Assembly: GCF_900113805.1 (NCBI RefSeq)
Contig: NZ_FOQT01000004.1
Coordinates: 1 to 64,000, forward strand
From: Halpernia frigidisoli
GTDB lineage: Bacteria; Bacteroidota; Bacteroidia; Flavobacteriales; Weeksellaceae
Reading direction: 5' to 3'
Length of the DNA: 64,000 bases
The notes below the pieces were generated by a model that saw only the letters and a program-made list of their open reading frames with translations, did not search any database and had not been told where the DNA came from. Position numbers and translations under genes: made by a program. The first letter of the stretch is position 1, and each line of letters begins with the position of its first letter. Positions 1-64,000 of the stretch are shown piece after piece.

Positions 1-61
1 TCAACGCAGTTTCTAAGTGAGATTTTTTTTTAATTCCAAATAGTTTATCTAAAATCTTCAT
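1..61 (-). CDS. 5' end of a gene leaving the window (unknown product)
   Basis: An ATG at 61-59 on the minus strand opens twenty codons that read to the left edge without a stop, giving MKILDKLFGIKKK followed by SHLETAL. The lysine-rich MK-LFDKLFGKKK style of N-terminus is common in small cytosolic accessory proteins of this group, including immunity proteins, but the product cannot be named from twenty residues. The start lies 25 bases downstream of a GTTAGCAG end motif (87-95, minus strand), the same arrangement seen at the start of the next two modules. It therefore looks like the first gene of a further module in the same array. Confidence 0.5.
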   Translation of the reverse strand, partial: MKILDKLFGIKKKSHLETAL

Positions 62-86
62 TTTGTGCGATTGTCTTGTAGTATTA

Positions 87-170
87 CTGCTAACGGTTGG
101 GTATTTGTGAAGAAAGCCCCTGTTCATCAAGTGATTTCGGGGCTTTTTTTACAAATACCATGTTGGCAGA
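87..170. repeat. Palindromic junction A between accessory modules
   Basis: The left arm (CTGCTAAC, then GGTATTTGT-like bases and AAAGCCCC at 113-120) pairs imperfectly with the right arm (GGGGCTTT at 139-146, then ACAAATACCATGTTGGCAG), giving arms of about 32-34 bases. The inner GC-rich stem followed by T7 (143-150) could also terminate rightward transcription. The outer ends AAC...GTT resemble the layout of integron attC sites, but GTTGGCA does not fit the canonical GTTRRRY core. It separates the left-edge gene from the toxin/immunity module. Confidence 0.7.
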
Positions 171-178
171 CGGTGTTT

Positions 179-1006
179 TTATGTATTTTGCAATACTAAA
201 ATTGCATTCTTAAAATTTAAACTTTGTAAATCTTCTTTATGTATACCGAAATATAAAATACTATCTCCAAAACAATCTATTTTTATCTGAGGATTACCAA
301 AATTTAATTGCATCAATAAAACAAAATCTTCCTGAATTTTATTTATTTCTGACATTTCTGATTCTAATATTTTTTTATTAACATTTATATTTAGATATTT
401 TGCCGCCCACCAAAACTTCACTGTTCCTTGTAAAGCATTTGGATGTCCTAAAATATGATTAGGAATTTCAAAATTTTTACTCACAGAATAAAAGATGTTT
501 TCTTCAATCTCGCTTATAATATTCAATTCTTCATCAGTAACATTATAGTTGCTAATAATTGCGTCCTGATATGAAGGAAGTGTAAAGTACTCAAAAAAAG
601 AAATAGGAAGTTCTTCCAGTGAATTATAATTGTATTCAAAATTTTCATTTATTGAAGGTTTATCTTTTACATAAAGCACCTTAAACTCATCATTTTTATC
701 AGGAATTCTGTTATTTAAATCTAAAGTGTTAACAAAAAAATATAGAATACCATTTTTAGGAAATAAATTATTCATGTCACTAATTTCACTTAAATCTATT
801 TGGGCAATGAAAGTAAGTGGGGATTCTCTAAAAAATGGAATTATGTTCTTTTCAATTGTTGGAATACCTCCAATTTTTGAAGTGTAAAAACTTGCCTTTT
901 TTATACCTAATTTAAAACCAATACTTGGAATTAATAAAGACTTTATTAATGCCTTATTTTCACTATCACTTTCGTCGATTAATTTTAAAATATTATTTTT
1001 TAGCAT
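179..1006 (-). CDS. DUF1963 (YwqG-like) protein, probable immunity protein
   Basis: A 275-residue soluble protein without signal peptide. The signature SKIGGIP (about residue 44), AQIDLSEI, NGILYFFVN and the C-terminal HILGHPNALQG with FVLLMQLN match the DUF1963/YwqG family by eye. Such proteins are often encoded directly after polymorphic toxins and can act as antidotes. Here the gene starts only 3 bases after the stop of a toxin-like gene, in the same orientation, so the likely role is to neutralise that nuclease in the cytoplasm. That role is inferred from family and position. The alternative is a stand-alone YwqG-like protein of unknown function. Confidence 0.75.
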   Translation of the reverse strand: MLKNNILKLIDESDSENKALIKSLLIPSIGFKLGIKKASFYTSKIGGIPTIEKNIIPFFRESPLTFIAQIDLSEISDMNNLFPKNGILYFFVNTLDLNNRIPDKNDEFKVLYVKDKPSINENFEYNYNSLEELPISFFEYFTLPSYQDAIISNYNVTDEELNIISEIEENIFYSVSKNFEIPNHILGHPNALQGTVKFWWAAKYLNINVNKKILESEMSEINKIQEDFVLLMQLNFGNPQIKIDCFGDSILYFGIHKEDLQSLNFKNAILVLQNT

Positions 1007-1009
1007 TAT

Positions 1010-2869
1010 TTAAAAAACTAAGTTATTAAGATGTGTATTTGGGTTGTTTATTACTGCTTGTTTTGCTTGTGTAATGATTTCCATCAACTTAATATATGCT
1101 TGGTCAGCAGTTAAATTACTTGGTAAAGCGTTTAATTTATTTAATATTCTACTATTATAAATATTATGGTTTGGCTGATTTCTCCAAGAGGTAACTGCAA
1201 TTCCATTTAAAGCCTCATTTAGATGAAATGCATTTGCAGATTTGGATGCTTTTTGAATTATACTATTATTTGCCAAAGCCCATGGAATAAGGTGATGTGC
1301 TTGTTTAGCAGCATCGGTGAGTTGTAAAACTTTCGTTAATTGACTGCTATACCCAAATTTAACAACTCCATCAGTTCCAACAATCCATTTAAGTAATTGA
1401 CGAGAAGCAATATTAGAAGCAGTTTTATTAACTACTTTTATACCTAATTTAGATCCTGCAGCAAACCATCCCGCAATTGGTATTGCTGATGCATAACTTA
1501 AACTGGCATTTATACCATCACCTTGAATTGTATAAATTACACCATTCGTAATATCACAAACTTCACCTATAACTGGAACTAAGCCACCTAAATCAAGCAT
1601 TAATTGTATTGTCTCTCTAGATGACTCCCATAAACATTTGGATTTACTCCATTCTGGGTAAAATTTTCTATTAAATAAATAATTTCTTACAATAAGTTTT
1701 GTCTTTTCAACTGCAAATTGAGTTGCAAAAAGTCCTGCGCAACAATTAAGATTTAAAACATTTGTTATCTGTGCATCTGTAAGATTTTCAATATCTGCAT
1801 TTGCCCCAAAAGCAACAAACGCTTCATTCGTTTCACTTATATATTCTTCATTGAAAAGAGACTTATTGATTTCATTATTTATTGAAAAATAATTTTGAAT
1901 TTCACTGTAATCTAAATTTGAAAAATTATTTCTAAAATTAATATCAGAAGATAATTTTAATAAAGTCCAATTAGCGAATTCAAGATTTTTAGAATTGCTT
2001 GGAACAGTATAATTATCAAGATAATTTTCTAAAAGATTGATATAAATGCTAGGATTTTCAGAAGCCCACTGTTGTTCGTTTAATTGTATCCAAAAAGAGT
2101 ACGCTCGGCTTGCTCTAACGTAGGCTGGATCTATACTTGGTTGTATGTTTGGATCAAAAACATAACCACTTGGGTCAGAGAGATTGTAGTTGCCAGAACC
2201 ATCACCAGTCTCATCACCTGTATTTGGAAAACCATCTCCGTCTCCATCGCTTCCACCGCACTCAACAAAAACATGGCTCGTATTTTCATCAACGCAAAGA
2301 TTGCAACCGTCGCAAATACCACTTGCACAAGAACCTGTTTGTGTACAATGATAAGTGTACGAGGTATATGCAACCTCACACATCCTGCTGGTTGATCTAT
2401 TTTCAACTAACTTTAAAATTCCAGATCTAGAATCATAAATTGGCTTTGTTTTGCTGTTTTCCAGCAATTCTAAAATGGAAAAATTCCATCTGTCATTTCT
2501 ATAAAAATAAACTAAATTATATTTTCTGTCAGGATTTTCAAATAAATTATATACTCTAAATGCATAACTATTTAGTTTATTAAAATTTAGTTTATTAATA
2601 TTTATAGTATCAATTCTAAAAGTATTTAAAAAATCAGTATCAATTTGTGCATTTTTACTTTTAGATGAAATACTTTGCGATAAAAAATTTTTATCAGAAT
2701 TATTTATTTTGGTTTCGCTTTTAAAAGTTTTAAAAGAGATTTTGTTTTGAAATTGTTTCGTACTCTGCATATTTTCAGATTCAATAAATCCAATTTCATT
2801 TCTGCAGGAAATTGCCGAAATTGACATAAGAAAAAGGAAGCACCCATAAAAAAAGAAATTTTTAATCAT
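1010..2869 (-). CDS. Lipoprotein polymorphic toxin with pre-toxin region and AHH nuclease domain
   Basis: A 619-residue protein. It starts with a lipoprotein signal whose lipobox SAISC puts the lipidated Cys at residue 22. A Cys-rich segment follows (about 163-205), with an Asp/Gly-rich stretch (DGDGDGFPNTGDETGDG) like a calcium-binding thrombospondin type 3 repeat. Around 425-478 lies a hydrophobic segment with LVPVIGEVCDITNG and AIPIAGW, typical of pre-toxin (PT-TG-like) regions. The last 96 residues begin QAHHLIPWAL and contain NQPNHNIYNS, matching the AHH branch of HNH/Endo VII nucleases. The family cleaves nucleic acid in target cells. Surface anchoring and contact-dependent delivery are inferred. 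The following DUF1963 gene is the likely immunity partner. Confidence 0.8.
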   Translation of the reverse strand: MIKNFFFYGCFLFLMSISAISCRNEIGFIESENMQSTKQFQNKISFKTFKSETKINNSDKNFLSQSISSKSKNAQIDTDFLNTFRIDTININKLNFNKLNSYAFRVYNLFENPDRKYNLVYFYRNDRWNFSILELLENSKTKPIYDSRSGILKLVENRSTSRMCEVAYTSYTYHCTQTGSCASGICDGCNLCVDENTSHVFVECGGSDGDGDGFPNTGDETGDGSGNYNLSDPSGYVFDPNIQPSIDPAYVRASRAYSFWIQLNEQQWASENPSIYINLLENYLDNYTVPSNSKNLEFANWTLLKLSSDINFRNNFSNLDYSEIQNYFSINNEINKSLFNEEYISETNEAFVAFGANADIENLTDAQITNVLNLNCCAGLFATQFAVEKTKLIVRNYLFNRKFYPEWSKSKCLWESSRETIQLMLDLGGLVPVIGEVCDITNGVIYTIQGDGINASLSYASAIPIAGWFAAGSKLGIKVVNKTASNIASRQLLKWIVGTDGVVKFGYSSQLTKVLQLTDAAKQAHHLIPWALANNSIIQKASKSANAFHLNEALNGIAVTSWRNQPNHNIYNSRILNKLNALPSNLTADQAYIKLMEIITQAKQAVINNPNTHLNNLVF

Positions 2870-2933
2870 AATTTTAATTTTAAAGTTAATTATTATTTTT
2901 TAACGTCAGATATGCGCAATATTTATTACACTG

Positions 2934-3068
2934 TCTGCCAACGTTTGGCGGCTTTGCGAGGTTGCGAACTTCGTAACCGAGATCTTTCGGCTAAGATAAA
3001 ATTTCTTGCGAAAGATAAACTTGAATTTTGCACTTATTTCGCAATCTCGCAAAACCGCTGTTAGTGGC
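2934..3068. repeat. Palindromic junction B between toxin and CBASS modules
   Basis: An imperfect palindrome of about 135 bases. The left arm reads TCTGCCAACG and then GGCGGCTTTGCGAGGTTGCG. The right arm, reverse complemented, reads GCCACTAACAGCGG and then TTTTGCGAGATTGCG. An inner hairpin ATCTTTCG/CGAAAGAT lies inside. The outer motifs are the 5' end motif of the toxin module (TCTGCCAAC, 2934-2942) and the 3' end motif of the CBASS module (GTTAGTGGC, 3060-3068). It is clearly more GC-rich than the flanking genes. Confidence 0.75.
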
Positions 3069-3081
3069 TGGGCTTTGTTTT

Positions 3082-4020
3082 TTAAAGTTCACTTTCTCTT
3101 TTTACATTTACCATTTCATCAAAACCTCCTTTAATAAGAAGCAATTTAAGTGTCGTTATAAATCTACGTAATTCTCTATCTAGTATTGTATTATAGTCTG
3201 GACTTTGTCTATTAAAATCGTTTGGTAGTAAATTAGAGATTGCGTGATTTATTCCAGTAATAATGGTTGGAAATTCAATAAATTCCAATGTTTCATTTTT
3301 AATTTGAGTATCAATACTTATTTGTCTTGGTCTACCTGAATATTTGAAAGACACATTTTCAGTTGTAAAAGTTGCTTTTAGTTTTTCAAACTGTAAGTTT
3401 ACATCTTGATTTATTCTGTCAGGAATAATTATGTTTATACGGCATTTTTTATAATGTTTTCCATCTTTTGTATATCCATCATTTTCAATTATATATCGAC
3501 AAATAGGTATTATTAGGTTTTCATAATAAACAGATGCAAGAGTTGCTGATGGGAAAAAATTAATTTCATCATCAGAACTGTTTTTAAATAAATCACTAAT
3601 TTGATTAACAGCACTTATTAAAGTAGTTGGATCCTTTTTATCAAATCTAGCTAAAGTTAATCCGATAAAGTCGGATGGAAGTTTAATTTCTTTATCAATT
3701 AAGAATGCACATTTTGAAGTTCCCAAACGTCCTGTAAATAAACCAAGCTCAAAAAGTACATTGTCTCGTGGTTGCAACATTTCTTCTCCTCTAAACATTA
3801 CCTTATCATCGATTGTTCCTAACAATATACCAAAATCAAATTGTAAAGATGCTTTTAATAAGTCCGCTAAAAAGTTTTGATTAATTTTGAATATTGCTGT
3901 ATCCCAAACATTATCATTCCAAATTGTAATTTCAAAATCATTTTCTAATATTTTTTTAACTTGCTCTGCAAGTTTCAATTCCTCTGACGAGGAACCAATA
4001 AAAAGTTTTTTCTTTATCAT
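3082..4020 (-). CDS. TIR-STING fusion, CBASS effector (NAD+ hydrolase)
   Basis: A 312-residue protein. Residues 4-140 form a TIR-like nucleotide-binding domain: KKLFIGSSSEELKLAEQVK at the N-terminus and RDNVLFELGLFTGRLG, whose Glu91 is the likely catalytic glutamate. Residues 155-300 match prokaryotic STING: ATLASVYYENLIIPICRYI, then GRPR (Arg230, Arg232), then FPTIITGI and an ERE/DRELRRF-like helix. In characterised TIR-STING proteins the cyclic dinucleotide c-di-GMP binds STING, the protein forms filaments and TIR destroys NAD+, stopping phage spread by killing the host cell. The ATG overlaps the cdnE stop as ATGA. Where family members carry Asp before PT, this protein seems to have Glu249. 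Confidence 0.9.
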   Translation of the reverse strand: MIKKKLFIGSSSEELKLAEQVKKILENDFEITIWNDNVWDTAIFKINQNFLADLLKASLQFDFGILLGTIDDKVMFRGEEMLQPRDNVLFELGLFTGRLGTSKCAFLIDKEIKLPSDFIGLTLARFDKKDPTTLISAVNQISDLFKNSSDDEINFFPSATLASVYYENLIIPICRYIIENDGYTKDGKHYKKCRINIIIPDRINQDVNLQFEKLKATFTTENVSFKYSGRPRQISIDTQIKNETLEFIEFPTIITGINHAISNLLPNDFNRQSPDYNTILDRELRRFITTLKLLLIKGGFDEMVNVKRESEL

Positions 4021-5072
4021 ATTCTTAAAATACTTTTTAAATCAATAAATATGCCTTCAACTTCAGCTAAAAGGTTTTTTAAATTTTCTTTTTTCGCACT
4101 GTTGTTTTTAAAAATGTATTCTCTTCCATCAACTGAAACTAAATTATCTGCTTTAAATTCATCTGTCGTAATTTTCTTTAATTGATTATAAATAATGGGA
4201 ACTAATTCATAAAAGGATAAAGTTTGATATTCATTTACGTTTATATCGTAGCAAATTGCATTAATATCAAAACTACTTAAATCAATATTATGATCTGAAT
4301 TTGCTTTATTATTTTTAAGAAATCTAATCATTTTTTTTAACCTTCCATTTGTAAGTGAACTTCTTTCATTTATTCTTTTAATGCTCAAAAATGGGTAGTC
4401 AGCTTCTTCTCTTGAATTTGTATCTTTATTGTAAACTTGGATTCCTCGATAATCTCCTTTATCGTTAATTACTGATGTAATATCATCATACCAATTTGCA
4501 ATAACAACATCAACTTCTCTATTTAAACTCAAATTTTTTATTTTTATAGATTTAGGTTTTGTTGTTTCACATATTGAATATATTCCTTTCAAAATATTTT
4601 CACTATCAATTCTCAAATTCCTTAAATCTTCCAAAGATTTTCCTTGATATGTCGTTCCTGTAACTTCTTTTTCAAGTTTAGGTATTGAAGAAAAAAACTT
4701 TACTCTTTGTTCAGAATTTTCTAATAGTTTTTTAATATTATAACTATCAGGTTGATAGAATTTTTCACAGATTGTTAATAAATCAATATCGCTATATCCT
4801 TTAATGTGTGTATCTGTCATAACTGAACCTTGATACTTAAAACTAACATCAGAAAGCCCTTTTAGTAAATGTTCTTTTACTCTTTCTCCTGCATCTTTGC
4901 TTTTTTGAGTATATTCTGGTTCTACACCTTTCATCGATAATCTTATATAAGTTAAAACTTCACTATATGAGATTGTTGATAATTCATCTGAAAATGTTTT
5001 TTTTAAAGCGAAATGCTCAGGATTTATTCGCCCTTTTACACTTTCAATAAGTTGTCTGTAACTTTTTGCCAT
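4017..5072 (-). CDS. cdnE: CD-NTase (CdnE-type) cyclic oligonucleotide synthase of CBASS
   Basis: A 351-residue nucleotidyltransferase of the cGAS/DncV-like family. The catalytic core is GS (82-83) followed by GYSDIDLLTI (Asp95, Asp97), with the third acidic residue probably Asp188 in REVDVVIANW. Family relatives paired with bacterial STING make c-di-GMP after phage infection, which activates the effector encoded next with a 4-base overlap. The frame is open upstream to 5165, but I chose the ATG at 5072 because a good promoter places the transcription start near 5130, so the extra 31 residues would not be on the mRNA. They also translate the boundary repeat. Confidence 0.88.
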   Translation of the reverse strand: MAKSYRQLIESVKGRINPEHFALKKTFSDELSTISYSEVLTYIRLSMKGVEPEYTQKSKDAGERVKEHLLKGLSDVSFKYQGSVMTDTHIKGYSDIDLLTICEKFYQPDSYNIKKLLENSEQRVKFFSSIPKLEKEVTGTTYQGKSLEDLRNLRIDSENILKGIYSICETTKPKSIKIKNLSLNREVDVVIANWYDDITSVINDKGDYRGIQVYNKDTNSREEADYPFLSIKRINERSSLTNGRLKKMIRFLKNNKANSDHNIDLSSFDINAICYDINVNEYQTLSFYELVPIIYNQLKKITTDEFKADNLVSVDGREYIFKNNSAKKENLKNLLAEVEGIFIDLKSILRI

Positions 5073-5123
5073 CTCTAAAATTTCTAGTTTTAAGTTGTTT
5101 TTGTGCGGTTTTTCGGTAGCCTT

Positions 5124-5132
5124 GCCACTAAC
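5124..5132. repeat. End motif GCCACTAAC at 5' side of CBASS module
   Basis: GCCACTAAC here is the exact reverse complement of GTTAGTGGC at 3060-3068, so the CBASS operon lies between perfect 9-base inverted copies. On the coding strand the motif reads GTTAGTGGC, 51 bases before the chosen cdnE start and directly after the promoter. No clear second palindrome arm was found to the right, so this may be the edge of the array. Confidence 0.6.
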
Positions 5133-5135
5133 TCT

Positions 5136-5166
5136 CAAATATACGCAAGTTTTATAAATCCTCAAA
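5136..5166 (-). promoter_or_regulatory. Promoter of the CBASS operon
   Basis: On the minus strand TTTG (5166-5163) is followed after exactly 19 bases by TATATTTG (5143-5136), a full match to the Bacteroidota consensus TTTG-N19-TAnnTTTG. Transcription should begin around 5130, inside or next to the GTTAGTGGC end motif. It is the best-matched promoter in the accessory region and reads only into cdnE. Confidence 0.8.
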
Positions 5167-5206
5167 AAAACCGTTTTTTTGTTAAATACACATTATCAGT
5201 CTATTA

Positions 5207-5290
5207 TTTTAGATGTTTTGCGAAACATCTAAAATGCGCAAGTTTATCTATTTAAAATGCGCAAGGTTAATTATACAAAATACGCGCTCG
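5207..5290. repeat. Hairpin and short direct repeats right of the CBASS module
   Basis: A near-perfect hairpin TTTTAGATGTTT/AAACATCTAAAA spans 5207-5234. Two close direct copies of TAAAATGCGCAAG follow (5230 and 5253) and a weaker AAAATACGCG (5278). The motif TATACGCAAG also occurs in the CBASS promoter (5141-5150), and TATGCGCAA near the toxin start (2911-2919). The rest of the 5166-5559 gap shows no gene. Confidence 0.6.
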
Positions 5291-5347
5291 AATTGCACAA
5301 ACATTTTTCACTTTTTACTTCCCGTAAAACAAAAAAATGCTCTTCAA

Positions 5348-5423
5348 TTTTAGCCGCGGGTGAAGTGGCATCCTTTTTCTTTTTTTTGCAAAAAAAAAGA
5401 AAAAGATATAACGGAACACGGGA
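5348..5423 (+). repeat. Dispersed palindromic repeat, family R1, copy 1
   Basis: The element starts TTTTAGCCGCGGGTGAAG, continues GGCATCCTTTTTC, passes a T-rich/A-rich hairpin (about 5382-5406) and ends AAAAAGATATAACGGAA and CGGGA. The same order of blocks occurs in reverse orientation at 42384-42474. Small reading frames over this stretch on both strands are consequences of the repeat, not genes. Confidence 0.65.
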
Positions 5424-5559
5424 AGATATTTCAAAAAGAAGCAAACTTGTCTTGCTCCTTGTTCTAAAACAATTGGATTGACCAAAAATCAATTTCTAAT
5501 CTGGTCGATAATTATTTTAGAAGTTGCGGCGATTTTTTACGAAAGCGGATAAATGATAT

Positions 5560-5919
5560 TTAAAATGCTAAGCCAGATTCATTGATGGCTAAATAAAAAA
5601 TGTAAGCATTTAAAAGCATGTAAAAAGTGGCGGGTAGAGAAATGAGAAGTCCGTCTTTGGTTTTGATCCTTATGACCAGACCAAGGAACATGAGAAGGGC
5701 AAGTCCGCCAGAGGAGAGAAGCAAAATGGGTTTGTAATAGAGGCCAACGAGTAAACCCAATGCGCCTAAGATCTCCAGAATAATGACCAGAAAGCCGGAT
5801 CTTTCGACATTTAAACGTTTAAATTCGTTTTTCATATTCGGTGAAATAAAATATGAAACTGAATAGCCCAAAAAAGAAAAACTGGAAATCAGGATACAGA
5901 TAATAAATATATAATTCAT
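5560..5919 (-). CDS. DoxX-like small membrane protein
   Basis: A 119-residue, four-helix membrane protein. Hydrophobic segments lie near residues 3-25, 43-65, 68-85 and 93-113, and the central ILEILGALGLLVGL has the gly-rich look of the DoxX_2 family. Members are inner-membrane proteins of poorly known function, some linked to thiol or redox homeostasis. One base separates it from a second DoxX-like gene upstream, so the two are probably co-transcribed and may interact. No catalytic motif is visible. Confidence 0.65.
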   Translation of the reverse strand: MNYIFIICILISSFSFLGYSVSYFISPNMKNEFKRLNVERSGFLVIILEILGALGLLVGLYYKPILLLSSGGLALLMFLGLVIRIKTKDGLLISLPATFYMLLNAYIFYLAINESGLAF

Positions 5920-5920
5920 T

Positions 5921-6265
5921 TTAAATGATCTCTAATGATGCTAAAGCTATAAAAGCGCATAAAATTAACAGCACCAAAGAAGGCAAATGTTTGAAGAAGG
6001 GATTTTTTATTTTAAAATGAAAATATTGCGCAGCGACCATTAACAATCCCATCAAAATAGCTGGAACGGCAACTAGCGGGGAAAACCAGATTCCGGCGAC
6101 CAATAAAGTAGCCAGTGCGATTTTTGTAACGCCAACAAAGGTTCTGGTCAAATCGCTCAGTCCAAACTGGCGAAATTCTTTGATAATTACGTCATATCTG
6201 AAGATCCAGACGTAAGCGACAGAAGCGGCGACAATGATTTGTGCAATGAGTTGTAAGTTTGACAT
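5921..6265 (-). CDS. DoxX-like small membrane protein
   Basis: A 114-residue protein with four predicted helices (about 5-22, 42-60, 63-82, 93-112). The segment FGLSDLTRTFVGVTKIALATLLVAGIW resembles DoxX-like family proteins, in which a transmembrane helix follows a short polar loop. It shares topology and probably ancestry with the gene one base downstream. Transcription runs leftwards, and the upstream gap to gdhA holds the gdhA terminator. Confidence 0.65.
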   Translation of the reverse strand: MSNLQLIAQIIVAASVAYVWIFRYDVIIKEFRQFGLSDLTRTFVGVTKIALATLLVAGIWFSPLVAVPAILMGLLMVAAQYFHFKIKNPFFKHLPSLVLLILCAFIALASLEII

Positions 6266-6463
6266 GGTATTTATTTTAAAGGAAGTTTTTTATTTTGCTT
6301 AAAATCTGATCTTAATTTTAAGTGATGTAAATATAGAGCTTTACGGTTTATATTTTGTTTAATTCTGTCTATATTGCCGATTTTTTTGGGAGATTTTTAA
6401 TTTTACAAAGAGGAGGAAATTCATCGTTTAGAAATCAAAGAATCATTCACAATTTAAAACAAA

Positions 6464-6491
6464 AAAAGCCCGAAATTTCTTTCGGGCTTTT
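6464..6491 (-). terminator. Terminator after gdhA
   Basis: A 12-base-pair stem AAAAGCCCGAAA/TTTCGGGCTTTT with a four-base loop. On the minus strand it is followed by a run of T, and it sits 28 bases after the gdhA stop. The symmetry could let it work in both directions. Confidence 0.85.
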
Positions 6492-6519
6492 ATATAAGAA
6501 TCAATTATTTTTTAAAATT

Positions 6520-7878
6520 CTAAACAACGCCTTGCGCCAACATTGCTTCTGCAACTTTCACGAAACCTGCGATATTCGCACCTTTCACGTAATTAACGTA
6601 GCCGTCTTCTTCTTTTCCGTAGTTTCTACAAGCGGTATGTATGCCGATCATAATTTCTTTTAAACGGGCATCAACTTCTTCAGAAGACCAGTTTAAACGG
6701 ATCGAGTTTTGTGTCATTTCTAAGCCGGAAGTGGCAACACCACCAGCATTTGAGGCTTTCCCTGGAGAAAATAATACTTTTTTATCCACAAAATAATTAA
6801 TGGCTTCTAAATCACAAGGCATATTTGCAGCCTCAGTAACGCATAAAACACCATTTTCAACGAGTTTTTTAGCATCTTCTACATTCAGTTCGTTTTGCGT
6901 GGCTGAAGGAATAGCGACATCACATTTTACTTCCCAAGGATGTTTACCCGCGTGGAATTCTGCGTGAGGATATTTAATTAAATAATCTTCTGCGCGGTTA
7001 TTTCCCATCGCACGAAGTTCTAATAAATAGTCAATTTTTTCGCCGGAAATTCCGTCTTTATCATAAATATAACCATCCGGACCAGAGATCGTAACCACTT
7101 TTCCACCAAGTTCATCTACTTTTTTAATAACACCCCAGGCAACATTTCCGAAACCTGAAACTGCGAAAATTTTGTCTTTAATTGTTTCATTAATGGTTTT
7201 TAGCATTTGCTCACAAAAATAAACAACGCCATAACCCGTAGCTTCAGGACGAATTAATGAACCGCCATAAGCAATTCCTTTTCCGGTAAGTACGCCGGTA
7301 AATTCATTTCTGATTTTTTTATACTGGCCAAATAAATAACCAATTTCACGTGCTCCAACGCCGATATCTCCCGCAGGAACGTCGGTTTGTGGACCAATAT
7401 GTTTGCACATTTCCGTCATGAAAGCCTGGCAAAAACGCATAACTTCCATATCAGATTTACCTTGTGGGTCAAAATCTGAACCTCCTTTTCCACCGCCCAT
7501 TGGCAAAGTAGTTAAAGAGTTTTTGAAAACCTGCTCAAAAGCAAGAAATTTAAGAACTGACAAATTTACGGTTGGGTGAAACCTGATTCCACCTTTATAC
7601 GGTCCAATGGCAGAATTCATCTGAATTCTAAAACCACGGTTTACCTGAATGATTCCTTTATCATCAACCCATGGAACGCGAAAAATAATGGCACGCTCTG
7701 GTTCTGCCATTCTTTCAAGAAGTTTCATGCCCAAATACTCTTTTTTCGTCACAATAAAAGGAATTACAGTGATAGCAACTTCCCGTACAGCCTGTAAAAA
7801 CTCAGGTTCGTTAGGGTTTTTTGCCTCGATCATTGCGATAAATTCCTCAATTTTTTGATCTAAATCATCATTTTCCAT
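6520..7878 (-). CDS. gdhA: Glutamate dehydrogenase, NADP-type hexameric class
   Basis: A 452-residue enzyme converting 2-oxoglutarate and ammonium to glutamate with reduced nicotinamide cofactor. Length and sequence fit the hexameric bacterial/fungal class. The glutamate site YKGGIRFHP (about 93-101), the catalytic-lysine motif LPMGGGKGGSDFDP (about 123-136), PAGDIGVG, and the Rossmann motif VSGFGNVAWG (about 242-251) are all present. It is monocistronic, with a full consensus promoter at 7902-7932 and a strong terminator. NADP preference is inferred from class. Confidence 0.96.
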   Translation of the reverse strand: MENDDLDQKIEEFIAMIEAKNPNEPEFLQAVREVAITVIPFIVTKKEYLGMKLLERMAEPERAIIFRVPWVDDKGIIQVNRGFRIQMNSAIGPYKGGIRFHPTVNLSVLKFLAFEQVFKNSLTTLPMGGGKGGSDFDPQGKSDMEVMRFCQAFMTEMCKHIGPQTDVPAGDIGVGAREIGYLFGQYKKIRNEFTGVLTGKGIAYGGSLIRPEATGYGVVYFCEQMLKTINETIKDKIFAVSGFGNVAWGVIKKVDELGGKVVTISGPDGYIYDKDGISGEKIDYLLELRAMGNNRAEDYLIKYPHAEFHAGKHPWEVKCDVAIPSATQNELNVEDAKKLVENGVLCVTEAANMPCDLEAINYFVDKKVLFSPGKASNAGGVATSGLEMTQNSIRLNWSSEEVDARLKEIMIGIHTACRNYGKEEDGYVNYVKGANIAGFVKVAEAMLAQGVV

Positions 7879-7901
7879 ATAGTAGGATTAATTATTGACA
7901 A

Positions 7902-7932
7902 CAAATTTAATTTTTTTTTATAATCTTGCAAA
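7902..7932 (-). promoter_or_regulatory. Promoter of gdhA
   Basis: On the minus strand TTTG (7932-7929), 19 bases, then TAAATTTG (7909-7902): an exact match to the Bacteroidota housekeeping consensus TTTG-N19-TAnnTTTG. The predicted start leaves a leader of about 20 bases before the gdhA ATG. Confidence 0.85.
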
Positions 7933-8063
7933 CCATTTTATTATTTTAGTTAAAATTTGTCTTTATGTAAGTATTATTTTATTAATCTTATAAAATTAAA
8001 CTTTACGGTGGCAATTTTTAACGATAATATAAATTTCAATAACTTATTAATAAAATAAGAATA

Positions 8064-9173
8064 TCAAATAACAGAAAATTGTTTCCCTGAAAAGGATTTC
8101 AAAACTCCTAAAAGTTCTAATTCTAAAATTATACCCGAGATTTTATAAGAAGGCAATTCCATTTTTTGCGCAAGATCATCTAAAGTAATTTTAGGACTGT
8201 CTGCGATTATATTGTAAATATTTTGCTGCGATTCTGTCAGCATTTTTTTGATCTCGGAAGTGGGAAAAAGTTCGGCAGTTTTTTCTTTTGGCTCCGTAAA
8301 ACGCAGTTGTTCTAAAAGAGAATCTATCGTAGATATAATTTGTGCTTTATTGTTTAAAATCAAGTGGTTGCAACCCTGACTGTATTTGTCAGAAATTTTT
8401 CCGGGTAAGGCAAAAACATCACGGTTGTAGGAATTTGCAAAAGTTGCTGTGCTTATAGAACCACCACCAAAAGCGGATTCTACTACAATTGTTGCAGGGG
8501 AAAGCCCGGCAATTAAACGGTTTCTTTGTATGAAATTTTCACGGTCGGGTTTTTGTGAGGAATTAAATTCAGTAAAAAGACAGCCGCCAAGATCGATCAT
8601 TTCGGTCGATAATTTTTTATTTTTTGAAGGGTAAAAGGTGTGAAAACCATGTGCTAAAACACCAGCCGTTTCTATTTTATTTTTTAGGGAAAACTGATGA
8701 ACTTCTGTGTCGGCGCCCAAAGCCAGACCACTTATCGTGATGCAGTTTTGATTTTTTAAAGCGTCGGTAAAATCTTCTATGAATTGTTTGCCATAAGCTG
8801 TGATATTTCTTGTCCCAACAATACTAACTTTCTTTTTTAATTCATTGAAAATCCCTTTTTTGTAGAGAATTGCCGGTGCGTCTTCACATTCATTTAATAA
8901 TGCAGGCAATTGATTTTTGTGACGAAGCAGAATATCGATGTTATTTTTTTCACAGAATTTAAGCTCATTTTCTGCAAACTTTAAGCTTTCAGAATTTCCT
9001 ATTTCTTTTGAAATTTTAGAACCGATGCCCGTTATTTCCTTTAAACCAGATTTTGATATTTCCCAGACTTCTTTAGCAGAACCAACGGCTTCAACTAATT
9101 TTTGAAAATTGATATCACCGATTAGATTTGTACGTCTGAGCGCAATGGAATAAAGATGTTCTTCTGAAAACAT
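8064..9173 (-). CDS. dprA: DNA-processing protein DprA
   Basis: A 369-residue protein that loads RecA on incoming single-stranded DNA during natural transformation. An N-terminal helix-hairpin-helix region (LKEITGIGSKIS, about 44-55) is followed by the Rossmann-like DprA core with SIVGTRNITAYGKQF (about 116-130), ISGLALGADTEVHQ, the GFHTFYPSKN segment and ESAFGGGSISTA. A winged-helix C-terminal domain (about 300-369) is typical. Length is normal. It has its own leader with a TAGTTTTG box (9191-9198, minus strand). Confidence 0.95.
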   Translation of the reverse strand: MFSEEHLYSIALRRTNLIGDINFQKLVEAVGSAKEVWEISKSGLKEITGIGSKISKEIGNSESLKFAENELKFCEKNNIDILLRHKNQLPALLNECEDAPAILYKKGIFNELKKKVSIVGTRNITAYGKQFIEDFTDALKNQNCITISGLALGADTEVHQFSLKNKIETAGVLAHGFHTFYPSKNKKLSTEMIDLGGCLFTEFNSSQKPDRENFIQRNRLIAGLSPATIVVESAFGGGSISTATFANSYNRDVFALPGKISDKYSQGCNHLILNNKAQIISTIDSLLEQLRFTEPKEKTAELFPTSEIKKMLTESQQNIYNIIADSPKITLDDLAQKMELPSYKISGIILELELLGVLKSFSGKQFSVI

Positions 9174-9348
9174 AAAAAATTACTTAAAATCAAAACTACG
9201 TAATTTTAGTTGTTTTTTACTTATTGTTTTTGCTAAAGTATTGAAAATCATTTACCACGCATCCACGAAAAGTATCAAATATATTTTTAAAAAATCATTT
9301 AATTTGATATTATTTCAAAACAGGGAAATCGAACATTAGTGGCAAATT

Positions 9349-10131
9349 TTAATCTGATGTTTGTCCATTTTTCCTGATATCATCTAATCTTTCCCATACG
9401 TCATCTTTCTTTTTAAAAGGTAATTCGTTAAAATGTTCCGGATTTTGTTCTTTATAGATCTGCCAAAGTTTGTCGTCTTTTTCGCTATAATAATTGGGAA
9501 ACTGCCAAATAAATATTTTCTTTTTCTCGCCGACCTTTTTTAGCATATAAGCCATAATACTTCCGACCAAAGCTCCGGCAAGATGCGTTTGCCAGGAAAT
9601 TTTGCTCGGCTCAGAAAGTTGAGAAAAAAGCTCTTCGGGTAACATTCCCCAGATTAAACCACCGTAATATAAAGCCACAACCATGGAAATGGCCAAAAGT
9701 TTCATATCCCAGCGAAAAAGTCCACTAAAAAACAGAAAAAATGCCATTAAATATACCAATCCGCTTGCCCCGATAACACAGGTGTAAGAATATTGTCCGC
9801 TAAAAATATCAACGGGAGGAAGCATCCACACCAGTAAACCTGTTAAGATCCAGCCAAAAAAGAAAACAATATTCGCCACTTTTGGATAAAACTGATAAAG
9901 AAGAAACATCAAAATGGCAATGGGAAAAGAATTCCCGATTATATGCTCGAAGCCACCGTGTAATAAAGGCGCAAAAAAAATACCTTTTAAACCTTCCGGA
10001 GTTAAAGGAATAATCGCTCCGCTGCAATTTTCAAACAAACCGTGCACCTGTAATGTGAAGATAAACCACATGGCAACCAACATTAAAAATGGGTACAGAA
10101 TTGCACGAAAGGATATAAATTTTTTGAACAT
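9349..10131 (-). CDS. Rhomboid-family intramembrane serine protease
   Basis: A 260-residue membrane protein with six or seven helices. The rhomboid fingerprint is complete: HGGFEHIIGN in the second helix region (about 58-67), the nucleophile in CVIGASGLVYLMAF (serine about 123), and the catalytic histidine in WQTHLAGALVG (about 184). The C-terminal 60 residues are cytosolic and charged. It cleaves transmembrane substrates within the membrane; substrates are unknown. A TAGTTTTG box lies about 20 bases before the start. Confidence 0.92.
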   Translation of the reverse strand: MFKKFISFRAILYPFLMLVAMWFIFTLQVHGLFENCSGAIIPLTPEGLKGIFFAPLLHGGFEHIIGNSFPIAILMFLLYQFYPKVANIVFFFGWILTGLLVWMLPPVDIFSGQYSYTCVIGASGLVYLMAFFLFFSGLFRWDMKLLAISMVVALYYGGLIWGMLPEELFSQLSEPSKISWQTHLAGALVGSIMAYMLKKVGEKKKIFIWQFPNYYSEKDDKLWQIYKEQNPEHFNELPFKKKDDVWERLDDIRKNGQTSD

Positions 10132-10268
10132 TGTGATTTTTTGGGCTCAAAACTAAAGCCATCGAAATTTGTAAGTAAATTTGGCAAAAAAATTTAAAAA
10201 AACTGATTTTTTCAGCCACTTTGGTATTTTTTCGCTGTTGTCTTTTAGGTAAAATTGTATTTAATTAA

Positions 10269-10276
10269 TACTTTTG
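10269..10276 (+). promoter_or_regulatory. -7 box upstream of the DUF3078 gene
   Basis: TACTTTTG matches TAnnTTTG and lies 23 bases before the ATG at 10300. The -33 region contains only a TTTTAG-like sequence, so the assignment rests mainly on the -7 box and its position. Confidence 0.5.
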
Positions 10277-10299
10277 CACTTATTTAAAAAAGAAAATTA

Positions 10300-11406
10300 A
10301 TGAAGTGGATATTAGCATTTACCGTTTTTTTTGGTTTATTAAAGGCGCAGCAAACGCCCTATCTAAAGACAATTGATTCTATAAACCAATTAAGTTGGGA
10401 GAAGAATTCTATACAGTTAGACAGTCTTTCTAATGTTAAGATTGCAAGGATATTTTTAAAACCAGTTGATACATTGGCTATAAATCTGGATCTTCTCACA
10501 GGTCGTTTTGCTCAAGAAGTGCCATTAACGCCATATAATCTTTTAAGAACAAAGGATCCAAAAAGATGGTTTTACTTTGGACAAAATACTTTAATTTTTA
10601 ACCAGTCTTCTTTCTCTAACTGGAATTCTGGCGGTAATAATAATATTGGCATTATCGGAAAAGTAAACTATCAGATCAATTATAAAAAAAACCGTCATTT
10701 TTTAGATTATAATGTAAAAATGGGATATGGTTTGGTTTCTGCGGCGGGACAATCTACCAGAAAAACCGATGATTACATCGATCTAAGCAGCAATTATGGC
10801 TATGATTTAGGTAAAAATTATTACCTCTCAACAGGTTTTCAGTTTTTGTCGCAGTTTACACCAGGTTATAATTACAGCGCTACGCCAAACCCAACTAATA
10901 ATGATAAAATTTCAGATTTTCTTGCGCCAGCTTACGTTAACGTTGGTTTAGGAGTTTCATATAATCCCAAGGAAAATTTTCAAATTGTTTTCAGGCCAAT
11001 AAATGGAAAATTCACTATCGTGGGTGATTCTCTCTTGCAAAAAGCCGGAAACTTTGGTTTGGAACGCGATGGGCAAAGTTTAAGAAGCGAGTTGGGAGCG
11101 ATGCTGAATGTTCAGTACAGATTGAATATTTATAAAGATATTACGTACACAAACAGCCTGAATTTATTTACAAACTATCTTTTCCATTCTGAGCGTGTAG
11201 ATATTGGTTACAGCGGCGCGCTGAGTTTAAAATTTAATAAATTTATTACTACTACTGTAAATGTAGATTTGTTATACGATCATGACCAGGTGCAGAAATT
11301 GCAGATCAAACAGACATTGGGTCTGGGCGTTTCGTATAGTTTTGGTTTTGTTGATGACGATAATATTTACAAAAAAAGAGGCGCAAAACCATTTATCGGC
11401 TTATAA
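10300..11406 (+). CDS. DUF3078 outer-membrane-like protein
   Basis: A 368-residue protein with a short signal peptide (cleavage near residue 16, LLKAQ). From about residue 90 it shows alternating, aromatic-rich beta strands: SSFSNWNSGGNNNIGIIGK, HFLDYNVKMGYG and YYLSTGFQFLSQFTPGYNY, which are hallmarks of DUF3078, a Bacteroidota family predicted to form an outer-membrane beta barrel. The extreme C-terminus KKRGAKPFIGL is short and polar. Function is unknown. It is convergent with the frameshifted DUF6804 gene, whose extended reading frame stops 5 bases away. Confidence 0.85.
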   Translation: MKWILAFTVFFGLLKAQQTPYLKTIDSINQLSWEKNSIQLDSLSNVKIARIFLKPVDTLAINLDLLTGRFAQEVPLTPYNLLRTKDPKRWFYFGQNTLIFNQSSFSNWNSGGNNNIGIIGKVNYQINYKKNRHFLDYNVKMGYGLVSAAGQSTRKTDDYIDLSSNYGYDLGKNYYLSTGFQFLSQFTPGYNYSATPNPTNNDKISDFLAPAYVNVGLGVSYNPKENFQIVFRPINGKFTIVGDSLLQKAGNFGLERDGQSLRSELGAMLNVQYRLNIYKDITYTNSLNLFTNYLFHSERVDIGYSGALSLKFNKFITTTVNVDLLYDHDQVQKLQIKQTLGLGVSYSFGFVDDDNIYKKRGAKPFIGL

Positions 11407-11410
11407 CTTC

Positions 11411-11705
11411 TTACCTGGAATTCTTAAATTTAAAAAGAGAAATCAGTAAAAAAAGCGCTGCGAAAACGTCAATGATATTCCACAAAGTTCTACCTAAAGC
11501 AATTTTTAAAAAAAGGCTGAAAAAGTAATGCTAATGGGATAAAGACAAACACCAACGTTTCTTTTTTTGCTTTATTTGCCTCAAAAGCGAGGTAGGCAAA
11601 ACCGATAAAACTTATAAAACGCACCAGTTGGTAAAAACCGTAAGGCATTTTTAAAAGGCAGCCGAGAAGGAGTGCTGCGAGCGCAATTTTCGTAATTTCC
11701 GCCAT
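11411..11705 (-). pseudogene. DUF6804 family membrane protein, frameshifted
   Basis: From the ATG at 11705 the protein reads MAEITKIALAALLLG, MPYGFYQLVRF and GFAYLAFEANK, which looks like the DUF6804 family of about 100-residue membrane proteins. The frame ends early (11490) as PFFKNCFR. Shifting by one base in the run TTTTTTTAAAAA (plus coordinates 11503-11514) continues it as KIALGRTLWNIIDVFAAL and LFLLISLFKFKNSR to a stop at 11411, the expected C-terminus. So the gene carries a single-base insertion or the sequence has a homopolymer error. It overlaps the end of the nuclease gene by 55 bases. Confidence 0.7.
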
Positions 11706-12145
11706 TCCCAAGGTGCTATCGGGTTTTTGCCTATCCATAATCCTGATTTTTTTCTTCTTGCATAAATTTCCAAAGCCGCATAATTTTGGTCTTTAGAATA
11801 TTTTTTAAAATGCCAGGCTAGACCATTTTTCAAGAGTTCTTTGTTAACATTGGTTCCGTTTTGCAGGATAACTTCCGCAAGAATTCTTTTATACCGATCT
11901 TTTTTTCCATCCCATTTGATATTCACAAACTGTCCAAAACAAAGATCAGAAACAAAAATTTTAGCATTATTTCCAAAAGGCTGTTTTTTCTCCGGGCAGT
12001 CGATGTGTGATAATCTTACGGTTTCGGGTTTACCATCTATGAGCAAAACTACGGTGTCGCCGTCTTTTACACCGATGACTTTGTAGGTTTGGGCGGAAAT
12101 TACATTTAAAAAGATGAAAAATATTACAGTTAAAAAGAGTCTCAT
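11651..12145 (-). CDS. Secreted thermonuclease-like (SNase) protein
   Basis: A 164-residue exported nuclease. I chose the ATG at 12145 because it starts a clean signal peptide (MRLFLTVIFFIFLNVISAQ), while the upstream ATG adds a polar tail. The staphylococcal nuclease fold shows VKDGDTVVLLIDG, VRLSHIDCPEKKQPFG, DRYKRILAEVIL, and the C-terminal ENGLAW-like KNGLAWHFKKYSKD with GLW. The catalytic Arg-Asp-Glu-Arg set is represented by RLSHIDCPE and RILAEV. Likely a calcium-dependent DNase/RNase in the periplasm or outside. It is the last intact gene of the leftward cluster. Confidence 0.85.
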   Translation of the reverse strand: MRLFLTVIFFIFLNVISAQTYKVIGVKDGDTVVLLIDGKPETVRLSHIDCPEKKQPFGNNAKIFVSDLCFGQFVNIKWDGKKDRYKRILAEVILQNGTNVNKELLKNGLAWHFKKYSKDQNYAALEIYARRKKSGLWIGKNPIAPWEWRKLRKLRSQHSFSAAF

Positions 12146-12158
12146 GAGTGACAATGAT

Positions 12159-12656
12159 TTAATTATACAACCCAACTTCTAATTTTGGTGAAAATAATAT
12201 AAGAAACTCATGGTAAAGTGGAATACTTATTAAACTTAGCATTATTATTAAAAAAGTAAAAACCAAAAAATAACCAAACTGGTCTGAAGCATATTGATTC
12301 TTAATTTTTACTTTTTCAAATATAATTTTCAATAAGATAAAAGACAGATAATAAGCGATAGAATTCATTATAATTCCTGAAATCGCAAATACTGATGCGG
12401 TTCTATAAAAATCTGATAGTCCCGAATTATTTTTCTGAATTATTGAAAATGTATCATTTAAAACACCGAACAATTCTTTACCAAATAAACCCGAACTTAA
12501 GATGAGTCCAGACAAAATTATAGCGTAATAATTATAATTATCATCTTGAAATGCAGATTTTCTAAAATGTTTTGTGATCGTTTTTATCACAAATATTGAC
12601 AGTAAAGCGTATATCACTACACTCACTGTTATAAATAAAATTTTATTGGTTTCCAT
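12159..12656 (-). CDS. Four-helix membrane protein, unknown
   Basis: A 165-residue protein with predicted helices near 5-26, 43-61, 85-112 and 128-154 and short charged loops. The start overlaps the end of the transglutaminase-like gene by 14 bases, so the two are translationally linked. I do not recognise the family with confidence; a DUF350-like arrangement is possible but unproven. Position suggests it is a membrane partner of the DUF4407/transglutaminase-like system encoded upstream. Confidence 0.65.
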   Translation of the reverse strand: METNKILFITVSVVIYALLSIFVIKTITKHFRKSAFQDDNYNYYAIILSGLILSSGLFGKELFGVLNDTFSIIQKNNSGLSDFYRTASVFAISGIIMNSIAYYLSFILLKIIFEKVKIKNQYASDQFGYFLVFTFLIIMLSLISIPLYHEFLILFSPKLEVGLYN

Positions 12657-13593
12657 TATTGTTAGATTTTAAAGTAATTTTCCATTTATTTTGATCTGAT
12701 ATTTCTACAGGTATTATTCCTGGTGGCAAAAAACTTGTGGTTTCCCAAACAGTATAATTTACGCCAAAAAAGTTGAATTTTTGTCCATTTACCGGAAGAT
12801 TTACTGCTAATATAGAATGACTGTAAAATTGGCTCGTAAGAAGTAAGACATCATATCCGTAGTGATCCAAAATTGTATAAAGCAACAGCGTTCTAGTATC
12901 ACAATCTCCTTTTAAATTTCCTAAAAATTCGACAGGCGAATTGATACCGTACCGTTGATAAGGATCACAACTTGCATTTTTAGTTTTAAAATAATCTTTT
13001 ATGTAATTTTCCTGATAAAGATCTGGGTTACAGGATTTATCTAAAACAATAGAATAAGGAATATCCTGCGCAAAACTTACGATCATTTCAGAAAACTTAA
13101 CGGGATTAAGCTTCTTTTCGTTTTTAATATGATCAAAAAGATAATAGACTCCGGATAAAGTATTTTTATCATTTTCTTTCAGCTCGTGTACAAAATAATT
13201 GTAATCACTTTGTTCAGGTAATTGGTTTTTAAAATTATGCGCTTTTCTGATATCGCACGCCTTTATACTATAACTTCCCTGATAATTATTTTGGGAATAA
13301 TCTTTCCATTTTCTAAAATGTGTCACTACAGAATCTTTAATTTGAGGGTTTTCTTCGTTATCAACATTTTGAATGGTTCGGGTTTCTGCAGGTTCGTCCT
13401 TCATCTCTGGAATTTTAACCGTCGACCTCGAAGTGTTGAAAGAACTGAAAAGGCCTGAAATAAAATTAATTAAAAATAGAATACCGACAATCCAGATGAA
13501 ATATTTTAGAATTGGACGGCAAAAATGGATAAGCAAACCTATAATTAAAAAGGGCAAAAAATAGATGAGGTACGGAAAAAAAGCAATCAGCAA
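12643..13593 (-). CDS. Membrane transglutaminase-like protein, C-terminal part of a frameshifted gene
   Basis: Two hydrophobic segments (about 1-22 and 28-47) precede an extracytoplasmic region. A transglutaminase-like core follows: GDCDTRTLLLYTILDHYGYD gives the Cys, FYSHSILAV the His, and YTVWETT the likely acidic third residue. Such folds act as cysteine proteases or cross-linking enzymes; substrate unknown. The frame only has a TTG start here, and is open upstream, reading TYWGDWKYRDTNTHENIGCG and then a hydrophobic run, all overlapping the end of the preceding gene. It is thus probably the second half of one protein of about 590 residues. Confidence 0.75.
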   Translation of the reverse strand: MLIAFFPYLIYFLPFLIIGLLIHFCRPILKYFIWIVGILFLINFISGLFSSFNTSRSTVKIPEMKDEPAETRTIQNVDNEENPQIKDSVVTHFRKWKDYSQNNYQGSYSIKACDIRKAHNFKNQLPEQSDYNYFVHELKENDKNTLSGVYYLFDHIKNEKKLNPVKFSEMIVSFAQDIPYSIVLDKSCNPDLYQENYIKDYFKTKNASCDPYQRYGINSPVEFLGNLKGDCDTRTLLLYTILDHYGYDVLLLTSQFYSHSILAVNLPVNGQKFNFFGVNYTVWETTSFLPPGIIPVEISDQNKWKITLKSNNNGNQ

Positions 13594-13639
13594 AATTGCC
13601 CAAATTAAAAAACTGAAAATACTGCCACATCCTATATTT

Positions 13640-14416
13640 TCATGGGTATTCGTGTCCCGGTATTTCCAGTCGCCCCAATAAGTTTTTTCCTTTGCACCAA
13701 TATTCTTCTCTAAACCATTTTTCTCGATATTCTTTTTTCCCTGTTCTTACATTTGACTGAATACAATCATTGATATTTGTTTTAGATTTTACTTCATTGA
13801 TATTTGATTTAGGATTCCCACTTAATGTTTTACTAATATCAGATGAAATAAAAGTTAGATTATGAACATCAGGTTCTGGTAAATAAACTTTTTCCTCCTT
13901 TTCAACATCTACTTCATCTTTTATATAGCCGAAAATTTCACCCTCGATAACCCCAAAAGATTTGTCGCCATCAGTTTGCTGTAATTTTTGAGAAATATTT
14001 CTACTATCTGTAAATTGTGGATGAAAAATATTAATGTGGTAAAAGTCTGAACCTTTTTTAATACAGGTAGAGATTTTTTCCGGCAAACTTTCTTTCGGGA
14101 ATTTTTTTATTTCGTCGTAAGGTGGAACTTCGTCAAGTTTCTCTACTTTTAGAAGTTCGGATTCATAAATGTTAATATTATAAAATTTTCCGCTGCCGTC
14201 CTCCCAATTAAAAGTTCCGCGGTATTTTCCTTTTAAAACACCTTTTATGTGCGTTTTTCGCTCTTCTTTGCCCCAATATTTTATAATTTTATATTTTCCT
14301 GTTTCGTCTTCTAAAACTTCTGAAACATAATGTGGCTCAGTAGATTTTTTAACTTCTTCTGAAATGATTTCCACGTCGGAAATATTAGCCTTATTTTTAT
14401 TAAAAAAATTAAACAA
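13640..14416 (-). CDS. Unknown soluble protein, N-terminal part of a frameshifted gene
   Basis: A 258-residue polar protein beginning MFNFFNKNK with no signal peptide. It shows beta-rich stretches such as HIKGVLKGKYRGTFNWEDG and a low-complexity linker near 195-225. The end, EEYWCKGKNLLGRLEIPGHEYP, departs from the other frame: removing one base from the A6 run (plus 13683-13688) gives EEYWCKGKTYWGDWKYRD, running directly into the transglutaminase-like membrane protein. No family recognised. It follows the second DUF4407-like gene by 12 bases. Confidence 0.65.
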   Translation of the reverse strand: MFNFFNKNKANISDVEIISEEVKKSTEPHYVSEVLEDETGKYKIIKYWGKEERKTHIKGVLKGKYRGTFNWEDGSGKFYNINIYESELLKVEKLDEVPPYDEIKKFPKESLPEKISTCIKKGSDFYHINIFHPQFTDSRNISQKLQQTDGDKSFGVIEGEIFGYIKDEVDVEKEEKVYLPEPDVHNLTFISSDISKTLSGNPKSNINEVKSKTNINDCIQSNVRTGKKEYREKWFREEYWCKGKNLLGRLEIPGHEYP

Positions 14417-14428
14417 ATTCTTTAATCT

Positions 14429-15802
14429 TTAGGATTCTGAATGGTGAATAAAATCTAAAAAGTCTTTCTCAGATTTATGAACAATAATACTTTCTGTTTT
14501 TTTCGTGCGAAAAGGTGGGTTTTTCCAAAACTGGTATTTTTCCGCAAAAATATCGGCTACTTCTTTTTCATTTTCCGTTCGAACCCTTTCATATTTTAAA
14601 ACATCATATTTTTCTAACTTTTTCATTTCTTCAGAAAGATTATTTACTAAATCCTGGTTAAGTTTTTCAAGTCTTTTTTGTAGAGTAATACCGTATTTTT
14701 TAACGTGTTCATTGTAATTATTCTGCACAAAATTCATTTCAATTTCCTGTTTCATTTTAAAGAAACTTTTCTTTTTCCCAACGCTGTATTTCTGGTAAAC
14801 AGGAAATATAAATGTAAAAACAGCAAACGAAATAACCGCCCAAGACAAAGGATTTTCTTTTAAAATAATGCGCATCGTGGTAATATAAAAATTACTTTTA
14901 TCAACCAGTTTTGCTAATTTTTCGTAATGCTCTTTTTTTTCCTGAATTACCGAAACTACATTATTCTTATATTCTTGAAAATCTTTTTCTAAATATTGAT
15001 TATTGAATTTAATTTCTTTAATGTTTTCCAAAAATTTTTGATCTTCAGTCGTTTCGTCGAAAAGCAAATTCTCAATATTAGAATAGATATCATCAAATTT
15101 TTGCTGATTTTTTCCGCTAAAGGGGAGTCTTTTTAATTTTTCAAGATCTTTTTTGAAAAAAAGTCCATTAATTAAAGAAATATTATCGTTTTCAATTTTC
15201 TGACTAATAACGCTGTAAGATTTTTTTAAATTGACGGAATCTTGTAAACTCAAAATCTTAAACCTTTCCTCAAATTTACTTCGGTATTCCATTTCTTTTT
15301 TCACGAAAGATGAATCTGCAGAGAGAACTTCATTCAGTTTATACTCTATTTTATAGCGGTCAACGGATCTTTGTGAAGAATTTTTTAGTAACAAAACATT
15401 TAAAGGTTGTGATACAATTACTGCAAGAAAAATAATAAAACCTAACCTAAAAAAAAACGAGATGTTGTAATTAAAAACCAGCATTTTTACTTCTCCAATA
15501 ATCTTATTGTTTTTTTTAATAGGTGTGGGTAAAAGTGTCGGTGTAATGGTGTAATTGAGAAAAACATAAATGACTGCGACTAATAATCCCCAAAAAATCC
15601 CAATGGGAACAGACAAAAAAATATTTCCCTGAAATGCATTATATAAAAATGAAAATCCACTCACGCAACACAAAATGAAAATCATAAATACAAATACGCC
15701 AATTCCTACAAAAACATTAGATGTTCCGCTTCTATTAATTATCTGAAAATCTTCACCGGAAAATTTCAGGAAAAAATTTCGCAAGGAATTCTTTTCTTTC
15801 AT
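14429..15802 (-). CDS. DUF4407-like coiled-coil membrane protein (second paralogue)
   Basis: A 457-residue membrane protein. Helices near 29-55, 60-85 and 127-147 are followed by a long charged, heptad-like region (about 150-310), one helix (about 318-337) and a cytosolic coiled-coil tail (345-430). This topology copies the DUF4407 protein encoded two bases upstream, suggesting a paralogous pair that may form a hetero-oligomer. Sequence identity between them is low by eye, so family membership is tentative. No enzymatic motif is visible; the role is probably structural or sensory in the envelope. Confidence 0.6.
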   Translation of the reverse strand: MKEKNSLRNFFLKFSGEDFQIINRSGTSNVFVGIGVFVFMIFILCCVSGFSFLYNAFQGNIFLSVPIGIFWGLLVAVIYVFLNYTITPTLLPTPIKKNNKIIGEVKMLVFNYNISFFFRLGFIIFLAVIVSQPLNVLLLKNSSQRSVDRYKIEYKLNEVLSADSSFVKKEMEYRSKFEERFKILSLQDSVNLKKSYSVISQKIENDNISLINGLFFKKDLEKLKRLPFSGKNQQKFDDIYSNIENLLFDETTEDQKFLENIKEIKFNNQYLEKDFQEYKNNVVSVIQEKKEHYEKLAKLVDKSNFYITTMRIILKENPLSWAVISFAVFTFIFPVYQKYSVGKKKSFFKMKQEIEMNFVQNNYNEHVKKYGITLQKRLEKLNQDLVNNLSEEMKKLEKYDVLKYERVRTENEKEVADIFAEKYQFWKNPPFRTKKTESIIVHKSEKDFLDFIHHSES

Positions 15803-15804
15803 TT

Positions 15805-17040
15805 TTATGCTTCCTGAATGTACATTTCCGGGTCTTCGTCTATTTTCTGCTTTTCTCTTTCTTTGTATTTTTCTACTGCATAATACGTAAGTTCTTTTTG
15901 GATTTCAGCAATTTTCACTTTTTCAAACTTTAGTTTATCCGCTTCGTGATTGATGATTAAATGTTTTTCTACACCTTCTTTATCTTTATAAAAATCATAG
16001 CGAACTTCAATTCCATTTTCCGCCAGTTTCATTTCGTTTCTGTTTTCGTAGAGATAATCATACGGCGATTTTATAAGCATCATTTTGAAAAAAATCGGAG
16101 TCAATTCTATCGCCAAAAATAAAAGGGTAATAAAAATTGAAATAGTACTTCCTGCAACTTCATGGGCTTTTTTTAAACGTATTAATAAACCGTCTAAACT
16201 TGCGGCTTTTCTTCCGGCGTCATCTATTGTTTTTTTCTTTTTTTCTTGTAATTCTGCTTTATCGTTTTCTGCTTTTATAAAATTTGGCGACTTTTTGAGT
16301 ACATCAACCTGTGCTTGTAATTCGCCTATTATTGTTTTCATTGCTTCGGCTCTTGGTTCATAACCAGGTCTTTTTCCAGTAATTTCTGTAACTAAAATTT
16401 GTTTATTTGCAATAATTGATTTTTCCTTTTCATCAATTTCACTTTGTATTTTTCCTAAATTTTGTTCAGTTTCCGAAATTGATTTTTTAAAATTAATTTC
16501 AGCAAGATTAATAAGATTTGTTTTTTCTTTTTCCTGCTCTTTCTGGATTTCTAAATCAATCTCAGTTTTAAACATCCTGATTTCTACAGGTTTAGAAATT
16601 GAGATTGCAATAATACATCCCATAATCAATCTCGGTAACGCACTTTTTAATTCATTTAAAGTAATTGCTTCCGTACCATCGCCTTTTCCGGTACTTGTAA
16701 CAATAAACCGGTCTATATTATAAATCATCAATCCCCAGATAATTCCAAAAATTACTGAAAAAATTACCGTCGGAGTATCGATCGGAATTTCTGTAGCACT
16801 TTTGGCAACCTGCATTTTATCCAAAACATTTGCAGTTTTTGGTGAAAAAATGGTATAAAATGCATAACCGCCAGAAAGTGATGCCATTACGCCAGTTGCA
16901 AGAACAATTCCGCCCATGCAGAAATATTTTACCTGATCAGAATAAGTTGCTCTTTCCAATAGGAATGCGTCGCCACCTGCACAGTTCCACATCATTTTCA
17001 TTATTGAGCTGGGTTTCGGGGTTGTGTAGTTTTCCATCAT
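15805..17040 (-). CDS. DUF4407 domain membrane protein
   Basis: A 411-residue protein beginning with a polar segment containing MWNCAGGDAFLLERATYSDQ, which fits DUF4407. Hydrophobic helices follow (about 41-65, 88-108 and 139-150) with the motif WGLMIYNIDRFIVTS between them. A periplasmic or cytosolic coiled coil (about 165-280) rich in Glu/Lys, another helix (about 288-308) and a charged tail complete it. The family is widespread in Bacteroidota and without known function. The ATG overlaps the stop of the interrupted upstream frame as ATGA. Confidence 0.8.
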   Translation of the reverse strand: MMENYTTPKPSSIMKMMWNCAGGDAFLLERATYSDQVKYFCMGGIVLATGVMASLSGGYAFYTIFSPKTANVLDKMQVAKSATEIPIDTPTVIFSVIFGIIWGLMIYNIDRFIVTSTGKGDGTEAITLNELKSALPRLIMGCIIAISISKPVEIRMFKTEIDLEIQKEQEKEKTNLINLAEINFKKSISETEQNLGKIQSEIDEKEKSIIANKQILVTEITGKRPGYEPRAEAMKTIIGELQAQVDVLKKSPNFIKAENDKAELQEKKKKTIDDAGRKAASLDGLLIRLKKAHEVAGSTISIFITLLFLAIELTPIFFKMMLIKSPYDYLYENRNEMKLAENGIEVRYDFYKDKEGVEKHLIINHEADKLKFEKVKIAEIQKELTYYAVEKYKEREKQKIDEDPEMYIQEA

Positions 17041-17588
17041 ATAAAATCTTTTGAGTTAAAAGGAGTTGGGTTATATTTTAAGTTTTTTGTTTTTATTGAA
17101 ATTTGAGGTATAGAAGTCTGAATTGGAACTTTTATAAAATTGAAATGATTATTTTTAGTAACTAATTTCAGATTAATTTTTTCAATGTTAAAAGATTTCA
17201 AAAATTTAGCCTCAAACTTTTCAGAGTGAATGATTTCAGTGATTTTATGATTAAAAATAAAAGTTTCTTTTTTTCTAAAACCATGAACAATAAATTCTAA
17301 CTTTTTTGGCAGTTGATTGTTATAAATTTCAATTGATTGTCCGTTTAGTGATTTATGGAATCCTTTAAGATCGTATTATAGCGCATTTTCAAAATCGTAA
17401 GTCAACGTAAAAATGGACTTGTCAAAAACAATTTTATCGGAAAAATAAAGTGTATTTTTTTTAAGTTTTCTATTTTTTTTAAATAAAATTTTAACAAACC
17501 TCCACAGAATCTTTCCGCGAAAAATTATTTTCTGCTGACATACCCTAATTTGTTTAGTGTAAGTAAAATATTTCAAAAAGAAATTCAT
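17037..17588 (-). pseudogene. First gene of the DUF4407 operon, interrupted by an in-frame stop
   Basis: The ATG at 17588 opens 70 codons ending SIFTLTYDFENAL, then TAA at 17378-17376. The same frame then continues for 112 codons (YDLKGFHKSLNGQS to NPTPFNSKDFI) with no start codon of its own, and stops at 17039-17037 in an ATGA overlap with the DUF4407 start. A single nonsense change, for example in a Tyr codon, would explain this. The intact protein would have about 183 residues, basic and beta-rich, without signal peptide. No family recognised. Readthrough or a sequencing error cannot be excluded. Confidence 0.65.
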
Positions 17589-17629
17589 TTTAATAAAATT
17601 TTAGTGTTATTTCAATGTCTATAAAATTT

Positions 17630-17869
17630 TTAGATGTAAGTTTTATTTCCATTTCTATTAATGTAATATCTTCCGCCCCTTGGACCGGTATGAATGGTGC
17701 GCCCATTATAAGTATCACTGCTTGTAGAAGTTGCGCGAGATTTTACTTTTTTATGGACTTTGTGGGTTTTTGCCTTCTTCCTTGATTTTGTCTGCGCAAA
17801 TAATGGCGTAGTTCCAATTGTTGCGAATATTACTATTAAAAGTAGAATTCTGTTTAAGTTTTTTTTCAT
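17630..17869 (-). CDS. Small exported basic protein with GPRGGRYY motif
   Basis: A 79-residue protein with a signal peptide (MKKNLNRILLLIVIFATIG, cleavage after LFAQ at about residue 26). A Lys/Arg/Ser-rich linker follows, and the C-terminus GRTIHTGPRGGRYYINRNGN matches the short PBCV basic adaptor-like motif found at the ends of many secreted proteins. The motif is thought to be a binding module; the function here is unknown. It heads the right end of the leftward cluster with the two small genes upstream. Confidence 0.75.
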   Translation of the reverse strand: MKKNLNRILLLIVIFATIGTTPLFAQTKSRKKAKTHKVHKKVKSRATSTSSDTYNGRTIHTGPRGGRYYINRNGNKTYI

Positions 17870-17887
17870 ATTTATTACATTTAAATG

Positions 17888-18121
17888 TTAAAAAAATAAT
17901 ATTATTAAAAGTGTAAATAAAAACAGGATTGGGGTAAAATATAAAAGACATCCGCGAGAAGTTTTGTTATACACTTTGTTATAGGCATACTTTTTAGGAT
18001 TTGTAATCCAGCCATAACCTTTGGGTGCTTTAAATCCAAGATTATGACTTATAAATCTTTTAGGCGATGTTCTTGCAGAAATTCTCTTTTTCAGCGAAGG
18101 CTTTCTATATCCAAATTTCAT
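17888..18121 (-). CDS. Small basic protein with C-terminal membrane helix
   Basis: With the ATG at 18121 the protein is 77 residues: MKFGYRKPSLKKRISARTSP at the start, PKGYGWITNPKKYAYNKVYN in the middle, and a hydrophobic helix (about 57-77) at the end. The SLKKRISART...NPKK.YNKVYNKT pattern recurs in short phage- and plasmid-linked proteins. I preferred this start over the ATG at 18139 because it avoids overlap with the preceding gene and begins the conserved motif. Function unknown. Confidence 0.65.
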   Translation of the reverse strand: MKFGYRKPSLKKRISARTSPKRFISHNLGFKAPKGYGWITNPKKYAYNKVYNKTSRGCLLYFTPILFLFTLLIILFF

Positions 18122-18123
18122 TT

Positions 18124-18333
18124 TTAATATTTGTTGCAATTAGAGGAACAATAATAACATCCATCAGATTTAGAATATTTCTTTTTTGCTGCATCTACTG
18201 CATCTTTACAATTGTAAAAAGTTCCCAAGTATTCTCGGTTATTTACATCCGGAAGACGGGTGCAGGTTTCCTCATGAACTTCATGATACCCATTACTTTG
18301 TGCATTTTTGTTTACATAATAATTTTTCATCAT
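18124..18333 (-). CDS. Small Cys-rich conserved protein
   Basis: A 69-residue protein with a conserved order of motifs: NKNAQSNGYHEVHEETCTRL, then NREYLGTFYNCKDAVDAAKK and GCYYCSSNCN at the end. The pattern HEVH, Cys, and C-x2-C-x3-C suggests a metal-bound mini-fold. Homologues with the same layout occur widely in bacteria as uncharacterised small proteins. It ends 2 bases before the next small gene, so the three small genes at 17630-18333 are likely one transcript. Confidence 0.7.
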   Translation of the reverse strand: MMKNYYVNKNAQSNGYHEVHEETCTRLPDVNNREYLGTFYNCKDAVDAAKKKYSKSDGCYYCSSNCNKY

Positions 18334-18458
18334 TTTATTTTATAATCATTAATTATCAAAACTACAACGTCCATCCCAAACTTCCTTACGGTTTCCCGTA
18401 AAGCAAATTAATTTTTAAAATTAAACACATGAAATTTTAGAAATTGTTTGATATTATT

Positions 18459-18466
18459 TACATTTG
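18459..18466 (+). promoter_or_regulatory. -7 box upstream of the DUF421-umuDC operon
   Basis: TACATTTG fits TAnnTTTG, 36 bases before the first ATG (18503). A TTTTAG sequence about 20 bases further upstream is a poor -33 element. No inverted repeat that I can identify as a LexA operator is visible in the leader. Confidence 0.45.
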
Positions 18467-18502
18467 ATAGTATAAAATCAGTAATTTAAAAGAAAAAAAA
18501 TA

Positions 18503-19081
18503 ATGGTAGACGCAAGTGAGTATTCATTCGATTTTCTAAAAATGCTGTTCGGCGATTTTGGTCCGCTTATTTATCTTGAAATTTTTATCCGTGTTTTTAT
18601 CATTATGGCTTATACTATATTAATAATCAGATGGATAGGGAAGCGCGCTGTTGGCGGTTTGGGAAGTGCTGATATTTTGATTATCGTTGCAATGGGAAGC
18701 GCCGTTGGAGATGCTACTTTTTACCCTTCTGTGCCACTTTCAGTAGCATTATTAGTTATTACGCTGATTGCTGCCTTTCAGAAATTATATATTTACATCG
18801 GTATCAGACATGAAAAAGTAAGAAAAATAACCCATCCAAAAGTGCTGAAACTTGTAGAAAACGGAAAGCTTTTAAATGAAAACTTTACGATTGACGAGAT
18901 TGATAAAAATGAAGTCTATATGCTTCTTCGGGAAGCCGGGATCAAATATTTATCTGAAGTCGAACATGCTTATTATGAGCAATCCGGGCAGTTGAGCGTT
19001 TTTAAATATGAAAATCCAATGAAAGAACATTCTATTTTACCGGAACATTTGGATCAACTTAAAGAAAAATCTGAGAAATGA
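18503..19081 (+). CDS. DUF421 (YetF-like) membrane protein
   Basis: A 192-residue protein with three N-terminal helices (about 21-45, 52-72, 74-95) and a soluble C-terminal domain. RWIGKRAVGGLGSADILIIV and AMGSAVGDATFYPSVPL are the DUF421 signature. The tail LREAGIKYLSEVEHAYYEQS also fits the family. Function is unknown in this group. The stop overlaps the umuD-like ATG as ATGA, so this envelope protein is in the same transcript as the Y-family polymerase. Confidence 0.88.
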   Translation: MVDASEYSFDFLKMLFGDFGPLIYLEIFIRVFIIMAYTILIIRWIGKRAVGGLGSADILIIVAMGSAVGDATFYPSVPLSVALLVITLIAAFQKLYIYIGIRHEKVRKITHPKVLKLVENGKLLNENFTIDEIDKNEVYMLLREAGIKYLSEVEHAYYEQSGQLSVFKYENPMKEHSILPEHLDQLKEKSEK

Positions 19082-19443
19082 GTTTTGAAGATCCACAACA
19101 AATAAAAAAGTCTGAGGAAAACCACAGAGTGGCGAGACCGACACAGACTGGATTTTCCAGTCCGGCAACTCATTACAATGAACCGAGAATTGATCTAAAC
19201 AATGTTTTAGCACAGAATTCTGAATCTACTTTTTACATTCGTGTGATTGATGAAGCTTCATCTGAATTAAATATCAATATAAACGATGTTTTAATTGTTG
19301 ATAAATCTTTGACTCCAAAACAAAATCAGTTGGCAGTTGTAATTAAAGAAGGAAATTTTGAAATTTTGAGAATGGGGGAGATTTTAATGGAAGAAATTAA
19401 AATTTGGGGCGTCATTACTTATATCATAAAATCAACTTTATGA
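19078..19443 (+). CDS. umuD: UmuD-like protein lacking the protease residues
   Basis: A 121-residue S24/UmuD-fold protein: TGFSSPATHYNEPRIDLN (24-41), STFYIRV (50-56), NDVLIVDKSLTP (69-80), KIWGVITYII (108-117). It aligns almost without gaps to E. coli UmuD up to about residue 100 as I recall that sequence. There the self-cleavage Cys24-Gly25 becomes Thr24-Gly25, the nucleophile Ser60 becomes Ala60, and the general base Lys97 becomes Leu97. It should therefore not cleave itself. ATGA overlaps join it to both neighbours. It probably serves as a fixed partner of UmuC. Confidence 0.8.
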   Translation: MSFEDPQQIKKSEENHRVARPTQTGFSSPATHYNEPRIDLNNVLAQNSESTFYIRVIDEASSELNININDVLIVDKSLTPKQNQLAVVIKEGNFEILRMGEILMEEIKIWGVITYIIKSTL

Positions 19444-20714
19444 TCGCGTTGGTCGATTGCAATAGTTTTTACGCTTCCTGTGAACAGGTTTTCCGGCCGG
19501 ATCTCCAAAACCGTCCGGTGATTGTGTTGAGTAATAATGATGGTTGTGTGATCGCGGCCAACAAACACGCAAAAGCATTAACGGAAATCCCGATGTTTCA
19601 GCCTATTTTTAAAATTAAAAAATTGCTGGATGATAATAATGTCGCTTATTTTTCTTCTAATTACACGCTTTACAGCGATATGTCGCGCCGCGTGATGGAT
19701 ACTTTAAAAGAATTTTCACCCTTGGTAGAAGAATACAGTATCGATGAAAGTTTCGTGGATCTTTCATATTCTCGGGACGAAGATTATGAAAATCTTGGAA
19801 GAATTATAAAAAATACGGTTCAGAAAAACACCGGTATTCCGGTTGGTGTTGGAATTGCAAAAACAAAATCTCTATCAAAATTAGCCAATAAATTCGCAAA
19901 AAAAATTCCTGAAAATAATGATGTCTTTGTTGTGGATTCTGAAGAGAAACGACAGCTTTTACTTCGAAGCTTGACGGTAAAAGATGTCTGGGGAATTGGT
20001 AGAAAAAATGCCGAAAAACTGACCAAAAACAACATCAATACTGCTTTGGAATTTGCAGAAATGCCAATGGCTTGGGTGCGGAAAGAAATGACGGTGATCG
20101 GCGAAAGGCTTTATCGCGAACTAAATAATGAACCTTGTCTCGAGTTGAACGCTTTACCTGAGGCAAAACAAGGCATCGGAACAGCAAAATCTTTTGGCAA
20201 AAAACTGACGGATTACGGTTTGATAGAAGAAGCCTGCAGTTATTATGTTTCGGAAGTTGCGGATCTTCTGCGCCAGCAAAAAAGTTCTGCAACACAAATC
20301 GAAGTGTCTTTGCAGACCAACGCTAACAGCGCGACAGACATGCAGTATAAAAATAAGATTACTATAACCTTAGAAAGTCCGACGAACAGTACTGTGAAAT
20401 TAACCAAAGAAGCCTTAAAAGGTTTACGGCAAATTTTCAAACCCGGTTATCGCTATAAAAAAGTAGCAGTTAATTTATTGCATTTCGTTCCTGATGATCA
20501 GATTCAGTTGGGTTTATTTGAGGAAAAAACTAAAATTGAAAGTGCTGAAATCACTGAAGTAATGGATGCTTTAAATAATAAATTTGGGAAAAATAAAGTT
20601 AAATTAGGCAGTGTAGGTGTGAGGGAAAAAGAATGGGCATTGATAAAAGAACACCGAAGTCCGAGATATACAACGCAGTGGGATGAATTATTGACAATCG
20701 GTAAGAAAGAGTGA
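19440..20714 (+). CDS. umuC: Y-family DNA polymerase, UmuC type
   Basis: A 424-residue translesion polymerase. I chose the ATG at 19440, which overlaps the umuD-like stop (ATGA) and gives the conserved start MIALVDCNSFYASCEQVFRP. Catalytic acids are Asp6 in the first motif and the Asp-Glu of EEYSIDESFVDLS (about residue 100). The helix-hairpin-helix region (VKDVWGIGRKNAEKL) and little finger follow, and the C-terminal tail KEWALIKEHRSPRYTTQWDE is typical of Bacteroidota UmuC. It lets replication pass damaged bases. Confidence 0.94.
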   Translation: MIALVDCNSFYASCEQVFRPDLQNRPVIVLSNNDGCVIAANKHAKALTEIPMFQPIFKIKKLLDDNNVAYFSSNYTLYSDMSRRVMDTLKEFSPLVEEYSIDESFVDLSYSRDEDYENLGRIIKNTVQKNTGIPVGVGIAKTKSLSKLANKFAKKIPENNDVFVVDSEEKRQLLLRSLTVKDVWGIGRKNAEKLTKNNINTALEFAEMPMAWVRKEMTVIGERLYRELNNEPCLELNALPEAKQGIGTAKSFGKKLTDYGLIEEACSYYVSEVADLLRQQKSSATQIEVSLQTNANSATDMQYKNKITITLESPTNSTVKLTKEALKGLRQIFKPGYRYKKVAVNLLHFVPDDQIQLGLFEEKTKIESAEITEVMDALNNKFGKNKVKLGSVGVREKEWALIKEHRSPRYTTQWDELLTIGKKE

Positions 20715-20738
20715 AATTAGTAAAAAGATTGATTTTTC

Positions 20739-21347
20739 TTAAATTTCAATCGTCCGGAAAGTCAAATTAATTCTTGGTGTAAAAACTTTTTTTGTCGGCG
20801 GCAATCTGTGAAGCCAGTTTTTTTGCGTCTCGCCTTTCATGACTAGTAAACTTCCGGGCTGCAGCTGAAAATCGACGCGTTCTTTGGTAGTTTTATGTTT
20901 AAACGAAAACTTTCGTTCTGCGCCAAAACTTAAAGATGCAATTGCGCCGTTCATTTTAAGATCTTTTTCGCCGTCGCTGTGATAAGCCATGCCTTCTTCG
21001 CCGGAATGGTAAAGATTTAAAAGACAGGAATTAAAAGTTTCACCGGTTTTTTCTTCCACCAATTTTTTGAGTTTTAAAAGATCTTCGGTAAATTTTAAGG
21101 CTTTTTTTGTTCGGTTAGAATAAGTGTATTCAAAAGCATCTTCTGCATACCAGGCGACTTTTCTTTTGGTGTAAATGAGTTTCCCGAAAATTACAGCTTC
21201 GTCATTTTTCCATTCTATGTCGTTTAATAGATTAAAATAAAATTTTTCTGCGTCAATTTCTGCTACTACTTTGCCATAATAATTGACTGTTCCGTCATAA
21301 GGCAAATAATTTTTTTCTGAGGTAAATTCCGGGGGAAATAATTCCAT
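20739..21347 (-). CDS. alkB: AlkB-family DNA repair dioxygenase
   Basis: A 202-residue Fe(II)/2-oxoglutarate dioxygenase that removes alkyl groups from 1-methyladenine and 3-methylcytosine. The iron triad is HSDGE (His and Asp, about 119-121) and WLHRLPPT (His about 179), and the oxoglutarate arginines lie in TPRINLTFR near the end. It resembles the short ALKBH2/3-like bacterial forms. It converges with umuC 24 bases away; both act in DNA damage tolerance, though not co-transcribed. Confidence 0.92.
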   Translation of the reverse strand: MELFPPEFTSEKNYLPYDGTVNYYGKVVAEIDAEKFYFNLLNDIEWKNDEAVIFGKLIYTKRKVAWYAEDAFEYTYSNRTKKALKFTEDLLKLKKLVEEKTGETFNSCLLNLYHSGEEGMAYHSDGEKDLKMNGAIASLSFGAERKFSFKHKTTKERVDFQLQPGSLLVMKGETQKNWLHRLPPTKKVFTPRINLTFRTIEI

Positions 21348-21386
21348 TTTTAAATTATAATTAACATTTTATTCTATTCGAAAATC

Positions 21387-21467
21387 TGCAGCCCGACTTG
21401 AACGGAGCTCTTTTTGAGAAACGAAGTGGAGCAAAAAAGCGGGAGTGGAAGGCGGATAAAGCTGCCC
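21387..21467 (-). repeat. Dispersed palindromic repeat, family R2, copy 1
   Basis: TGCAGCCCGACTTGAACGGA, a hairpin region, then GCGGGAGTGGAAGGCGGATA and GCTGCCC. The same blocks in the opposite orientation occur at 47094-47172 and 53013-53095. The short GGGCAGC/TGCAGCCC ends pair with each other. It fills the gap between alkB and yifB. Confidence 0.75.
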
Positions 21468-21484
21468 AAAAAATCATTTTAAAT

Positions 21485-23017
21485 TTAAGCATTCCAAAAT
21501 TCACGATCCAGACTTCTGTATTGAATGGCTTCGCCAATGTGAGAGGAATTGATGGTTTCACTTTGCTCAATATCTGCGATGGTTCTCGCCACTTTTAAAA
21601 TTCTATCGTAAGCGCGGGCAGATAAACCCAGTTTTTCCATAGCCACTTTGATGAGGTTCTGAGAAACTTCATCCAACTGACAATATTTCTCAATTTCTTT
21701 CGGTCCCATTTGTGCGTTATAATTGATTTCCAGATCTTTATAGCGTTCGGTTTGTGCTTCGCGTGCTTTTAAAACGCGTTCCCGAATCGTTAAACTTGTC
21801 TCGCCTTTTCGCTTGTCAGTTAACAGATCAAATTCTACTTTTTGAACTTCAACATGAATATCAATACGGTCTAAAAGAGGCCCTGAAAGTTTATTCATGT
21901 AACGCTGCATTTCAAAAACCGACGACGTATTATTGGGATCATCGGGAAAATAACCGCTCGGACTTGGGTTCATAGAAGCCACCAACATAAAACTTGCGGG
22001 ATAATTGACGGAAAATCTGGCGCGGGAAATTGTGACTTCGCGGTCTTCCAGAGGTTGACGCATCACTTCTAAAACGGTTCTTTTGAATTCCGGCATTTCG
22101 TCTAAAAATAAAACGCCATTATGTGCCAAAGAAATTTCTCCGGGTTGCGGATAACTTCCTCCGCCAACCAAAGCGACATCCGAAATCGTGTGATGTGGCG
22201 CGCGAAATGGGCGAACTGTTAATAAACTGGTATTTGTTCCCATTTTTCCGGCAACAGAATGAATTTTTGTGGTTTCTAAAGCTTCCTTTAAAGTCAAGGG
22301 TGGCAAAATACTTGGAAGTCTTTTCGCGAGCATCGTTTTCCCACTTCCGGGTGGTCCGATAATGATGATATTATGTCCGCCTGCTGCGGCGACTTCCATA
22401 GCGCGTTTTGCGTTTTCCTGACCTTTTACCTCAGAAAAATCAAAAGGGAAAAAATTAATCTTATCCTGAAATTCTTTTCTGGTATCAATTACAGTTCGCT
22501 CCAGAGGTTTTCCTTCATTAAAAAAATCGATAACTTCTTTAATATTATCAACACCATAAACTTCCAAACTATCAACAATTGCCGCTTCTTTGGTGTTTTG
22601 TTTTGGTAAAATAATGCCTTTAAAACCTTCTTCCCGGGCTTTTATTGCAATTGGTAAAATTCCTTTCAACGGTTGCAATCCGCCATCAAGAGAAAGTTCT
22701 CCCATAATAATATAGTCTCCAAGATTTTCTGCTTTAATCTGATCCGATGCAGCGAGAATTCCGATAGCGATACTTAAATCGTAAGCTGAACCTTCTTTTC
22801 GAAGATCAGCAGGCGCCATATTAATGGTGATTTTCTTGCCCGGAAGTTTATATCCAACATTTTTTAAAGCTGCAGATATTCTAAAACTACTTTCTTTAAT
22901 GGCAATATCAGCCAAGCCAACCAAATGATAACCAACGCCTTGGTCAACATTAACTTCTATCGTGATGGTTTGTGCAGAAACTCCATGAATAGCGCTACCA
23001 AAAATTTTTACAAGCAT
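21485..23017 (-). CDS. YifB/ComM-family Mg-chelatase-like AAA+ ATPase
   Basis: A 510-residue protein. The N-terminal ChlI-like domain (1-170) includes VGYHLVGLADIAIKESSFRI and PADLRKEGSAYDLSIAIGIL. The AAA+ core carries Walker A in IIGPPGSGKTMLAKRLPSIL (about 216-235) and the FRAPHHTISDVALVGGG segment, with Walker B in GVLFLDEMPEF. ComM, its characterised relative, is a hexameric helicase promoting branch migration during natural transformation, which fits the presence of dprA. Length and domain order are standard. Confidence 0.93.
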   Translation of the reverse strand: MLVKIFGSAIHGVSAQTITIEVNVDQGVGYHLVGLADIAIKESSFRISAALKNVGYKLPGKKITINMAPADLRKEGSAYDLSIAIGILAASDQIKAENLGDYIIMGELSLDGGLQPLKGILPIAIKAREEGFKGIILPKQNTKEAAIVDSLEVYGVDNIKEVIDFFNEGKPLERTVIDTRKEFQDKINFFPFDFSEVKGQENAKRAMEVAAAGGHNIIIIGPPGSGKTMLAKRLPSILPPLTLKEALETTKIHSVAGKMGTNTSLLTVRPFRAPHHTISDVALVGGGSYPQPGEISLAHNGVLFLDEMPEFKRTVLEVMRQPLEDREVTISRARFSVNYPASFMLVASMNPSPSGYFPDDPNNTSSVFEMQRYMNKLSGPLLDRIDIHVEVQKVEFDLLTDKRKGETSLTIRERVLKAREAQTERYKDLEINYNAQMGPKEIEKYCQLDEVSQNLIKVAMEKLGLSARAYDRILKVARTIADIEQSETINSSHIGEAIQYRSLDREFWNA

Positions 23018-23066
23018 TTAAAATATTTAATTATTAAAATTAGGTAAAAATTACGGTTTAAAATAT

Positions 23067-23095
23067 AAAACCCTCATCTTTAAAATAAGGGTTTT
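23067..23095 (-). terminator. Terminator between manC and yifB
   Basis: AAAACCCT/AAGGGTTTT arms (23067-23074 and 23087-23095) around a 12-base loop. On the minus strand it lies 37 bases after the manC stop and before the yifB start, so it should end the manC transcript. Confidence 0.7.
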
Positions 23096-23131
23096 ATAGA
23101 ATTTATAAGAAAAAGATCTGAATTTAAAAAA

Positions 23132-24214
23132 TTACATAAATTTTTCACCTTTTTTAAAGTTTTTTAACTCTAAAACGTAATCTTTTATAAGTTGGTCATT
23201 ATCTTTTGGACATATTAAAAGTGCCTTTTCGGTATCGATCACGATATAATCTTCCAAACCGTCGATAATTGCAGCTTTATTATTATTTTTCAATTTAATG
23301 ATTGTGCCAGTAGAATTGTAAGTTAGAATATGTTTAGATTTAAATGCGTTTTGATTATCATCTTTTGCTGCATTTTCATAAACGGAAGTCCAGGTTCCAA
23401 GATCGCTCCATCCAAGATCGGCGGGAATTACATAAACATTTTTTGCTTTCTCTAAAATACCATTGTCAATGGAAATTTTATTTACTTTAGGATATATTTT
23501 TTCAATGCATTCATTCTCAGCATCACTGTTGTATTCACATTCAGAAAACTGCTGTGTCATTTCAGGTAATAATTCTTCAAAAGCTTTTTTTATACTTTTC
23601 ACATTCCAGATAAAAATACCGGCGTTCCAAAGAAAATCTCCTGATTCTAAAAAGGTTTTTGCAATTTCAAGATCGGGTTTTTCGGTAAATGTTTTTACTT
23701 TAAAATAAGTTTCATTTTTTTTATCCATAAACTGGATGTAGCCGTAGCCAGTATCCGGACGCGTTGGCTTAATACCCAAAGTGATCAAATAATCATTTTC
23801 TTTGGTGATTTCAAAAGCGCTCTCTACCTTTTTTAGAAAAATATCTTCCTTTAAAATAAGATGATCTGCAGGTAAAATAATAATATTGGCAGCAGGATTT
23901 TTTTGCTCAATTTTATTTAACATATAAAGATTACACGCAGCTGTGTTTTTCATTACAGGTTCACCAACAATGTTTTCTAAAGGAACCTGAGGTAATTGCT
24001 GATGAGAAATATCAATATATTCTTTATTAGTAATCACGAAAATATTTTCTGCAGGAATAAGTTTACTGATCCTGTCAAACGTTTGCTGAATCATCGTTCT
24101 TCCTGTTCCCAAAATATCCTGAAATTGCTTTGGATTTTTCTGTGTGCTCATCGGCCAAAAACGACTTCCGATTCCACCAGCCATTATCACACAATATTGA
24201 TTTTTATTCTCCAT
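23132..24214 (-). CDS. manC: Mannose-1-phosphate guanylyltransferase
   Basis: A 360-residue enzyme making GDP-mannose from GTP and mannose-1-phosphate. The nucleotide-binding motif MAGGIGSRFWPMS (11-23) with KNPKQFQDILG is diagnostic, followed by ILPADHLI, GYGYIQF, FTEKPDLE and NAGIFIWN. The C-terminal segment is the short left-handed helix of monofunctional forms; there is no fused isomerase. It feeds glycan and lipopolysaccharide synthesis. The upstream SprT-like gene ends one base before its start. Confidence 0.94.
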   Translation of the reverse strand: MENKNQYCVIMAGGIGSRFWPMSTQKNPKQFQDILGTGRTMIQQTFDRISKLIPAENIFVITNKEYIDISHQQLPQVPLENIVGEPVMKNTAACNLYMLNKIEQKNPAANIIILPADHLILKEDIFLKKVESAFEITKENDYLITLGIKPTRPDTGYGYIQFMDKKNETYFKVKTFTEKPDLEIAKTFLESGDFLWNAGIFIWNVKSIKKAFEELLPEMTQQFSECEYNSDAENECIEKIYPKVNKISIDNGILEKAKNVYVIPADLGWSDLGTWTSVYENAAKDDNQNAFKSKHILTYNSTGTIIKLKNNNKAAIIDGLEDYIVIDTEKALLICPKDNDQLIKDYVLELKNFKKGEKFM

Positions 24215-24215
24215 G

Positions 24216-24812
24216 TTAATTTTTAAGTTGTTCTACTTTTGCCAAAGGTTTAAAAATATATTTCTTGCCGTTTTGTAGATTTTCACAAAGATAATTCTTT
24301 TTAAGTTTCTCTAAAATTTTATAGTTTTGTTTTTTATAAAGAAAAATTTCTTCCTTCGACAGATACTCTATAAAAACTTCATTATCAGATAGATCGTCTT
24401 TATAAAAAAATTTTACGATTGGACCACTTGCCATAAAATTGGCTTTTGGGTTTCTGGAAAAACGAAAAATTTCTGGTTTCAATTCTTCAGAATAAACAGC
24501 TAGACTTTCATGAAGCATCTCACGAAATGTCTGTTTCCATTCCAAACCGTGAGGCGAAATTCTTTTATTTTTAAAATTATGAAAAGCTATCAAATGCGCA
24601 AGCTCATGCGTTAAAACAAAGAAAAATAATTCTGGCTGTAAATTGTGGTTGATCGTGATTTTATGCGAACCATCCCTTAATCTTTGATAATCTCCCAGTT
24701 TGCTGTTTCTCGCACGTGATATATGCAAATGAATTTGGTGAGAAGAAAACCAGATTTTTAAATAACCAAAAGCGGTTTCCGGCAAATATTTTTGAAGAAT
24801 TTCGGTGGACAT
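24216..24812 (-). CDS. SprT-like zinc metalloprotease domain protein
   Basis: A 198-residue protein with the zinc motif HELAH in VLTHELAHLIAFHNFKNK (about 67-84) and a following HGLEWKQTFREML segment. The SprT/Spartan fold is linked in eukaryotes to cleavage of DNA-protein crosslinks; the bacterial role is not settled. The C-terminal zinc ribbon looks degenerate, with only a single NYLCENLQNGKKY stretch. It sits between the TolC-like gene and manC with no gap on either side. Confidence 0.85.
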   Translation of the reverse strand: MSTEILQKYLPETAFGYLKIWFSSHQIHLHISRARNSKLGDYQRLRDGSHKITINHNLQPELFFFVLTHELAHLIAFHNFKNKRISPHGLEWKQTFREMLHESLAVYSEELKPEIFRFSRNPKANFMASGPIVKFFYKDDLSDNEVFIEYLSKEEIFLYKKQNYKILEKLKKNYLCENLQNGKKYIFKPLAKVEQLKN

Positions 24813-26150
24813 TTATAAGCTTAAAGGAATGCCTGCGTAGAAATTTAGCAATTTTAAACTAAAAAGGTAGTTGTATTTAGCTTGTGCAACAGAACCTTGC
24901 GCATTCGCAAGATTATTTCTTGCTACGCTGATGTCATAAATTGTAGTTCTTCCGGCATTATAACTTTTTTCTGCAAAATCAAGAGCCAAAGCGGTGCTTT
25001 TTTCTGCTTGAATAGACGAGATATAAATTTCATAATTACTTTCAGCGTCAAACTGTGCTTTTTGAACGTTCTCTTTTACGCTTTGCTTTTGAATCTGTAA
25101 GTTATTATTGGCAATATCTTCATTTATCTTAGATTGTTCTACCTGAAGACGCGTAATTCCTTTGTTAAAAATTGGAATATTTGCTGAAATACCAACTTGC
25201 TGTCCGAAATTATCTTTGCCCTGATTGAAGAAATTCACTTGCGGAATTTGATTTCCGTTTATAGATCTTGTACTCAATAATCTGAAATAAGACGTTCCAA
25301 ATCCTGCATTAGCCGAAATTGTTGGCCAAAATGAAGTTCTGACTATTTCTGTTTGTGCAGCTGCAGCTAAAATTCTGCTTTCCGCTGCTTTCACGACAGG
25401 CTGATTTTGAGTAGCTTTTTCCAAAACACTTTCCGCTGAATATAAAGGTGCATCCAATTTATCATCAACAGAAACATTGACTACCTCAAAATTTTTGTAA
25501 TCCGGCAGTTGCAAAAGTTGTGCAAGTGCAAATAAACTTCTACTAACATTGATTTCAGAAGTTTTTACGTTCTGCTTTTCTCTCGCCAAAGATGCGTCTG
25601 CTTCGGCAAAAATTGTCTTTGCGGTTGTTCCCACATCAGTTGTGATCTTTGCACGGTCATAAACTTTTTGAGCATTTTCTAAACTGCTTTGAGAAATTTT
25701 TACAATTTCCTTGTTCAGTAGAATAGTTAAATATTGCTGCGCAATTTGTAGAGAAATATCGTTTTTAGTGCTTTCGGTATCGAACATACTTGCTTCAACA
25801 TCATAATTGGATTTTCGGATTTGTTTTGCAAGTCTGCTGTGATTAAAAAGCAAAAGATCTGCACCTACATTGACGCTATTATTGAAATTGTCATTTCTAT
25901 TTGTAACCCCAAAAATATCTCTTCCTTGACCGAAACTTGAACCAATTGCTGCAGTTCCTGAAACTGAAGGCAGATATTGGCGTTTTGCAATTGTTAGATT
26001 AACATTTTCATTTTTACTGTTGAGATCACGTTGTAAAACCTGCAGATTATTTTGCATAGCATAATTTACACATTCCTGCAAAGTCCACTGTTTTTGCGCA
26101 AATGCAAAAGCAGAGGAACAAATTAAAGAAAATATAATTATTTTTTTCAT
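24813..26150 (-). CDS. TolC-family outer-membrane efflux protein
   Basis: A 445-residue outer-membrane channel. The ATG at 26150 begins a signal peptide MKKIIIFSLICSSAFAFAQ and mature protein WTLQECVNYAMQNN; the longer open frame adds 30 unlikely residues. Two OEP repeats are visible with long alpha-helical, Gln/Ala-rich stretches (VARNNLANAQGSVAQAKYN near the end). Such channels normally pair with a membrane-fusion protein and an inner-membrane pump, which are not encoded nearby. It may serve pumps encoded elsewhere. Confidence 0.9.
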   Translation of the reverse strand: MKKIIIFSLICSSAFAFAQKQWTLQECVNYAMQNNLQVLQRDLNSKNENVNLTIAKRQYLPSVSGTAAIGSSFGQGRDIFGVTNRNDNFNNSVNVGADLLLFNHSRLAKQIRKSNYDVEASMFDTESTKNDISLQIAQQYLTILLNKEIVKISQSSLENAQKVYDRAKITTDVGTTAKTIFAEADASLAREKQNVKTSEINVSRSLFALAQLLQLPDYKNFEVVNVSVDDKLDAPLYSAESVLEKATQNQPVVKAAESRILAAAAQTEIVRTSFWPTISANAGFGTSYFRLLSTRSINGNQIPQVNFFNQGKDNFGQQVGISANIPIFNKGITRLQVEQSKINEDIANNNLQIQKQSVKENVQKAQFDAESNYEIYISSIQAEKSTALALDFAEKSYNAGRTTIYDISVARNNLANAQGSVAQAKYNYLFSLKLLNFYAGIPLSL

Positions 26151-26220
26151 GGTTGGTTTTAGAGAATAAGTTGAGTTTTTTAACGAAATGTTACATTTAA
26201 AATAAAATTTCGATTTTATC

Positions 26221-28011
26221 TCAAACGTCGATAATCCCAAACTTCTTCATCAAGTAAATAGCGTTCATGCTTTTTGTAACGCCATTGTTGAGTTTGTAAT
26301 CCGTTAACAATTCACCGTTTTCATTTTGAAGTTCGAAGCAGTAATTTTTAATTTTTAATGGAAATTTCTCTTCAATTTTTGTTAATTCTAAATCGTGAGT
26401 GGCAATTAAGCAGGAAAAAAGAGTAGAAGATTTCATTAATTTTTCTAAAAATAATTCTGAACCCGTCAATTTATCCTGAGAATTTGTTCCCTTTAAAATC
26501 TCATCTAAAATGATAAATTGTGGCGTACCTTTTTCTAAATTTTCTACCAAACTTCTCAATCTTAAAATTTCTGCATTAAAATAAGAAGTGCCGTCATTTA
26601 AAGAATCGCTTGTTCGCATCGAAGTAAATAAATTCATCGGAATAAATGAAAATTCTTCCGCAGCAACCGGACAACCGTTCATTGCTAGAACCAAATTAAT
26701 GCCGACAGTTCGTAAAAAGGTACTTTTCCCCGTCATATTTGCGCCGGTAATAATTGAAATTTCAGTTTCAGAATTAATTCTAAAATCATTAGAAACTACA
26801 TTTTCATTAAATAAAAGCGGATGAACTAATTTTTCTGCTTTCAATTTTTCACCGGAAATTTCAACTTCTGGAAAAATATAACGTGGATTTTTATATCTAA
26901 AAATTCCCAAAGAAATTAAGGCTTCAAATTCTGAAAAAGCATCAAACCATTGCGGTAAATACTGCTCGATATTTTTAATTTGCTTCTCAATTTTCATGGC
27001 GAAATTGAGTTTCCACAAGAAAAAGTTATTTAAAATTAAACCAATATTGCTGTGCGCGCTTTCGTAATTTCTTAAAAGTCTTCCGAGTTTTTCAATTTCT
27101 TTTCGGGAAGATTTACTTTTACCAGAAATAAATTTACTTTGAAGTTGAACGTTTAATTTCTGCTCAAAATTTTCATTTTCAATATGTGAAAAAATAGATA
27201 GAAACTGTTCATATTGCGAAGAATTAAATTCTAATGTGGAAGAAATATTGTCGATTTTTTTGCCATAATGATTTAAAGTAAATCTTGAAATTACTAAAAT
27301 TCCAGCAAAGATCAGACTTAAATAAAGTCCGGAAATAGTGATAAATATTAACGAAATCAAAACGCCAATAGTAAGAATCGGAACAAGAATTACCGCAACA
27401 TCTGCAAGTGGTTCTTTTTCAAATTCCTGTTGAATGGTTTCCGGATGATCTATTCTTCCATTAATTTCAAGTGATTTTGCTAAAGTCAAAAAATGAATAT
27501 TCCATTTTATTTTTTTGGAAAGTTCCTGAATGGATTTCTGTTTTTGAATGATTTTTTCTTTTTCTAAACTTAAGTTTAGAAGAAAACTTCTCAATTTATT
27601 TTTGCCTAAAACCGTTTCGCAATAATTGAGATAACTAAAAAGAGAGTTTTTCCCTAAGACGTCCAGATCTTTTGCAAAGGAATGATCATCAACGTTTTCT
27701 TCGAAATTTAAACCTGTTTCGAATTCAGTTTTTGTAATTATTTGATTTCCGACATGCAGATAATTTTTGATGAATAATAACTGCTGCTTAACATTAACCA
27801 AGAAAAAACCCAAAATGAAAAATAAAACAACGAAGAAAATCCCAAGATATAAATGGATTTTTAAAGCACTTTCAAAAATGTAATATTGAAGTAAAAAGTA
27901 AGTTAACGCAAGGAAAATTGCAACTCTAAACCAACCTAAAATACTTTGTTTTTTCTTTATTTTTTGTAATTCAATTTTCTTCTCAGAAAGCAATAAATTT
28001 AAATCTTCCAT
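26221..28011 (-). CDS. Membrane-anchored MutS-like ATPase
   Basis: A 596-residue protein. Two N-terminal helices (about 26-46 and 52-72) and another pair in the middle (about 207-245) place it in the membrane. The C-terminal half is the MutS core and ABC ATPase: Walker A in ITGANMTGKSTFLRTVG, TSMRTSDSLNDGTSYFNAE, Walker B in FIILDEILKGTNSQD, and the His switch in IATHDLE. Mismatch-recognition domain I and the connector are missing, so it is not MutS1. Function is unknown; sequestration in the membrane argues against classic mismatch repair. Confidence 0.88.
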   Translation of the reverse strand: MEDLNLLLSEKKIELQKIKKKQSILGWFRVAIFLALTYFLLQYYIFESALKIHLYLGIFFVVLFFILGFFLVNVKQQLLFIKNYLHVGNQIITKTEFETGLNFEENVDDHSFAKDLDVLGKNSLFSYLNYCETVLGKNKLRSFLLNLSLEKEKIIQKQKSIQELSKKIKWNIHFLTLAKSLEINGRIDHPETIQQEFEKEPLADVAVILVPILTIGVLISLIFITISGLYLSLIFAGILVISRFTLNHYGKKIDNISSTLEFNSSQYEQFLSIFSHIENENFEQKLNVQLQSKFISGKSKSSRKEIEKLGRLLRNYESAHSNIGLILNNFFLWKLNFAMKIEKQIKNIEQYLPQWFDAFSEFEALISLGIFRYKNPRYIFPEVEISGEKLKAEKLVHPLLFNENVVSNDFRINSETEISIITGANMTGKSTFLRTVGINLVLAMNGCPVAAEEFSFIPMNLFTSMRTSDSLNDGTSYFNAEILRLRSLVENLEKGTPQFIILDEILKGTNSQDKLTGSELFLEKLMKSSTLFSCLIATHDLELTKIEEKFPLKIKNYCFELQNENGELLTDYKLNNGVTKSMNAIYLMKKFGIIDV

Positions 28012-28015
28012 TAAA

Positions 28016-28402
28016 TTATACTTTCTTTAATTCACCGATTCTGGTAATTATTGGCAAAGCAAAAACGCCGCTTTTCTGCAAATAATTTTCATAACCCGTA
28101 ATTGCTTTTTGCTGGAAATTTTCATTTTTGTCGGTTTTCCAATGGAAATAAAATAGATTTCCAATCAATAGAAAATAATCAACGTGATTGCGATCTTCAA
28201 GATCTAAAACCATTTGTTTCATTTCATCTGTAGAGATTTCTGCATAAGTTTTGAAATCCATTTTGAAAATATCGCGAAGTGCAACGTCAAAATCAAGGTC
28301 TTTTTCCATTAAACTTTCCTCCGGTTTTCCCAAAAGTAATTTTTCCAAAGAAGCGGAAAGTTGGCGCACCAAACGAAGTGTAAAGTCTTTATCTTGAATC
28401 AT
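28016..28402 (-). CDS. Conserved hypothetical protein
   Basis: A 128-residue soluble, mainly helical protein with no signal or membrane segment. The N-terminus DKDFTLRLVRQLSASLEKLLLGK is reminiscent of the DUF6483 family start, but I am not certain. Acidic and basic residues alternate through the middle (DEMKQMVLDLEDR). It lies 4 bases upstream of the membrane MutS-like gene, in the same direction, so the two are likely one transcript and may act together. Confidence 0.7.
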   Translation of the reverse strand: MIQDKDFTLRLVRQLSASLEKLLLGKPEESLMEKDLDFDVALRDIFKMDFKTYAEISTDEMKQMVLDLEDRNHVDYFLLIGNLFYFHWKTDKNENFQQKAITGYENYLQKSGVFALPIITRIGELKKV

Positions 28403-28604
28403 AAATGTAATTTAAATGTAATTGCAAATGTAAAATTTTGAGATTTAATATTGGATTCTATTATTTAAAATTTTAAACACAGAGGTCGCGAAGTTTTTTT
28501 AACATTATTGAATTCATTTTAAGGTCGCAGAGGCGTTTCACTTACCAGAGTAAAAAACCGTATATTTAAAATCTAAATATTTTTAGAAATAGTATTGTAT
28601 TGAA

Positions 28605-29060
28605 ATGAATGCCTACGAGGAACTCTTTAAAAAAGAAATTCATAAAGTTAAAAACTTAGGAATTAAATTTAACAATCCTTTAAATTTAGCGGAAATTAAT
28701 GCGCTTGAACTAAAGTCAAACTGTAAGTTTCCTTCCGATCTCATTGATTTTTACCAATATTGTGATGGTTTTGAAACCGATGATTATTTATTTAGAATAT
28801 TACCTTTAAAAGAATTGATTGAATGTAAGGAAGAATTTTCAGAATGCATTTTTCATTTTGCAGAATACATAATAAGAAGTGATGTTTGGCTATTAAATTT
28901 AGAAAATTTTAAAAAATATGAAATTTTAAATAACGACCACAATAGTAAAGAATTAACAAAACATAGTAATTCAATTTTAGAATTCGTTAAATCATATTTA
29001 AATGGTGGACTTTTTGGTGAAAATGAAATTAATAATTTTTGGAATAGAAAAAAAAATTAG
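28605..29060 (+). CDS. SMI1/KNR4 (SUKH) family protein, possible orphan immunity
   Basis: A 151-residue soluble acidic protein. ALELKSNCKFPSDLIDFYQYCDGFE (33-57) and IIRSDVWLLNLENF match the SUKH/SMI1-KNR4 fold used by many immunity proteins against nuclease toxins. No toxin gene lies next to it: its neighbours are a housekeeping-like gene pair and a convergent transporter. Base composition is AT-richer than flanking genes. It may be a leftover or protective orphan immunity gene. Confidence 0.75.
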   Translation: MNAYEELFKKEIHKVKNLGIKFNNPLNLAEINALELKSNCKFPSDLIDFYQYCDGFETDDYLFRILPLKELIECKEEFSECIFHFAEYIIRSDVWLLNLENFKKYEILNNDHNSKELTKHSNSILEFVKSYLNGGLFGENEINNFWNRKKN

Positions 29061-29097
29061 TCTTTTAAAGAAATCCAAAAATATCCATTTCAATTTT

Positions 29098-30501
29098 TTA
29101 AGCAAAAAACAAATATGCCAAAATCACAGAAGTAATCACGCCAACCAAATCTGCCAAAAGCATTGCAGTAACTGCATATCTTGTGTTTTTAATTCCAACT
29201 GCGCCAAAATAAACGGCAATTACGTAAAATGTAGTATCTGAACTTCCCTGTAAAATGGCGGATAATTTTCCTTGAAAACTGTCTGGGCCGAAAGTCGTCA
29301 TTGTATCGACCATCATTCCGCGCGCGCCAGAACCGGAAAGTGGTTTTATTAAAGCAGTTGGAAGTCCGTCAACAAAACGTGTGTCAAGATTTGCCAAATT
29401 TGCTAAATATTTCATGCCGTCAATTATTACGTCAAAAACGCCTGAAGTTCTTAACAAAGAAATAGCGATCAACATTCCCACCAAATAAGGAATGATTTTT
29501 ACCGAAACCCAAAAACCTTCTTTTGCGCCGTCGATAAAAGCATCAAAGACATTAATTTTTTTGTAAAGTGCGCCCAAAACTATTGCGATAAAAATGAGCA
29601 AAATAATTCCGCTGCTTAAAACTTTGCTGAAATTATCTAAATCTTCTTTGTTTAATCTTACCAAATAAACGACCAATAGTGCAATTATTGCAGAAATCCC
29701 ACCGACATAAGCAATCACGACAGGCTGAAATAAATTGATTTTTTGATGAATTGAAACAACAATCATTGCTGCTAAAGTCGCCGCAAAAGTCGCCATCATG
29801 CATGGTAGAAAAATATCAGTTGGCGTCACGGAATGCATTGAAGCACGGATTGCGATAATTGAAACCGGAATTAAAGTCATTCCGCCTGCGTGCAAACAGA
29901 GAAACATAATTTGCGAATTGCTCGCGCGTTCTTTGTCGGGATTTAAAGTTTGCAAACTTTCCATGGCTTTTAAACCAAAAGGCGTCGCAGCATTATCTAA
30001 ACCTAATAAATTAGCGGAAAAGTTTAAAAGCATGTGTCCAAAAGCAGGATGGTTTTTAGGTATTTCAGGAAATAATTTTGAGAAAAATGGCTGAATCATT
30101 CGGCTTAAAAGGCTGATTCCGCCGGCTCTTTCTGCAATTGCCATGAAACCCATAAACAAGGTCATTATTCCGATTAAACCGATACAAATATTGACGGCAG
30201 TTTGGCTCGTTCCAATCACACCGTCGGTTTCCTGAATTCTGTAAACTGTTGCTTCGGTTTTATCTTTATTTAATTTATACTGAATTCTGCCGTCTGCAAA
30301 ATTTGGATTTTTGTTTAAATTATTTAAAATTATTGGCGAAAGTTGGGTAGATTTTTTAGTGGCAATTTGAATGGTATCGCCACCTTTTCCTACGACCATA
30401 TCGTTGAAAATAGTGCCGTAATTATTGGATGAAATATATTTTATTCCCGCAATCGAAATTGCAATAATGATAAATGCTGACCAAATTCTGCTTAAAACCA
30501 T
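29098..30501 (-). CDS. Nucleoside-recognition (SpmA/SpmB-like fusion) membrane protein
   Basis: A 467-residue protein with about ten helices, combining two 'Gate' nucleoside-recognition modules as in SpmA and SpmB. LLNFSANLLGLDNAATPFGL (about 160-179) belongs to the SpmA-like half and GARGMMVDTMTTFGPDSFQG with GSSDTTFYVIAVYFGAVGIK to the SpmB-like half. In spore formers these affect core dehydration; in non-sporulating Bacteroidota the fusion has no proven substrate. The gene name spmAB would describe homology, not function. Confidence 0.85.
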   Translation of the reverse strand: MVLSRIWSAFIIIAISIAGIKYISSNNYGTIFNDMVVGKGGDTIQIATKKSTQLSPIILNNLNKNPNFADGRIQYKLNKDKTEATVYRIQETDGVIGTSQTAVNICIGLIGIMTLFMGFMAIAERAGGISLLSRMIQPFFSKLFPEIPKNHPAFGHMLLNFSANLLGLDNAATPFGLKAMESLQTLNPDKERASNSQIMFLCLHAGGMTLIPVSIIAIRASMHSVTPTDIFLPCMMATFAATLAAMIVVSIHQKINLFQPVVIAYVGGISAIIALLVVYLVRLNKEDLDNFSKVLSSGIILLIFIAIVLGALYKKINVFDAFIDGAKEGFWVSVKIIPYLVGMLIAISLLRTSGVFDVIIDGMKYLANLANLDTRFVDGLPTALIKPLSGSGARGMMVDTMTTFGPDSFQGKLSAILQGSSDTTFYVIAVYFGAVGIKNTRYAVTAMLLADLVGVITSVILAYLFFA

Positions 30502-30547
30502 TCAATAAAATTTAGGTAAAAATAAGTTATTTTTTTAAGTAAATAAA

Positions 30548-32263
30548 TTAGGGAATTCTATAAATCGGATATTGATTCAATGATTTTTCAAAATATTTTG
30601 AATTGCGGTAAATCCAATCCAATTGTGCGCTTCCGTTTTTTGCAAAGGCGGAATCTTCGGTTTTTTTCTTTTCGAAATTTTGCTTTAAAGTTGGGTTTTC
30701 CTTTAAAAGTTTTTCTGCGGTATCTTCAAAAACATAAGCCGAAAAGTATTCTTTTTGACCTAAAAATGAATCAAAATAATTCCAATTGAAGAAAGAATCT
30801 ACTGCTGCTGGTTCCAATGTTTCGAGCAAATATTTCACGCCATTTTGTTTTAAAGGAATTAAATAATCTCCTTTTTTAAATTGAACTTTTTCGTTGGTTG
30901 TTGAAACATCAGTATTAGAATGCAAATAATGACCTTCGTAAGGTTTCGAAACTGTTTTAAAATCTTTAATTTTATAAGATTGAACGGTAATTAAACTGTC
31001 ACTTTTTAAAACTGAAAATTGAATATTATTTCTTTTTAAATTATTTAAAACCTGCCATTCAGATTGCGGAACAATGTAATAACTTGGAATTATAATTTCT
31101 TTCGTCGATTTGTACGTATCGTAATATTTAATTTTTTTCGTGTAAGGTTTTGTGCGATCGTAGAATAATCTTGGGAATCCAGAAATTGCGCTTGGCCTCA
31201 TACCATCTTCAAAACCTTTAAAATCAATTGTTTTAAATTTTGTAGAATCTATTGCAAACTGAATTGAATAAGATTTTTCTGGCAAATATTGTTCTAAGTT
31301 TTTTTGCCTTAGTTCTTTGATTTTTAAATAGTTGTGATCAGTATAATTGATGTAACTTAACATGTTTTCATAAGTTACTTTCACGCGATCCTTGTAGGGT
31401 TTCAGCATGTGTGTTTCGGGAATTGTTCCGATCGTATTAAACAAAGATGTGTAACCTGTGGAATATCTCGGTGAATCCATAAACTGCGTGAAACCTTTTA
31501 GCGGCGATTCGCCTTCAACTTCAACATAAGGAATTGGGTCAATATTTTTCTTTCTTAAATCTTTTACGATCCAATCAGTCATTTCGCCGTGGTAAAAATT
31601 TCCAAGAATATTTCCCAAACGTTCTTTATTAGTCAAAATATAGGTTAAAGTATATTGATAATCAGCACCATCGCTTACATGATTATCAATAAGAACGTCA
31701 GGATTTAAGATGTGAAATATCTCTTGAAAACTCGCAGAATTTTTAGAATCAGTTTTAATAAAATCTCTATTTAAATCTAAATTTCTTGCATTCCCACGGA
31801 AACCATATTCTTCTGGCCCATTTTGATTGGCTCTGGAAAAACTGCCACGGTTCAACATTCCGCCAATATTGTAAACTTCTATGGCTGCAATAATTGTATT
31901 TTTTGGCGCTTTCAGTTTTCCTGTGGCGTAATCGCGCATCATCATCATTGTGGCGTCAATTCCGTCTGGTTCGCCCGGATGAATGCCATTATTAATTAAT
32001 ATTACTGCTTTGTTTTTAAAATCTGTTGGATTGAAGTTTTTATCTGGATTAAAAATGACCAATCTTAAAGGTTCATTAGAATCAGTTAAACCAAATTGCA
32101 AAACTTTAATTTTATCAAAATTCTGGGCTAAATTATCATAATAATTGACCGTTTCCTGATAAGTCGCAGATTGATTGCCGTTGCCTTTTTCAAACAGTGT
32201 AAGGTATTGGTTTTGAAAAAACAAACCGATTGAAAGAAATAGAAATAAGTATTTTAATTTCAT
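30548..32263 (-). CDS. M14-family zinc carboxypeptidase, exported
   Basis: A 571-residue protein with a signal peptide (MKLKYLFLFLSIGLFFQNQY). Zinc ligands are in NNGIHPGEPDGIDATMMMMR (His and Glu, about 92-111) and LIDNHVSDGADYQ (His). The catalytic Glu may be in TIPETHMLKPYK. RNLDLNRDF is the substrate arginine segment. The C-terminal 220 residues are a family-specific extension without known fold. It probably trims peptides in the periplasm or at the surface. Confidence 0.88.
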   Translation of the reverse strand: MKLKYLFLFLSIGLFFQNQYLTLFEKGNGNQSATYQETVNYYDNLAQNFDKIKVLQFGLTDSNEPLRLVIFNPDKNFNPTDFKNKAVILINNGIHPGEPDGIDATMMMMRDYATGKLKAPKNTIIAAIEVYNIGGMLNRGSFSRANQNGPEEYGFRGNARNLDLNRDFIKTDSKNSASFQEIFHILNPDVLIDNHVSDGADYQYTLTYILTNKERLGNILGNFYHGEMTDWIVKDLRKKNIDPIPYVEVEGESPLKGFTQFMDSPRYSTGYTSLFNTIGTIPETHMLKPYKDRVKVTYENMLSYINYTDHNYLKIKELRQKNLEQYLPEKSYSIQFAIDSTKFKTIDFKGFEDGMRPSAISGFPRLFYDRTKPYTKKIKYYDTYKSTKEIIIPSYYIVPQSEWQVLNNLKRNNIQFSVLKSDSLITVQSYKIKDFKTVSKPYEGHYLHSNTDVSTTNEKVQFKKGDYLIPLKQNGVKYLLETLEPAAVDSFFNWNYFDSFLGQKEYFSAYVFEDTAEKLLKENPTLKQNFEKKKTEDSAFAKNGSAQLDWIYRNSKYFEKSLNQYPIYRIP

Positions 32264-32312
32264 GGAATTATATTTTTTTTAATAAATTTTAGGATAATTT
32301 ATTGGTGATAAT

Positions 32313-32822
32313 TTAATTTTCTAAATAAACCAAACTTCCCTCAAAATTATCATTTACATCTTTTAAAACTTTAGCATCTTTTGTCTTCTCTTTTAATTTT
32401 CCAATAAAAAAAGAAGTTTCAAAAAACTGACGGTGAATTCCCGGCAGCATCACCATGAAAAAATCCATCCCAAATTTATTGTTATGAAGATCCATTTTCT
32501 TTTGCAAAGGCTTATTTGGAAAGAGTTCTTCGTGAAGATCGGTCATTTTTTTTGTGAAATTTAATGACTTTTCTGGCGAAGAAATTTTGCAGCAATACAT
32601 CATAATTAAGCAACACCAAAGCGCGTGGCGAAAAGCATTGCCATCACCGTCGTTCGAGTTTGTTTTTGGATATTCTTTCTTTGCAATATTAAAAGTTTTA
32701 ATAGTTGCATAAAAAGAAATTAAAGTAAACAAAGGATGTTTTAAAAACAAAAGAATGAGTTTCCACAGTTTTTCAAAAGTGAGTGAGCGTAATGAATTAT
32801 ATATTATTTTAAAAATTTTCAT
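32313..32822 (-). CDS. DUF6973-like protein
   Basis: A 169-residue protein with an N-terminal hydrophobic stretch (about 22-45). The motif NDGDGNAFRHALWCCLIMMYC (57-77) matches the G-x-x-x-AFRHA-x-W signature of DUF6973, a family found among Bacteroidota. LHEELFPNKPLQKKMDLHNNKFG follows. Conserved His and Asp residues could bind a metal, but no activity is known. A terminator (32829-32852) separates it from accD upstream, so it is probably transcribed on its own. Confidence 0.72.
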   Translation of the reverse strand: MKIFKIIYNSLRSLTFEKLWKLILLFLKHPLFTLISFYATIKTFNIAKKEYPKTNSNDGDGNAFRHALWCCLIMMYCCKISSPEKSLNFTKKMTDLHEELFPNKPLQKKMDLHNNKFGMDFFMVMLPGIHRQFFETSFFIGKLKEKTKDAKVLKDVNDNFEGSLVYLEN

Positions 32823-32828
32823 AAAAGA

Positions 32829-32852
32829 AATCTCTCCGGTAAAAGAGAGATT
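32829..32852 (-). terminator. Terminator after accD
   Basis: AATCTCTC/GAGAGATT stem with an 8-base loop, followed on the minus strand by TTCTTTT. It lies 28 bases past the accD stop. Confidence 0.7.
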
Positions 32853-32879
32853 GTCAATAAGTTAAGTAATAAATTTGCT

Positions 32880-33731
32880 TTATGCGTTCGTTAAAAGTCT
32901 CACAGTTTGCGACACTTTTTCTTTAATTTCTGTTCGCTTAACAATAAAATCTACAAAGCCTTTTTCCTGTAAAAATTCCGAGGTTTGAAAGCCTTCGGGC
33001 AAGTCTTTACCAATTGTTTCACGAATTACACGTGGACCAGCAAATCCGATCAAAGCGCCTGGTTCAGCCATTATAATATCGGCTGTCATCGCGAAAGAAG
33101 CGGTAATTCCACCAAATGTTGGATCACACAAATAAGCGATATAAAGTATACCTTCTTCTGATAACTGCGCTAGTTTTGACTGAACTTTTGCGAGCTGCAT
33201 TAATGAATATGTCGCTTCCTGCATTCTTGCGCCACCGGATTGAGAAATGATCATGTAAGGCAATTTCTTGTCAATACAGTAATCAACTGCTCTTCGAATT
33301 TTTTCACCCATAACAGAACCTAAAGATCCGCCGATAAATGAAAAATCCATACAGGAAATTACCATTTTAACGCCATTTACTTCACCAACTGCATTTCTTA
33401 TTGAATCTGTCAGTTTTGTTTTGGCTTTTACTTCCTTTAAACGGTCTGTGTAAGATTTTGTGTCTACAAATTTCAACATATCAATACTTTCAACATCAGC
33501 ATTTAATTCTTTGAATTTTGCGCCGTCGAAAAGCATATCAAAATATTCACGGCTTCCAATTCTCACATGAAAATCATCTTCCGGGGAAACATAATTATTT
33601 CTTTTAAGTTCCTCGTATTCAATCGTTTTGCCGGTTGGTGTTTTATGCCACAAACCTTTCGGAACGTCCTTTTTATCTTCCGTAGAAGTGGTGATATTTT
33701 TCGTCTTTCTCTTGAACCAGTCGAATGCCAT
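32880..33731 (-). CDS. accD: Acetyl-CoA carboxylase carboxyltransferase subunit beta
   Basis: A 283-residue subunit that with AccA moves the carboxyl group from biotin to acetyl-CoA, the first committed step of fatty-acid synthesis. Core motifs are [20 protein letters not shown] (about 164-183), [13 protein letters not shown] and [15 protein letters not shown]. The N-terminal zinc ribbon is gone: the four Cys seen in E. coli correspond to Thr31, Gly34, Ser49 and Asp52. Loss of the ribbon appears usual in flavobacteria. The fbaA gene lies upstream in the same direction. Confidence 0.95.
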
Positions 33732-33809
33732 CTTTTAAATTTTAGATTTTAGATTTTGAATTTTAGATTTTAAATAATTTAAAATTTACAATCCATAATT
33801 TATAATTTC

Positions 33810-34877
33810 TTAAAGTGTGTCTATATTATTTAAATCCTGAAATGCTTCAGTTAATCTTGTGATGAAGGTTTCTTCGCCTTTTCTTACCCAAACTCTTGGA
33901 TCGTAATATTTTTTATTAGGAACATCTGCACCATCCGGATTTCCGATCTGCGTTTTTAAATAATCCTGTTTTCCAATCATATAATCTCTTATTCCTTCAG
34001 TATAACCAAATTGAAGATCCGTATCAATGTTCATTTTAATAACACCATATCCAATTGCTTCTTTAATTTCTTCTTGTGTAGAACCAGAACCGCCGTGGAA
34101 AACAAAATTGATTGGATTATGTTCTGTTCCAAATTTTTCCTGAACGTATTTCTGAGAATTATCTAAAATTTTAGGTGTTAATTTTACATTTCCTGGTTTG
34201 TAAACGCCGTGAACATTTCCAAAAGCCGCGGCAATTGTAAAGTTTGGTGAAACCTGTTTTAGTCTTTCGTAGCAATAAGAAACTTCATCAGGCTGGGTGT
34301 AAAGTTTAGAAGAATCAACGTCAGAATTATCTACGCCGTCTTCTTCACCGCCGGTAATTCCCAATTCTATTTCTAAAGTCATCCCGATTTTAGCCATTTT
34401 CTCGAAATATTTCACTGAAATATCCATGTTTTCTTCCAAAGATTCTTCAGAAAGATCCAGCATGTGAGAAGAATAAAGCGATTTTCCGTATTGTTTGAAA
34501 TAAGTTTCATTCGCATCCATCAAACCATCAATCCATGGCAATAATTTTTTTGCACAATGATCTGTATGTAAAATAACGGTTGCGCCATAAGCTTCCGCTA
34601 AAGTATGAATGTGTTTTGCGCCAGCAACTGCGCCCAAAACTGCGGCCTTTTGATTATCATTATTTAAACCTTTTCCGGCATTAAAAACAGATCCGCCGTT
34701 TGAAAATTGAATGATCAAAGGTGCGTTTAATTTTGCTGCGGTTTCCATTGCCGCATTTATATTACTGGATCCGATGACGTTACACGCGGGTAAAGCAAAT
34801 TTATTTTCTTTTGCGTATTGAAAAATGTCTGAAACTAATTCACCTGTGGCAACTCCGGCCGGAAACTTTCTGCTCAT
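33810..34877 (-). CDS. fbaA: Class II fructose-bisphosphate aldolase
   Basis: A 355-residue zinc aldolase splitting fructose-1,6-bisphosphate into the two triose phosphates. Zinc ligands lie in LHTDHCAKKLLPWIDG (His about 108-111), GITGGEEDGVDNS (about 172), NVHGVYKPG (His) and FHGGSGSTQEEI (His). Length and the long loop type match class IIA. Gluconeogenic and glycolytic. A 79-base gap separates it from accD. Confidence 0.96.
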   Translation of the reverse strand: MSRKFPAGVATGELVSDIFQYAKENKFALPACNVIGSSNINAAMETAAKLNAPLIIQFSNGGSVFNAGKGLNNDNQKAAVLGAVAGAKHIHTLAEAYGATVILHTDHCAKKLLPWIDGLMDANETYFKQYGKSLYSSHMLDLSEESLEENMDISVKYFEKMAKIGMTLEIELGITGGEEDGVDNSDVDSSKLYTQPDEVSYCYERLKQVSPNFTIAAAFGNVHGVYKPGNVKLTPKILDNSQKYVQEKFGTEHNPINFVFHGGSGSTQEEIKEAIGYGVIKMNIDTDLQFGYTEGIRDYMIGKQDYLKTQIGNPDGADVPNKKYYDPRVWVRKGEETFITRLTEAFQDLNNIDTL

Positions 34878-35134
34878 ATTTAGGTTTTTAAAATTTTTGT
34901 TTAAAAAGTGTGGTAAAGTTAATGATTTATTTAAACTTACTGTAATTGAGATTCATTTTTAAAGGATAAAAATTTGGAACTGAATTATAAAATTAAATTA
35001 ATGTAAATCTGGACATAATTTTAAATAGTATGTTCCAAATAATAATTTATTATTGCTGTTTATAATTTATATTCGCTTTATCTTAATGAGCGTTTGTTTT
35101 TAACAAAAAAATTGAAAATTTTCTATTCTTCAGA

Positions 35135-36589
35135 ATGAATAAAATTATTTGGGTCGTAAAAAGTAATAAGATTGAAAACTATTTATTTCAGTCGATAATA
35201 AATATTTGCGAGCAGTTTCCAAACGAAATTTTTGAAATTTTTATTGATAGTAATTTAAAAGATAGCAATATAGATTATTTTAAAATTTTTAAAAGGGTTG
35301 ATGTTCATTTTAAATCTTTTAAAGATGATCCTTTTTCTTTAAAAAATCTTTCCCAACTCAATTTTCCTGGTTTAAAAATTATCGATAAAACTGTTGATCT
35401 TTCGGTTTCAGAATGGGTGATTTTTGAAAATGAATTGAATTCAGATTATTCAGATTATACCAAATTGTCACAAAAAGGTTTGATCATTTTTAATCATGAT
35501 TCAAATGAGATTAAACCTTCGATTTTAAATAAAAATAAGAAATTAACGGTTGATTTTAAAATAAAAAGATCTGGTAAAAATGTGTGGAAGAATATTTCTA
35601 ATATGTCTTTTATACCGGAAAAAGGTCTTTTAAATTCACTCGAGAAGAAATATTGGCTTTTAAATCTTTCTTTAGCGAAGTTTTTAAAAAATGAAAATGA
35701 TTTTACCGAAATCTTTAGAGGTAAATCTGTAAAAATTTCGAAGTTTAAAATTGGAACTTATTATTTTAACCTTATTTCCTCAATTTTACAGAGGAAAATC
35801 AGCAAAAAAGAATACAACTGGAAAATTGGTTTTAAGCAAAACGGCGGAAAGACAATCATGTTGAAACAACCGCAGGGAACTTTTTGGGCAGATCCGTTTT
35901 TAGTTAAAGAAAATGATGAACTTTATCTTTTTATTGAAGAATTAAATTTAAATAAGATTGGAGAAATCGCTTGTTTAAAATTAGATCAGAATTTTGAAAT
36001 TGTTGAAAAAAGAACGGTTTTAAGTGATCAAAGCCATTTTTCTTTTCCAAATGTTTTCTATAAAAATGGGAATTATTATATGTTGCCTGAAAATTCAGAG
36101 AAAGATAATCTCACACTTTATAAAGCAACCAGTTTTCCTTTTGAATGGACGTTTGAGAGAAATTTAATGGAAAATATTAAATTGCTTGATGCGGTTTGGA
36201 TCTTTCATAACAATTTGTACTGGCTATTTGCCAATAAAATAAACGATCACGAATTTGATAATAATGATAATCTTTACCTTTATTATTCTGATGATTTATT
36301 AAATGGCGAGTGGAAATTTCACGCACAAAACCCGATAATAACAGACTCTGGAAAAGCAAGAAACGCAGGGCAAATTTTTGTTAAAAACGGTAAAATGTTT
36401 CGTCCGTCGCAAAACTGCTCGGAAACTTACGGCGCGAATCTCGTGATGAATGAAATTTTAGAATTAACAACAACAAATTACTCTGAAACTATATCAGAAG
36501 AAATTTTTCCACCGAAACCTTTCGTTGGACTTCACACTTTTAATTCAGTGGAAGGAATTGAAGTTTATGATTTTCTGAAAGAAGAGTGA
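35135..36589 (+). CDS. GINT1_N-like beta-propeller protein, possible glycan-processing enzyme
   Basis: A 484-residue cytosolic protein. The C-terminal half (about 235-484) forms a GH43-like five-bladed propeller similar to the N-terminal domain of glucosamine inositolphosphorylceramide transferase (GINT1_N): QPQGTFWADPFLVKENDELY, SHFSFPNVFYKNGNYYMLPE, DAVWIFHNNLYWLFA and ARNAGQIFVKNGKMFRPSQN. In relatives a formyltransferase-like domain precedes it; here the first 230 residues are too divergent for me to assign. It may modify a surface glycan. It stands alone between fbaA and nadK, convergent with nadK. Confidence 0.72.
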   Translation: MNKIIWVVKSNKIENYLFQSIINICEQFPNEIFEIFIDSNLKDSNIDYFKIFKRVDVHFKSFKDDPFSLKNLSQLNFPGLKIIDKTVDLSVSEWVIFENELNSDYSDYTKLSQKGLIIFNHDSNEIKPSILNKNKKLTVDFKIKRSGKNVWKNISNMSFIPEKGLLNSLEKKYWLLNLSLAKFLKNENDFTEIFRGKSVKISKFKIGTYYFNLISSILQRKISKKEYNWKIGFKQNGGKTIMLKQPQGTFWADPFLVKENDELYLFIEELNLNKIGEIACLKLDQNFEIVEKRTVLSDQSHFSFPNVFYKNGNYYMLPENSEKDNLTLYKATSFPFEWTFERNLMENIKLLDAVWIFHNNLYWLFANKINDHEFDNNDNLYLYYSDDLLNGEWKFHAQNPIITDSGKARNAGQIFVKNGKMFRPSQNCSETYGANLVMNEILELTTTNYSETISEEIFPPKPFVGLHTFNSVEGIEVYDFLKEE

Positions 36590-36604
36590 TTTTTAGATCA
36601 AATT

Positions 36605-37471
36605 TTAGTTTCTTTTATCATTTCCCCAAAGTAATTTTTGACGAATTGTTTCATAAAAACTGATATTGTTTGGCTGTACCAAAGCAATCTGAAATCGTGC
36701 TTTTCGCAAAATAATCTCAATATTTGTACTCATATGGCATAATCTGGAATCCATGGAAAGCGTGTATTGAGGAACGCGGCTTTCAATTTTTAGCTTAATT
36801 TCCACATTATCATTCACAACCAAAGGTCTTACATTTAAATTATGCGGGGCAATTGGCGTGATCACAAAAACATTATTTTCGGGCGAAATTATTGGTCCGC
36901 CGCAACTCAAATTGTACGCCGTAGAGCCGGTTGGTGTAGAAATTATTAGACCATCGCCCCAAAAAACATTAAGAAATTCATCATTTAAATAAGATTCTAC
37001 AGTGATCATCGCCGTAGTTTCTTTCCGCGAAATACTGATATCATTAATGGCGTAAGGGAAAAATATACCGGAGTTTGGCGCGACAATTTCGATGACAGAT
37101 CTTCTGCTGATGACATATTTTTGTGCTAAAATAGAATCCAGTTCGTTGAAAACTTCTTCTTTTGTAAAGCTTGAAAGAAAACCAAGTCTGCCAGTATTTA
37201 CGCCAACAATTGGAATCTCAAGATCTTCAATGAAAATTAAAGCATTTAAGATCGTTCCGTCTCCACCAAAACTGAAAAAAAGGTCAACATCTTGGTCGCT
37301 GAGATTTTTTTTATTTGAATAAGTCTGAAAATCACGCGAAAAATTGAGATTTTCCACCATTACGTCGTGAAGTGTGACAGCGACGTTTTTCTTTGTAAGT
37401 TCTGATATAAATTTACTTAAGTAAAGAAAAGTATCAAGGTCTCTTTTTTGGGAATAAATGGCTGCCTTCAT
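36605..37471 (-). CDS. nadK: NAD kinase
   Basis: A 288-residue ATP-NAD kinase making NADP. FSFGGDGTILNALIF (67-81) is the GGDGT phosphate-binding motif, with TGRLGFLSSF (about 93-102), ISTPTGSTAYNLSCGGPIIS and the C-terminal SMDSRLCH segment. It supplies NADP for gdhA and biosynthesis. The upstream CBS-domain gene ends 4 bases before its start, as in other flavobacteria, pointing to one transcript. Confidence 0.95.
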   Translation of the reverse strand: MKAAIYSQKRDLDTFLYLSKFISELTKKNVAVTLHDVMVENLNFSRDFQTYSNKKNLSDQDVDLFFSFGGDGTILNALIFIEDLEIPIVGVNTGRLGFLSSFTKEEVFNELDSILAQKYVISRRSVIEIVAPNSGIFFPYAINDISISRKETTAMITVESYLNDEFLNVFWGDGLIISTPTGSTAYNLSCGGPIISPENNVFVITPIAPHNLNVRPLVVNDNVEIKLKIESRVPQYTLSMDSRLCHMSTNIEIILRKARFQIALVQPNNISFYETIRQKLLWGNDKRN

Positions 37472-37475
37472 CTTT

Positions 37476-38129
37476 TTAAATTTCTAAATATTTTTGAAAA
37501 AAGCCAAATCGATTTTTTAATAATTCTTCTTTTTCATCATCATAATGTTTTATAATGACTTCGTAACCGTATCTTTCAAAGGTTTCGTCTATTGAGCTCA
37601 GGTTTTCACTTCTGATTTTCAAAGTGATCTGAACGTCATCGCCGTTAATTTCGTTGATAAAACTGCCAAAAATTTTAGCATTATTTTCTTCAACGATTTT
37701 TGAAATTTCGGTGAAAGAATAATCTCTTGCATTTTTTTGAACAATAATTACCGCGCCGTTTTCTGAAAATAATGGATATTTTGAAAATTCACTAAAGACA
37801 TCTTCACATGAAATGTAGCCTAAATAACGCTCTTCTCTGTCTATCACCGGAACGAGATTAGAATTAAAAATATGAAAAAGTTTTATGGTATCTAAAATAT
37901 GCCCATCTTCCAAAACGCCAAATCTTTCAAAATGAATTTCTAAGGTTTGTAAACTGCCTTCCGGACTTTCATCTAAAAAAGCCTGACTTACTGCGCCTAA
38001 AAAAACATTATTTCTAGTGACAAATACATGAGAATAAGAAAATTCCCTCGCTATTTCTGCAGCTTCTTCAATAGAATCATTAATGTCAAACGCCGGAAAA
38101 TCTTTAGAAATGTAATCGTGTATAAACAT
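37476..38129 (-). CDS. CBS-domain protein
   Basis: A 217-residue protein with a pair of CBS motifs. IHDYISKDFPAFDINDSIEE starts the first, and VPVIDREERYLGYISCEDVF closes the second (about 95-114). CBS pairs bind adenine nucleotides and often sense energy state. The C-terminal third (about 125-217) is an ACT-like or unassigned alpha/beta segment with VIIVQKNARDYSFTEISKIV. Linkage to nadK suggests a regulatory role in NAD(P) metabolism, an inference from position only. Confidence 0.82.
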   Translation of the reverse strand: MFIHDYISKDFPAFDINDSIEEAAEIAREFSYSHVFVTRNNVFLGAVSQAFLDESPEGSLQTLEIHFERFGVLEDGHILDTIKLFHIFNSNLVPVIDREERYLGYISCEDVFSEFSKYPLFSENGAVIIVQKNARDYSFTEISKIVEENNAKIFGSFINEINGDDVQITLKIRSENLSSIDETFERYGYEVIIKHYDDEKEELLKNRFGFFQKYLEI

Positions 38130-38213
38130 GATGCTAATTTATGAAATAATTATACAGTACAAAGTAAGGTTTTGGACAATATTTCCACTTTAAAAATGGC
38201 TGATTTAAATAAT

Positions 38214-39113
38214 CTACTGATTTTTAACCGGTCCAGTTTTTATTTTTTTTGCCCGTAAAAATATCAAACCGCTGATTATAATGAGACCTCCAAAAAATTG
38301 AAATCCTGTCAGTTTTTCACCGTCTAAAATGCCCCACATTACTGCAACGATCGGCATTAGCAAAGTAACTGTTGAAGCAAATAATGGTGTGGAAATATTC
38401 ATCAAACGGTAATTGAGCATCATTGCCAAACCTGTACCAAATATCGACAAAAGTGAAACATAACCTAAACCTTCAAAATGGCTTTTATCAAAGGAAAAGT
38501 CTTTAAAAAATCCTGCGAAAATTAATGCGATAAATGAAGGTAAAATCAGAACAATTGAAAAGACAAAAGCTGACAAAACCTTTGCAGGAATAATCTGAAG
38601 TTTTGCTTTCACTGTTGTTAAACTTATAGCGTAGCACAAAGTCGCGATTAGTAGAAGTAAAATAGGCCATAATTTAAAACCGCCGGTTTCGCCCGTTGCA
38701 AAAGTCAAAATGCAGGTTCCGGTGAAACTTATGGCAACGCCAATTAATTGTCTTTTTGTAGTTTCAAATTTCCAGATCAAACCGCCAATTATGATGATAA
38801 AAATGGGCATCATAGAATTTATAATACCTGCAATACTGCTTGACACTTTTGTTTCGGCAATTGGAAAAAGAAACATTGGGATAAAATTTCCCGTAACAGC
38901 TGCTAAAATCAGCCACTTTAATAATTTTTTTGGAAAAAGTTTTAATTTGGAAATGGCGTAAGGTAAAAGTACAATTCCGGCTATTAAAACCCGCAAAGCA
39001 CCGACTTCGAAAGGATTGTAGTGTTCTAAAGATTTTTTAATTAAAATAAAAGATGAACCCCAAATTAAAGAAAGCACAACCAGTAAAATCCATTTTTCTT
39101 TCTCAGGCTTCAT
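38214..39113 (-). CDS. EamA/DMT-superfamily transporter
   Basis: A 299-residue membrane protein with ten helices in two EamA repeats. SLIWGSSFILIKKSLEHYNP (15-34) is the standard first-helix motif, and KLWPILLLLIATLCYAISLT begins the second repeat. Such proteins export amino acids or metabolites; the substrate cannot be read from sequence. It overlaps the 3' end of the aat gene by 11 bases on the same strand, so aat lies upstream in one transcript. Confidence 0.88.
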   Translation of the reverse strand: MKPEKEKWILLVVLSLIWGSSFILIKKSLEHYNPFEVGALRVLIAGIVLLPYAISKLKLFPKKLLKWLILAAVTGNFIPMFLFPIAETKVSSSIAGIINSMMPIFIIIIGGLIWKFETTKRQLIGVAISFTGTCILTFATGETGGFKLWPILLLLIATLCYAISLTTVKAKLQIIPAKVLSAFVFSIVLILPSFIALIFAGFFKDFSFDKSHFEGLGYVSLLSIFGTGLAMMLNYRLMNISTPLFASTVTLLMPIVAVMWGILDGEKLTGFQFFGGLIIISGLIFLRAKKIKTGPVKNQ

Positions 39114-39753
39114 TTTGTTTATTTAAAATTTTTAAATACGCTTTCTTTGAGATCATTTCTGCGCCCAGACTTTCGAGATGTTCAGAATGGATCTGGCAAT
39201 CGATCAAATCAAAATTATTTTTATTATTTGAAACAAAATTTATGAAACCCGCTTTTGAAGCATTTGAAACTTCAGAAAACATACTTTCGCCACAAAAAAC
39301 TTTGCCGATTTGTAATCCATAAAAACCACCAACCAGTTTTTCATCTTGCCAGACTTCAATACTTTGTGCGATATTTTGCTGATTTAATTTTTCTAAAGAA
39401 TCTATCAATTCATCTGAAAGCCAGGTTCCGTCTTGTCCAGTTCTTTCAATTTTCTGACATTTGGTTAAAACTTCCCGGAAGCATTTATTTTCTGTAAATT
39501 GAAAATCTTCTTTATTTAAAACTCTGCGCATTGATTTTGAAATTTTCAACTTATCTGGAAATAAAACAAATCTCGGATCCGGACACCACCAAAGAATTTC
39601 TTCACCTTCATTAAACCAGGGGAAAAGTCCGATTTCATAGGCATGCTGTAATCTTTCTGGCGAAAGATCGCCACCAATGGCAAATAACCCATCTTCAGAA
39701 TCATAAAATTCTGGATTAGGAAAAGAAATTTCTTTGGAATTTAGTAGAAACAT
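39103..39753 (-). CDS. aat: Leucyl/phenylalanyl-tRNA-protein transferase
   Basis: A 216-residue enzyme adding Leu or Phe to N-terminal Arg/Lys residues for the N-end rule pathway. I chose the ATG at 39753 (MFLLNSKEISFPNPEFYDSE), which fits the family start; the longer frame runs into the upstream terminator. Signature parts: EDGLFAIGGDLSPERLQHAY, GLFPWFNEGEEILWWCPDPR, FQ-like QFTENKCFREV and GGFYGLQIGKVFCGESMFS. Confidence 0.94.
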   Translation of the reverse strand: MFLLNSKEISFPNPEFYDSEDGLFAIGGDLSPERLQHAYEIGLFPWFNEGEEILWWCPDPRFVLFPDKLKISKSMRRVLNKEDFQFTENKCFREVLTKCQKIERTGQDGTWLSDELIDSLEKLNQQNIAQSIEVWQDEKLVGGFYGLQIGKVFCGESMFSEVSNASKAGFINFVSNNKNNFDLIDCQIHSEHLESLGAEMISKKAYLKILNKQNEA

Positions 39754-39768
39754 AAGGCTGTAAAAATT

Positions 39769-39795
39769 AAATCCTGCACCGAAAGCACAGGATTT
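39769..39795 (-). terminator. Terminator after the DUF3127 gene
   Basis: AAATCCTG (39769-39776) pairs with CAGGATTT (39788-39795), loop of 11 bases, followed on the minus strand by AATTTTTA. It sits 24 bases after the DUF3127 stop and 16 before the aat start. Confidence 0.7.
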
Positions 39796-39818
39796 AAAAA
39801 TCAATTATTTAAAAATTT

Positions 39819-40205
39819 TTAGAAAGGCAGATCATCTTCATCTTCCGCAAAAACATCCGTAGCATTCGATGCAGAAGGTGTTGATGAAGTGTTTTGTGGC
39901 GCAGAAGTTGGCTCTGCAGAAGCAACATTACCATCTAATTTTTCCACTCTCCAACCGGTTATAGAATTGAAATATTTAACTTCTCCTTGTGGTGAAGTCC
40001 ATTCTCTACCACCAATATTGATTGAGACTTTTACTCTGTCACCTTCGTTAAACGAATTTAATAAATCGCCTTTATCTTTCAAAAATTCGATATTTATCGG
40101 CTGTGGATATTGCTCTTCAGTAACAATTACCAGTTCTCTTTTCGTAAAACCGCTCGCAAACGTCTGTACCTCACCTAGTTTTTTTACACTTCCTTGTAAT
40201 TCCAT
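39819..40205 (-). CDS. DUF3127 protein with SSB-like acidic tail
   Basis: A 128-residue OB-fold-like protein: MELQGSVKKLGEVQTFASGF, FTKRELVIVT, EGDRVKVSINIGGREW and FNSITGWRVEKL are the DUF3127 pattern. The remainder is a Ser/Thr/Ala-rich linker (about 92-117) ending EDEDDLPF. That tail copies the DDDIPF tail of single-stranded DNA-binding protein, which recruits repair and replication enzymes. A role in single-stranded DNA binding is inferred. Confidence 0.85.
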   Translation of the reverse strand: MELQGSVKKLGEVQTFASGFTKRELVIVTEEQYPQPINIEFLKDKGDLLNSFNEGDRVKVSINIGGREWTSPQGEVKYFNSITGWRVEKLDGNVASAEPTSAPQNTSSTPSASNATDVFAEDEDDLPF

Positions 40206-40300
40206 TTTCTTATATTATATGTTGTAAAAGTAATAAAAATGATTTTAAATAAATAAAATTGCCGGCAGAAATTATTTTTTTATTTTTTCTTTAAAAAAGC

Positions 40301-40331
40301 TTGGTGCGAAAAATAAAACGCTTTATATTTG
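40301..40331 (+). promoter_or_regulatory. Promoter of the tRNA cluster
   Basis: TTGG (40301-40304) followed after 19 bases by TATATTTG (40324-40331). The first tRNA begins 33 bases beyond the box. The -33 element lacks a third T but the spacing and -7 box are ideal. Confidence 0.75.
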
Positions 40332-40364
40332 CACTCACAAAAAAAGAAGAGAAGTTCATTTTTA

Positions 40365-40446
40365 GCGGATGTGGTGGAATTGGTAGACACGCCAGACTTA
40401 GGATCTGGTGCCGTGAGGTGTGTGGGTTCGAGTCCCTTCATCCGCA
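40365..40446 (+). tRNA. tRNA-Leu (anticodon TAG)
   Basis: An 82-base class II tRNA. The acceptor arms GCGGATG and CATCCGC pair fully. The D-arm GGTAGACACGCC, the anticodon stem CCAGA/TCTGG with loop CTTAGGA (anticodon TAG), a short variable arm, and the T-loop GGTTCGAGTCC are all present. 3' CCA is not encoded. Confidence 0.96.
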
Positions 40447-40479
40447 CAATTTTCTGAGATATTTTTTTGAAAATAAAAC

Positions 40480-40552
<73 letters not shown>

Positions 40553-40561
40553 CCACTTTTT

Positions 40562-40645
40562 GCCTTGGTGGTGGAATTGGTAGACACGCAGGACTTAAAA
40601 TCCTGTGTCCGTAAGGATGTACGGGTTCAAGTCCCGTCCGAGGTA
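40562..40645 (+). tRNA. tRNA-Leu (anticodon TAA)
   Basis: An 84-base class II tRNA: acceptor GCCTTGG paired with CCGAGGT (with G-T wobbles), anticodon stem CAGGA/TCCTG with loop CTTAAAA (TAA), a variable arm TGTCCGTAAGGATGTA and T-loop GGTTCAAGTCC. CCA is not encoded. It closes the three-tRNA transcript. Confidence 0.95.
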
Positions 40646-40650
40646 CTTTA

Positions 40651-40684
40651 AACGCTGTTAATCGTGAGATTAGCAGCGTTTTTG
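40651..40684 (+). terminator. Terminator of the tRNA cluster
   Basis: AACGCTG...CAGCGTT with inner TTAATC/GATTAG pairing around GTGA, then TTTTG and a T-run. It begins five bases after the last tRNA. Confidence 0.85.
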
Positions 40685-40769
40685 TTTTTAAAAACACTCT
40701 GCACCTTAACTTTAGGCAAAAAAAAACAAAAAAAAATTGTTTTCTTTATAGTAAATCCCACTAAAATCT

Positions 40770-40777
40770 TATATTTG
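40770..40777 (+). promoter_or_regulatory. -7 box of the histone H1-like gene
   Basis: TATATTTG fits TAnnTTTG exactly, 28 bases before the ATG at 40806. No TTTG occurs at the usual -33 distance; a TTG lies further upstream at 40737. Confidence 0.6.
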
Positions 40778-40805
40778 CTTCTATATATAACAATTAAAAT
40801 TTATT

Positions 40806-40985
40806 ATGAAAGATCTTATCGAAAAAATCAACGCAGAATTTGAAGCTTTTACAAGCGAATCTTCTCAACAATCTGAAAAAGGAAATAAAGCAGCTGGTAC
40901 AAGAGCTAGAAAATCTGCTTTAGAATTAAGCAAAATGTTTAAAGAATTCAGAAAAGTATCTGTTGAAGCTTCTAAAGCTAAATAA
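40806..40985 (+). CDS. Histone H1-like small basic protein
   Basis: A 59-residue protein: MKDLIEKINAEFEAFTSESS, then a linker with GNKAAGTRARKSALELSKMF and KEFRKVSVEASKAK. The pattern A-x-x-RARKS-x-LEL-x-KM-KEFRKVS is that of the short Bacteroidota histone H1/Hc1-like proteins, which bind DNA through Lys/Arg. It has its own -7 box and a strong terminator, so it is probably well expressed as a single gene. Confidence 0.85.
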   Translation: MKDLIEKINAEFEAFTSESSQQSEKGNKAAGTRARKSALELSKMFKEFRKVSVEASKAK

Positions 40986-41007
40986 TATTTTCACTTTGAA
41001 AAATAGG

Positions 41008-41036
41008 AACCACACTGTTACAGTGTGGTTTTTTTA
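41008..41036 (+). terminator. Terminator of the histone-like gene
   Basis: A perfect 10-base-pair stem AACCACACTG/CAGTGTGGTT with TTA loop, then seven T in a row. A textbook intrinsic terminator 23 bases past the stop. Confidence 0.93.
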
Positions 41037-41103
41037 TTTTTACAACTGTCATTTATATGTTTAAATAAATATAAAAAAGTTCAGTTTTTTTTACCATTAA
41101 GTT

Positions 41104-41111
41104 TATTTTTG
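41104..41111 (+). promoter_or_regulatory. -7 box directly before the MFS gene
   Basis: TATTTTTG ends four bases before the ATG at 41116. Since transcription starts a few bases after this box, the mRNA would have almost no leader. No clear TTTG is seen at -33. Confidence 0.5.
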
Positions 41112-41115
41112 CAAA

Positions 41116-42345
41116 ATGATTTCACTGGAACCACTTCGCATCCTCAAGAATATTGAATTTAGAAACCTGCTTTCAGGTCGATTTGTGCTTATTTTCGCTT
41201 TCAGAATGCTGGCAACATTGTTAGGTTGGTGGGTTTATCAGTTGACAAAAGATCCGCTTTCGATCGGTTTGATCGGACTTTCAGAGGTTATTCCTGCGGT
41301 TTCAACAGCACTTTACGCCGGACACGTGATCGATATGAATGAGAAAAAAAGACTGTTGCTTATTTGCAATTATCTCTATGTTATCTTGATTGCGTTGCTT
41401 TTGATTCCGGCCTTCATGAATTTAGGATTTACTGGGCACCAAACAACTTATTATATTTACGGCGTTATTTTTTTCACGGGTATTGCGCGCGCTTTTATTG
41501 GTCCAATAGTGCCTTCCATGATTCCGACGATCGTAAAAAAAGAAAATCTTCCAAGCGCAATTACTTTAAACCAGGCCACATTTCTTACCGCTTCAGTTTG
41601 CGGACACGCCGTTGGTGGACTTTTGATCAGTGTTATTACAATAAAATGGACCATTGTTGTAATTGTTGCGCTCGTTACTTTCGCCAGTTTTTTCTTCTGG
41701 AAAGTGAAACCTCAAGAATCCGAACACAACAAAAGTGAGGTAAAAGTTTGGGAAAGTATGCGCGAAGGCATCAGTTATATTTTTAAAACAAAAGAAATTC
41801 TGGGCGCCATTTCTCTCGATATGTTTGCCGTTTTATTTGGCGGCGCCGTCGCGATGATCCCAGTTTTTGCCAGCGATATTTTAAAAGTCGGTGCAGAAGG
41901 TTTTGGTTTGTTGAATGCCGCTTCCGACATTGGTTCCATGTGCATCATCGTCTTTTTGGCGCTCGTTCCTTTACGCAAAAATCAGGGCAAAATATTGTTG
42001 GTTGCCGTTGCCGCTTTCGGTTTGTGTATCATTGGTTTCGGACTTTCAACCTGGTATTTTTTATCGTTTGCTTTTTTAATGTTAAGTGGAATGGTCGATG
42101 GAATTTCCGTCGTTATCCGTGGCACAATTGTACAGTTAAAAACACCGGATCATATTCGTGGCCGCGTTTTAAGCGTCAATTCAATTTTCATTATGTCATC
42201 CAACGAGATGGGTCAATTTGAAAGTGGTGTCGCCGCAAAACTGCTCGGCGTCGTGCGTTCCGTAGTTTTCGGTGGTATTATGACGGTCGCAATTTCACTT
42301 TTCGTCGCCGGCACTATTCCAAAACTTCGCAAAATGGAATATTAA
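41116..42345 (+). CDS. MFS transporter
   Basis: A 409-residue, twelve-helix major facilitator. Segments include FRNLLSGRFVLIFAFRMLATLLGWW at the start, the loop VIDMNEKKRLLLI (motif A position) and a GISYIFKTKEILGAISLDMF middle region, and the last part DGISVVIRGTIVQLKTPDHIRGRVLSV. The latter motif resembles the efflux/DUF-type MFS_3 family, often annotated as enterobactin exporter-like. Substrate unknown. Codon use is somewhat GC-richer than its neighbours. Confidence 0.88.
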   Translation: MISLEPLRILKNIEFRNLLSGRFVLIFAFRMLATLLGWWVYQLTKDPLSIGLIGLSEVIPAVSTALYAGHVIDMNEKKRLLLICNYLYVILIALLLIPAFMNLGFTGHQTTYYIYGVIFFTGIARAFIGPIVPSMIPTIVKKENLPSAITLNQATFLTASVCGHAVGGLLISVITIKWTIVVIVALVTFASFFFWKVKPQESEHNKSEVKVWESMREGISYIFKTKEILGAISLDMFAVLFGGAVAMIPVFASDILKVGAEGFGLLNAASDIGSMCIIVFLALVPLRKNQGKILLVAVAAFGLCIIGFGLSTWYFLSFAFLMLSGMVDGISVVIRGTIVQLKTPDHIRGRVLSVNSIFIMSSNEMGQFESGVAAKLLGVVRSVVFGGIMTVAISLFVAGTIPKLRKMEY

Positions 42346-42383
42346 ATTTTTAGGAACAGGAAGGTTTTTGCTTCTTTCGAAAA

Positions 42384-42474
42384 CGCGTCCCGCTTTCCAC
42401 TATATCTTTTTTAGCGCTCGCTTCGCTCGTGCCAAAAAAGGATGCCGTTCCAATCGGGGCTAAAAATTTTAAGT
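42384..42474 (-). repeat. Dispersed palindromic repeat, family R1, copy 2
   Basis: Read on the minus strand: TTTTAGCCCCGATTGGAACG, GGCATCCTTTTT, a GC hairpin (GAGCGAAGCGAGCGC region), then AAAAAAGATATAGTGGAAAG and CGGGACGCG. It matches the R1 copy at 5348-5423 block by block. It fills the gap between the MFS gene and dnaB. Confidence 0.75.
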
Positions 42475-42588
42475 TTGCTTTTTTTCAACTTACTAACATT
42501 TAGATATTTTACAAAAATCTAATAATCAATATTTTAAAAAAAAATCACTTCTTTTTACACAATATGATTATAATTTTTTAGGAAAATT

Positions 42589-42596
42589 TACCTTTG
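42589..42596 (+). promoter_or_regulatory. -7 box directly before dnaB
   Basis: TACCTTTG ends four bases before the dnaB ATG (42601). As for the MFS gene this predicts a leaderless or nearly leaderless mRNA. The -33 region shows no strong TTTG. Confidence 0.55.
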
Positions 42597-42600
42597 TACT

Positions 42601-44181
42601 ATGGCTCAGAAAGAAACTTTATCATCCTTAATTCATGGCAATTTCGCAAAAGAACTCTCAATATCAGACGGCAAAATGCCGCCAAACGCCGTAGAATTTG
42701 AAAAATTAGTTCTCGGTTCTTTTTTAATAGACAGAAAAGGTCTCGATTATGGAATCGACCTTTTAAAAGCCGATATTTTCTACGATCCGCGCCACCAGGA
42801 AATTTTCACCGTCATTACATCTTTATTTGAAGCCAATGCGCCGGTAGATTTAATGACCGTAATCCAGGAATTAAAAAAAACTGAACGCTTAAGTTCCGCC
42901 GGCGGCGATAACTATATTATTGACTTGACATTATCCGTAAGTTCTTCTGCGCATATTGAATACCACATCAGGATCGTTTTAGAAAAATACATTTTGCGTT
43001 CATTAATAAATGTGTCCGCAAATGTGATCGATTCTTCCTACAAAGAAACCACCGACGTTTTTGAACTTTTAGACAACGCTGAAAAATCTTTCTTCGATAT
43101 CACAAACGGAACCATTAAAAAAGGTTTTGACACCGCAAATTCTTTGGTAAAAGAAGCGATAGAAAAAATAAAATCATTAAAAGACAAAGAAGGAATTTCC
43201 GGAATTCCCTCAGGTTTTTCGGGAATTGACAAGGAAACCGGCGGCTGGCAAAATTCAGATTTAATAATTATTGCCGCGCGTCCCGCAATGGGAAAAACTG
43301 CTTTTTTATTGTCAATGGCAAGAAATATTGCGGTTGAACATAAAGTTCCATTGGCTTTATTTTCTTTGGAAATGGCATCAGTTCAGTTAATTACCAGAAT
43401 GATCGCCTCTGAAACTGGAATTTCTTCAGAAAAATTAAGAAAAGGTCAAATGTCTGACGAAGAATGGGAAATTCTCTTTAGAAATGTTTCCGAGTTAGAA
43501 AACGCACCACTTTTCATCGATGAAACACCTTCACTTTCTGTCTTTGATTTTCGCGCGAAATGCCGAAGATTAGTCATGCAACACGGCGTAAAAATTATCA
43601 TGGTCGATTATTTACAATTAATGACCGCCAATTCCGGAAAAGGCGGTGGCGGCGGAAACCGTGAACAGGAAATTGCCTTGATTTCACGTTCTTTAAAAGC
43701 CATTGCAAAAGAATTAAATGTTCCGGTAATTGCACTTTCGCAACTTTCCCGAAGTGTGGAAACGCGTCCGGGAAAAAGACCACAATTGTCCGATCTTCGG
43801 GAATCCGGTGCAATTGAACAGGATGCAGATATTGTTTCTTTTATTTTTCGCCCGGAATATTATAAAATTGGCGTTTGGGATAATGATCCTGAAGGCGAGC
43901 AGGGAAGTACGGATAATCAGGCAGAATTAATTATCGCAAAACACAGAAATGGTGCAACGGCAGACGTCCGAATGTCATTTTATAAAAATATCGCCAAGTT
44001 TGCTGATCTCAATTTATACGGCGGCGCAAATGATTATCAAACTCCGGATAAAAATAAAGAAATGTCTGGTTTTGAAAAATTGAGAACAACGATCGATCCG
44101 GGCGCAGCGTTTGATTTACCTAAAAAACCAAATGTTTCTGGTTCTGCGATGAATTCTGAAGATGATGGGATGCCGTTTTAA
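42601..44181 (+). CDS. dnaB: Replicative DNA helicase DnaB
   Basis: A 526-residue hexameric helicase. The N-terminal domain (about 20-120) carries MPPNAVEFEKLVLGSFLIDR. The RecA-like core has Walker A in IIAARPAMGKTAFLLSMARN (about 223-242), ALFSLEMASVQLITRM, Walker B in KIIMVDYLQLM, and SRSVETRPGKRPQLSDLRES with GAIEQDADIV. No intein is present. The glycine-rich insert SGKGGGGGNREQE is a common variant of the mobile loop. Confidence 0.97.
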   Translation: MAQKETLSSLIHGNFAKELSISDGKMPPNAVEFEKLVLGSFLIDRKGLDYGIDLLKADIFYDPRHQEIFTVITSLFEANAPVDLMTVIQELKKTERLSSAGGDNYIIDLTLSVSSSAHIEYHIRIVLEKYILRSLINVSANVIDSSYKETTDVFELLDNAEKSFFDITNGTIKKGFDTANSLVKEAIEKIKSLKDKEGISGIPSGFSGIDKETGGWQNSDLIIIAARPAMGKTAFLLSMARNIAVEHKVPLALFSLEMASVQLITRMIASETGISSEKLRKGQMSDEEWEILFRNVSELENAPLFIDETPSLSVFDFRAKCRRLVMQHGVKIIMVDYLQLMTANSGKGGGGGNREQEIALISRSLKAIAKELNVPVIALSQLSRSVETRPGKRPQLSDLRESGAIEQDADIVSFIFRPEYYKIGVWDNDPEGEQGSTDNQAELIIAKHRNGATADVRMSFYKNIAKFADLNLYGGANDYQTPDKNKEMSGFEKLRTTIDPGAAFDLPKKPNVSGSAMNSEDDGMPF

Positions 44182-44210
44182 AAGTCCTTGAAAATAACTT
44201 GATTTTTAAC

Positions 44211-44324
44211 TCTCGCAGATTTTTCAGATGCCGCAGATTTAATGCAAAAATTTTCTTTCTAAAATAATGCTGGTTTTTCAATTGTTTTAAAAAAAATCTG
44301 CGTCATGTGCAAAATCTGCGAGAC
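44211..44324. repeat. Dispersed inverted repeat, family R3 (CTCGCAGATTTT type)
   Basis: The arms TCTCGCAGATTTTTCAGATG plus CCGCAGATTTAA (44211-44242) and the reverse complement of AAAATCTGCGTCATGTGCAA plus AATCTGCGAGA (44294-44323) pair over about 30 bases with few mismatches. The 50 bases between have no gene. Such CTGCGAGA/TCTCGCAG elements are common in flavobacterial intergenic DNA. Confidence 0.7.
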
Positions 44325-44344
44325 AAAACATTTAAATTAAAAAC

Positions 44345-44821
44345 TTGACAATCAACATTTACACAGACGGCGCATGCAGTGGAAATCCCGGAAAAGGCGG
44401 TTTTGGCATTGTGATGGAAGTTCCCGAAAAAAATTATGCTAAAAATTTTGCGCAGGGTTTTCGTTTAACGACTAACAACCGGATGGAACTTTTGGCGGTA
44501 ATTGTTGGTTTAGAACAATTAAAAAACGCCGAAGATGACGTTCATATTTTCACAGACAGCAAATATGTTTCAGAAGCAATCAATAAAAAATGGCTTCAAA
44601 ACTGGGTTAAAATTGGTTTTAAAAACAAAAAAAATCCAGATTTGTGGCAAAGATTATTACCTTTAATAAAAAAACACACCGTTACATTTCACTGGATAAA
44701 AGGCCACGCGGGACATCCACAAAACGAAATTTGCGATCAAATCGCCGTAAAAGCCTCAAAATCTGAAAATCTTGAAACCGATGATTATTTTGAAAAACAA
44801 AAAGATGGTGGATTATTTTAG
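44345..44821 (+). CDS. rnhA: Ribonuclease HI
   Basis: A 158-residue enzyme cutting RNA in RNA-DNA hybrids. The catalytic Asp is in IYTDGACSGNPGKGGFGIVM (position 7 and neighbours), the Glu in TTNNRMELLAVI (about 48), the second Asp in VHIFTDSKYV (about 70), and the last in AGHPQNEICDQIAVKA (about 134). The start codon is TTG at 44345: no ATG or GTG lies in frame between the upstream repeat and the conserved TINIYTDG. Confidence 0.95.
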   Translation: MTINIYTDGACSGNPGKGGFGIVMEVPEKNYAKNFAQGFRLTTNNRMELLAVIVGLEQLKNAEDDVHIFTDSKYVSEAINKKWLQNWVKIGFKNKKNPDLWQRLLPLIKKHTVTFHWIKGHAGHPQNEICDQIAVKASKSENLETDDYFEKQKDGGLF

Positions 44822-44854
44822 TGGAAAATTTATTTAAATAAGTTTTAAAATAAA

Positions 44855-45421
44855 ATGAGCCGAAAAAGTATCTTTCTTTTCTCAATATTAATTTTCTTTA
44901 TTAATTGCAAAACAAACCATTTTAAGAAATTAGGTTTAGTAAAACCGGCAATAGATATTTCTTATTTGCCACCCGAATTTGAGGAATCTGATTTATTTTC
45001 GTACAATTTATTTGAATTAAATGAACCTAAAATATTTGGAATAAAGAATAAGGATCTTGAAATTTATAGACTTTCAAGCATTGCTTTTGGAGGAGGTAAT
45101 TCATTTATAACATTAATAAAAAATAATGATGAAAATTCAATATTTAAATATGAAATAGGGTATAAAAAAAGAAGACTTTTCATAAAGAATATTAAAATAA
45201 GCGAGGTAGATTTCAAAAGATTTACAACAAGTGTAAATTCATTTGACCTTCATAATTTCCCCAAAAACAATTCCAATAATGTTGATGACGGCATTCAACA
45301 TCTATTAGAAGTTTACAAAAATGGACAATATTCTGCATTTGTCAGAAATAATCCTCAAACTGGAAGAAGCCCGGATTTAAAGTTTTTAGAATTAACAAAA
45401 TTATTCTACGATCTGAAGTAA
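44855..45421 (+). CDS. Putative lipoprotein, unknown
   Basis: A 188-residue protein with a lipoprotein signal: SIFLFSILIFFINC gives a lipobox with Cys at about residue 19. The mature part mixes alpha and beta character without repeats, and a tail YDLK. I do not recognise the family. It lies 33 bases after rnhA and its base composition is notably AT-rich. Location is probably the outer membrane, periplasmic side. Confidence 0.65.
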   Translation: MSRKSIFLFSILIFFINCKTNHFKKLGLVKPAIDISYLPPEFEESDLFSYNLFELNEPKIFGIKNKDLEIYRLSSIAFGGGNSFITLIKNNDENSIFKYEIGYKKRRLFIKNIKISEVDFKRFTTSVNSFDLHNFPKNNSNNVDDGIQHLLEVYKNGQYSAFVRNNPQTGRSPDLKFLELTKLFYDLK

Positions 45422-45501
45422 ATCAATTTCAGAGTCATTTTTTTAAAGTCAATTTTCTTTAAAATAAGCAAAAATCATTACTTTTATACTTTAATAAAAT
45501 T

Positions 45502-47073
45502 ATGATCAAAGCAGACGTCCTCGTAATTGGTTCCGGAATTTCCGGGCTTTCTTACGCTATAAAAATTTCCGAAAAAATGCCCGAAGCAAAAATCATCATC
45601 GTCACAAAAGCCGATGAAGATGAAAGCAACACCAAATATGCGCAAGGCGGTTTGGCGGTAGTCACGGATCTGGATCACGACACTTTTCAAAGTCATATTG
45701 ATGACACGATGCGCGCCGGCGATGGAGAAAATAATCTTGCTGTCGTAAAAATGGTCGTTGAAGAAGGTCCAAAACGTTTTAAAGAACTGGTTGATTGGGG
45801 AACAAGATTCGACGAGAAAGACGGTGAATTGATGCTCGGCAGAGAAGGTGGACATACCATAAACCGCATCGTGCATCACAAAGATATCACAGGCGCTGAA
45901 ATCGAACGCGCACTTTTGGAAACCGTCAATAATTCGCAAAATATCGAAATGTTGCCGTATCATTATGTGATTGATTTAATTACGCAACACCACGTTCCTG
46001 GAAAAGAATTAAACGAAGACAACATCAGTTGTTACGGCGCCTATATTTTAGATGAAAAATCTAAGAAAATCAAAAAAATAACCGCGAAAATCACTTTGGT
46101 TGCGACCGGCGGCGCAGGTCATGTTTATAAAAATACGACAAACCCAATTATTGCAACGGGCGATGGAATTGCTTTTGTGGCGCGTGCGAAAGGTAAGGTT
46201 TCAAATATGCAGTATTATCAGTTTCATCCGACGGCGCTTTACAGCAAGATCGACGGTATGTTATTTTTAATTTCTGAAGCACTTCGTGGTGATGGCGCAA
46301 AATTACGCACCAAAAACGGCGAGCCTTTTATGGCAAAATATGATGAGCGCGAAGAATTAGCCTCGCGTGATATTGTTGCAAGAGCGATTGACAATGAAAT
46401 GAAAATCACTGGCGACGAATTTGTCGGTTTGGATTGCCGGAAAATGAATAAAGAAAAATTTCTGGAACATTTCCCGAATATTTATCAAAAATGTTTGGAC
46501 GAAGGCGTTGATCCTTTCAAAGATCTTATTCCGGTCGTTCCCGCGTGTCATTATCTTTGCGGAGGTATTGAAACCGATATGGACGGACAGTCTTCCATAC
46601 AAAATTTATTTGCGGTGGGTGAATGTACCAATTCCGGATTGCACGGCGCAAATCGTCTGGCTTCAAATTCTTTGCTGGAAGGTTTGGTTTTTGGGCATAA
46701 CGCAGCGGTGAAAACCATCGAACTTTTAGATAAAAACCAGTTTAATTTTGAAGATCTAAAAGCAATTCCGGAATGGAATGAAGAAGGCATGAAACTGCTT
46801 GATGAAATGGTTTTGGTAAGTTATCTGCGCAAACAATTGCAGGAAATGATGAGCGATCTGGTAAGTATTGTTCGCAGCAATGAACGGTTGGAAATGGCTT
46901 TAAAAAAACAAAAAGAAATTTCTGATGCCGTTCAGGAACTTTATAATTACGCTTTGCTTTCGCCGAAATTATCAGAATTAAGAAATTTAGTTAATATCGC
47001 AGAATTGATTATCGTTCAGTCTATTGCGATGAAGGTCAATAAAGGGGCGTTTTATAATAAGGATTTGGTTTAA
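45502..47073 (+). CDS. nadB: L-aspartate oxidase
   Basis: A 523-residue flavoenzyme turning aspartate into iminoaspartate for quinolinate synthesis. FAD-binding parts: VLVIGSGISGLSYAIKISEK (6-25), NTKYAQGGLAVVTDLDHDTF, and VGECTNSGLHGANRLASNSL near the C-terminal half. GREGGHTINRIVHHKD (about 114-129) holds catalytic residues. Length is typical. It stands close to nadC; nadA is not in this window. Confidence 0.96.
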   Translation: MIKADVLVIGSGISGLSYAIKISEKMPEAKIIIVTKADEDESNTKYAQGGLAVVTDLDHDTFQSHIDDTMRAGDGENNLAVVKMVVEEGPKRFKELVDWGTRFDEKDGELMLGREGGHTINRIVHHKDITGAEIERALLETVNNSQNIEMLPYHYVIDLITQHHVPGKELNEDNISCYGAYILDEKSKKIKKITAKITLVATGGAGHVYKNTTNPIIATGDGIAFVARAKGKVSNMQYYQFHPTALYSKIDGMLFLISEALRGDGAKLRTKNGEPFMAKYDEREELASRDIVARAIDNEMKITGDEFVGLDCRKMNKEKFLEHFPNIYQKCLDEGVDPFKDLIPVVPACHYLCGGIETDMDGQSSIQNLFAVGECTNSGLHGANRLASNSLLEGLVFGHNAAVKTIELLDKNQFNFEDLKAIPEWNEEGMKLLDEMVLVSYLRKQLQEMMSDLVSIVRSNERLEMALKKQKEISDAVQELYNYALLSPKLSELRNLVNIAELIIVQSIAMKVNKGAFYNKDLV

Positions 47074-47093
47074 ATTATTAATTGTGATTTTTT

Positions 47094-47172
47094 GGGCAGC
47101 AATTTCCGCCTTCCGTTCCCAATCTTTTTTTCAAATGCAAAAAAAGGATTTCCACTCAAGTCGGGCTGCAAG
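47094..47172 (+). repeat. Dispersed palindromic repeat, family R2, copy 2
   Basis: GGGCAGCAATTTCCGCCTTC, CGTTCCCAATCTTTTT, a T/A-rich hairpin, then AAAAAGGATTTCCACTCAAG and TCGGGCTGCA. Same blocks as copies at 21387-21467 (inverted) and 53013-53095. It lies between nadB and a lipoprotein gene. Confidence 0.75.
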
Positions 47173-47234
47173 AGATTCTATAAAAACAAAATTTTTAATG
47201 ATAATAAATAGAGAATGCTTCTAAAGAAATTTAT

Positions 47235-47792
47235 ATGGTGAAGAGAAATTTACTTTTTTTAGGAATACTTTTATGTGTGAATTGTTGCTCTTCAAAACAA
47301 TATTTTGAAGTTCGGCAACCATTTAAAAATTACACGTATAATCAAAGTTATCTTTTGCCTTTAAATACAATAAAATCAGATTATATTTTTAGAATTTGGT
47401 TTTTCGACTCAACATCAGTTGATAAAGTTTTAGTTGTTTTTAAAAATGAAAAAAATGAGTTTGAGTCTCAATTAATTAGTTTTGGAAAAGTTCACGATGG
47501 CAAAAAATTCAAAGAAGTTTATACTGTTGTAGATGTAAAGCCGAAAAATGGTTTTGGAAATTTAATTGAACATTTACAAAACGATTCTCTCGCAAAATAT
47601 GAAGACAGGACTGATAATGAATTGGTTAATGACGAGTCAGTTTATCAGTATTTTTTTGAACTAAAATTCCCAAATGAGCAGAATTCTTTTAAATATGTGA
47701 CTTCTAAATCGCAATTTGGAAATGAAAACAAATATTCCTATTTAATTAAATATTTAAAGTCTGAATTTAATTTAAATTTTACTAAAAAATAA
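47235..47792 (+). CDS. Putative lipoprotein, unknown
   Basis: A 185-residue protein whose signal NLLFLGILLCVNCCSSK has a Cys at a lipobox-like position (17 or 18). The mature part is rich in Lys, Asn and Phe and predicted mixed alpha/beta; FRIWFFDSTSVDKVLVVFKN is the most ordered-looking stretch. No family recognised. It ends one base before the sulfurtransferase gene, so both are probably on one mRNA. Confidence 0.62.
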   Translation: MVKRNLLFLGILLCVNCCSSKQYFEVRQPFKNYTYNQSYLLPLNTIKSDYIFRIWFFDSTSVDKVLVVFKNEKNEFESQLISFGKVHDGKKFKEVYTVVDVKPKNGFGNLIEHLQNDSLAKYEDRTDNELVNDESVYQYFFELKFPNEQNSFKYVTSKSQFGNENKYSYLIKYLKSEFNLNFTKK

Positions 47793-47793
47793 A

Positions 47794-48642
47794 ATGAAAC
47801 TTCCACCAATAATTTCCGCTAAAGAATTACAAAAAATTTTATACAAAGAAAATTTAATAATTGTCGATGCTGGTAGTGGCGGAAATTCTTACGACGATTA
47901 TTTAGAGAAACATTTAGAAAACGCACTTTACGTTGATTTAAATAAAGATTTAGCAGAAGTTTCTGATGATGCAAAAAACGGCGGAAGACATCCTTTGCCG
48001 AGTTTAGAAAAATTTGCTGAGGTTCTGCAAAACATAGGAATTGACGAAAATTCTCACGTAATAATTTACGATAATAAAAATTCTACCAACGCTACGCCAC
48101 GGTTTTGGTGGATGTTAAATAGTGTCGGATTCACTAAAATTCAGGTTTTGGACGGTGGTTTACAGATTGCTGAAAAAGAAGGTTTAAAAATTACGAATAT
48201 TGTAACTGAACCAAAAAGCAGCAGAGAAAAATTAGAATTTAAAAACTGGCAATTGCCTTTGGTTGAAATTGATTTTATAGAAAAAAATTCAGAAAATCCT
48301 GATTTTAAGATAATTGATGTTCGCTCCGAGGAAAGATATGATGGGAAAGAAGAACCGATCGATCTGATTGCGGGTCATATTCCGGGTGCGATAAATATTC
48401 CTTTTACAGAAAACATGAATGAAGATGGCACTTTAAAGAATGCGGAAATTTTAAAAGAAAAATACCAAGAATTGTTTAAAAATATTCAGGAAGAGAACAT
48501 AGCAATTCACTGCGGATCAGGCGTTACAGCGTGTAATACTTTACTCGCATTAGATTATGCAGGCCTGGAAATTCCAAATCTTTACGTTGGTTCCTGGAGC
48601 GAATGGAGTAGAAATGATAAAAAAATAGCGACAAATATTTAA
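47794..48642 (+). CDS. Thiosulfate/3-mercaptopyruvate sulfurtransferase
   Basis: A 282-residue two-domain rhodanese. The N-terminal inactive domain (1-140) has NALYVDLNKDL and ATPRFWWMLNSVGFTKIQVL. The C-terminal domain carries the active-site loop IHCGSGVTACNTLLALDYAG (about 242-261) with the catalytic Cys; CGSGVTA is typical of mercaptopyruvate sulfurtransferases. It transfers sulfur to acceptors such as thioredoxin or cyanide. A short lipoprotein gene precedes it. Confidence 0.92.
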   Translation: MKLPPIISAKELQKILYKENLIIVDAGSGGNSYDDYLEKHLENALYVDLNKDLAEVSDDAKNGGRHPLPSLEKFAEVLQNIGIDENSHVIIYDNKNSTNATPRFWWMLNSVGFTKIQVLDGGLQIAEKEGLKITNIVTEPKSSREKLEFKNWQLPLVEIDFIEKNSENPDFKIIDVRSEERYDGKEEPIDLIAGHIPGAINIPFTENMNEDGTLKNAEILKEKYQELFKNIQEENIAIHCGSGVTACNTLLALDYAGLEIPNLYVGSWSEWSRNDKKIATNI

Positions 48643-48751
48643 GTAAACATTCAAAATATTTTTCTTTCCCCAATCCTAAAGGGTGGAAAAATGTTTAGGA
48701 GAATTAATTTCTTATAAAATAATAAAGATTCTTGAATTCAAATAAAAAAAG

Positions 48752-49618
48752 ATGATAAAAAAACCAAAATACCTCACCGATAAAAATTTAAAAACATTCA
48801 TTAAAAATTCCTTAGAAGAAGACATTCAGGGTGGAGATCATTCCACTTTATCGACCATCCCAAAGGAATTGATTCAAAGCGCCAAACTTTTAGTCAAGGA
48901 AAACTGCATTTTGGCGGGTGTCGAAATGGCGCAGATTATTTTTAAAACATTTGACAAAAATTTAGAAATCGAAACTTTTATCAATGATGGCGAAACTGCA
49001 AAAGTTGGTGACATTGCTTTTATTGTGAAAGGAAGCGCACGTTCCATACTTTCTACGGAACGTTTGGTTTTAAATTGTATGCAAAGAATGAGCGGCATTG
49101 CGACTTTAACTCATGATTGGGATTCAAGATTAATAGGCACAAAAACAAAACTTTTAGACACAAGAAAAACGACGCCAAATTTCAGGATTTGCGAAAAATG
49201 GGCCGTTGCAATTGGTGGTGGAACCAATCACAGATACGGACTTTATGATATGATCATGCTGAAAGACAACCACATCGATTATAACGGAAGCATTACAAAG
49301 GCCGTAAAAATGGCGAAAGATTATGTTCAGGAAAAGAAATTAAAATTGAAAATTGAGGTTGAAAGCAGAAATCTGGAGGAAGTTGAGGAAGCCATAAAAT
49401 CTGGTGCAGATAGAATTATGCTTGATAACATGAATGTGGAAATGATGACCAAGGCAGTAAAAATGGTCAATGGTAAATGCGAGACCGAAGCGTCCGGCGG
49501 AATTTTGCGAGAAGACTTAAAAGATATTGCAAAAACGGGTGTCACTTACATTTCTGCCGGAGCGCTCACCCATTCGGCAAAAAATATTGATTTAAGTTTA
49601 AAAGCGGTAAAAAAATAA
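48752..49618 (+). CDS. nadC: Nicotinate-nucleotide pyrophosphorylase (carboxylating)
   Basis: A 288-residue quinolinate phosphoribosyltransferase making nicotinate mononucleotide. LEEDIQGGDHSTLSTIP (17-33), RLVLNCMQRMSGIATLTHDW, DTRKTTPNFRICEKWAVAIG with GGGTNHRYGLYDMIMLKDNH, and EVESRNLEEVEEAIKSGADR define it. Together with nadB (2 kb upstream) and nadK it covers most of de novo NAD(P) synthesis in this window. Confidence 0.96.
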   Translation: MIKKPKYLTDKNLKTFIKNSLEEDIQGGDHSTLSTIPKELIQSAKLLVKENCILAGVEMAQIIFKTFDKNLEIETFINDGETAKVGDIAFIVKGSARSILSTERLVLNCMQRMSGIATLTHDWDSRLIGTKTKLLDTRKTTPNFRICEKWAVAIGGGTNHRYGLYDMIMLKDNHIDYNGSITKAVKMAKDYVQEKKLKLKIEVESRNLEEVEEAIKSGADRIMLDNMNVEMMTKAVKMVNGKCETEASGGILREDLKDIAKTGVTYISAGALTHSAKNIDLSLKAVKK

Positions 49619-49797
49619 AAATATCGCATTGTAAAAAAAAGTGATATTTATCAGAAGCACTCTCATAACTGACTGACAGCCAATTTTATAATAAATAAGT
49701 TAAGGAAATACTAAAATTTAACATTTCGTTAATGATAGTTCCAAAAAAAAAAGCGATTTTTGCACAAAACTTAAAGATACTAATAAACAATTTAATT

Positions 49798-52449
49798 ATG
49801 AATTTAGTTCAAAAATCAATGTTTACGGCATTAATAACGCTTTCTACGGCAAGTGTTTATTATGCGCAAAGTGTGAAAGATACACTAAGCAATGAAAAAT
49901 CTATTGATGAGGTGGTGATCAGCGGTGTTGCAGATATCGCAAAGGACAGAAAAACGCCGGTTGCTGTTTCTACTATTAAGGAAGCACAAATTATTGAAAA
50001 ATTAGGAAATCAGGAATTTCCTGAGATCTTAAACAGTACACCATCTGTATACGCTACTAAAGGTGGCGGTGGATTTGGTGATGCAAAATTAAACATTAGA
50101 GGTTTTGCTCAGGAAAATATTGCTGTTTTAATTAATGGGGTTCCTGTTAATGATATGGAAAACGGTGCTGTGTTCTGGAGTAACTGGGCTGGTTTGTCTG
50201 ATGTAACTACTGCAATGCAGGTTCAAAGAGGTTTAGGTTCATCTAAATTAGCAATTGCATCAGTTGGTGGAACTGTTAATATTTTAACTAGAGCAGCAGA
50301 CAGAAAAGAAGGCGGAAAGTTTTCGTTTGGATTTGGAAATGACGGTTATAACAAACAATTGTTTGCCTACAATACAGGAAAAAGTGCTAAAGGATGGTCT
50401 TCTTCTTTTTTATTAAGCCGTACTGGTGGTTCTACTTATGCTAGCGGAACTAACTTTGAAGGTTATAACTACTACTTTGCTTTAGGTTATCAACCAAATG
50501 CAAAACATGATCTACAGTTCACAATTACAGGAGCACCACAGTATCATAATCAGCGTGCTTTTGAAATAACTTTGCAAAAATTAATTGACAAAGGTTCTTA
50601 CGAAAATCCAGATAGAAAATATAACGAACAAGAAGGTGTTTTAAACGGACAGGAATATACATTTAGAAGAAATTATTACCACAAGCCAGTTATCTCTTTA
50701 AACTGGGACTGGAAAATGTCTGATAAATCAAAACTTGCGACTGTAGCTTACGCTTCTTTTGGTAGAGGTGCAGGAACAAGCAATACAGGGACTTCAAACG
50801 GTAAATCTGTAAGCGCATTTCAGCCAGTTGGTGGTTTGGTAAATTTTGATGCTATAATTGCTTCAAATGCAGCTTCTACACCGGATAAAGGTGTTTTAAT
50901 TAGAAACGCGTCAGTTAACTCTCATAACTGGTTTGGTTTAATTTCTACATTTAATCATAAAATAAATGACAATATTAATTTCTCTGTAGGTTTTGATGGT
51001 AGATATTATTATGGTTTCCATTATCAGGTCGTAAGTGATCTTTTAGGAGCTTCTGCATACAGAGATGGTGGAGGTGTTGGCAGTAATAAAAATCTTTATG
51101 TGCCAAATGCACAGAATGTTTTTGTACCAGGATACAACTACGTTTCCAATTCTTTCAGAGCGAATCCAAGTTTTAACCCTTTTGGCGCTAAAATAAATGA
51201 CATAAAAGACAGAATAGGTTTCAGTAATGATGGTGAGGTTCTTTACTATGGTGGTTTTGCACAGGCAGAATATACCAATGAAAATCTATCAGCATTTGTA
51301 CAGGGTTCTGTTTCACAACAAGGTTACCAAAGAATTGATAATTTTCTTCTTGATGGAAAATCTTTATTAAATGGTCAGGTAGCGGGTTATGCAATCTCAG
51401 CAACAAACCCAACACTTATTCAGGCAACTGCAGCAAATCCAGCTTTAAACACTAAAACAGGATTTAAAAATATCATTGGATATAACGCAAAAGCTGGTGC
51501 TAATTACAATATTGATGAAAGAAACAATGTTTTTGTAAATGCAGGTTATTATTCTAAACAACCATTTTTAAATGCAGTTTATCCTAATAATAAAAATTTC
51601 CAAAATCCAAATTTAACTAATGAAAAAATATTTGGTTTAGAAGCTGGTTACGGTTTCAGAGCTTCTTGGTTAAATGCAAACATCAATGCTTACAGAACTA
51701 ACTGGAAAGATAGATTTTTAAGAAAAACGCAGCAAATAAACCCAGGAGGTGGAGCACCGATTATCAATGCTTACGCAAATATTCAGGGAATCACGGAAAT
51801 TCACCAGGGTATAGAATTTGAAGCTTTTTCAAAAATCAGTCAATTAATTACTGTTAACGCAATGCTATCTGTTGCAGACTGGCATTATGAAGGTAACGCA
51901 TCTGGTAACTTGTTTAATGAAACGAATGATCCAATTGACAACTTAGGTAATATTAACTCAAATGGTGTGTCAACGCCTCAAACGTTATTTTTAGATAAAG
52001 TAAAAGTTGGTAATGCAGCTCAGACAACGGCATCTTTAGGTTTCACATTATCTCCAACCAGAGATTTTAAATTAGATGCAGCTTATAGATATGTTGACAG
52101 ATTATACGGAAATTTAAATGTTATCGATTTTTCTACACAAGCGAAAGCAGACAGTGGCGCGCTACAATTACCGGCTTACGGTACAGTAGAAGCGGGTGCT
52201 TCATATAAATTTCATTTAGCAAAAGCAAAACAGGATTTAACGGTAAGATTAAATGTTTATAATTTATTAGACACCATCTTCATCCAAAATTCATTTACTA
52301 ATGTTTTGGCAACTGATAAAGTAAGTGCAGCAGCAAATGCTCAGACTTTTGAAGAAGCAGGTAGAACTTATCACGGTGTAGCAACTACAAACCAGGTATT
52401 CTTTGGTTTCGGTAGAACTTATTCAGCTACAATTTCTTACAATTTCTAA
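49798..52449 (+). CDS. TonB-dependent receptor
   Basis: An 883-residue outer-membrane receptor. The ATG at 49798 begins a signal peptide MNLVQKSMFTALITLSTASV ending in YYAQ; the longer frame from 49732 is less likely. A TonB-box-like SIDEVVISGVADIA (about 33-46) is followed by the plug (SVYATKGGGGFGDAKLNIRG, VLINGVPVNDMENG) and a 22-strand barrel ending FGRTYSATISYNF with the terminal Phe. No CarboxypepD domain or adjacent SusD-like gene, so the substrate may be a metal chelate; unresolved. Confidence 0.93.
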   Translation: MNLVQKSMFTALITLSTASVYYAQSVKDTLSNEKSIDEVVISGVADIAKDRKTPVAVSTIKEAQIIEKLGNQEFPEILNSTPSVYATKGGGGFGDAKLNIRGFAQENIAVLINGVPVNDMENGAVFWSNWAGLSDVTTAMQVQRGLGSSKLAIASVGGTVNILTRAADRKEGGKFSFGFGNDGYNKQLFAYNTGKSAKGWSSSFLLSRTGGSTYASGTNFEGYNYYFALGYQPNAKHDLQFTITGAPQYHNQRAFEITLQKLIDKGSYENPDRKYNEQEGVLNGQEYTFRRNYYHKPVISLNWDWKMSDKSKLATVAYASFGRGAGTSNTGTSNGKSVSAFQPVGGLVNFDAIIASNAASTPDKGVLIRNASVNSHNWFGLISTFNHKINDNINFSVGFDGRYYYGFHYQVVSDLLGASAYRDGGGVGSNKNLYVPNAQNVFVPGYNYVSNSFRANPSFNPFGAKINDIKDRIGFSNDGEVLYYGGFAQAEYTNENLSAFVQGSVSQQGYQRIDNFLLDGKSLLNGQVAGYAISATNPTLIQATAANPALNTKTGFKNIIGYNAKAGANYNIDERNNVFVNAGYYSKQPFLNAVYPNNKNFQNPNLTNEKIFGLEAGYGFRASWLNANINAYRTNWKDRFLRKTQQINPGGGAPIINAYANIQGITEIHQGIEFEAFSKISQLITVNAMLSVADWHYEGNASGNLFNETNDPIDNLGNINSNGVSTPQTLFLDKVKVGNAAQTTASLGFTLSPTRDFKLDAAYRYVDRLYGNLNVIDFSTQAKADSGALQLPAYGTVEAGASYKFHLAKAKQDLTVRLNVYNLLDTIFIQNSFTNVLATDKVSAAANAQTFEEAGRTYHGVATTNQVFFGFGRTYSATISYNF

Positions 52450-52473
52450 AAAATTAAGTTTTTTATAAATATT

Positions 52474-52503
52474 AAATCCCGGTCTTATCACCGGGATTTT
52501 TTA
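52474..52503 (+). terminator. Terminator after the TonB-dependent receptor
   Basis: AAATCCCGG/CCGGGATTT stem around an eight-base loop, followed by TTTTTTA. It lies 25 bases past the receptor stop. Confidence 0.9.
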
Positions 52504-52537
52504 TATTTGTAATTCTCAAAAAATAAAAAAATAAAAT

Positions 52538-52978
52538 ATGGACTTTTACAACGTTTTTCTCAATGCACACAAAGGTATTGGCTATTTAGTATTGCTTTTA
52601 GTAGCAGTTTTTACCATCTCACTATTAGTTTGCATGTTCGGTTACTCCGGTAAAATTTCAAAATTACTGAAGAAATCAACGCTTTTCACCATGATCGCTT
52701 TTCACACGCAGGTTTTGGTAGGGATTCCCTTACTGTTTATATTTTCTCCGGGTTTTAAAGCAGCATTAGACGGCGGTATTTTAATGAAAGACGCATACAG
52801 CAGACACACTTTCGTAGAACATCCGGTATCAATGTTGATCGCGGCAATTTTATTGACCATTATTTACAGATACATGAAAACTCACGACAGAATAGCCATG
52901 AAGATCGTTATATTTGGCGTGATCGCAGTGGCACTTTTCGCTTATGTGTTTCCGTGGATGCGGGTTTTTGGTGCTTAG
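52538..52978 (+). CDS. Four-helix membrane protein, conserved hypothetical
   Basis: A 146-residue protein with helices near 12-34, 48-70, 92-110 and 120-140. Conserved-looking His residues occur in NAHKGIGYLVLL, FHTQVLVGIP and SRHTFVEHPVSML, an arrangement that could bind heme or metal, but no family motif is certain. Similar proteins are usually listed as hypothetical in flavobacteria. Single gene between a terminator and an R2 repeat. Confidence 0.72.
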   Translation: MDFYNVFLNAHKGIGYLVLLLVAVFTISLLVCMFGYSGKISKLLKKSTLFTMIAFHTQVLVGIPLLFIFSPGFKAALDGGILMKDAYSRHTFVEHPVSMLIAAILLTIIYRYMKTHDRIAMKIVIFGVIAVALFAYVFPWMRVFGA

Positions 52979-53012
52979 TGAAAAAGTAATCCAATAATTA
53001 AATATTTTTTTT

Positions 53013-53095
53013 GGGCAGCTTTATCCGCCTTCCGTTCCCGCTCTTTTATCTGGCTGGCGCCAGACAAAAGGAGCTCCACTCAAGTCGGGCTGCAA
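53013..53095 (+). repeat. Dispersed palindromic repeat, family R2, copy 3
   Basis: GGGCAGCTTTATCCGCCTTC, CGTTCCCGCTCTTTTA, a TCTGGC/GCCAGA hairpin, AAAAGGAGCTCCACTCAAG, TCGGGCTGCAAG. It is the best-preserved copy and shows the ends GGGCAGC/TCGGGCTGC pairing. It precedes asd by 66 bases. Confidence 0.78.
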
Positions 53096-53161
53096 GTTTT
53101 GTGATCAATAAAATGTCACATAATAAGATCATTCAATCACATAAAATAACATTAAAATACA

Positions 53162-54151
53162 ATGAAAGTAGCCGTAGTTGGCGCCACCGGAATGGTTGGT
53201 CAGGTCATGTTAAAAGTTCTTGAAGAAAGAAATTTCCCCGTTACAGCATTATTTCCTGTAGCTTCAGAAAAATCTGTCGGAAATATTGTTAATTTTAAAG
53301 GAAAGGAATTCACCATTCTTTCTATGGAAGACGCCATTTCCAAAAAGCCGGATATCGCACTTTTTTCTGCTGGTGGAGACATTTCTTTAAAATTTGCCCC
53401 AAAATTTGCCGCTGTCGGAACAACCGTCATAGACAACTCCTCAGCATTCAGAATGAACCCTGAAAATCAGTTGATCGTCCCGGAAATTAATGCAGGAATT
53501 TTAACAAAAGAAGATAAAGTAATAGCCAATCCAAACTGTTCTACAATTCAGTTGGTGATGGTTCTTCATCCTTTAAATCAAAAATATGGCTTAAAAAGGG
53601 TCGTAGTTTCCACCTATCAATCAGTAACCGGAACCGGAAAAAATGCTGTAGATCAATTAAATGCCGAAATTTCTGGTGATAAATCGGAGAAAGTTTATCC
53701 GTACGAGATTTTTAAAAATGCCTTGCCGCAATGTGATGTTTTTTCCGAAGATGATTACACCAAAGAAGAAATAAAACTGATGACAGAACCTAAGAAAATT
53801 TTAGGTGATGATTCTTTTAATTTAACGGCGACTGCTGTTCGTGTTCCTGTACAAGGCGGTCATTCGGAAAGTGTAAATATTGAGTTTGAGAACGAATATG
53901 ACATTGAAGAAGTAAAAACCCTACTTTCTAATACGCCGGGAATAATACTGCAGGATGACGTAAAAAATAATATTTACCCAATGCCTCTTTATTCTGAAGG
54001 TAAGGATGAGGTTTTTGTAGGAAGAATTCGCCGTGACAGATCGCAGATAAATACGCTTAATATGTGGATCGTTGCAGATAATCTGAGAAAAGGTGCCGCG
54101 ACTAATGCGGTGCAGATCGCAGAATATTTAGTTCAGAATAATTTAGTTTAA
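53162..54151 (+). CDS. asd: Aspartate-semialdehyde dehydrogenase
   Basis: A 329-residue NADPH enzyme on the path to lysine, methionine and threonine. The Rossmann motif VGATGMVGQVML (6-17), FSAGGDISLKFAP, VIDNSSAFRM, catalytic Cys in VIANPNCSTIQLVM (about 127), and VPVQGGHSESVNIEF (His about 236) are present. Length fits the bacterial class. It is followed closely by a CDF transporter gene, with a short hairpin between. Confidence 0.95.
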   Translation: MKVAVVGATGMVGQVMLKVLEERNFPVTALFPVASEKSVGNIVNFKGKEFTILSMEDAISKKPDIALFSAGGDISLKFAPKFAAVGTTVIDNSSAFRMNPENQLIVPEINAGILTKEDKVIANPNCSTIQLVMVLHPLNQKYGLKRVVVSTYQSVTGTGKNAVDQLNAEISGDKSEKVYPYEIFKNALPQCDVFSEDDYTKEEIKLMTEPKKILGDDSFNLTATAVRVPVQGGHSESVNIEFENEYDIEEVKTLLSNTPGIILQDDVKNNIYPMPLYSEGKDEVFVGRIRRDRSQINTLNMWIVADNLRKGAATNAVQIAEYLVQNNLV

Positions 54152-54182
54152 AAAAATCAACGCTCAAAATGGGCGTTTTTTT

Positions 54183-55184
54183 ATGGATAAAACGAAAGAA
54201 ATATCAAAAAATAATTTCGCCTTTCAAAGAAATGTGGCTATCATCGGCGTTGTGCTTTTTATTGGAAAACTGATTGCCTGGCGACTGACAAATTCGGATG
54301 CTATATTTTCTGAAGCAATGGAAAGTATCGTGAATATTGTAGCCGCATTTTTAGGTTTATATTCACTTTATTTAGCCTCAAAACCGCGAGATGAAGATCA
54401 TCCTTACGGTCATGGAAAAGTAGAATTTATCACTTCCGGCATAGAAGGTGCGCTGATTATTTTTGCAGGTTTTATGATAATAGGGCAGGCAATTGCTTCG
54501 TTATTAAATAAAAACACACTTGATAAAGTTGATTTCGGTATTTACATTATCGCCGCGACGGCAATTGTAAATTACCTTATCGGTTACATTAGTTTAGAAA
54601 AAGGAAAAAAAGAAAATTCTTTCGTTCTTCAAAGTTCAGGTAAACATTTGATGGCAGATACGATCACTACGGTGGGCGTAATCGCCAGTTTGATCGTCGT
54701 TTACATCACCAAAATATTTTGGATCGATGCAGTTGTGGCATTGCTTTTTGGCGGTTATATTATTTCGGTAGGTTATAAAATTGCGCGCAAATCTTTAAGC
54801 GGAATTATGGATGCTGCCGATCCTGAAATGCTGCAGAAACTTTCTTCTTTTTTAAATGGAAACAGAAAGAAAACGTGGATAGATGTTCACAACATGAAGA
54901 TACAACAACACGGAAGCCGTCTTCATATTGATGCTCATCTCACTTTGCCTTGGTATTTTGAGTTGCGCGATGCGCATAATGAAATGGAAGAACTGGTTGT
55001 TTTAATTGCTAAAAATTCTGACCGAAAAATTGAATTTAATTTCCATATGGATGATTGCAAAGAGTTCAGCTGCAAAATTTGTCAGATTGAAAACTGTCCT
55101 GTCCGTCAACACGCATTTGAAAAACTGGTGATTTGGGATGAAAAAAATATTTCTCAGATCCAGAAACATTTTGTAGAAAATTAA
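54183..55184 (+). CDS. Cation diffusion facilitator transporter
   Basis: A 333-residue six-helix transporter. HPYGHGKVEFITSGIEGALI (about 81-100) is the CDF loop-helix, and HLMADTITTVGVIASLIVV gives the His and Asp of the metal site in helix five. In helix two the usual two Asp are replaced by Glu and Asn (SEAMESIVNIVAAF), suggesting altered metal preference. A C-terminal cytosolic domain ends with a Cys cluster, DDCKEFSCKICQIENCPVRQ, which may bind metal. Confidence 0.9.
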   Translation: MDKTKEISKNNFAFQRNVAIIGVVLFIGKLIAWRLTNSDAIFSEAMESIVNIVAAFLGLYSLYLASKPRDEDHPYGHGKVEFITSGIEGALIIFAGFMIIGQAIASLLNKNTLDKVDFGIYIIAATAIVNYLIGYISLEKGKKENSFVLQSSGKHLMADTITTVGVIASLIVVYITKIFWIDAVVALLFGGYIISVGYKIARKSLSGIMDAADPEMLQKLSSFLNGNRKKTWIDVHNMKIQQHGSRLHIDAHLTLPWYFELRDAHNEMEELVVLIAKNSDRKIEFNFHMDDCKEFSCKICQIENCPVRQHAFEKLVIWDEKNISQIQKHFVEN

Positions 55185-55189
55185 TTTTT

Positions 55190-55633
55190 TTAGATTTCTA
55201 AACCTTTCTCAAGTTGCGCTTTTCGGTAATAAAACAAAGGCACGATTAGAAGTAGTATTAAAGGCTGAATGACAAATCTTCGCATGTAAAAGGAAAATAG
55301 ATAACCAATTTCAAATTTTGTGGAAATACAGATCAGATAAAGAGAAAATGTAATAGAAAATACGATAGAAATCAACACAAGAGCCTGCAAAGTCCATTTC
55401 TTATTTTGAAATAAAGCCTGAATAATCACCAAAGAAAATACAAGATTAAGCCCAAATCTGAAAAGATAGTTCAAAACTAAAGGCCACCAATTGAAAGCAG
55501 GAAATTTTGCATTAACGTCTGCGCTTTTAAAAAAATCTAAAAAAGGATCATAAAACAGGCGGTCTTCCACAGTTCGCACAGCAATTAATCCTGCTAAAGC
55601 TAAAAGCACAAAAATCCACTTAAAACTTTTCAT
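55190..55633 (-). CDS. Exosortase F system-associated protein
   Basis: A 147-residue membrane protein with four helices (about 5-20, 50-75, 80-105, 112-138). The N-terminal IAVRTVEDRLFYDPFLDFFK and the FPAFNWWPLVLNYLFRFGLN segment are typical of the small partner always found with exosortase F in flavobacteria. Its start overlaps the end of xrtF by 14 bases. It probably assists the exosortase in the inner membrane; the precise task is unknown. Confidence 0.88.
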   Translation of the reverse strand: MKSFKWIFVLLALAGLIAVRTVEDRLFYDPFLDFFKSADVNAKFPAFNWWPLVLNYLFRFGLNLVFSLVIIQALFQNKKWTLQALVLISIVFSITFSLYLICISTKFEIGYLFSFYMRRFVIQPLILLLIVPLFYYRKAQLEKGLEI

Positions 55634-56168
55634 TAGTTAACTTTTTTTCCGGTTTTAAAACAAAATACTTTACCCAAACCAACCACAAAACTACAATGGT
55701 TCCATAAATAATGGCCGGGAAAAGATAGTCGTGAGCCATATGATCATATTCCGGAAATTTCACCAGAATGATATTGAGTAAAGCAATCCTGAAAACATTC
55801 ATAAGATGAATAATTACTAAACCAATACCCGTGAAAATAAAAGTTTTAGTGCCTTTATAAAAAACAAAAATAAAAGCAACAAAAAGAATCATGATCGAAA
55901 TGCCGTTACAGCCTTCCACCATTCGGGAAATGTAATTTTCATTAACATAAAACCATGTGGTATGGAATTTAGCCTGATCCACCAGTTCAGTTTTGAAGCC
56001 CAATATATTTTGGCAATAACTGCTTTGCGAAGCGACCCATTTTGAAAACGGATCAATCGGAGAATTCTCAAAATAATTCAAATAAAATTGATACGCGAAA
56101 AGTAAAAAAAGGTAAATAAAGATAAACCTTAAAATTACTTTTAAAATGGGTAAAAAATCTTTGAACAT
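55620..56168 (-). CDS. xrtF: Exosortase XrtF
   Basis: A 182-residue multi-helix membrane transpeptidase. The conserved triad is the Cys in VEGCNGISIMILF (about 83), the Arg in MNVFRIALLNI (about 128), and the His in YDHMAHDYLFP (about 148). The exosortase F system recognises C-terminal sorting tails on exported proteins, cleaves them and may attach the protein to a surface glycan or lipid. No target with a recognisable sorting tail is encoded in this window. Confidence 0.9.
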   Translation of the reverse strand: MFKDFLPILKVILRFIFIYLFLLFAYQFYLNYFENSPIDPFSKWVASQSSYCQNILGFKTELVDQAKFHTTWFYVNENYISRMVEGCNGISIMILFVAFIFVFYKGTKTFIFTGIGLVIIHLMNVFRIALLNIILVKFPEYDHMAHDYLFPAIIYGTIVVLWLVWVKYFVLKPEKKLTNEKF

Positions 56169-56172
56169 AAAG

Positions 56173-56180
56173 CAAATATA
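56173..56180 (-). promoter_or_regulatory. -7 box of xrtF
   Basis: TATATTTG on the minus strand ends four bases before the xrtF ATG, so the mRNA would be leaderless or nearly so. No TTTG lies at the usual distance upstream. Confidence 0.5.
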
Positions 56181-56200
56181 CTAAAATCTTCAATTTTCAC

Positions 56201-56208
56201 TATATTTG
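56201..56208 (+). promoter_or_regulatory. -7 box of the amgK-like operon
   Basis: TATATTTG, seven bases before the ATG at 56216. It lies back to back with the xrtF box, 20 bases apart, forming a compact divergent promoter. Confidence 0.6.
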
Positions 56209-56215
56209 TTTTCTA

Positions 56216-57199
56216 ATGACAGAAGCAGATATTATTACATTCTTCAATGATTTTTTTCCAGAAAAAGCGCAAAAATCTGTGGCTTTACCTCAAAGTGGTT
56301 CATCTCGCAAAAATTTTATAGTAGAAAATTCTGAGGGTAAATTTGTTATCACCAGCAACAATAATTTAGCGGAAAATCAGGCGTTTTTTTACTTCAGTAA
56401 AATTTTTTCTGATTTAAATTTAAATACACCGACTATTTTTACGATCAACGCAGAAGAAAATTTATATATTCAAACTTTTTTAGGTGGCGAAACATTATCA
56501 GAAATCATTGCGAAAGAAGGAGAGTCTGAAAATGTAACAGATCTTGTCCAAAAAGCATTGCACGCTTTGTTTATTCTACAGAAGAAAACGGCCGGCCTAA
56601 TTGATTTTAAAAAGACATTTGAATATGAAAGTTATAATGAACTTCCGGTTTTAAATGATCTTTTTTATTTTAAAAACTTCTTTGCCGATGTTTTGGAGCT
56701 TCCTTATCAAAAATCAAAAATAATTTCAGAGTTTTTACAACTTACTAAAATGTTGGGAGATCTTTCACCAAGATGTCTTATGCTGCGGGATTTTCAGGCG
56801 AGAAATATCATGGTAAAGGAAAATAATGTTTTTTTCATAGATTATCAGGCGGCGATGGAAGGGCCTTTAATGTATGACGTAATTTCGTTTCTGTTTCAGG
56901 CAAAAGCCAATTTCACTGAAAATTTTAAAAATAAAATGTTACAGTATTATTTTGGTTTATGGCAGAATGAAGACATTGAAAATCAGTTGAAAAATTCTGT
57001 AAAACCTTTACAGCTTATAAGATTTTTGCAGGTTTTGGGCGCTTACGGATTTCGCGGTTTGGTGCAGAAAAAATCCCACTTTATCGCTAGTATTCCAAAA
57101 GGTATTGAAAACATTCAAAATTTCGCAAATTCCTGGGATCAAATGGAGGAATTCCCTGAATTAAAAAAATTAATACAAACATTAAAATTGAAATCCTGA
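56216..57199 (+). CDS. AmgK-like sugar kinase (aminoglycoside phosphotransferase fold)
   Basis: A 327-residue kinase of the APH fold. The catalytic loop reads MLRDFQARNIMV (Asp about 196) and the metal-binding loop FIDYQAAMEGPLMYDVISFL. These match AmgK, which phosphorylates N-acetylmuramic acid at C1 for peptidoglycan recycling. The pairing with a MurU-like transferase two genes on supports this. In Bacteroidota the kinase is often next to or fused with a RapZ C-terminal domain, as here 15 bases downstream. Confidence 0.82.
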   Translation: MTEADIITFFNDFFPEKAQKSVALPQSGSSRKNFIVENSEGKFVITSNNNLAENQAFFYFSKIFSDLNLNTPTIFTINAEENLYIQTFLGGETLSEIIAKEGESENVTDLVQKALHALFILQKKTAGLIDFKKTFEYESYNELPVLNDLFYFKNFFADVLELPYQKSKIISEFLQLTKMLGDLSPRCLMLRDFQARNIMVKENNVFFIDYQAAMEGPLMYDVISFLFQAKANFTENFKNKMLQYYFGLWQNEDIENQLKNSVKPLQLIRFLQVLGAYGFRGLVQKKSHFIASIPKGIENIQNFANSWDQMEEFPELKKLIQTLKLKS

Positions 57200-57214
57200 A
57201 AAGGTAAATATTAT

Positions 57215-57634
57215 ATGAGTTTAACGATAGAAATTCACAGTTTTTCTTATAAAAAAGGCGGTATTCCCCAAGATCATTCCGGCAACGGCGGTGGTTTTTG
57301 CTTTGACTGTCGCGGTATTTTAAACCCGGGAAGAATTGAAGAATTTAAAATTCAGACGGGTCAGGAAATTGGCGTTCAGGAATTCCTGGAACAAAAAACA
57401 AAAATGCCGGAATTTTTAGAAGGTGTAAAAAATATAATTTCGATCACGATCGAAGATTATATCGCGAGAAATTTTGAGCATCTCCAAATCAATTTTGGCT
57501 GCACAGGCGGTCAACACCGTTCAGTTTATTCCGCAGAAAAAATAGCTGATTTTGTTAAAAATAAATTTCCGGAAGTTGAAGTAAAATTATTTCATGATGA
57601 GCAACCACAACTAAAAGTGCAAAATCGAATATAG
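57215..57634 (+). CDS. RapZ C-terminal domain protein
   Basis: A 139-residue protein matching the C-terminal half of RapZ: IEIHSFSYKKGGIPQDHSGN, FCFDCRGILNPGR and FGCTGGQHRSVYSAEKIADF. In E. coli RapZ this domain senses glucosamine-6-phosphate and binds small RNAs; the N-terminal kinase-like domain is missing here. Sitting between AmgK- and MurU-like genes, it may sense an amino-sugar intermediate of cell-wall recycling. That is an inference from context. Confidence 0.87.
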   Translation: MSLTIEIHSFSYKKGGIPQDHSGNGGGFCFDCRGILNPGRIEEFKIQTGQEIGVQEFLEQKTKMPEFLEGVKNIISITIEDYIARNFEHLQINFGCTGGQHRSVYSAEKIADFVKNKFPEVEVKLFHDEQPQLKVQNRI

Positions 57635-57698
57635 TAATTTTGAGAACAGACAATTTTATTTACACAAAGCTAAAATTTAAGAAAATAAAAAATTTTAT

Positions 57699-58412
57699 AT
57701 GAAAGCGCTAATTTTTGCTGCTGGAAAAGGTACGCGTTTAAAACCTTTCACAGACAGTCATCCAAAGGCTTTAATACAGGTAAACGGCGTTCCGCTTTTG
57801 GAAAGAAATATTAAATATCTACAAAGTTTTGGCATCAACGATTTTGTAATTAATATTCACCATTTTGGTGAGCAAATTGTAAAATTTTTAGAAAAAAATG
57901 ATAATTTTCAGGCCAATATTTCTATTTCAGACGAGAAGGAAACACTTTTGGAAACAGGTGGCGGTTTACTTTTTGCACAAAAATTTTTAGAAAATGAAGA
58001 AAATTTTTTAATAATGAACGCCGATATTTTAACGGATCTAAAAATTGACGAGCTGATCAACGAACATGAAACCGGAAGAAATTTTGTTACATTAGCAGTC
58101 TCAGATCGTAAAAGCTCCAGAAAACTATTATTTAATGATGATAAAATTTTACGTGGCTGGTTAAATGTAGATACCGGTGAGCAAAAATTAGCTGAGTTTA
58201 ATAAAGCTTTTAAACCAATGGCTTTCAGCGGCATACATTGTTTAAATCATTCAATTTTTAATAAAATAAAGCGTCGCGGAAAGTTTTCTATAATGGAAGA
58301 ATATCTGGATCTGATGAAAACAGACCTAATAAAAGGATTTTATCATGATGCCAATTTGATAGATGTAGGTAAACCGGAAGCAGTTGCAACAGCAGAAAAA
58401 ATATTTAAATGA
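57699..58412 (+). CDS. MurU-like sugar-1-phosphate nucleotidyltransferase
   Basis: A 237-residue enzyme with the nucleotidyltransferase motif MKALIFAAGKGTRLKPFTDS and HPKALIQVNGVPLLER, the acidic site FLIMNADILTDL (about 107), and LLETGGGLLFAQKF. Short length without hexapeptide repeats fits MurNAc-1-phosphate uridylyltransferase (MurU), though mannose- or glucose-phosphate enzymes look alike. The AmgK-like gene two positions upstream favours MurU. Its stop overlaps the LOG gene start (ATGA). Confidence 0.8.
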   Translation: MKALIFAAGKGTRLKPFTDSHPKALIQVNGVPLLERNIKYLQSFGINDFVINIHHFGEQIVKFLEKNDNFQANISISDEKETLLETGGGLLFAQKFLENEENFLIMNADILTDLKIDELINEHETGRNFVTLAVSDRKSSRKLLFNDDKILRGWLNVDTGEQKLAEFNKAFKPMAFSGIHCLNHSIFNKIKRRGKFSIMEEYLDLMKTDLIKGFYHDANLIDVGKPEAVATAEKIFK

Positions 58413-59128
58413 CAGACGATAATAATTTAGAGGATCACAGAATAAAAGATAGTTTTCGCCAAAAAACCTGGGATGAAACTGTGACAAAAGACAGTTGGAT
58501 GGTTTTTAAGGTAATGGCAGAATTTGTAGATGGCTATGAAAAACTGGCGAAAATAGGTCCGTGCGTTTCCATTTTTGGTTCTGCACGATTAAAAGAAGAC
58601 CACGTTTATTATAAAATGGCAACAGAGATTGCTAAAAAAATTACAGATTTAGGTTTTGGTGTAATCACTGGAGGTGGACCAGGAATAATGGAAGCCGGAA
58701 ATAGAGGTGCGAATGAAGGCGGCGGAAAATCCATTGGCTTAAATATAGAATTGCCTTTCGAGCAGCATTTTAATCCATATATTGATAAAGGTTATTCGCT
58801 TGATTACGATTATTTTTTCGTGAGAAAAGTGATGTTTGTAAAATATTCTCAGGGTTTTATCGTGCTTCCCGGCGGTTTTGGAACTTTAGATGAATTAATG
58901 GAAGCCTTAACTTTAATACAGACCAACAAGATCGGAAGATTTCCTATTGTTTTGGTAGGATCAGAATTTTGGGGCGGACTTTTAGACTGGTTTAGAAACA
59001 CACTTCTTAAGAACGGAACTATTGGCGAAGATAATTTCAATCTTTTCAGGGTGGTAGATTCTGCAGATGAGGCGGTGGCGCACATAAAAGCTTTTTACGA
59101 TAAATATTCTATAAATGTCAACTTTTAA
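58409..59128 (+). CDS. LOG-family (TIGR00730) nucleotide 5'-monophosphate phosphoribohydrolase
   Basis: A 239-residue Rossmann-fold protein with GFGVITGGGPGIMEAGNRGA (about 86-105) and the signature PGGFGTLDELMEALTLIQT (about 152-170), where PGGxGTxxE is the catalytic and binding motif. LOG proteins release free base from cytokinin or purine monophosphates; the bacterial substrates are not certain. It is translationally coupled to the MurU-like gene. Confidence 0.9.
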   Translation: MTDDNNLEDHRIKDSFRQKTWDETVTKDSWMVFKVMAEFVDGYEKLAKIGPCVSIFGSARLKEDHVYYKMATEIAKKITDLGFGVITGGGPGIMEAGNRGANEGGGKSIGLNIELPFEQHFNPYIDKGYSLDYDYFFVRKVMFVKYSQGFIVLPGGFGTLDELMEALTLIQTNKIGRFPIVLVGSEFWGGLLDWFRNTLLKNGTIGEDNFNLFRVVDSADEAVAHIKAFYDKYSINVNF

Positions 59129-59169
59129 TTGGCATACAAATTGACCAATGCCTCAATAAAATAAATAAA

Positions 59170-59640
59170 ATGAAAAAAGTTCTATATATAACCGGCGTCT
59201 TAATGGCGTTTACACTGATGAGCTTTGCTGCGGCAGAGTTCTTCTCATCGATGACGAAAGTGGATTACGTCGAAGGAAGTAAAACTTTAAAATTCACTAC
59301 TAAAATGAATGCACAACATGTTTCTTCTGCAATTAATATTGATGCAAATACCGCAGGTTTTGAAGCAGAAGTAAAAAAGTATGTGAATAATAGATTTTCG
59401 GTTTCTGCTAATGGAACGCCTTTAAAACTGACGTTCACAGGAAGTCAGGTGAATGGGGAATCAGTTTGGGTATATTTTGAAGCGGGTGGCGTTTCATCAT
59501 TAAGCTCCTTAAAAATTAACAATTCTATCTTATTGGAGACTTTTCCTAAACAAGTAAATATTGTGAATATCGCTTACAAAGGCAATCAAAAAACAATGAC
59601 TTTCCAAAGGGGAAAAGAAAGTAATGAAGTAAGTTTTTAG
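59170..59640 (+). CDS. DUF6702 family exported protein
   Basis: A 156-residue protein with a signal peptide (MKKVLYITGVLMAFTLMSFA, cleavage near residue 22). FFSSMTKVDYVEGSKTLKFT, then a SLKINNSILLETFPKQVNIV pattern and the close FQRGKESNEVSF match DUF6702, a Bacteroidota family of beta-rich periplasmic proteins. Function unknown. Related genes often sit before an M1 peptidase gene, which is not the case here. A terminator follows. Confidence 0.82.
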   Translation: MKKVLYITGVLMAFTLMSFAAAEFFSSMTKVDYVEGSKTLKFTTKMNAQHVSSAINIDANTAGFEAEVKKYVNNRFSVSANGTPLKLTFTGSQVNGESVWVYFEAGGVSSLSSLKINNSILLETFPKQVNIVNIAYKGNQKTMTFQRGKESNEVSF

Positions 59641-59663
59641 ATAAAATTCACTTTAAAAAAATA

Positions 59664-59692
59664 AAGCTGTTTTCGATATGAAAGCAGCTTTT
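59664..59692 (+). terminator. Terminator after the DUF6702 gene
   Basis: AAGCTG/CAGCTT stem (extended by TTT/AAA pairing) followed by TTTTTTTG. It begins 24 bases past the stop. Confidence 0.8.
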
Positions 59693-59714
59693 TTTGTTTG
59701 AAATTTAAAAAATG

Positions 59715-60557
59715 TTAATTTGTGATTTTTACATCTTCTAAACTTCTGATAATATTTTGCCAGGTAAAATTATAGCGACTCACCACAAAAATAATGGAAC
59801 CAGATCCGGCAGGAATTGATTTTTTACCACCAATGAAAAATGCGGAATTTCTTATAATTGATTTATTGCTAAAAGCATCTAAAATATTTCTGTCTGTGTC
59901 AGTTCCTTCGCCGGAAACATAATCTAAATAAGTTTTTCCAAGATCGGTTGGGGCAAATTTGAGGTTGTTTACCACAACTAAAGTATTTAAATATTTGGTA
60001 TTTTTTGCGACTGATAAACTTGACACAACTGTGGGAACGATCGGTACTATTTCCATATTTGAACCATTGCAAACTCCTGAAATATAACGGGAAAAAAGCG
60101 ACGCGGGAATTCTTCCTATTGCGTAAACCGGATCTACAGAGCCAATTTTTATGGTGCCGTGATCTGTTCCCAAAACCAATCCGTTTGCTTTAATTCTAAT
60201 GTGGCTTCCTACGGGAAAATCAGCATAATTGCTTGCTCGATCAACTTCCATCTGTAAACCGACAGTTGGATTTTCGGGTCTATCCTGTATAGAAATTGTT
60301 TTATAAAAATTCCCGTTTTCGTCAGAAGAAATGACGTAAGCATCAAAAATAACGGGCGTTCCCGTTGCAGGAATTGTAATTGTCGCGTTTGCAGGTGCGG
60401 TAGCTACAAACGCTGCCATTGTTGTGGTAGAAGCATCAAACCTATTGTTACAAATTAAAGGTGGAGTCTGAAAATCATTATTTCTCACACAGGAGTTGAG
60501 AGTGGGTATTGCAAATATGAAAATGAGAAAAGATTTAAAGTAGATTTTTATTTTCAT
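59715..60557 (-). CDS. DUF5689 lipoprotein
   Basis: A 280-residue lipoprotein: signal SFLIFIFAIPTLNSC gives a Cys at about residue 23. The region IFDAYVISSDENGNFYKTIS and IQDRPENPTVGLQM with LGTDHGTIKIG matches DUF5689, an OB-like domain found beside extracellular nucleases. The gene starts 24 bases after the TonB-dependent receptor gene ends, on the same strand. A surface lipoprotein partner in nucleic acid use is likely but inferred. Confidence 0.85.
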   Translation of the reverse strand: MKIKIYFKSFLIFIFAIPTLNSCVRNNDFQTPPLICNNRFDASTTTMAAFVATAPANATITIPATGTPVIFDAYVISSDENGNFYKTISIQDRPENPTVGLQMEVDRASNYADFPVGSHIRIKANGLVLGTDHGTIKIGSVDPVYAIGRIPASLFSRYISGVCNGSNMEIVPIVPTVVSSLSVAKNTKYLNTLVVVNNLKFAPTDLGKTYLDYVSGEGTDTDRNILDAFSNKSIIRNSAFFIGGKKSIPAGSGSIIFVVSRYNFTWQNIIRSLEDVKITN

Positions 60558-60581
60558 TGCTAATATTTTTCAGGTTAATTT

Positions 60582-63443
60582 TTAGAATCTAAACTGCATA
60601 TTTATAAAATAAGAACGGCTTTGCGTGTAAAATAATTTCGGTCCAAAAAGAGGATAATTTCTGTCATTATCTTGTACAAATTTTGGAAAGCTCACATTTC
60701 GGGTTTGCTCAAAACCGCCGGTCACATATTTTGTATTGTTAAAAATATTATTTACAGAAGCCGTTAAAAGCACATAATATTTCCCCAGTCTCCAGGATTT
60801 TCCCGCATTGGCATTGATGAAATTAGCATTAGGAAGTTGGGTTGGCTGAAGTCTGTTACGAAGATCTGCTTCAGATATTCCGGCATAAGGCGTTCCGGAA
60901 ACAGGATTCTGTACAAAGCGCTCTGTCCGAATGATGGCGGATGGATCTAAATAATTTTCACCTAAATAACTCCAGTTTGCCCCGATCCAGTAATATTTTG
61001 CAGAATTATATCTAAAACCCAGAGAATATCCCTGTTGCGGAGTTCCGCCTTGTTTATAATTTTTTAGATAAGCTTTTCCCAAATCGATGTACGATTTACC
61101 GTCTGGAAAAGTGCCCGCAGCGTCTGAAGCAAAATAGGTTTCGGGATCATTTCTGTAAGTGAACTGCCCAAAACTCGCAGCGCCCTGAATTGATAAAGTA
61201 GGGGTAATTTTTAAATCCAAACCTATTTCTGCGCCAAGGTTTCTTTTATCTACATTAGACATTACCTGCGTTACAAAAGCACTTTGAACCTGTGTGAAAT
61301 CACCATCAGTGTTTTGAGAGTTAAGCTGAATGCCATCTGCAAAGAAACGCTGCACATTTGTTTCATTCTGTGTGTCTATTAAATAACCTGTCAGCCTAAG
61401 TTTTATAAAAGGTGAAGAAAGTACGTAACTAAGATCATTTGCATTGATAATAGTGCTTTTTAAATTTGGAGCTACTGAGGAATTAACTCTTGGATTTATA
61501 AAAATGTCTTCTAAATAAGGCGCTTGTGTTAAATACGCGCCATTATAAACGAGAAAATTTCTGCCGTTAAATTTATAGATTGCTTTTCCTTTAATTCCGT
61601 AATTCCAGAAATCATAATTATTGCTTTTTCCGAAACTGTCAGCATACAAATAATGATTAAATAAACCTTCCCGATTTGAGGTGGAATAACCGACCAAGCC
61701 CGAAATAAAAATATCAAATTTACCTGTGGAAAAATTAACTGCAGGATTTAACTTAACATCATCACGACTGAAATTAAAATTGTAATTAATTTTATCATCT
61801 TTTCTTTTTGTGTAATCAACTTCTCCGTGATTGTAAAAGCCACTTGTTCCAGGATTATTTGTCGCAGCAAAAGGATCTTTATTTAAAGTAAAATCTCCAC
61901 CTAAAAGATCAGAAACCTCTCTGTATAATTCTGAGCGGTAATTTTGATAGGAAATATTTAATAAAAATTTAGTTGTATCGTTAAAATTGTGAACAAAATG
62001 CGTCGTTGCATTAAAAATTTTATCATCATTGACATCATTTACCAAAAAATAAAGCGAACGTTTTCCGGAAGTGCCGTAGAGATTAGTAACAGGCTGTGAC
62101 AGATTTTGTGTATAAAGTTTCCCCCAGTTGATCTGTGTAACATTAGGATCGCCATTTTGCCAGGCAGACAAAGACGTATTATAAGCGTCTCGTAGATTGT
62201 CAACATTTGCAGCTGGATCTGATAGAAGCGCCTGATCAATTTGATCCTGATAGTAGCTTGGAAGATTTCTGTAATATTGAGATGAAGGATTTTGCACATT
62301 TTGCCAGTCTAATCTTGAAGATTTTTCTTTACCAAACTGATAGGAAAGATTCGTCCACAAACTATTTTTCTTGTTGATCTGCCAATAATGTGATAGTTGA
62401 AAAAGAGGTTCAAAACTGGTTTTTATACGTTCGCTTCTTTTTTCACCATCCTGAAAGCCCCAATATGAATTGTAATGAACGCCGCGATAATAATACACTT
62501 CCTGAGTACTTGGACTCGCTGTAGATCTTCTGTAAGGTGATCCAAAGAAATTGAAAACTAAAGTATGTTTGTCATTTATTTTTTTCTCAACACCGAGATA
62601 AGTGCCGAAAGCATCATAGAAAGTTCCTTCCTGAAGCCCTTCCTTCGCCCATCTTCTCGCACCCATAATTGTATAAGCCCATCCGTTTTTATTCATACCG
62701 GAAGAATATCTCAAAGAAGCGCGGTTTCTGTAATTTCTGTTAGTAAGAGAATAAGTGGCCTGCAGACCTTTTTTATTTTCGCTGGGTTTTGTATTTTTAT
62801 AGATCACGGAACTTGCAGCGCCAAAAGCGTATTCGGAAGGTGAGTGATTAGTAGCAATTTCGGGATATCTCGTTATTTCATTTAAACCGCCCCAATTTCC
62901 AAAATCTACATTCCCATTATCCGGACGTGTCATCGTCACTCCATTTAGCATAAATTCGCCGGTTCTGTTATCAATCCCTCGGGGTCGAAACCAGTAAGCG
63001 CCTAAATCGTATGCTGCAATTCTGCTAAAAACATCCTGTGAAGCCGTTAAAAGTCCAACTGTAGAAGTCTGACTGCTGTTTTCCTCATCACCACTATTTT
63101 CTAAAATCGTTATTCCCTGATCCGCTGTCGTAAAAGTGGGACTTAAAGTAATTACTCCTAAGTCTTTTCTTCTTTCGGTTTTAATGTCAAACTCAATAAC
63201 CTGATCTTCAAGATCTGCCTTGGAAACAACGATCTGATAATGTCCCGCAGTAAGATCTACAAACTGAAAATAACCAATTTTATCAGCAGTTACTTTTTTA
63301 TTATTTGTTTTTAACTCAACTTCAGCACGTTCTATAGCTTTTCCCTCGGCATCTTTAATGTAAGCGTAAACAGTGGTTTGGGCAAAATAAAAATTGCAGG
63401 AAATAAATATAAATAAAAATGTCGTCAGCAGTTTTCTAAACAT
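60582..63443 (-). CDS. TonB-dependent receptor with N-terminal CarboxypepD domain
   Basis: A 953-residue outer-membrane receptor. Signal peptide MFRKLLTTFLFIFISCNFYF, then a carboxypeptidase-D regulatory-like domain (about 24-97: TTVYAYIKDAEGKAIERAEV). The plug region follows (FSRIAAYDLGAYWFRPRGID, and MLNGVTMTRPDNG), and a large barrel ending RSYFINMQFRF. It is transcribed together with the DUF5689 lipoprotein and divergent from a nuclease-like gene, so nucleic-acid or phosphate products are plausible substrates. Confidence 0.92.
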   Translation of the reverse strand: MFRKLLTTFLFIFISCNFYFAQTTVYAYIKDAEGKAIERAEVELKTNNKKVTADKIGYFQFVDLTAGHYQIVVSKADLEDQVIEFDIKTERRKDLGVITLSPTFTTADQGITILENSGDEENSSQTSTVGLLTASQDVFSRIAAYDLGAYWFRPRGIDNRTGEFMLNGVTMTRPDNGNVDFGNWGGLNEITRYPEIATNHSPSEYAFGAASSVIYKNTKPSENKKGLQATYSLTNRNYRNRASLRYSSGMNKNGWAYTIMGARRWAKEGLQEGTFYDAFGTYLGVEKKINDKHTLVFNFFGSPYRRSTASPSTQEVYYYRGVHYNSYWGFQDGEKRSERIKTSFEPLFQLSHYWQINKKNSLWTNLSYQFGKEKSSRLDWQNVQNPSSQYYRNLPSYYQDQIDQALLSDPAANVDNLRDAYNTSLSAWQNGDPNVTQINWGKLYTQNLSQPVTNLYGTSGKRSLYFLVNDVNDDKIFNATTHFVHNFNDTTKFLLNISYQNYRSELYREVSDLLGGDFTLNKDPFAATNNPGTSGFYNHGEVDYTKRKDDKINYNFNFSRDDVKLNPAVNFSTGKFDIFISGLVGYSTSNREGLFNHYLYADSFGKSNNYDFWNYGIKGKAIYKFNGRNFLVYNGAYLTQAPYLEDIFINPRVNSSVAPNLKSTIINANDLSYVLSSPFIKLRLTGYLIDTQNETNVQRFFADGIQLNSQNTDGDFTQVQSAFVTQVMSNVDKRNLGAEIGLDLKITPTLSIQGAASFGQFTYRNDPETYFASDAAGTFPDGKSYIDLGKAYLKNYKQGGTPQQGYSLGFRYNSAKYYWIGANWSYLGENYLDPSAIIRTERFVQNPVSGTPYAGISEADLRNRLQPTQLPNANFINANAGKSWRLGKYYVLLTASVNNIFNNTKYVTGGFEQTRNVSFPKFVQDNDRNYPLFGPKLFYTQSRSYFINMQFRF

Positions 63444-63629
63444 ATCTCATTAAATTGAATGATAAAGGCGTACTATTTTAAAACTGCCTTTAAGAATCAA
63501 ATTTAACAAAAATATTCTATAAAAAATTTTGTTTTAACATAATGAATCTCATATCTTTAGTAAAGTAAATTTTCTCTGAAGCAGGAAAAAATATTAAATT
63601 TTGAAGTGTTATTTTATATTAAGTCTAAA

Positions 63630-64000
63630 ATGAAAAAAATTTATCTTTTAATTTTCATATTAATATTTAGTTCTTACTTCTCTCAAAATGGGCCGGTAAG
63701 AAAAGTGGCTACGATTGCCTTCCTGAATGTCGAAAATATGTGGGATACGATAAAATCTGCAGATTATATTGACGGAACAAAAGATTTCAGCAATCCAGCT
63801 TTTCACCGCAGCATTTCTTTCGATTCTATAAAATTTTTGCAACGTGAAGATTACAGTGGACCTTGGAACGATTTTGCTTTAAAGGGTAAAAAAGTCATTA
63901 GATATCAAACGACACCCGAGGAATTTACGCCCGAAAGTCCTAAAAATTATGGCAAAAAAATTTATGAGGCAAAACTTCATAATATTGCAGAAGTGATCTC
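63630..64000 (+). CDS. Endonuclease/exonuclease/phosphatase-like exported protein, 5' part
   Basis: An ATG at 63630 opens a frame without stop to the window end (123 codons). Signal peptide MKKIYLLIFILIFSSYFS, then the opening motif KVATIAFLNVENMWDT, where Asn-x-Glu-Asn is the first catalytic signature of the endonuclease/exonuclease/phosphatase fold. PEEFTPESPKNYGKKIYEAK is typical of the secreted flavobacterial members. It is cut by the window edge, so the second half of the active site is not visible. Confidence 0.82.
   Translation, partial: MKKIYLLIFILIFSSYFSQNGPVRKVATIAFLNVENMWDTIKSADYIDGTKDFSNPAFHRSISFDSIKFLQREDYSGPWNDFALKGKKVIRYQTTPEEFTPESPKNYGKKIYEAKLHNIAEVI

Follow-up and report, generated by a model that had tools for sequence, protein, structure and literature searches.

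A UmuD-like protein of Halpernia frigidisoli that appears unable to cleave itself, and its dyad-less relatives in Bacteroidia

Introduction

In the textbook account, two locks restrain DNA polymerase V (Pol V): LexA represses the promoter, and UmuD has to be cut first. The operon described here lies in a stretch of 64,000 nucleotides of Halpernia frigidisoli DNA (positions 1 to 64,000 of contig NZ_FOQT01000004.1; hereafter the window). It raises the question of what a UmuD-like protein without the residues for self-cleavage could do for the UmuC encoded next to it, and of how such a polymerase would be controlled. The operon consists of three genes, for a DUF421/YetF membrane protein, the UmuD-like protein and UmuC, and the UmuD-like gene forms ATGA overlaps with both neighbours, DUF421/YetF upstream and umuC (start 19440) downstream. 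The features considered are the following.

18503..19081, + strand: DUF421/YetF membrane gene, the first gene of the operon
19078..19443, + strand: UmuD-like accessory gene, 121 aa, lacking the S24 Ser-Lys dyad and about 18 aa past the Lys97 strand
19147..19200, + strand: codons 24-41, the tail TGFSSPATHYNEPRIDLN, which begins at the old cleavage site (T24-G25) and is the most conserved part of the family
19255..19257, + strand: Ala60 codon (Ser60 in E. coli UmuD), by alignment
19366..19368, + strand: Leu97 codon (Lys97 in E. coli UmuD), by alignment
19440..20714, + strand: partner umuC, 424 aa, with IMS, IMS_C and DUF4113 domains
19464..19466, + strand: UmuC codon 9 (Ser), by column comparison
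20505..20519, + strand: UmuC QLGLF, from the sequence, presumably a sliding-clamp binding motif
20628..20711, + strand: UmuC C-terminal tail, containing the shared residues 406 and 414

The genome encodes RecA (one match, E 8.1e-137) and three Y-family polymerases, the UmuC of the window among them. Elsewhere in the window, a 2OG-Fe(II) oxygenase gene (AlkB-like; PF13532, E 2.8e-31; 20739-21347) is convergent with umuC, and two DUF4407 proteins are encoded side by side at 14429-17040.

The UmuD-like protein lacks the catalytic residues

Residues 22-99 of the window protein align to E. coli UmuD without gaps in a HMMER (phmmer) comparison (8gmt, E 6.3e-11; the 8gmt reference chain is itself K97A), and residues 25-99 align to UmuD' (1umu, E 5.8e-10; HMMER). 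Through the 8gmt alignment, C24 corresponds to T24, S60 to A60 and K97 to L97. The larger alignments agree, which bears out the three replacements that a sequence-only reading had proposed. The protein has neither an Ala-Gly nor a Cys-Gly cleavage site, Thr-Gly being found instead. About 18 residues after the Lys97 strand are absent as well (17-19 gaps in columns 100-122 in 13 of the 14 short-form members described below, 14 gaps in the other one); hence part of the old active-site surroundings has been lost too. With the dyad and the usual cleavage residue gone, self-processing looks impossible on sequence grounds, and the earlier proposal that the protein would not be processed to a UmuD'-like form appears sound. 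The same reading had named Ser61 or Ser62 with Lys90 as residues that might occupy the catalytic positions after all. Among the 13 other short members, Ser61 is shared by one, Ser62 by one and Lys90 by none, and as unconserved residues they were ruled out as stand-ins.

The homology to UmuD is recognized by the NCBI model NF007621 with an E of 2.3e-21, but the score of 76 bits is below the cut-off of 110. The window protein does not reach the curated Pfam cut-off for Peptidase_S24 (21.4 vs 23.3 bits); all 14 short members match this domain at E <= 0.001, and several exceed the curated cut-off. It also falls below the cut-off of the HumD family model NF051876 (52.7 bits, cut-off 120). An N-terminal DNA-binding domain of the UmuDAb type was not found by Pfam, which gives S24 only. 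The AlphaFold single-chain model is weak, with a pLDDT of 66.5; ten-residue blocks over 51-120 average 72-87, and residues 1-42 are mostly below 50. The five best PDB matches of this model in Foldseek are all UmuD' or UmuD (E 9e-5 to 4e-4, query TM 0.48-0.55).

A conserved short form paired with one UmuC clade

Fourteen distinct short UmuDs were found in Flavobacteriales, the window protein included; the others come from Kaistella antarctica, Frigoriflavimonas, Aurantibacter, Zobellia, Maribacter, a Pricia MAG and seven more Flavobacteriales genomes. All fourteen have Thr-Gly at the old cleavage site and lack most of the stretch past Lys97. When the three positions were aligned across these proteins, Ser60 and Lys97 occurred together in none (Ser60 alone in 5/14, Lys97 alone in 1/14). 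Twenty-six columns are invariant across the family, the start Met counted. Thirteen of the fourteen genes overlap umuC by 1 or 4 nt or sit 1 nt away from it. The exception (L081) has about 0.6 kb between the two genes, and in this interval (L081:3480-3990) there is what looks, by eye, like a YefM/YoeB toxin-antitoxin pair. The survey contained one more genome of the same genus (G001), which had no match. Among dN/dS estimates, two unsaturated short pairs gave 0.28 and 0.39 and the full-length pairs described below a median of 0.146 (n = 18), values from a method that the median of 0.569 in the active control (157 pairs) marks as unreliable at such distances.

The UmuC of the window has the PF00817, PF11799 and PF13438 domains and a C-terminal tail of the RecA-NT/UmuD'-binding type; it matches NF002955 with an E of 3.7e-117, but at 391.8 bits it is below the cut-off of 431. 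In the order survey of 395 genomes, 120 matched the short-form profile at E <= 1e-6, and a full-length short-form match was present in 8. A search with the window UmuC found its close clade (at least 496 bits) in exactly the 8 of 395 genomes that have a short UmuD; the best UmuC seen outside this clade scored 375 bits. Three UmuC trees were built, from 84 of 86 rows, from 86 of the 141 rows that passed a length filter, and from 70 rows (14 short, 14 full, 4 'ump', 34 active and 4 outgroup). The 14 UmuC partners of the short UmuDs formed one clade (UFBoot/SH-aLRT 100/99 in the 70-row tree; SH-aLRT 100 in the 84-row tree). The UmuD of the window is thus a member of a conserved class with its own UmuC, and neither a lone oddity nor a case of isolated decay. 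One UmuC partner (L082; G625:C1:4264445-4265710) carries a single in-frame TGA close to the C-terminus, and its frame ends at FTTQ within the tail; this is either a sequencing error or a late loss.

The ATGA-coupled DUF421 gene, which had been taken to add to the oddity of the locus, turned out not to belong to the system. It lies upstream in 2 of the 14 short-form loci, the window counted, the other being L044 with a 76% identical copy, and none was found in the remaining 12. With recurrence in just one of 13 other loci, this neighbour is a local arrangement outside the conserved system. At L044, a stretch 68% identical to the 2OG-Fe(II) oxygenase gene of the window is found some 2.7 kb upstream of DUF421.

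Phages and plasmids were considered as carriers of the short form, and this was rejected. A scan of viral_contigs turned up no relative, and searches of plasmids (at least 5000 records) and phages (37 records) gave only matches below 60% identity; the 15 listed from each either had no annotation or were labelled UmuD, polymerase V subunit or error-prone repair protein.

Dyad loss beyond the short form

A class survey of 375 genomes, 62 of them matching, extended the observation. Twenty loci among the matches listed were read at that stage, and they included two full-length UmuDs from a second Bacteroidia family (f50) that carry Thr24, Ala60 and Arg97. A search of f50 gave matches in 156 of 254 genomes. 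Seventy-four high-scoring loci were read, corresponding to 70 distinct proteins, and the Ser60-Lys97 pair was present in none of the 70; the 16 low-scoring loci that were read divided into 8 without Lys97 and 8 with the full dyad. Altogether, 184 distinct UmuD-like proteins were compared, 91 with Ser60 and Lys97 (active) and 93 without. The latter comprise 14 short, 73 full-length and 5 'ump' proteins and one lone case (L050). Because similarity to a dead UmuD was the criterion for choosing the f50 loci, the number 73 is not a frequency; the full-length and 'ump' proteins are termed dead for the absence of the pair. Arg97 is present in all 73 full-length dead proteins, Ala60 in 66 and the T-G junction in 65. 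The best NCBI model for the dead UmuD genes is nevertheless named 'autoproteolytic subunit'. The lone case, in a Chloroherpeton MAG (L050:4896-5826), consists of tandem UmuD-like genes, the first without Ser60 and Lys97 and the second with GESM and Lys; the two proteins could form mixed dimers.

The five 'ump' genes of f50 (L257, L259, L260, L262 and L264) begin at or near the N-terminus of UmuD'. Three of them start with M-GFPSPA (L259, L260, L264) and one with M-LFPSPA, while L257 carries nine residues ahead of the P1 Thr; the true starts may lie further upstream, at a GTG or TTG. Arg97 is found in all five, Ser60 in three, and umuC lies downstream in four. Their UmuC partners sit apart from those of the short and full forms in the UmuC tree, which implies more than one loss of the dyad. 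A single origin of the 'ump' group itself is doubtful. In the earlier 86-row tree, the four 'ump' UmuCs enclose the partner of an active UmuD (L263; support 96), and two changes are required in the group in that tree; the four form one clade (99/97) in the 70-row tree, from which L263 had been trimmed beforehand. One origin for the short and full forms was favoured, with an SH-aLRT of 87, in the tree without non-Bacteroidia sequences. In the 70-row tree it was recovered in 2% of bootstrap trees (AU p 0.076); there, the group of the two forms has 77/48 support and includes one intruder, a long-branch plasmid sequence (L272).

The UmuC partners of the short and full forms share residues at columns 9, 262, 269, 406 and 414 that occur in fewer than 10% of active partners. 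Residue 9 is Ser in 14/14 short and 49/60 full dead partners; it is Asn in all 74 active partners, in 10/60 full partners and in 4/4 'ump' partners. Tyr11, two residues further on, we take to be the steric gate. Common ancestry may be an alternative cause of the shared residues. In the published model of Pol V, one UmuD' tail is near the active site of UmuC, and Ala9 of E. coli UmuC is near the active site without a direct contact to UmuD'; the same paper cites work in which changes of the N-terminal residue of UmuD' affect mutagenesis by wild-type and A9V UmuC (PMC11791011). The C-terminal tail of E. coli UmuC binds UmuD' (PMC6511836). The gene order umuC-umuD, opposite to that of E. coli, was seen in 23 of the 74 active UmuDs with a umuC (L094, L095, L097 and others), and in none of the 78 dead UmuDs having one.

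A conserved tail and an altered arm

If the tail were a mere cleavage substrate, it would be expected to decay once cleavage was lost; yet it is the most conserved part of the dead proteins. Mean conservation over residues 24-40 is 0.92 in the short and 0.94 in the full form, compared to 0.64 and 0.80 over residues 41-75. In the active UmuDs, a more diverse set, the corresponding values are 0.69 and 0.62. In the arm that precedes the tail, a Pro-hydrophobic motif (TFPLF-like, as in E. coli, where it keeps the arm attached to the globular domain) is found in 65/87 active proteins, 1/14 short and 0/73 full dead proteins, and a looser pattern in 72/87, 0/14 and 19/73, respectively; arms of fewer than 12 residues were dropped from these counts (4 active, 5 'ump'). 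The length of the arm has been retained, with 22-28 residues before P1 in all 14 short members.

SOS boxes and repressors

Two SOS boxes of Bacteroidetes, CTAA-N5-TTAG and GGA-N5-TCC, are tied to HTH-S24 regulators according to PMC8565304, the former box being assigned there to Hymenobacteraceae, Sphingobacteriaceae and Chitinophagaceae. CTAA-N5-TTAG precedes 70 of the 73 full-length dead genes (0.5 expected from shuffles), mostly at about 32 nt from the start, and 3 of the 5 'ump' genes; f50 may be Chitinophagaceae, a guess that draws in part on this box. GGA-N5-TCC precedes 7 of the 14 short genes (0.35 expected), and in 5 of those 7 it is doubled, 19 nt apart. Among active UmuDs, the box counts (CTAA/GGA) are 7/2 where umuC follows (49 genes), 0/0 where it precedes (23 genes) and 1/1 where none was seen (17 genes). 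This set is not a matched control, as it comes partly from families with other boxes or has umuC first. Rows with less than 200 nt upstream were dropped from the box counts (2 active).

An HTH regulator ('TADIERG') with an intact GDSM motif is encoded in 8 of the 14 short-form genomes. The SOS box is present in 7 of these 8 and in none of the other 6 (Fisher one-sided p 0.0023, with the grouping made post hoc); the genome of L082 (G625) has the regulator and lacks the box. Most of the relatives that were read keep the transcriptional tier, an SOS box with a LexA-like repressor, and with boxes before 70/73 full and 7/14 short genes, control in these relatives seems to have shifted to transcription. 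In the window operon, neither type of box was found in the 400 nt before the DUF421 gene or the 300 nt before the UmuD-like gene. The window genome (99.5% complete) has no HTH-S24 LexA-like repressor, and at E <= 0.001 PF00717 matches nothing in it but the UmuD-like gene. Both known tiers of control therefore appear to be absent from this genome, and with the transcriptional tier missing as well, the operon is probably expressed at a basal level or controlled in another way. The statement of the sequence-only reading that control must differ from the SOS model consequently holds for the cleavage step; it does not extend to transcription in the relatives with SOS boxes, though the window's own genome has neither box nor repressor.

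Discussion

The conserved tail, the absent or rare arm motif, the different residue 9 of UmuC, which is near the active site, and the separate UmuC lineage argue for a UmuD-like protein that does the work of UmuD' from the moment of its synthesis. We consider it probable, as far as sequence can tell, that the product of the window gene serves a Pol V-type translesion polymerase as a ready-made UmuD'-like subunit, and the earlier suggestion of a constant polymerase accessory would be the best reading in silico. The uncleaved arm would not fold back to inhibit, and the conserved tail would dock into UmuC near the active site. RecA would still assist the polymerase as a cofactor but would have ceased to trigger the cutting of UmuD, and the cleavage tier of control would have been dropped. 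The 'ump' genes and HumD of phage P1 show that UmuD' can be encoded without the need of cleavage. Several points speak against this reading: the retained length of the arm, compared to the free N-terminus of UmuD', which lies near the active site in the E. coli model (PMC11791011); the looser arm pattern in 19/73 full dead proteins; Asn at UmuC residue 9 in 10/60 full and 4/4 'ump' partners; the weak AlphaFold model; and the lowered mutagenesis with uncleavable E. coli UmuD S60A, taken up below.

Several known systems resemble the one described here. With UmuD/UmuD' of E. coli (Pol V, UmuD'2C), the window protein shares homology over 22-99, an operon with umuC, the tail GF-SPA--Y-E-RIDLN, the C-terminal strand and a DUF4113-tailed UmuC; unlike the E. 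coli protein, it lacks Ser60, Lys97, about 18 residues and the TFPLF-like arm motif, and it has Thr at P1. HumD of phage P1 is likewise a UmuD'-like protein produced without cleavage, and its record gives a LexA site upstream and complementation of UmuD'. However, HumD starts with M-GFPSPA and keeps, by eye, a Lys (EYRIKRY) at the Lys97 position, whereas the window protein has 24 residues before Gly25 and Leu97; the 'ump' genes are closer to HumD in layout than the window gene is. E. coli UmuD 3A (T14A L17A F18A) cannot be cleaved and is regarded as a UmuD' mimic; its arms are full-length and interact only weakly with the globular domain (PMC5342242). That variant was made in the laboratory with the dyad untouched, whereas the natural proteins described here lack the dyad as well as the arm motif. 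In Bacillus, YolD/YqjX are small proposed accessory subunits beside the UmuC-type polymerases UvrX/YqjW, which have a RecA-NT motif (PMC6511836, PMC12926913); they have no detectable sequence homology (PMC6511836), whereas the window subunit is a true UmuD relative. UmuDAb of Acinetobacter is another UmuD relative with an altered role, but it has a DNA-binding N-terminal domain and still cleaves itself (PMC8565304), and the window protein has no such domain by Pfam.

The most serious competitor is a permanent brake, in which an uncleavable UmuD would hold UmuC in the UmuD2C (checkpoint) state, away from translesion synthesis. An uncleaved arm can indeed act as a brake, since the uncleavable, full-length UmuD S60A of E. 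coli lowers UV mutagenesis and raises UV sensitivity (PMC3901139), and the length of the arm is retained here. Yet the Pro-hydrophobic motif of the arm is missing in 13/14 short and 73/73 full dead proteins, the domains of the window UmuC are intact, and five dead f50 genes have a short arm or none. The SOS boxes before most of the dead relatives that were read would also make little sense for a polymerase that is always blocked, and we regard a brake as unlikely.

It is similarly doubtful that the arm is cut off by another protease (Clp, Lon or a dedicated enzyme), giving processing without self-cleavage. The near-constant length of the arm leaves room for such trimming, and the nearly fixed T-G junction (14/14 short, 65/73 full) may have become a recognition site. 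Neither the window genome nor G270 has a further S24 match at E <= 0.001, which makes cleavage in trans by a related peptidase unlikely in these two genomes, and the three-gene operon of the window contains no protease gene.

Hidden self-cleavage by other residues, for instance Arg97 of the full form or a Ser and a Lys close by, is very improbable. Arg97 is basic and Ser60 survives in 5/14 short and 8/79 full-length dead proteins, but in the short form Ser61, Ser62 and Lys90 are not conserved, position 97 varies (V, Q, M, A, I, N, L, K, R or E) and the stretch past it is deleted. Simple decay, with the gene a pseudogene on its way out, would fit the lost active-site residues and the lack of a match in G001, and is scarcely credible given the open frame with 26 invariant columns over 14 genomes, the tight spacing to umuC in 13 of the 14 and the one-to-one match with the UmuC clade.

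Extending the reading of a ready-made UmuD'-like subunit beyond the window is more tentative. It is possible that a large part of Bacteroidia has a Pol V without the RecA-triggered cleavage switch, autoproteolysis having been lost more than once, with the arm threaded at the active site of UmuC and co-adapted with residue 9, and with control by transcription alone or by neither tier.

Each element is already known singly, from the S24-family UmuD, HumD and the UmuD 3A variant. We found no report, in the open-access literature, of a natural, chromosomal, lineage-wide loss of UmuD self-cleavage. In the text of PMC8565304 available to us, the UmuD homologues of the phylum are listed and the dyad of the regulators is examined, the UmuD dyad passing without comment; the available passages on UmuD in PMC6511836, PMC12926913 and PMC3765255 do not mention its loss either.

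With the self-cutting chemistry lost here and in many relatives, mutation-prone repair is probably controlled otherwise in these bacteria. The dead UmuD genes are natural experiments in which the second lock, the cutting of UmuD, is gone. They separate the job that the UmuD' tail does for UmuC from its role as a cleavage substrate, and they raise the question of whether, under DNA damage, mutation in such bacteria is more frequent or follows a different timing.
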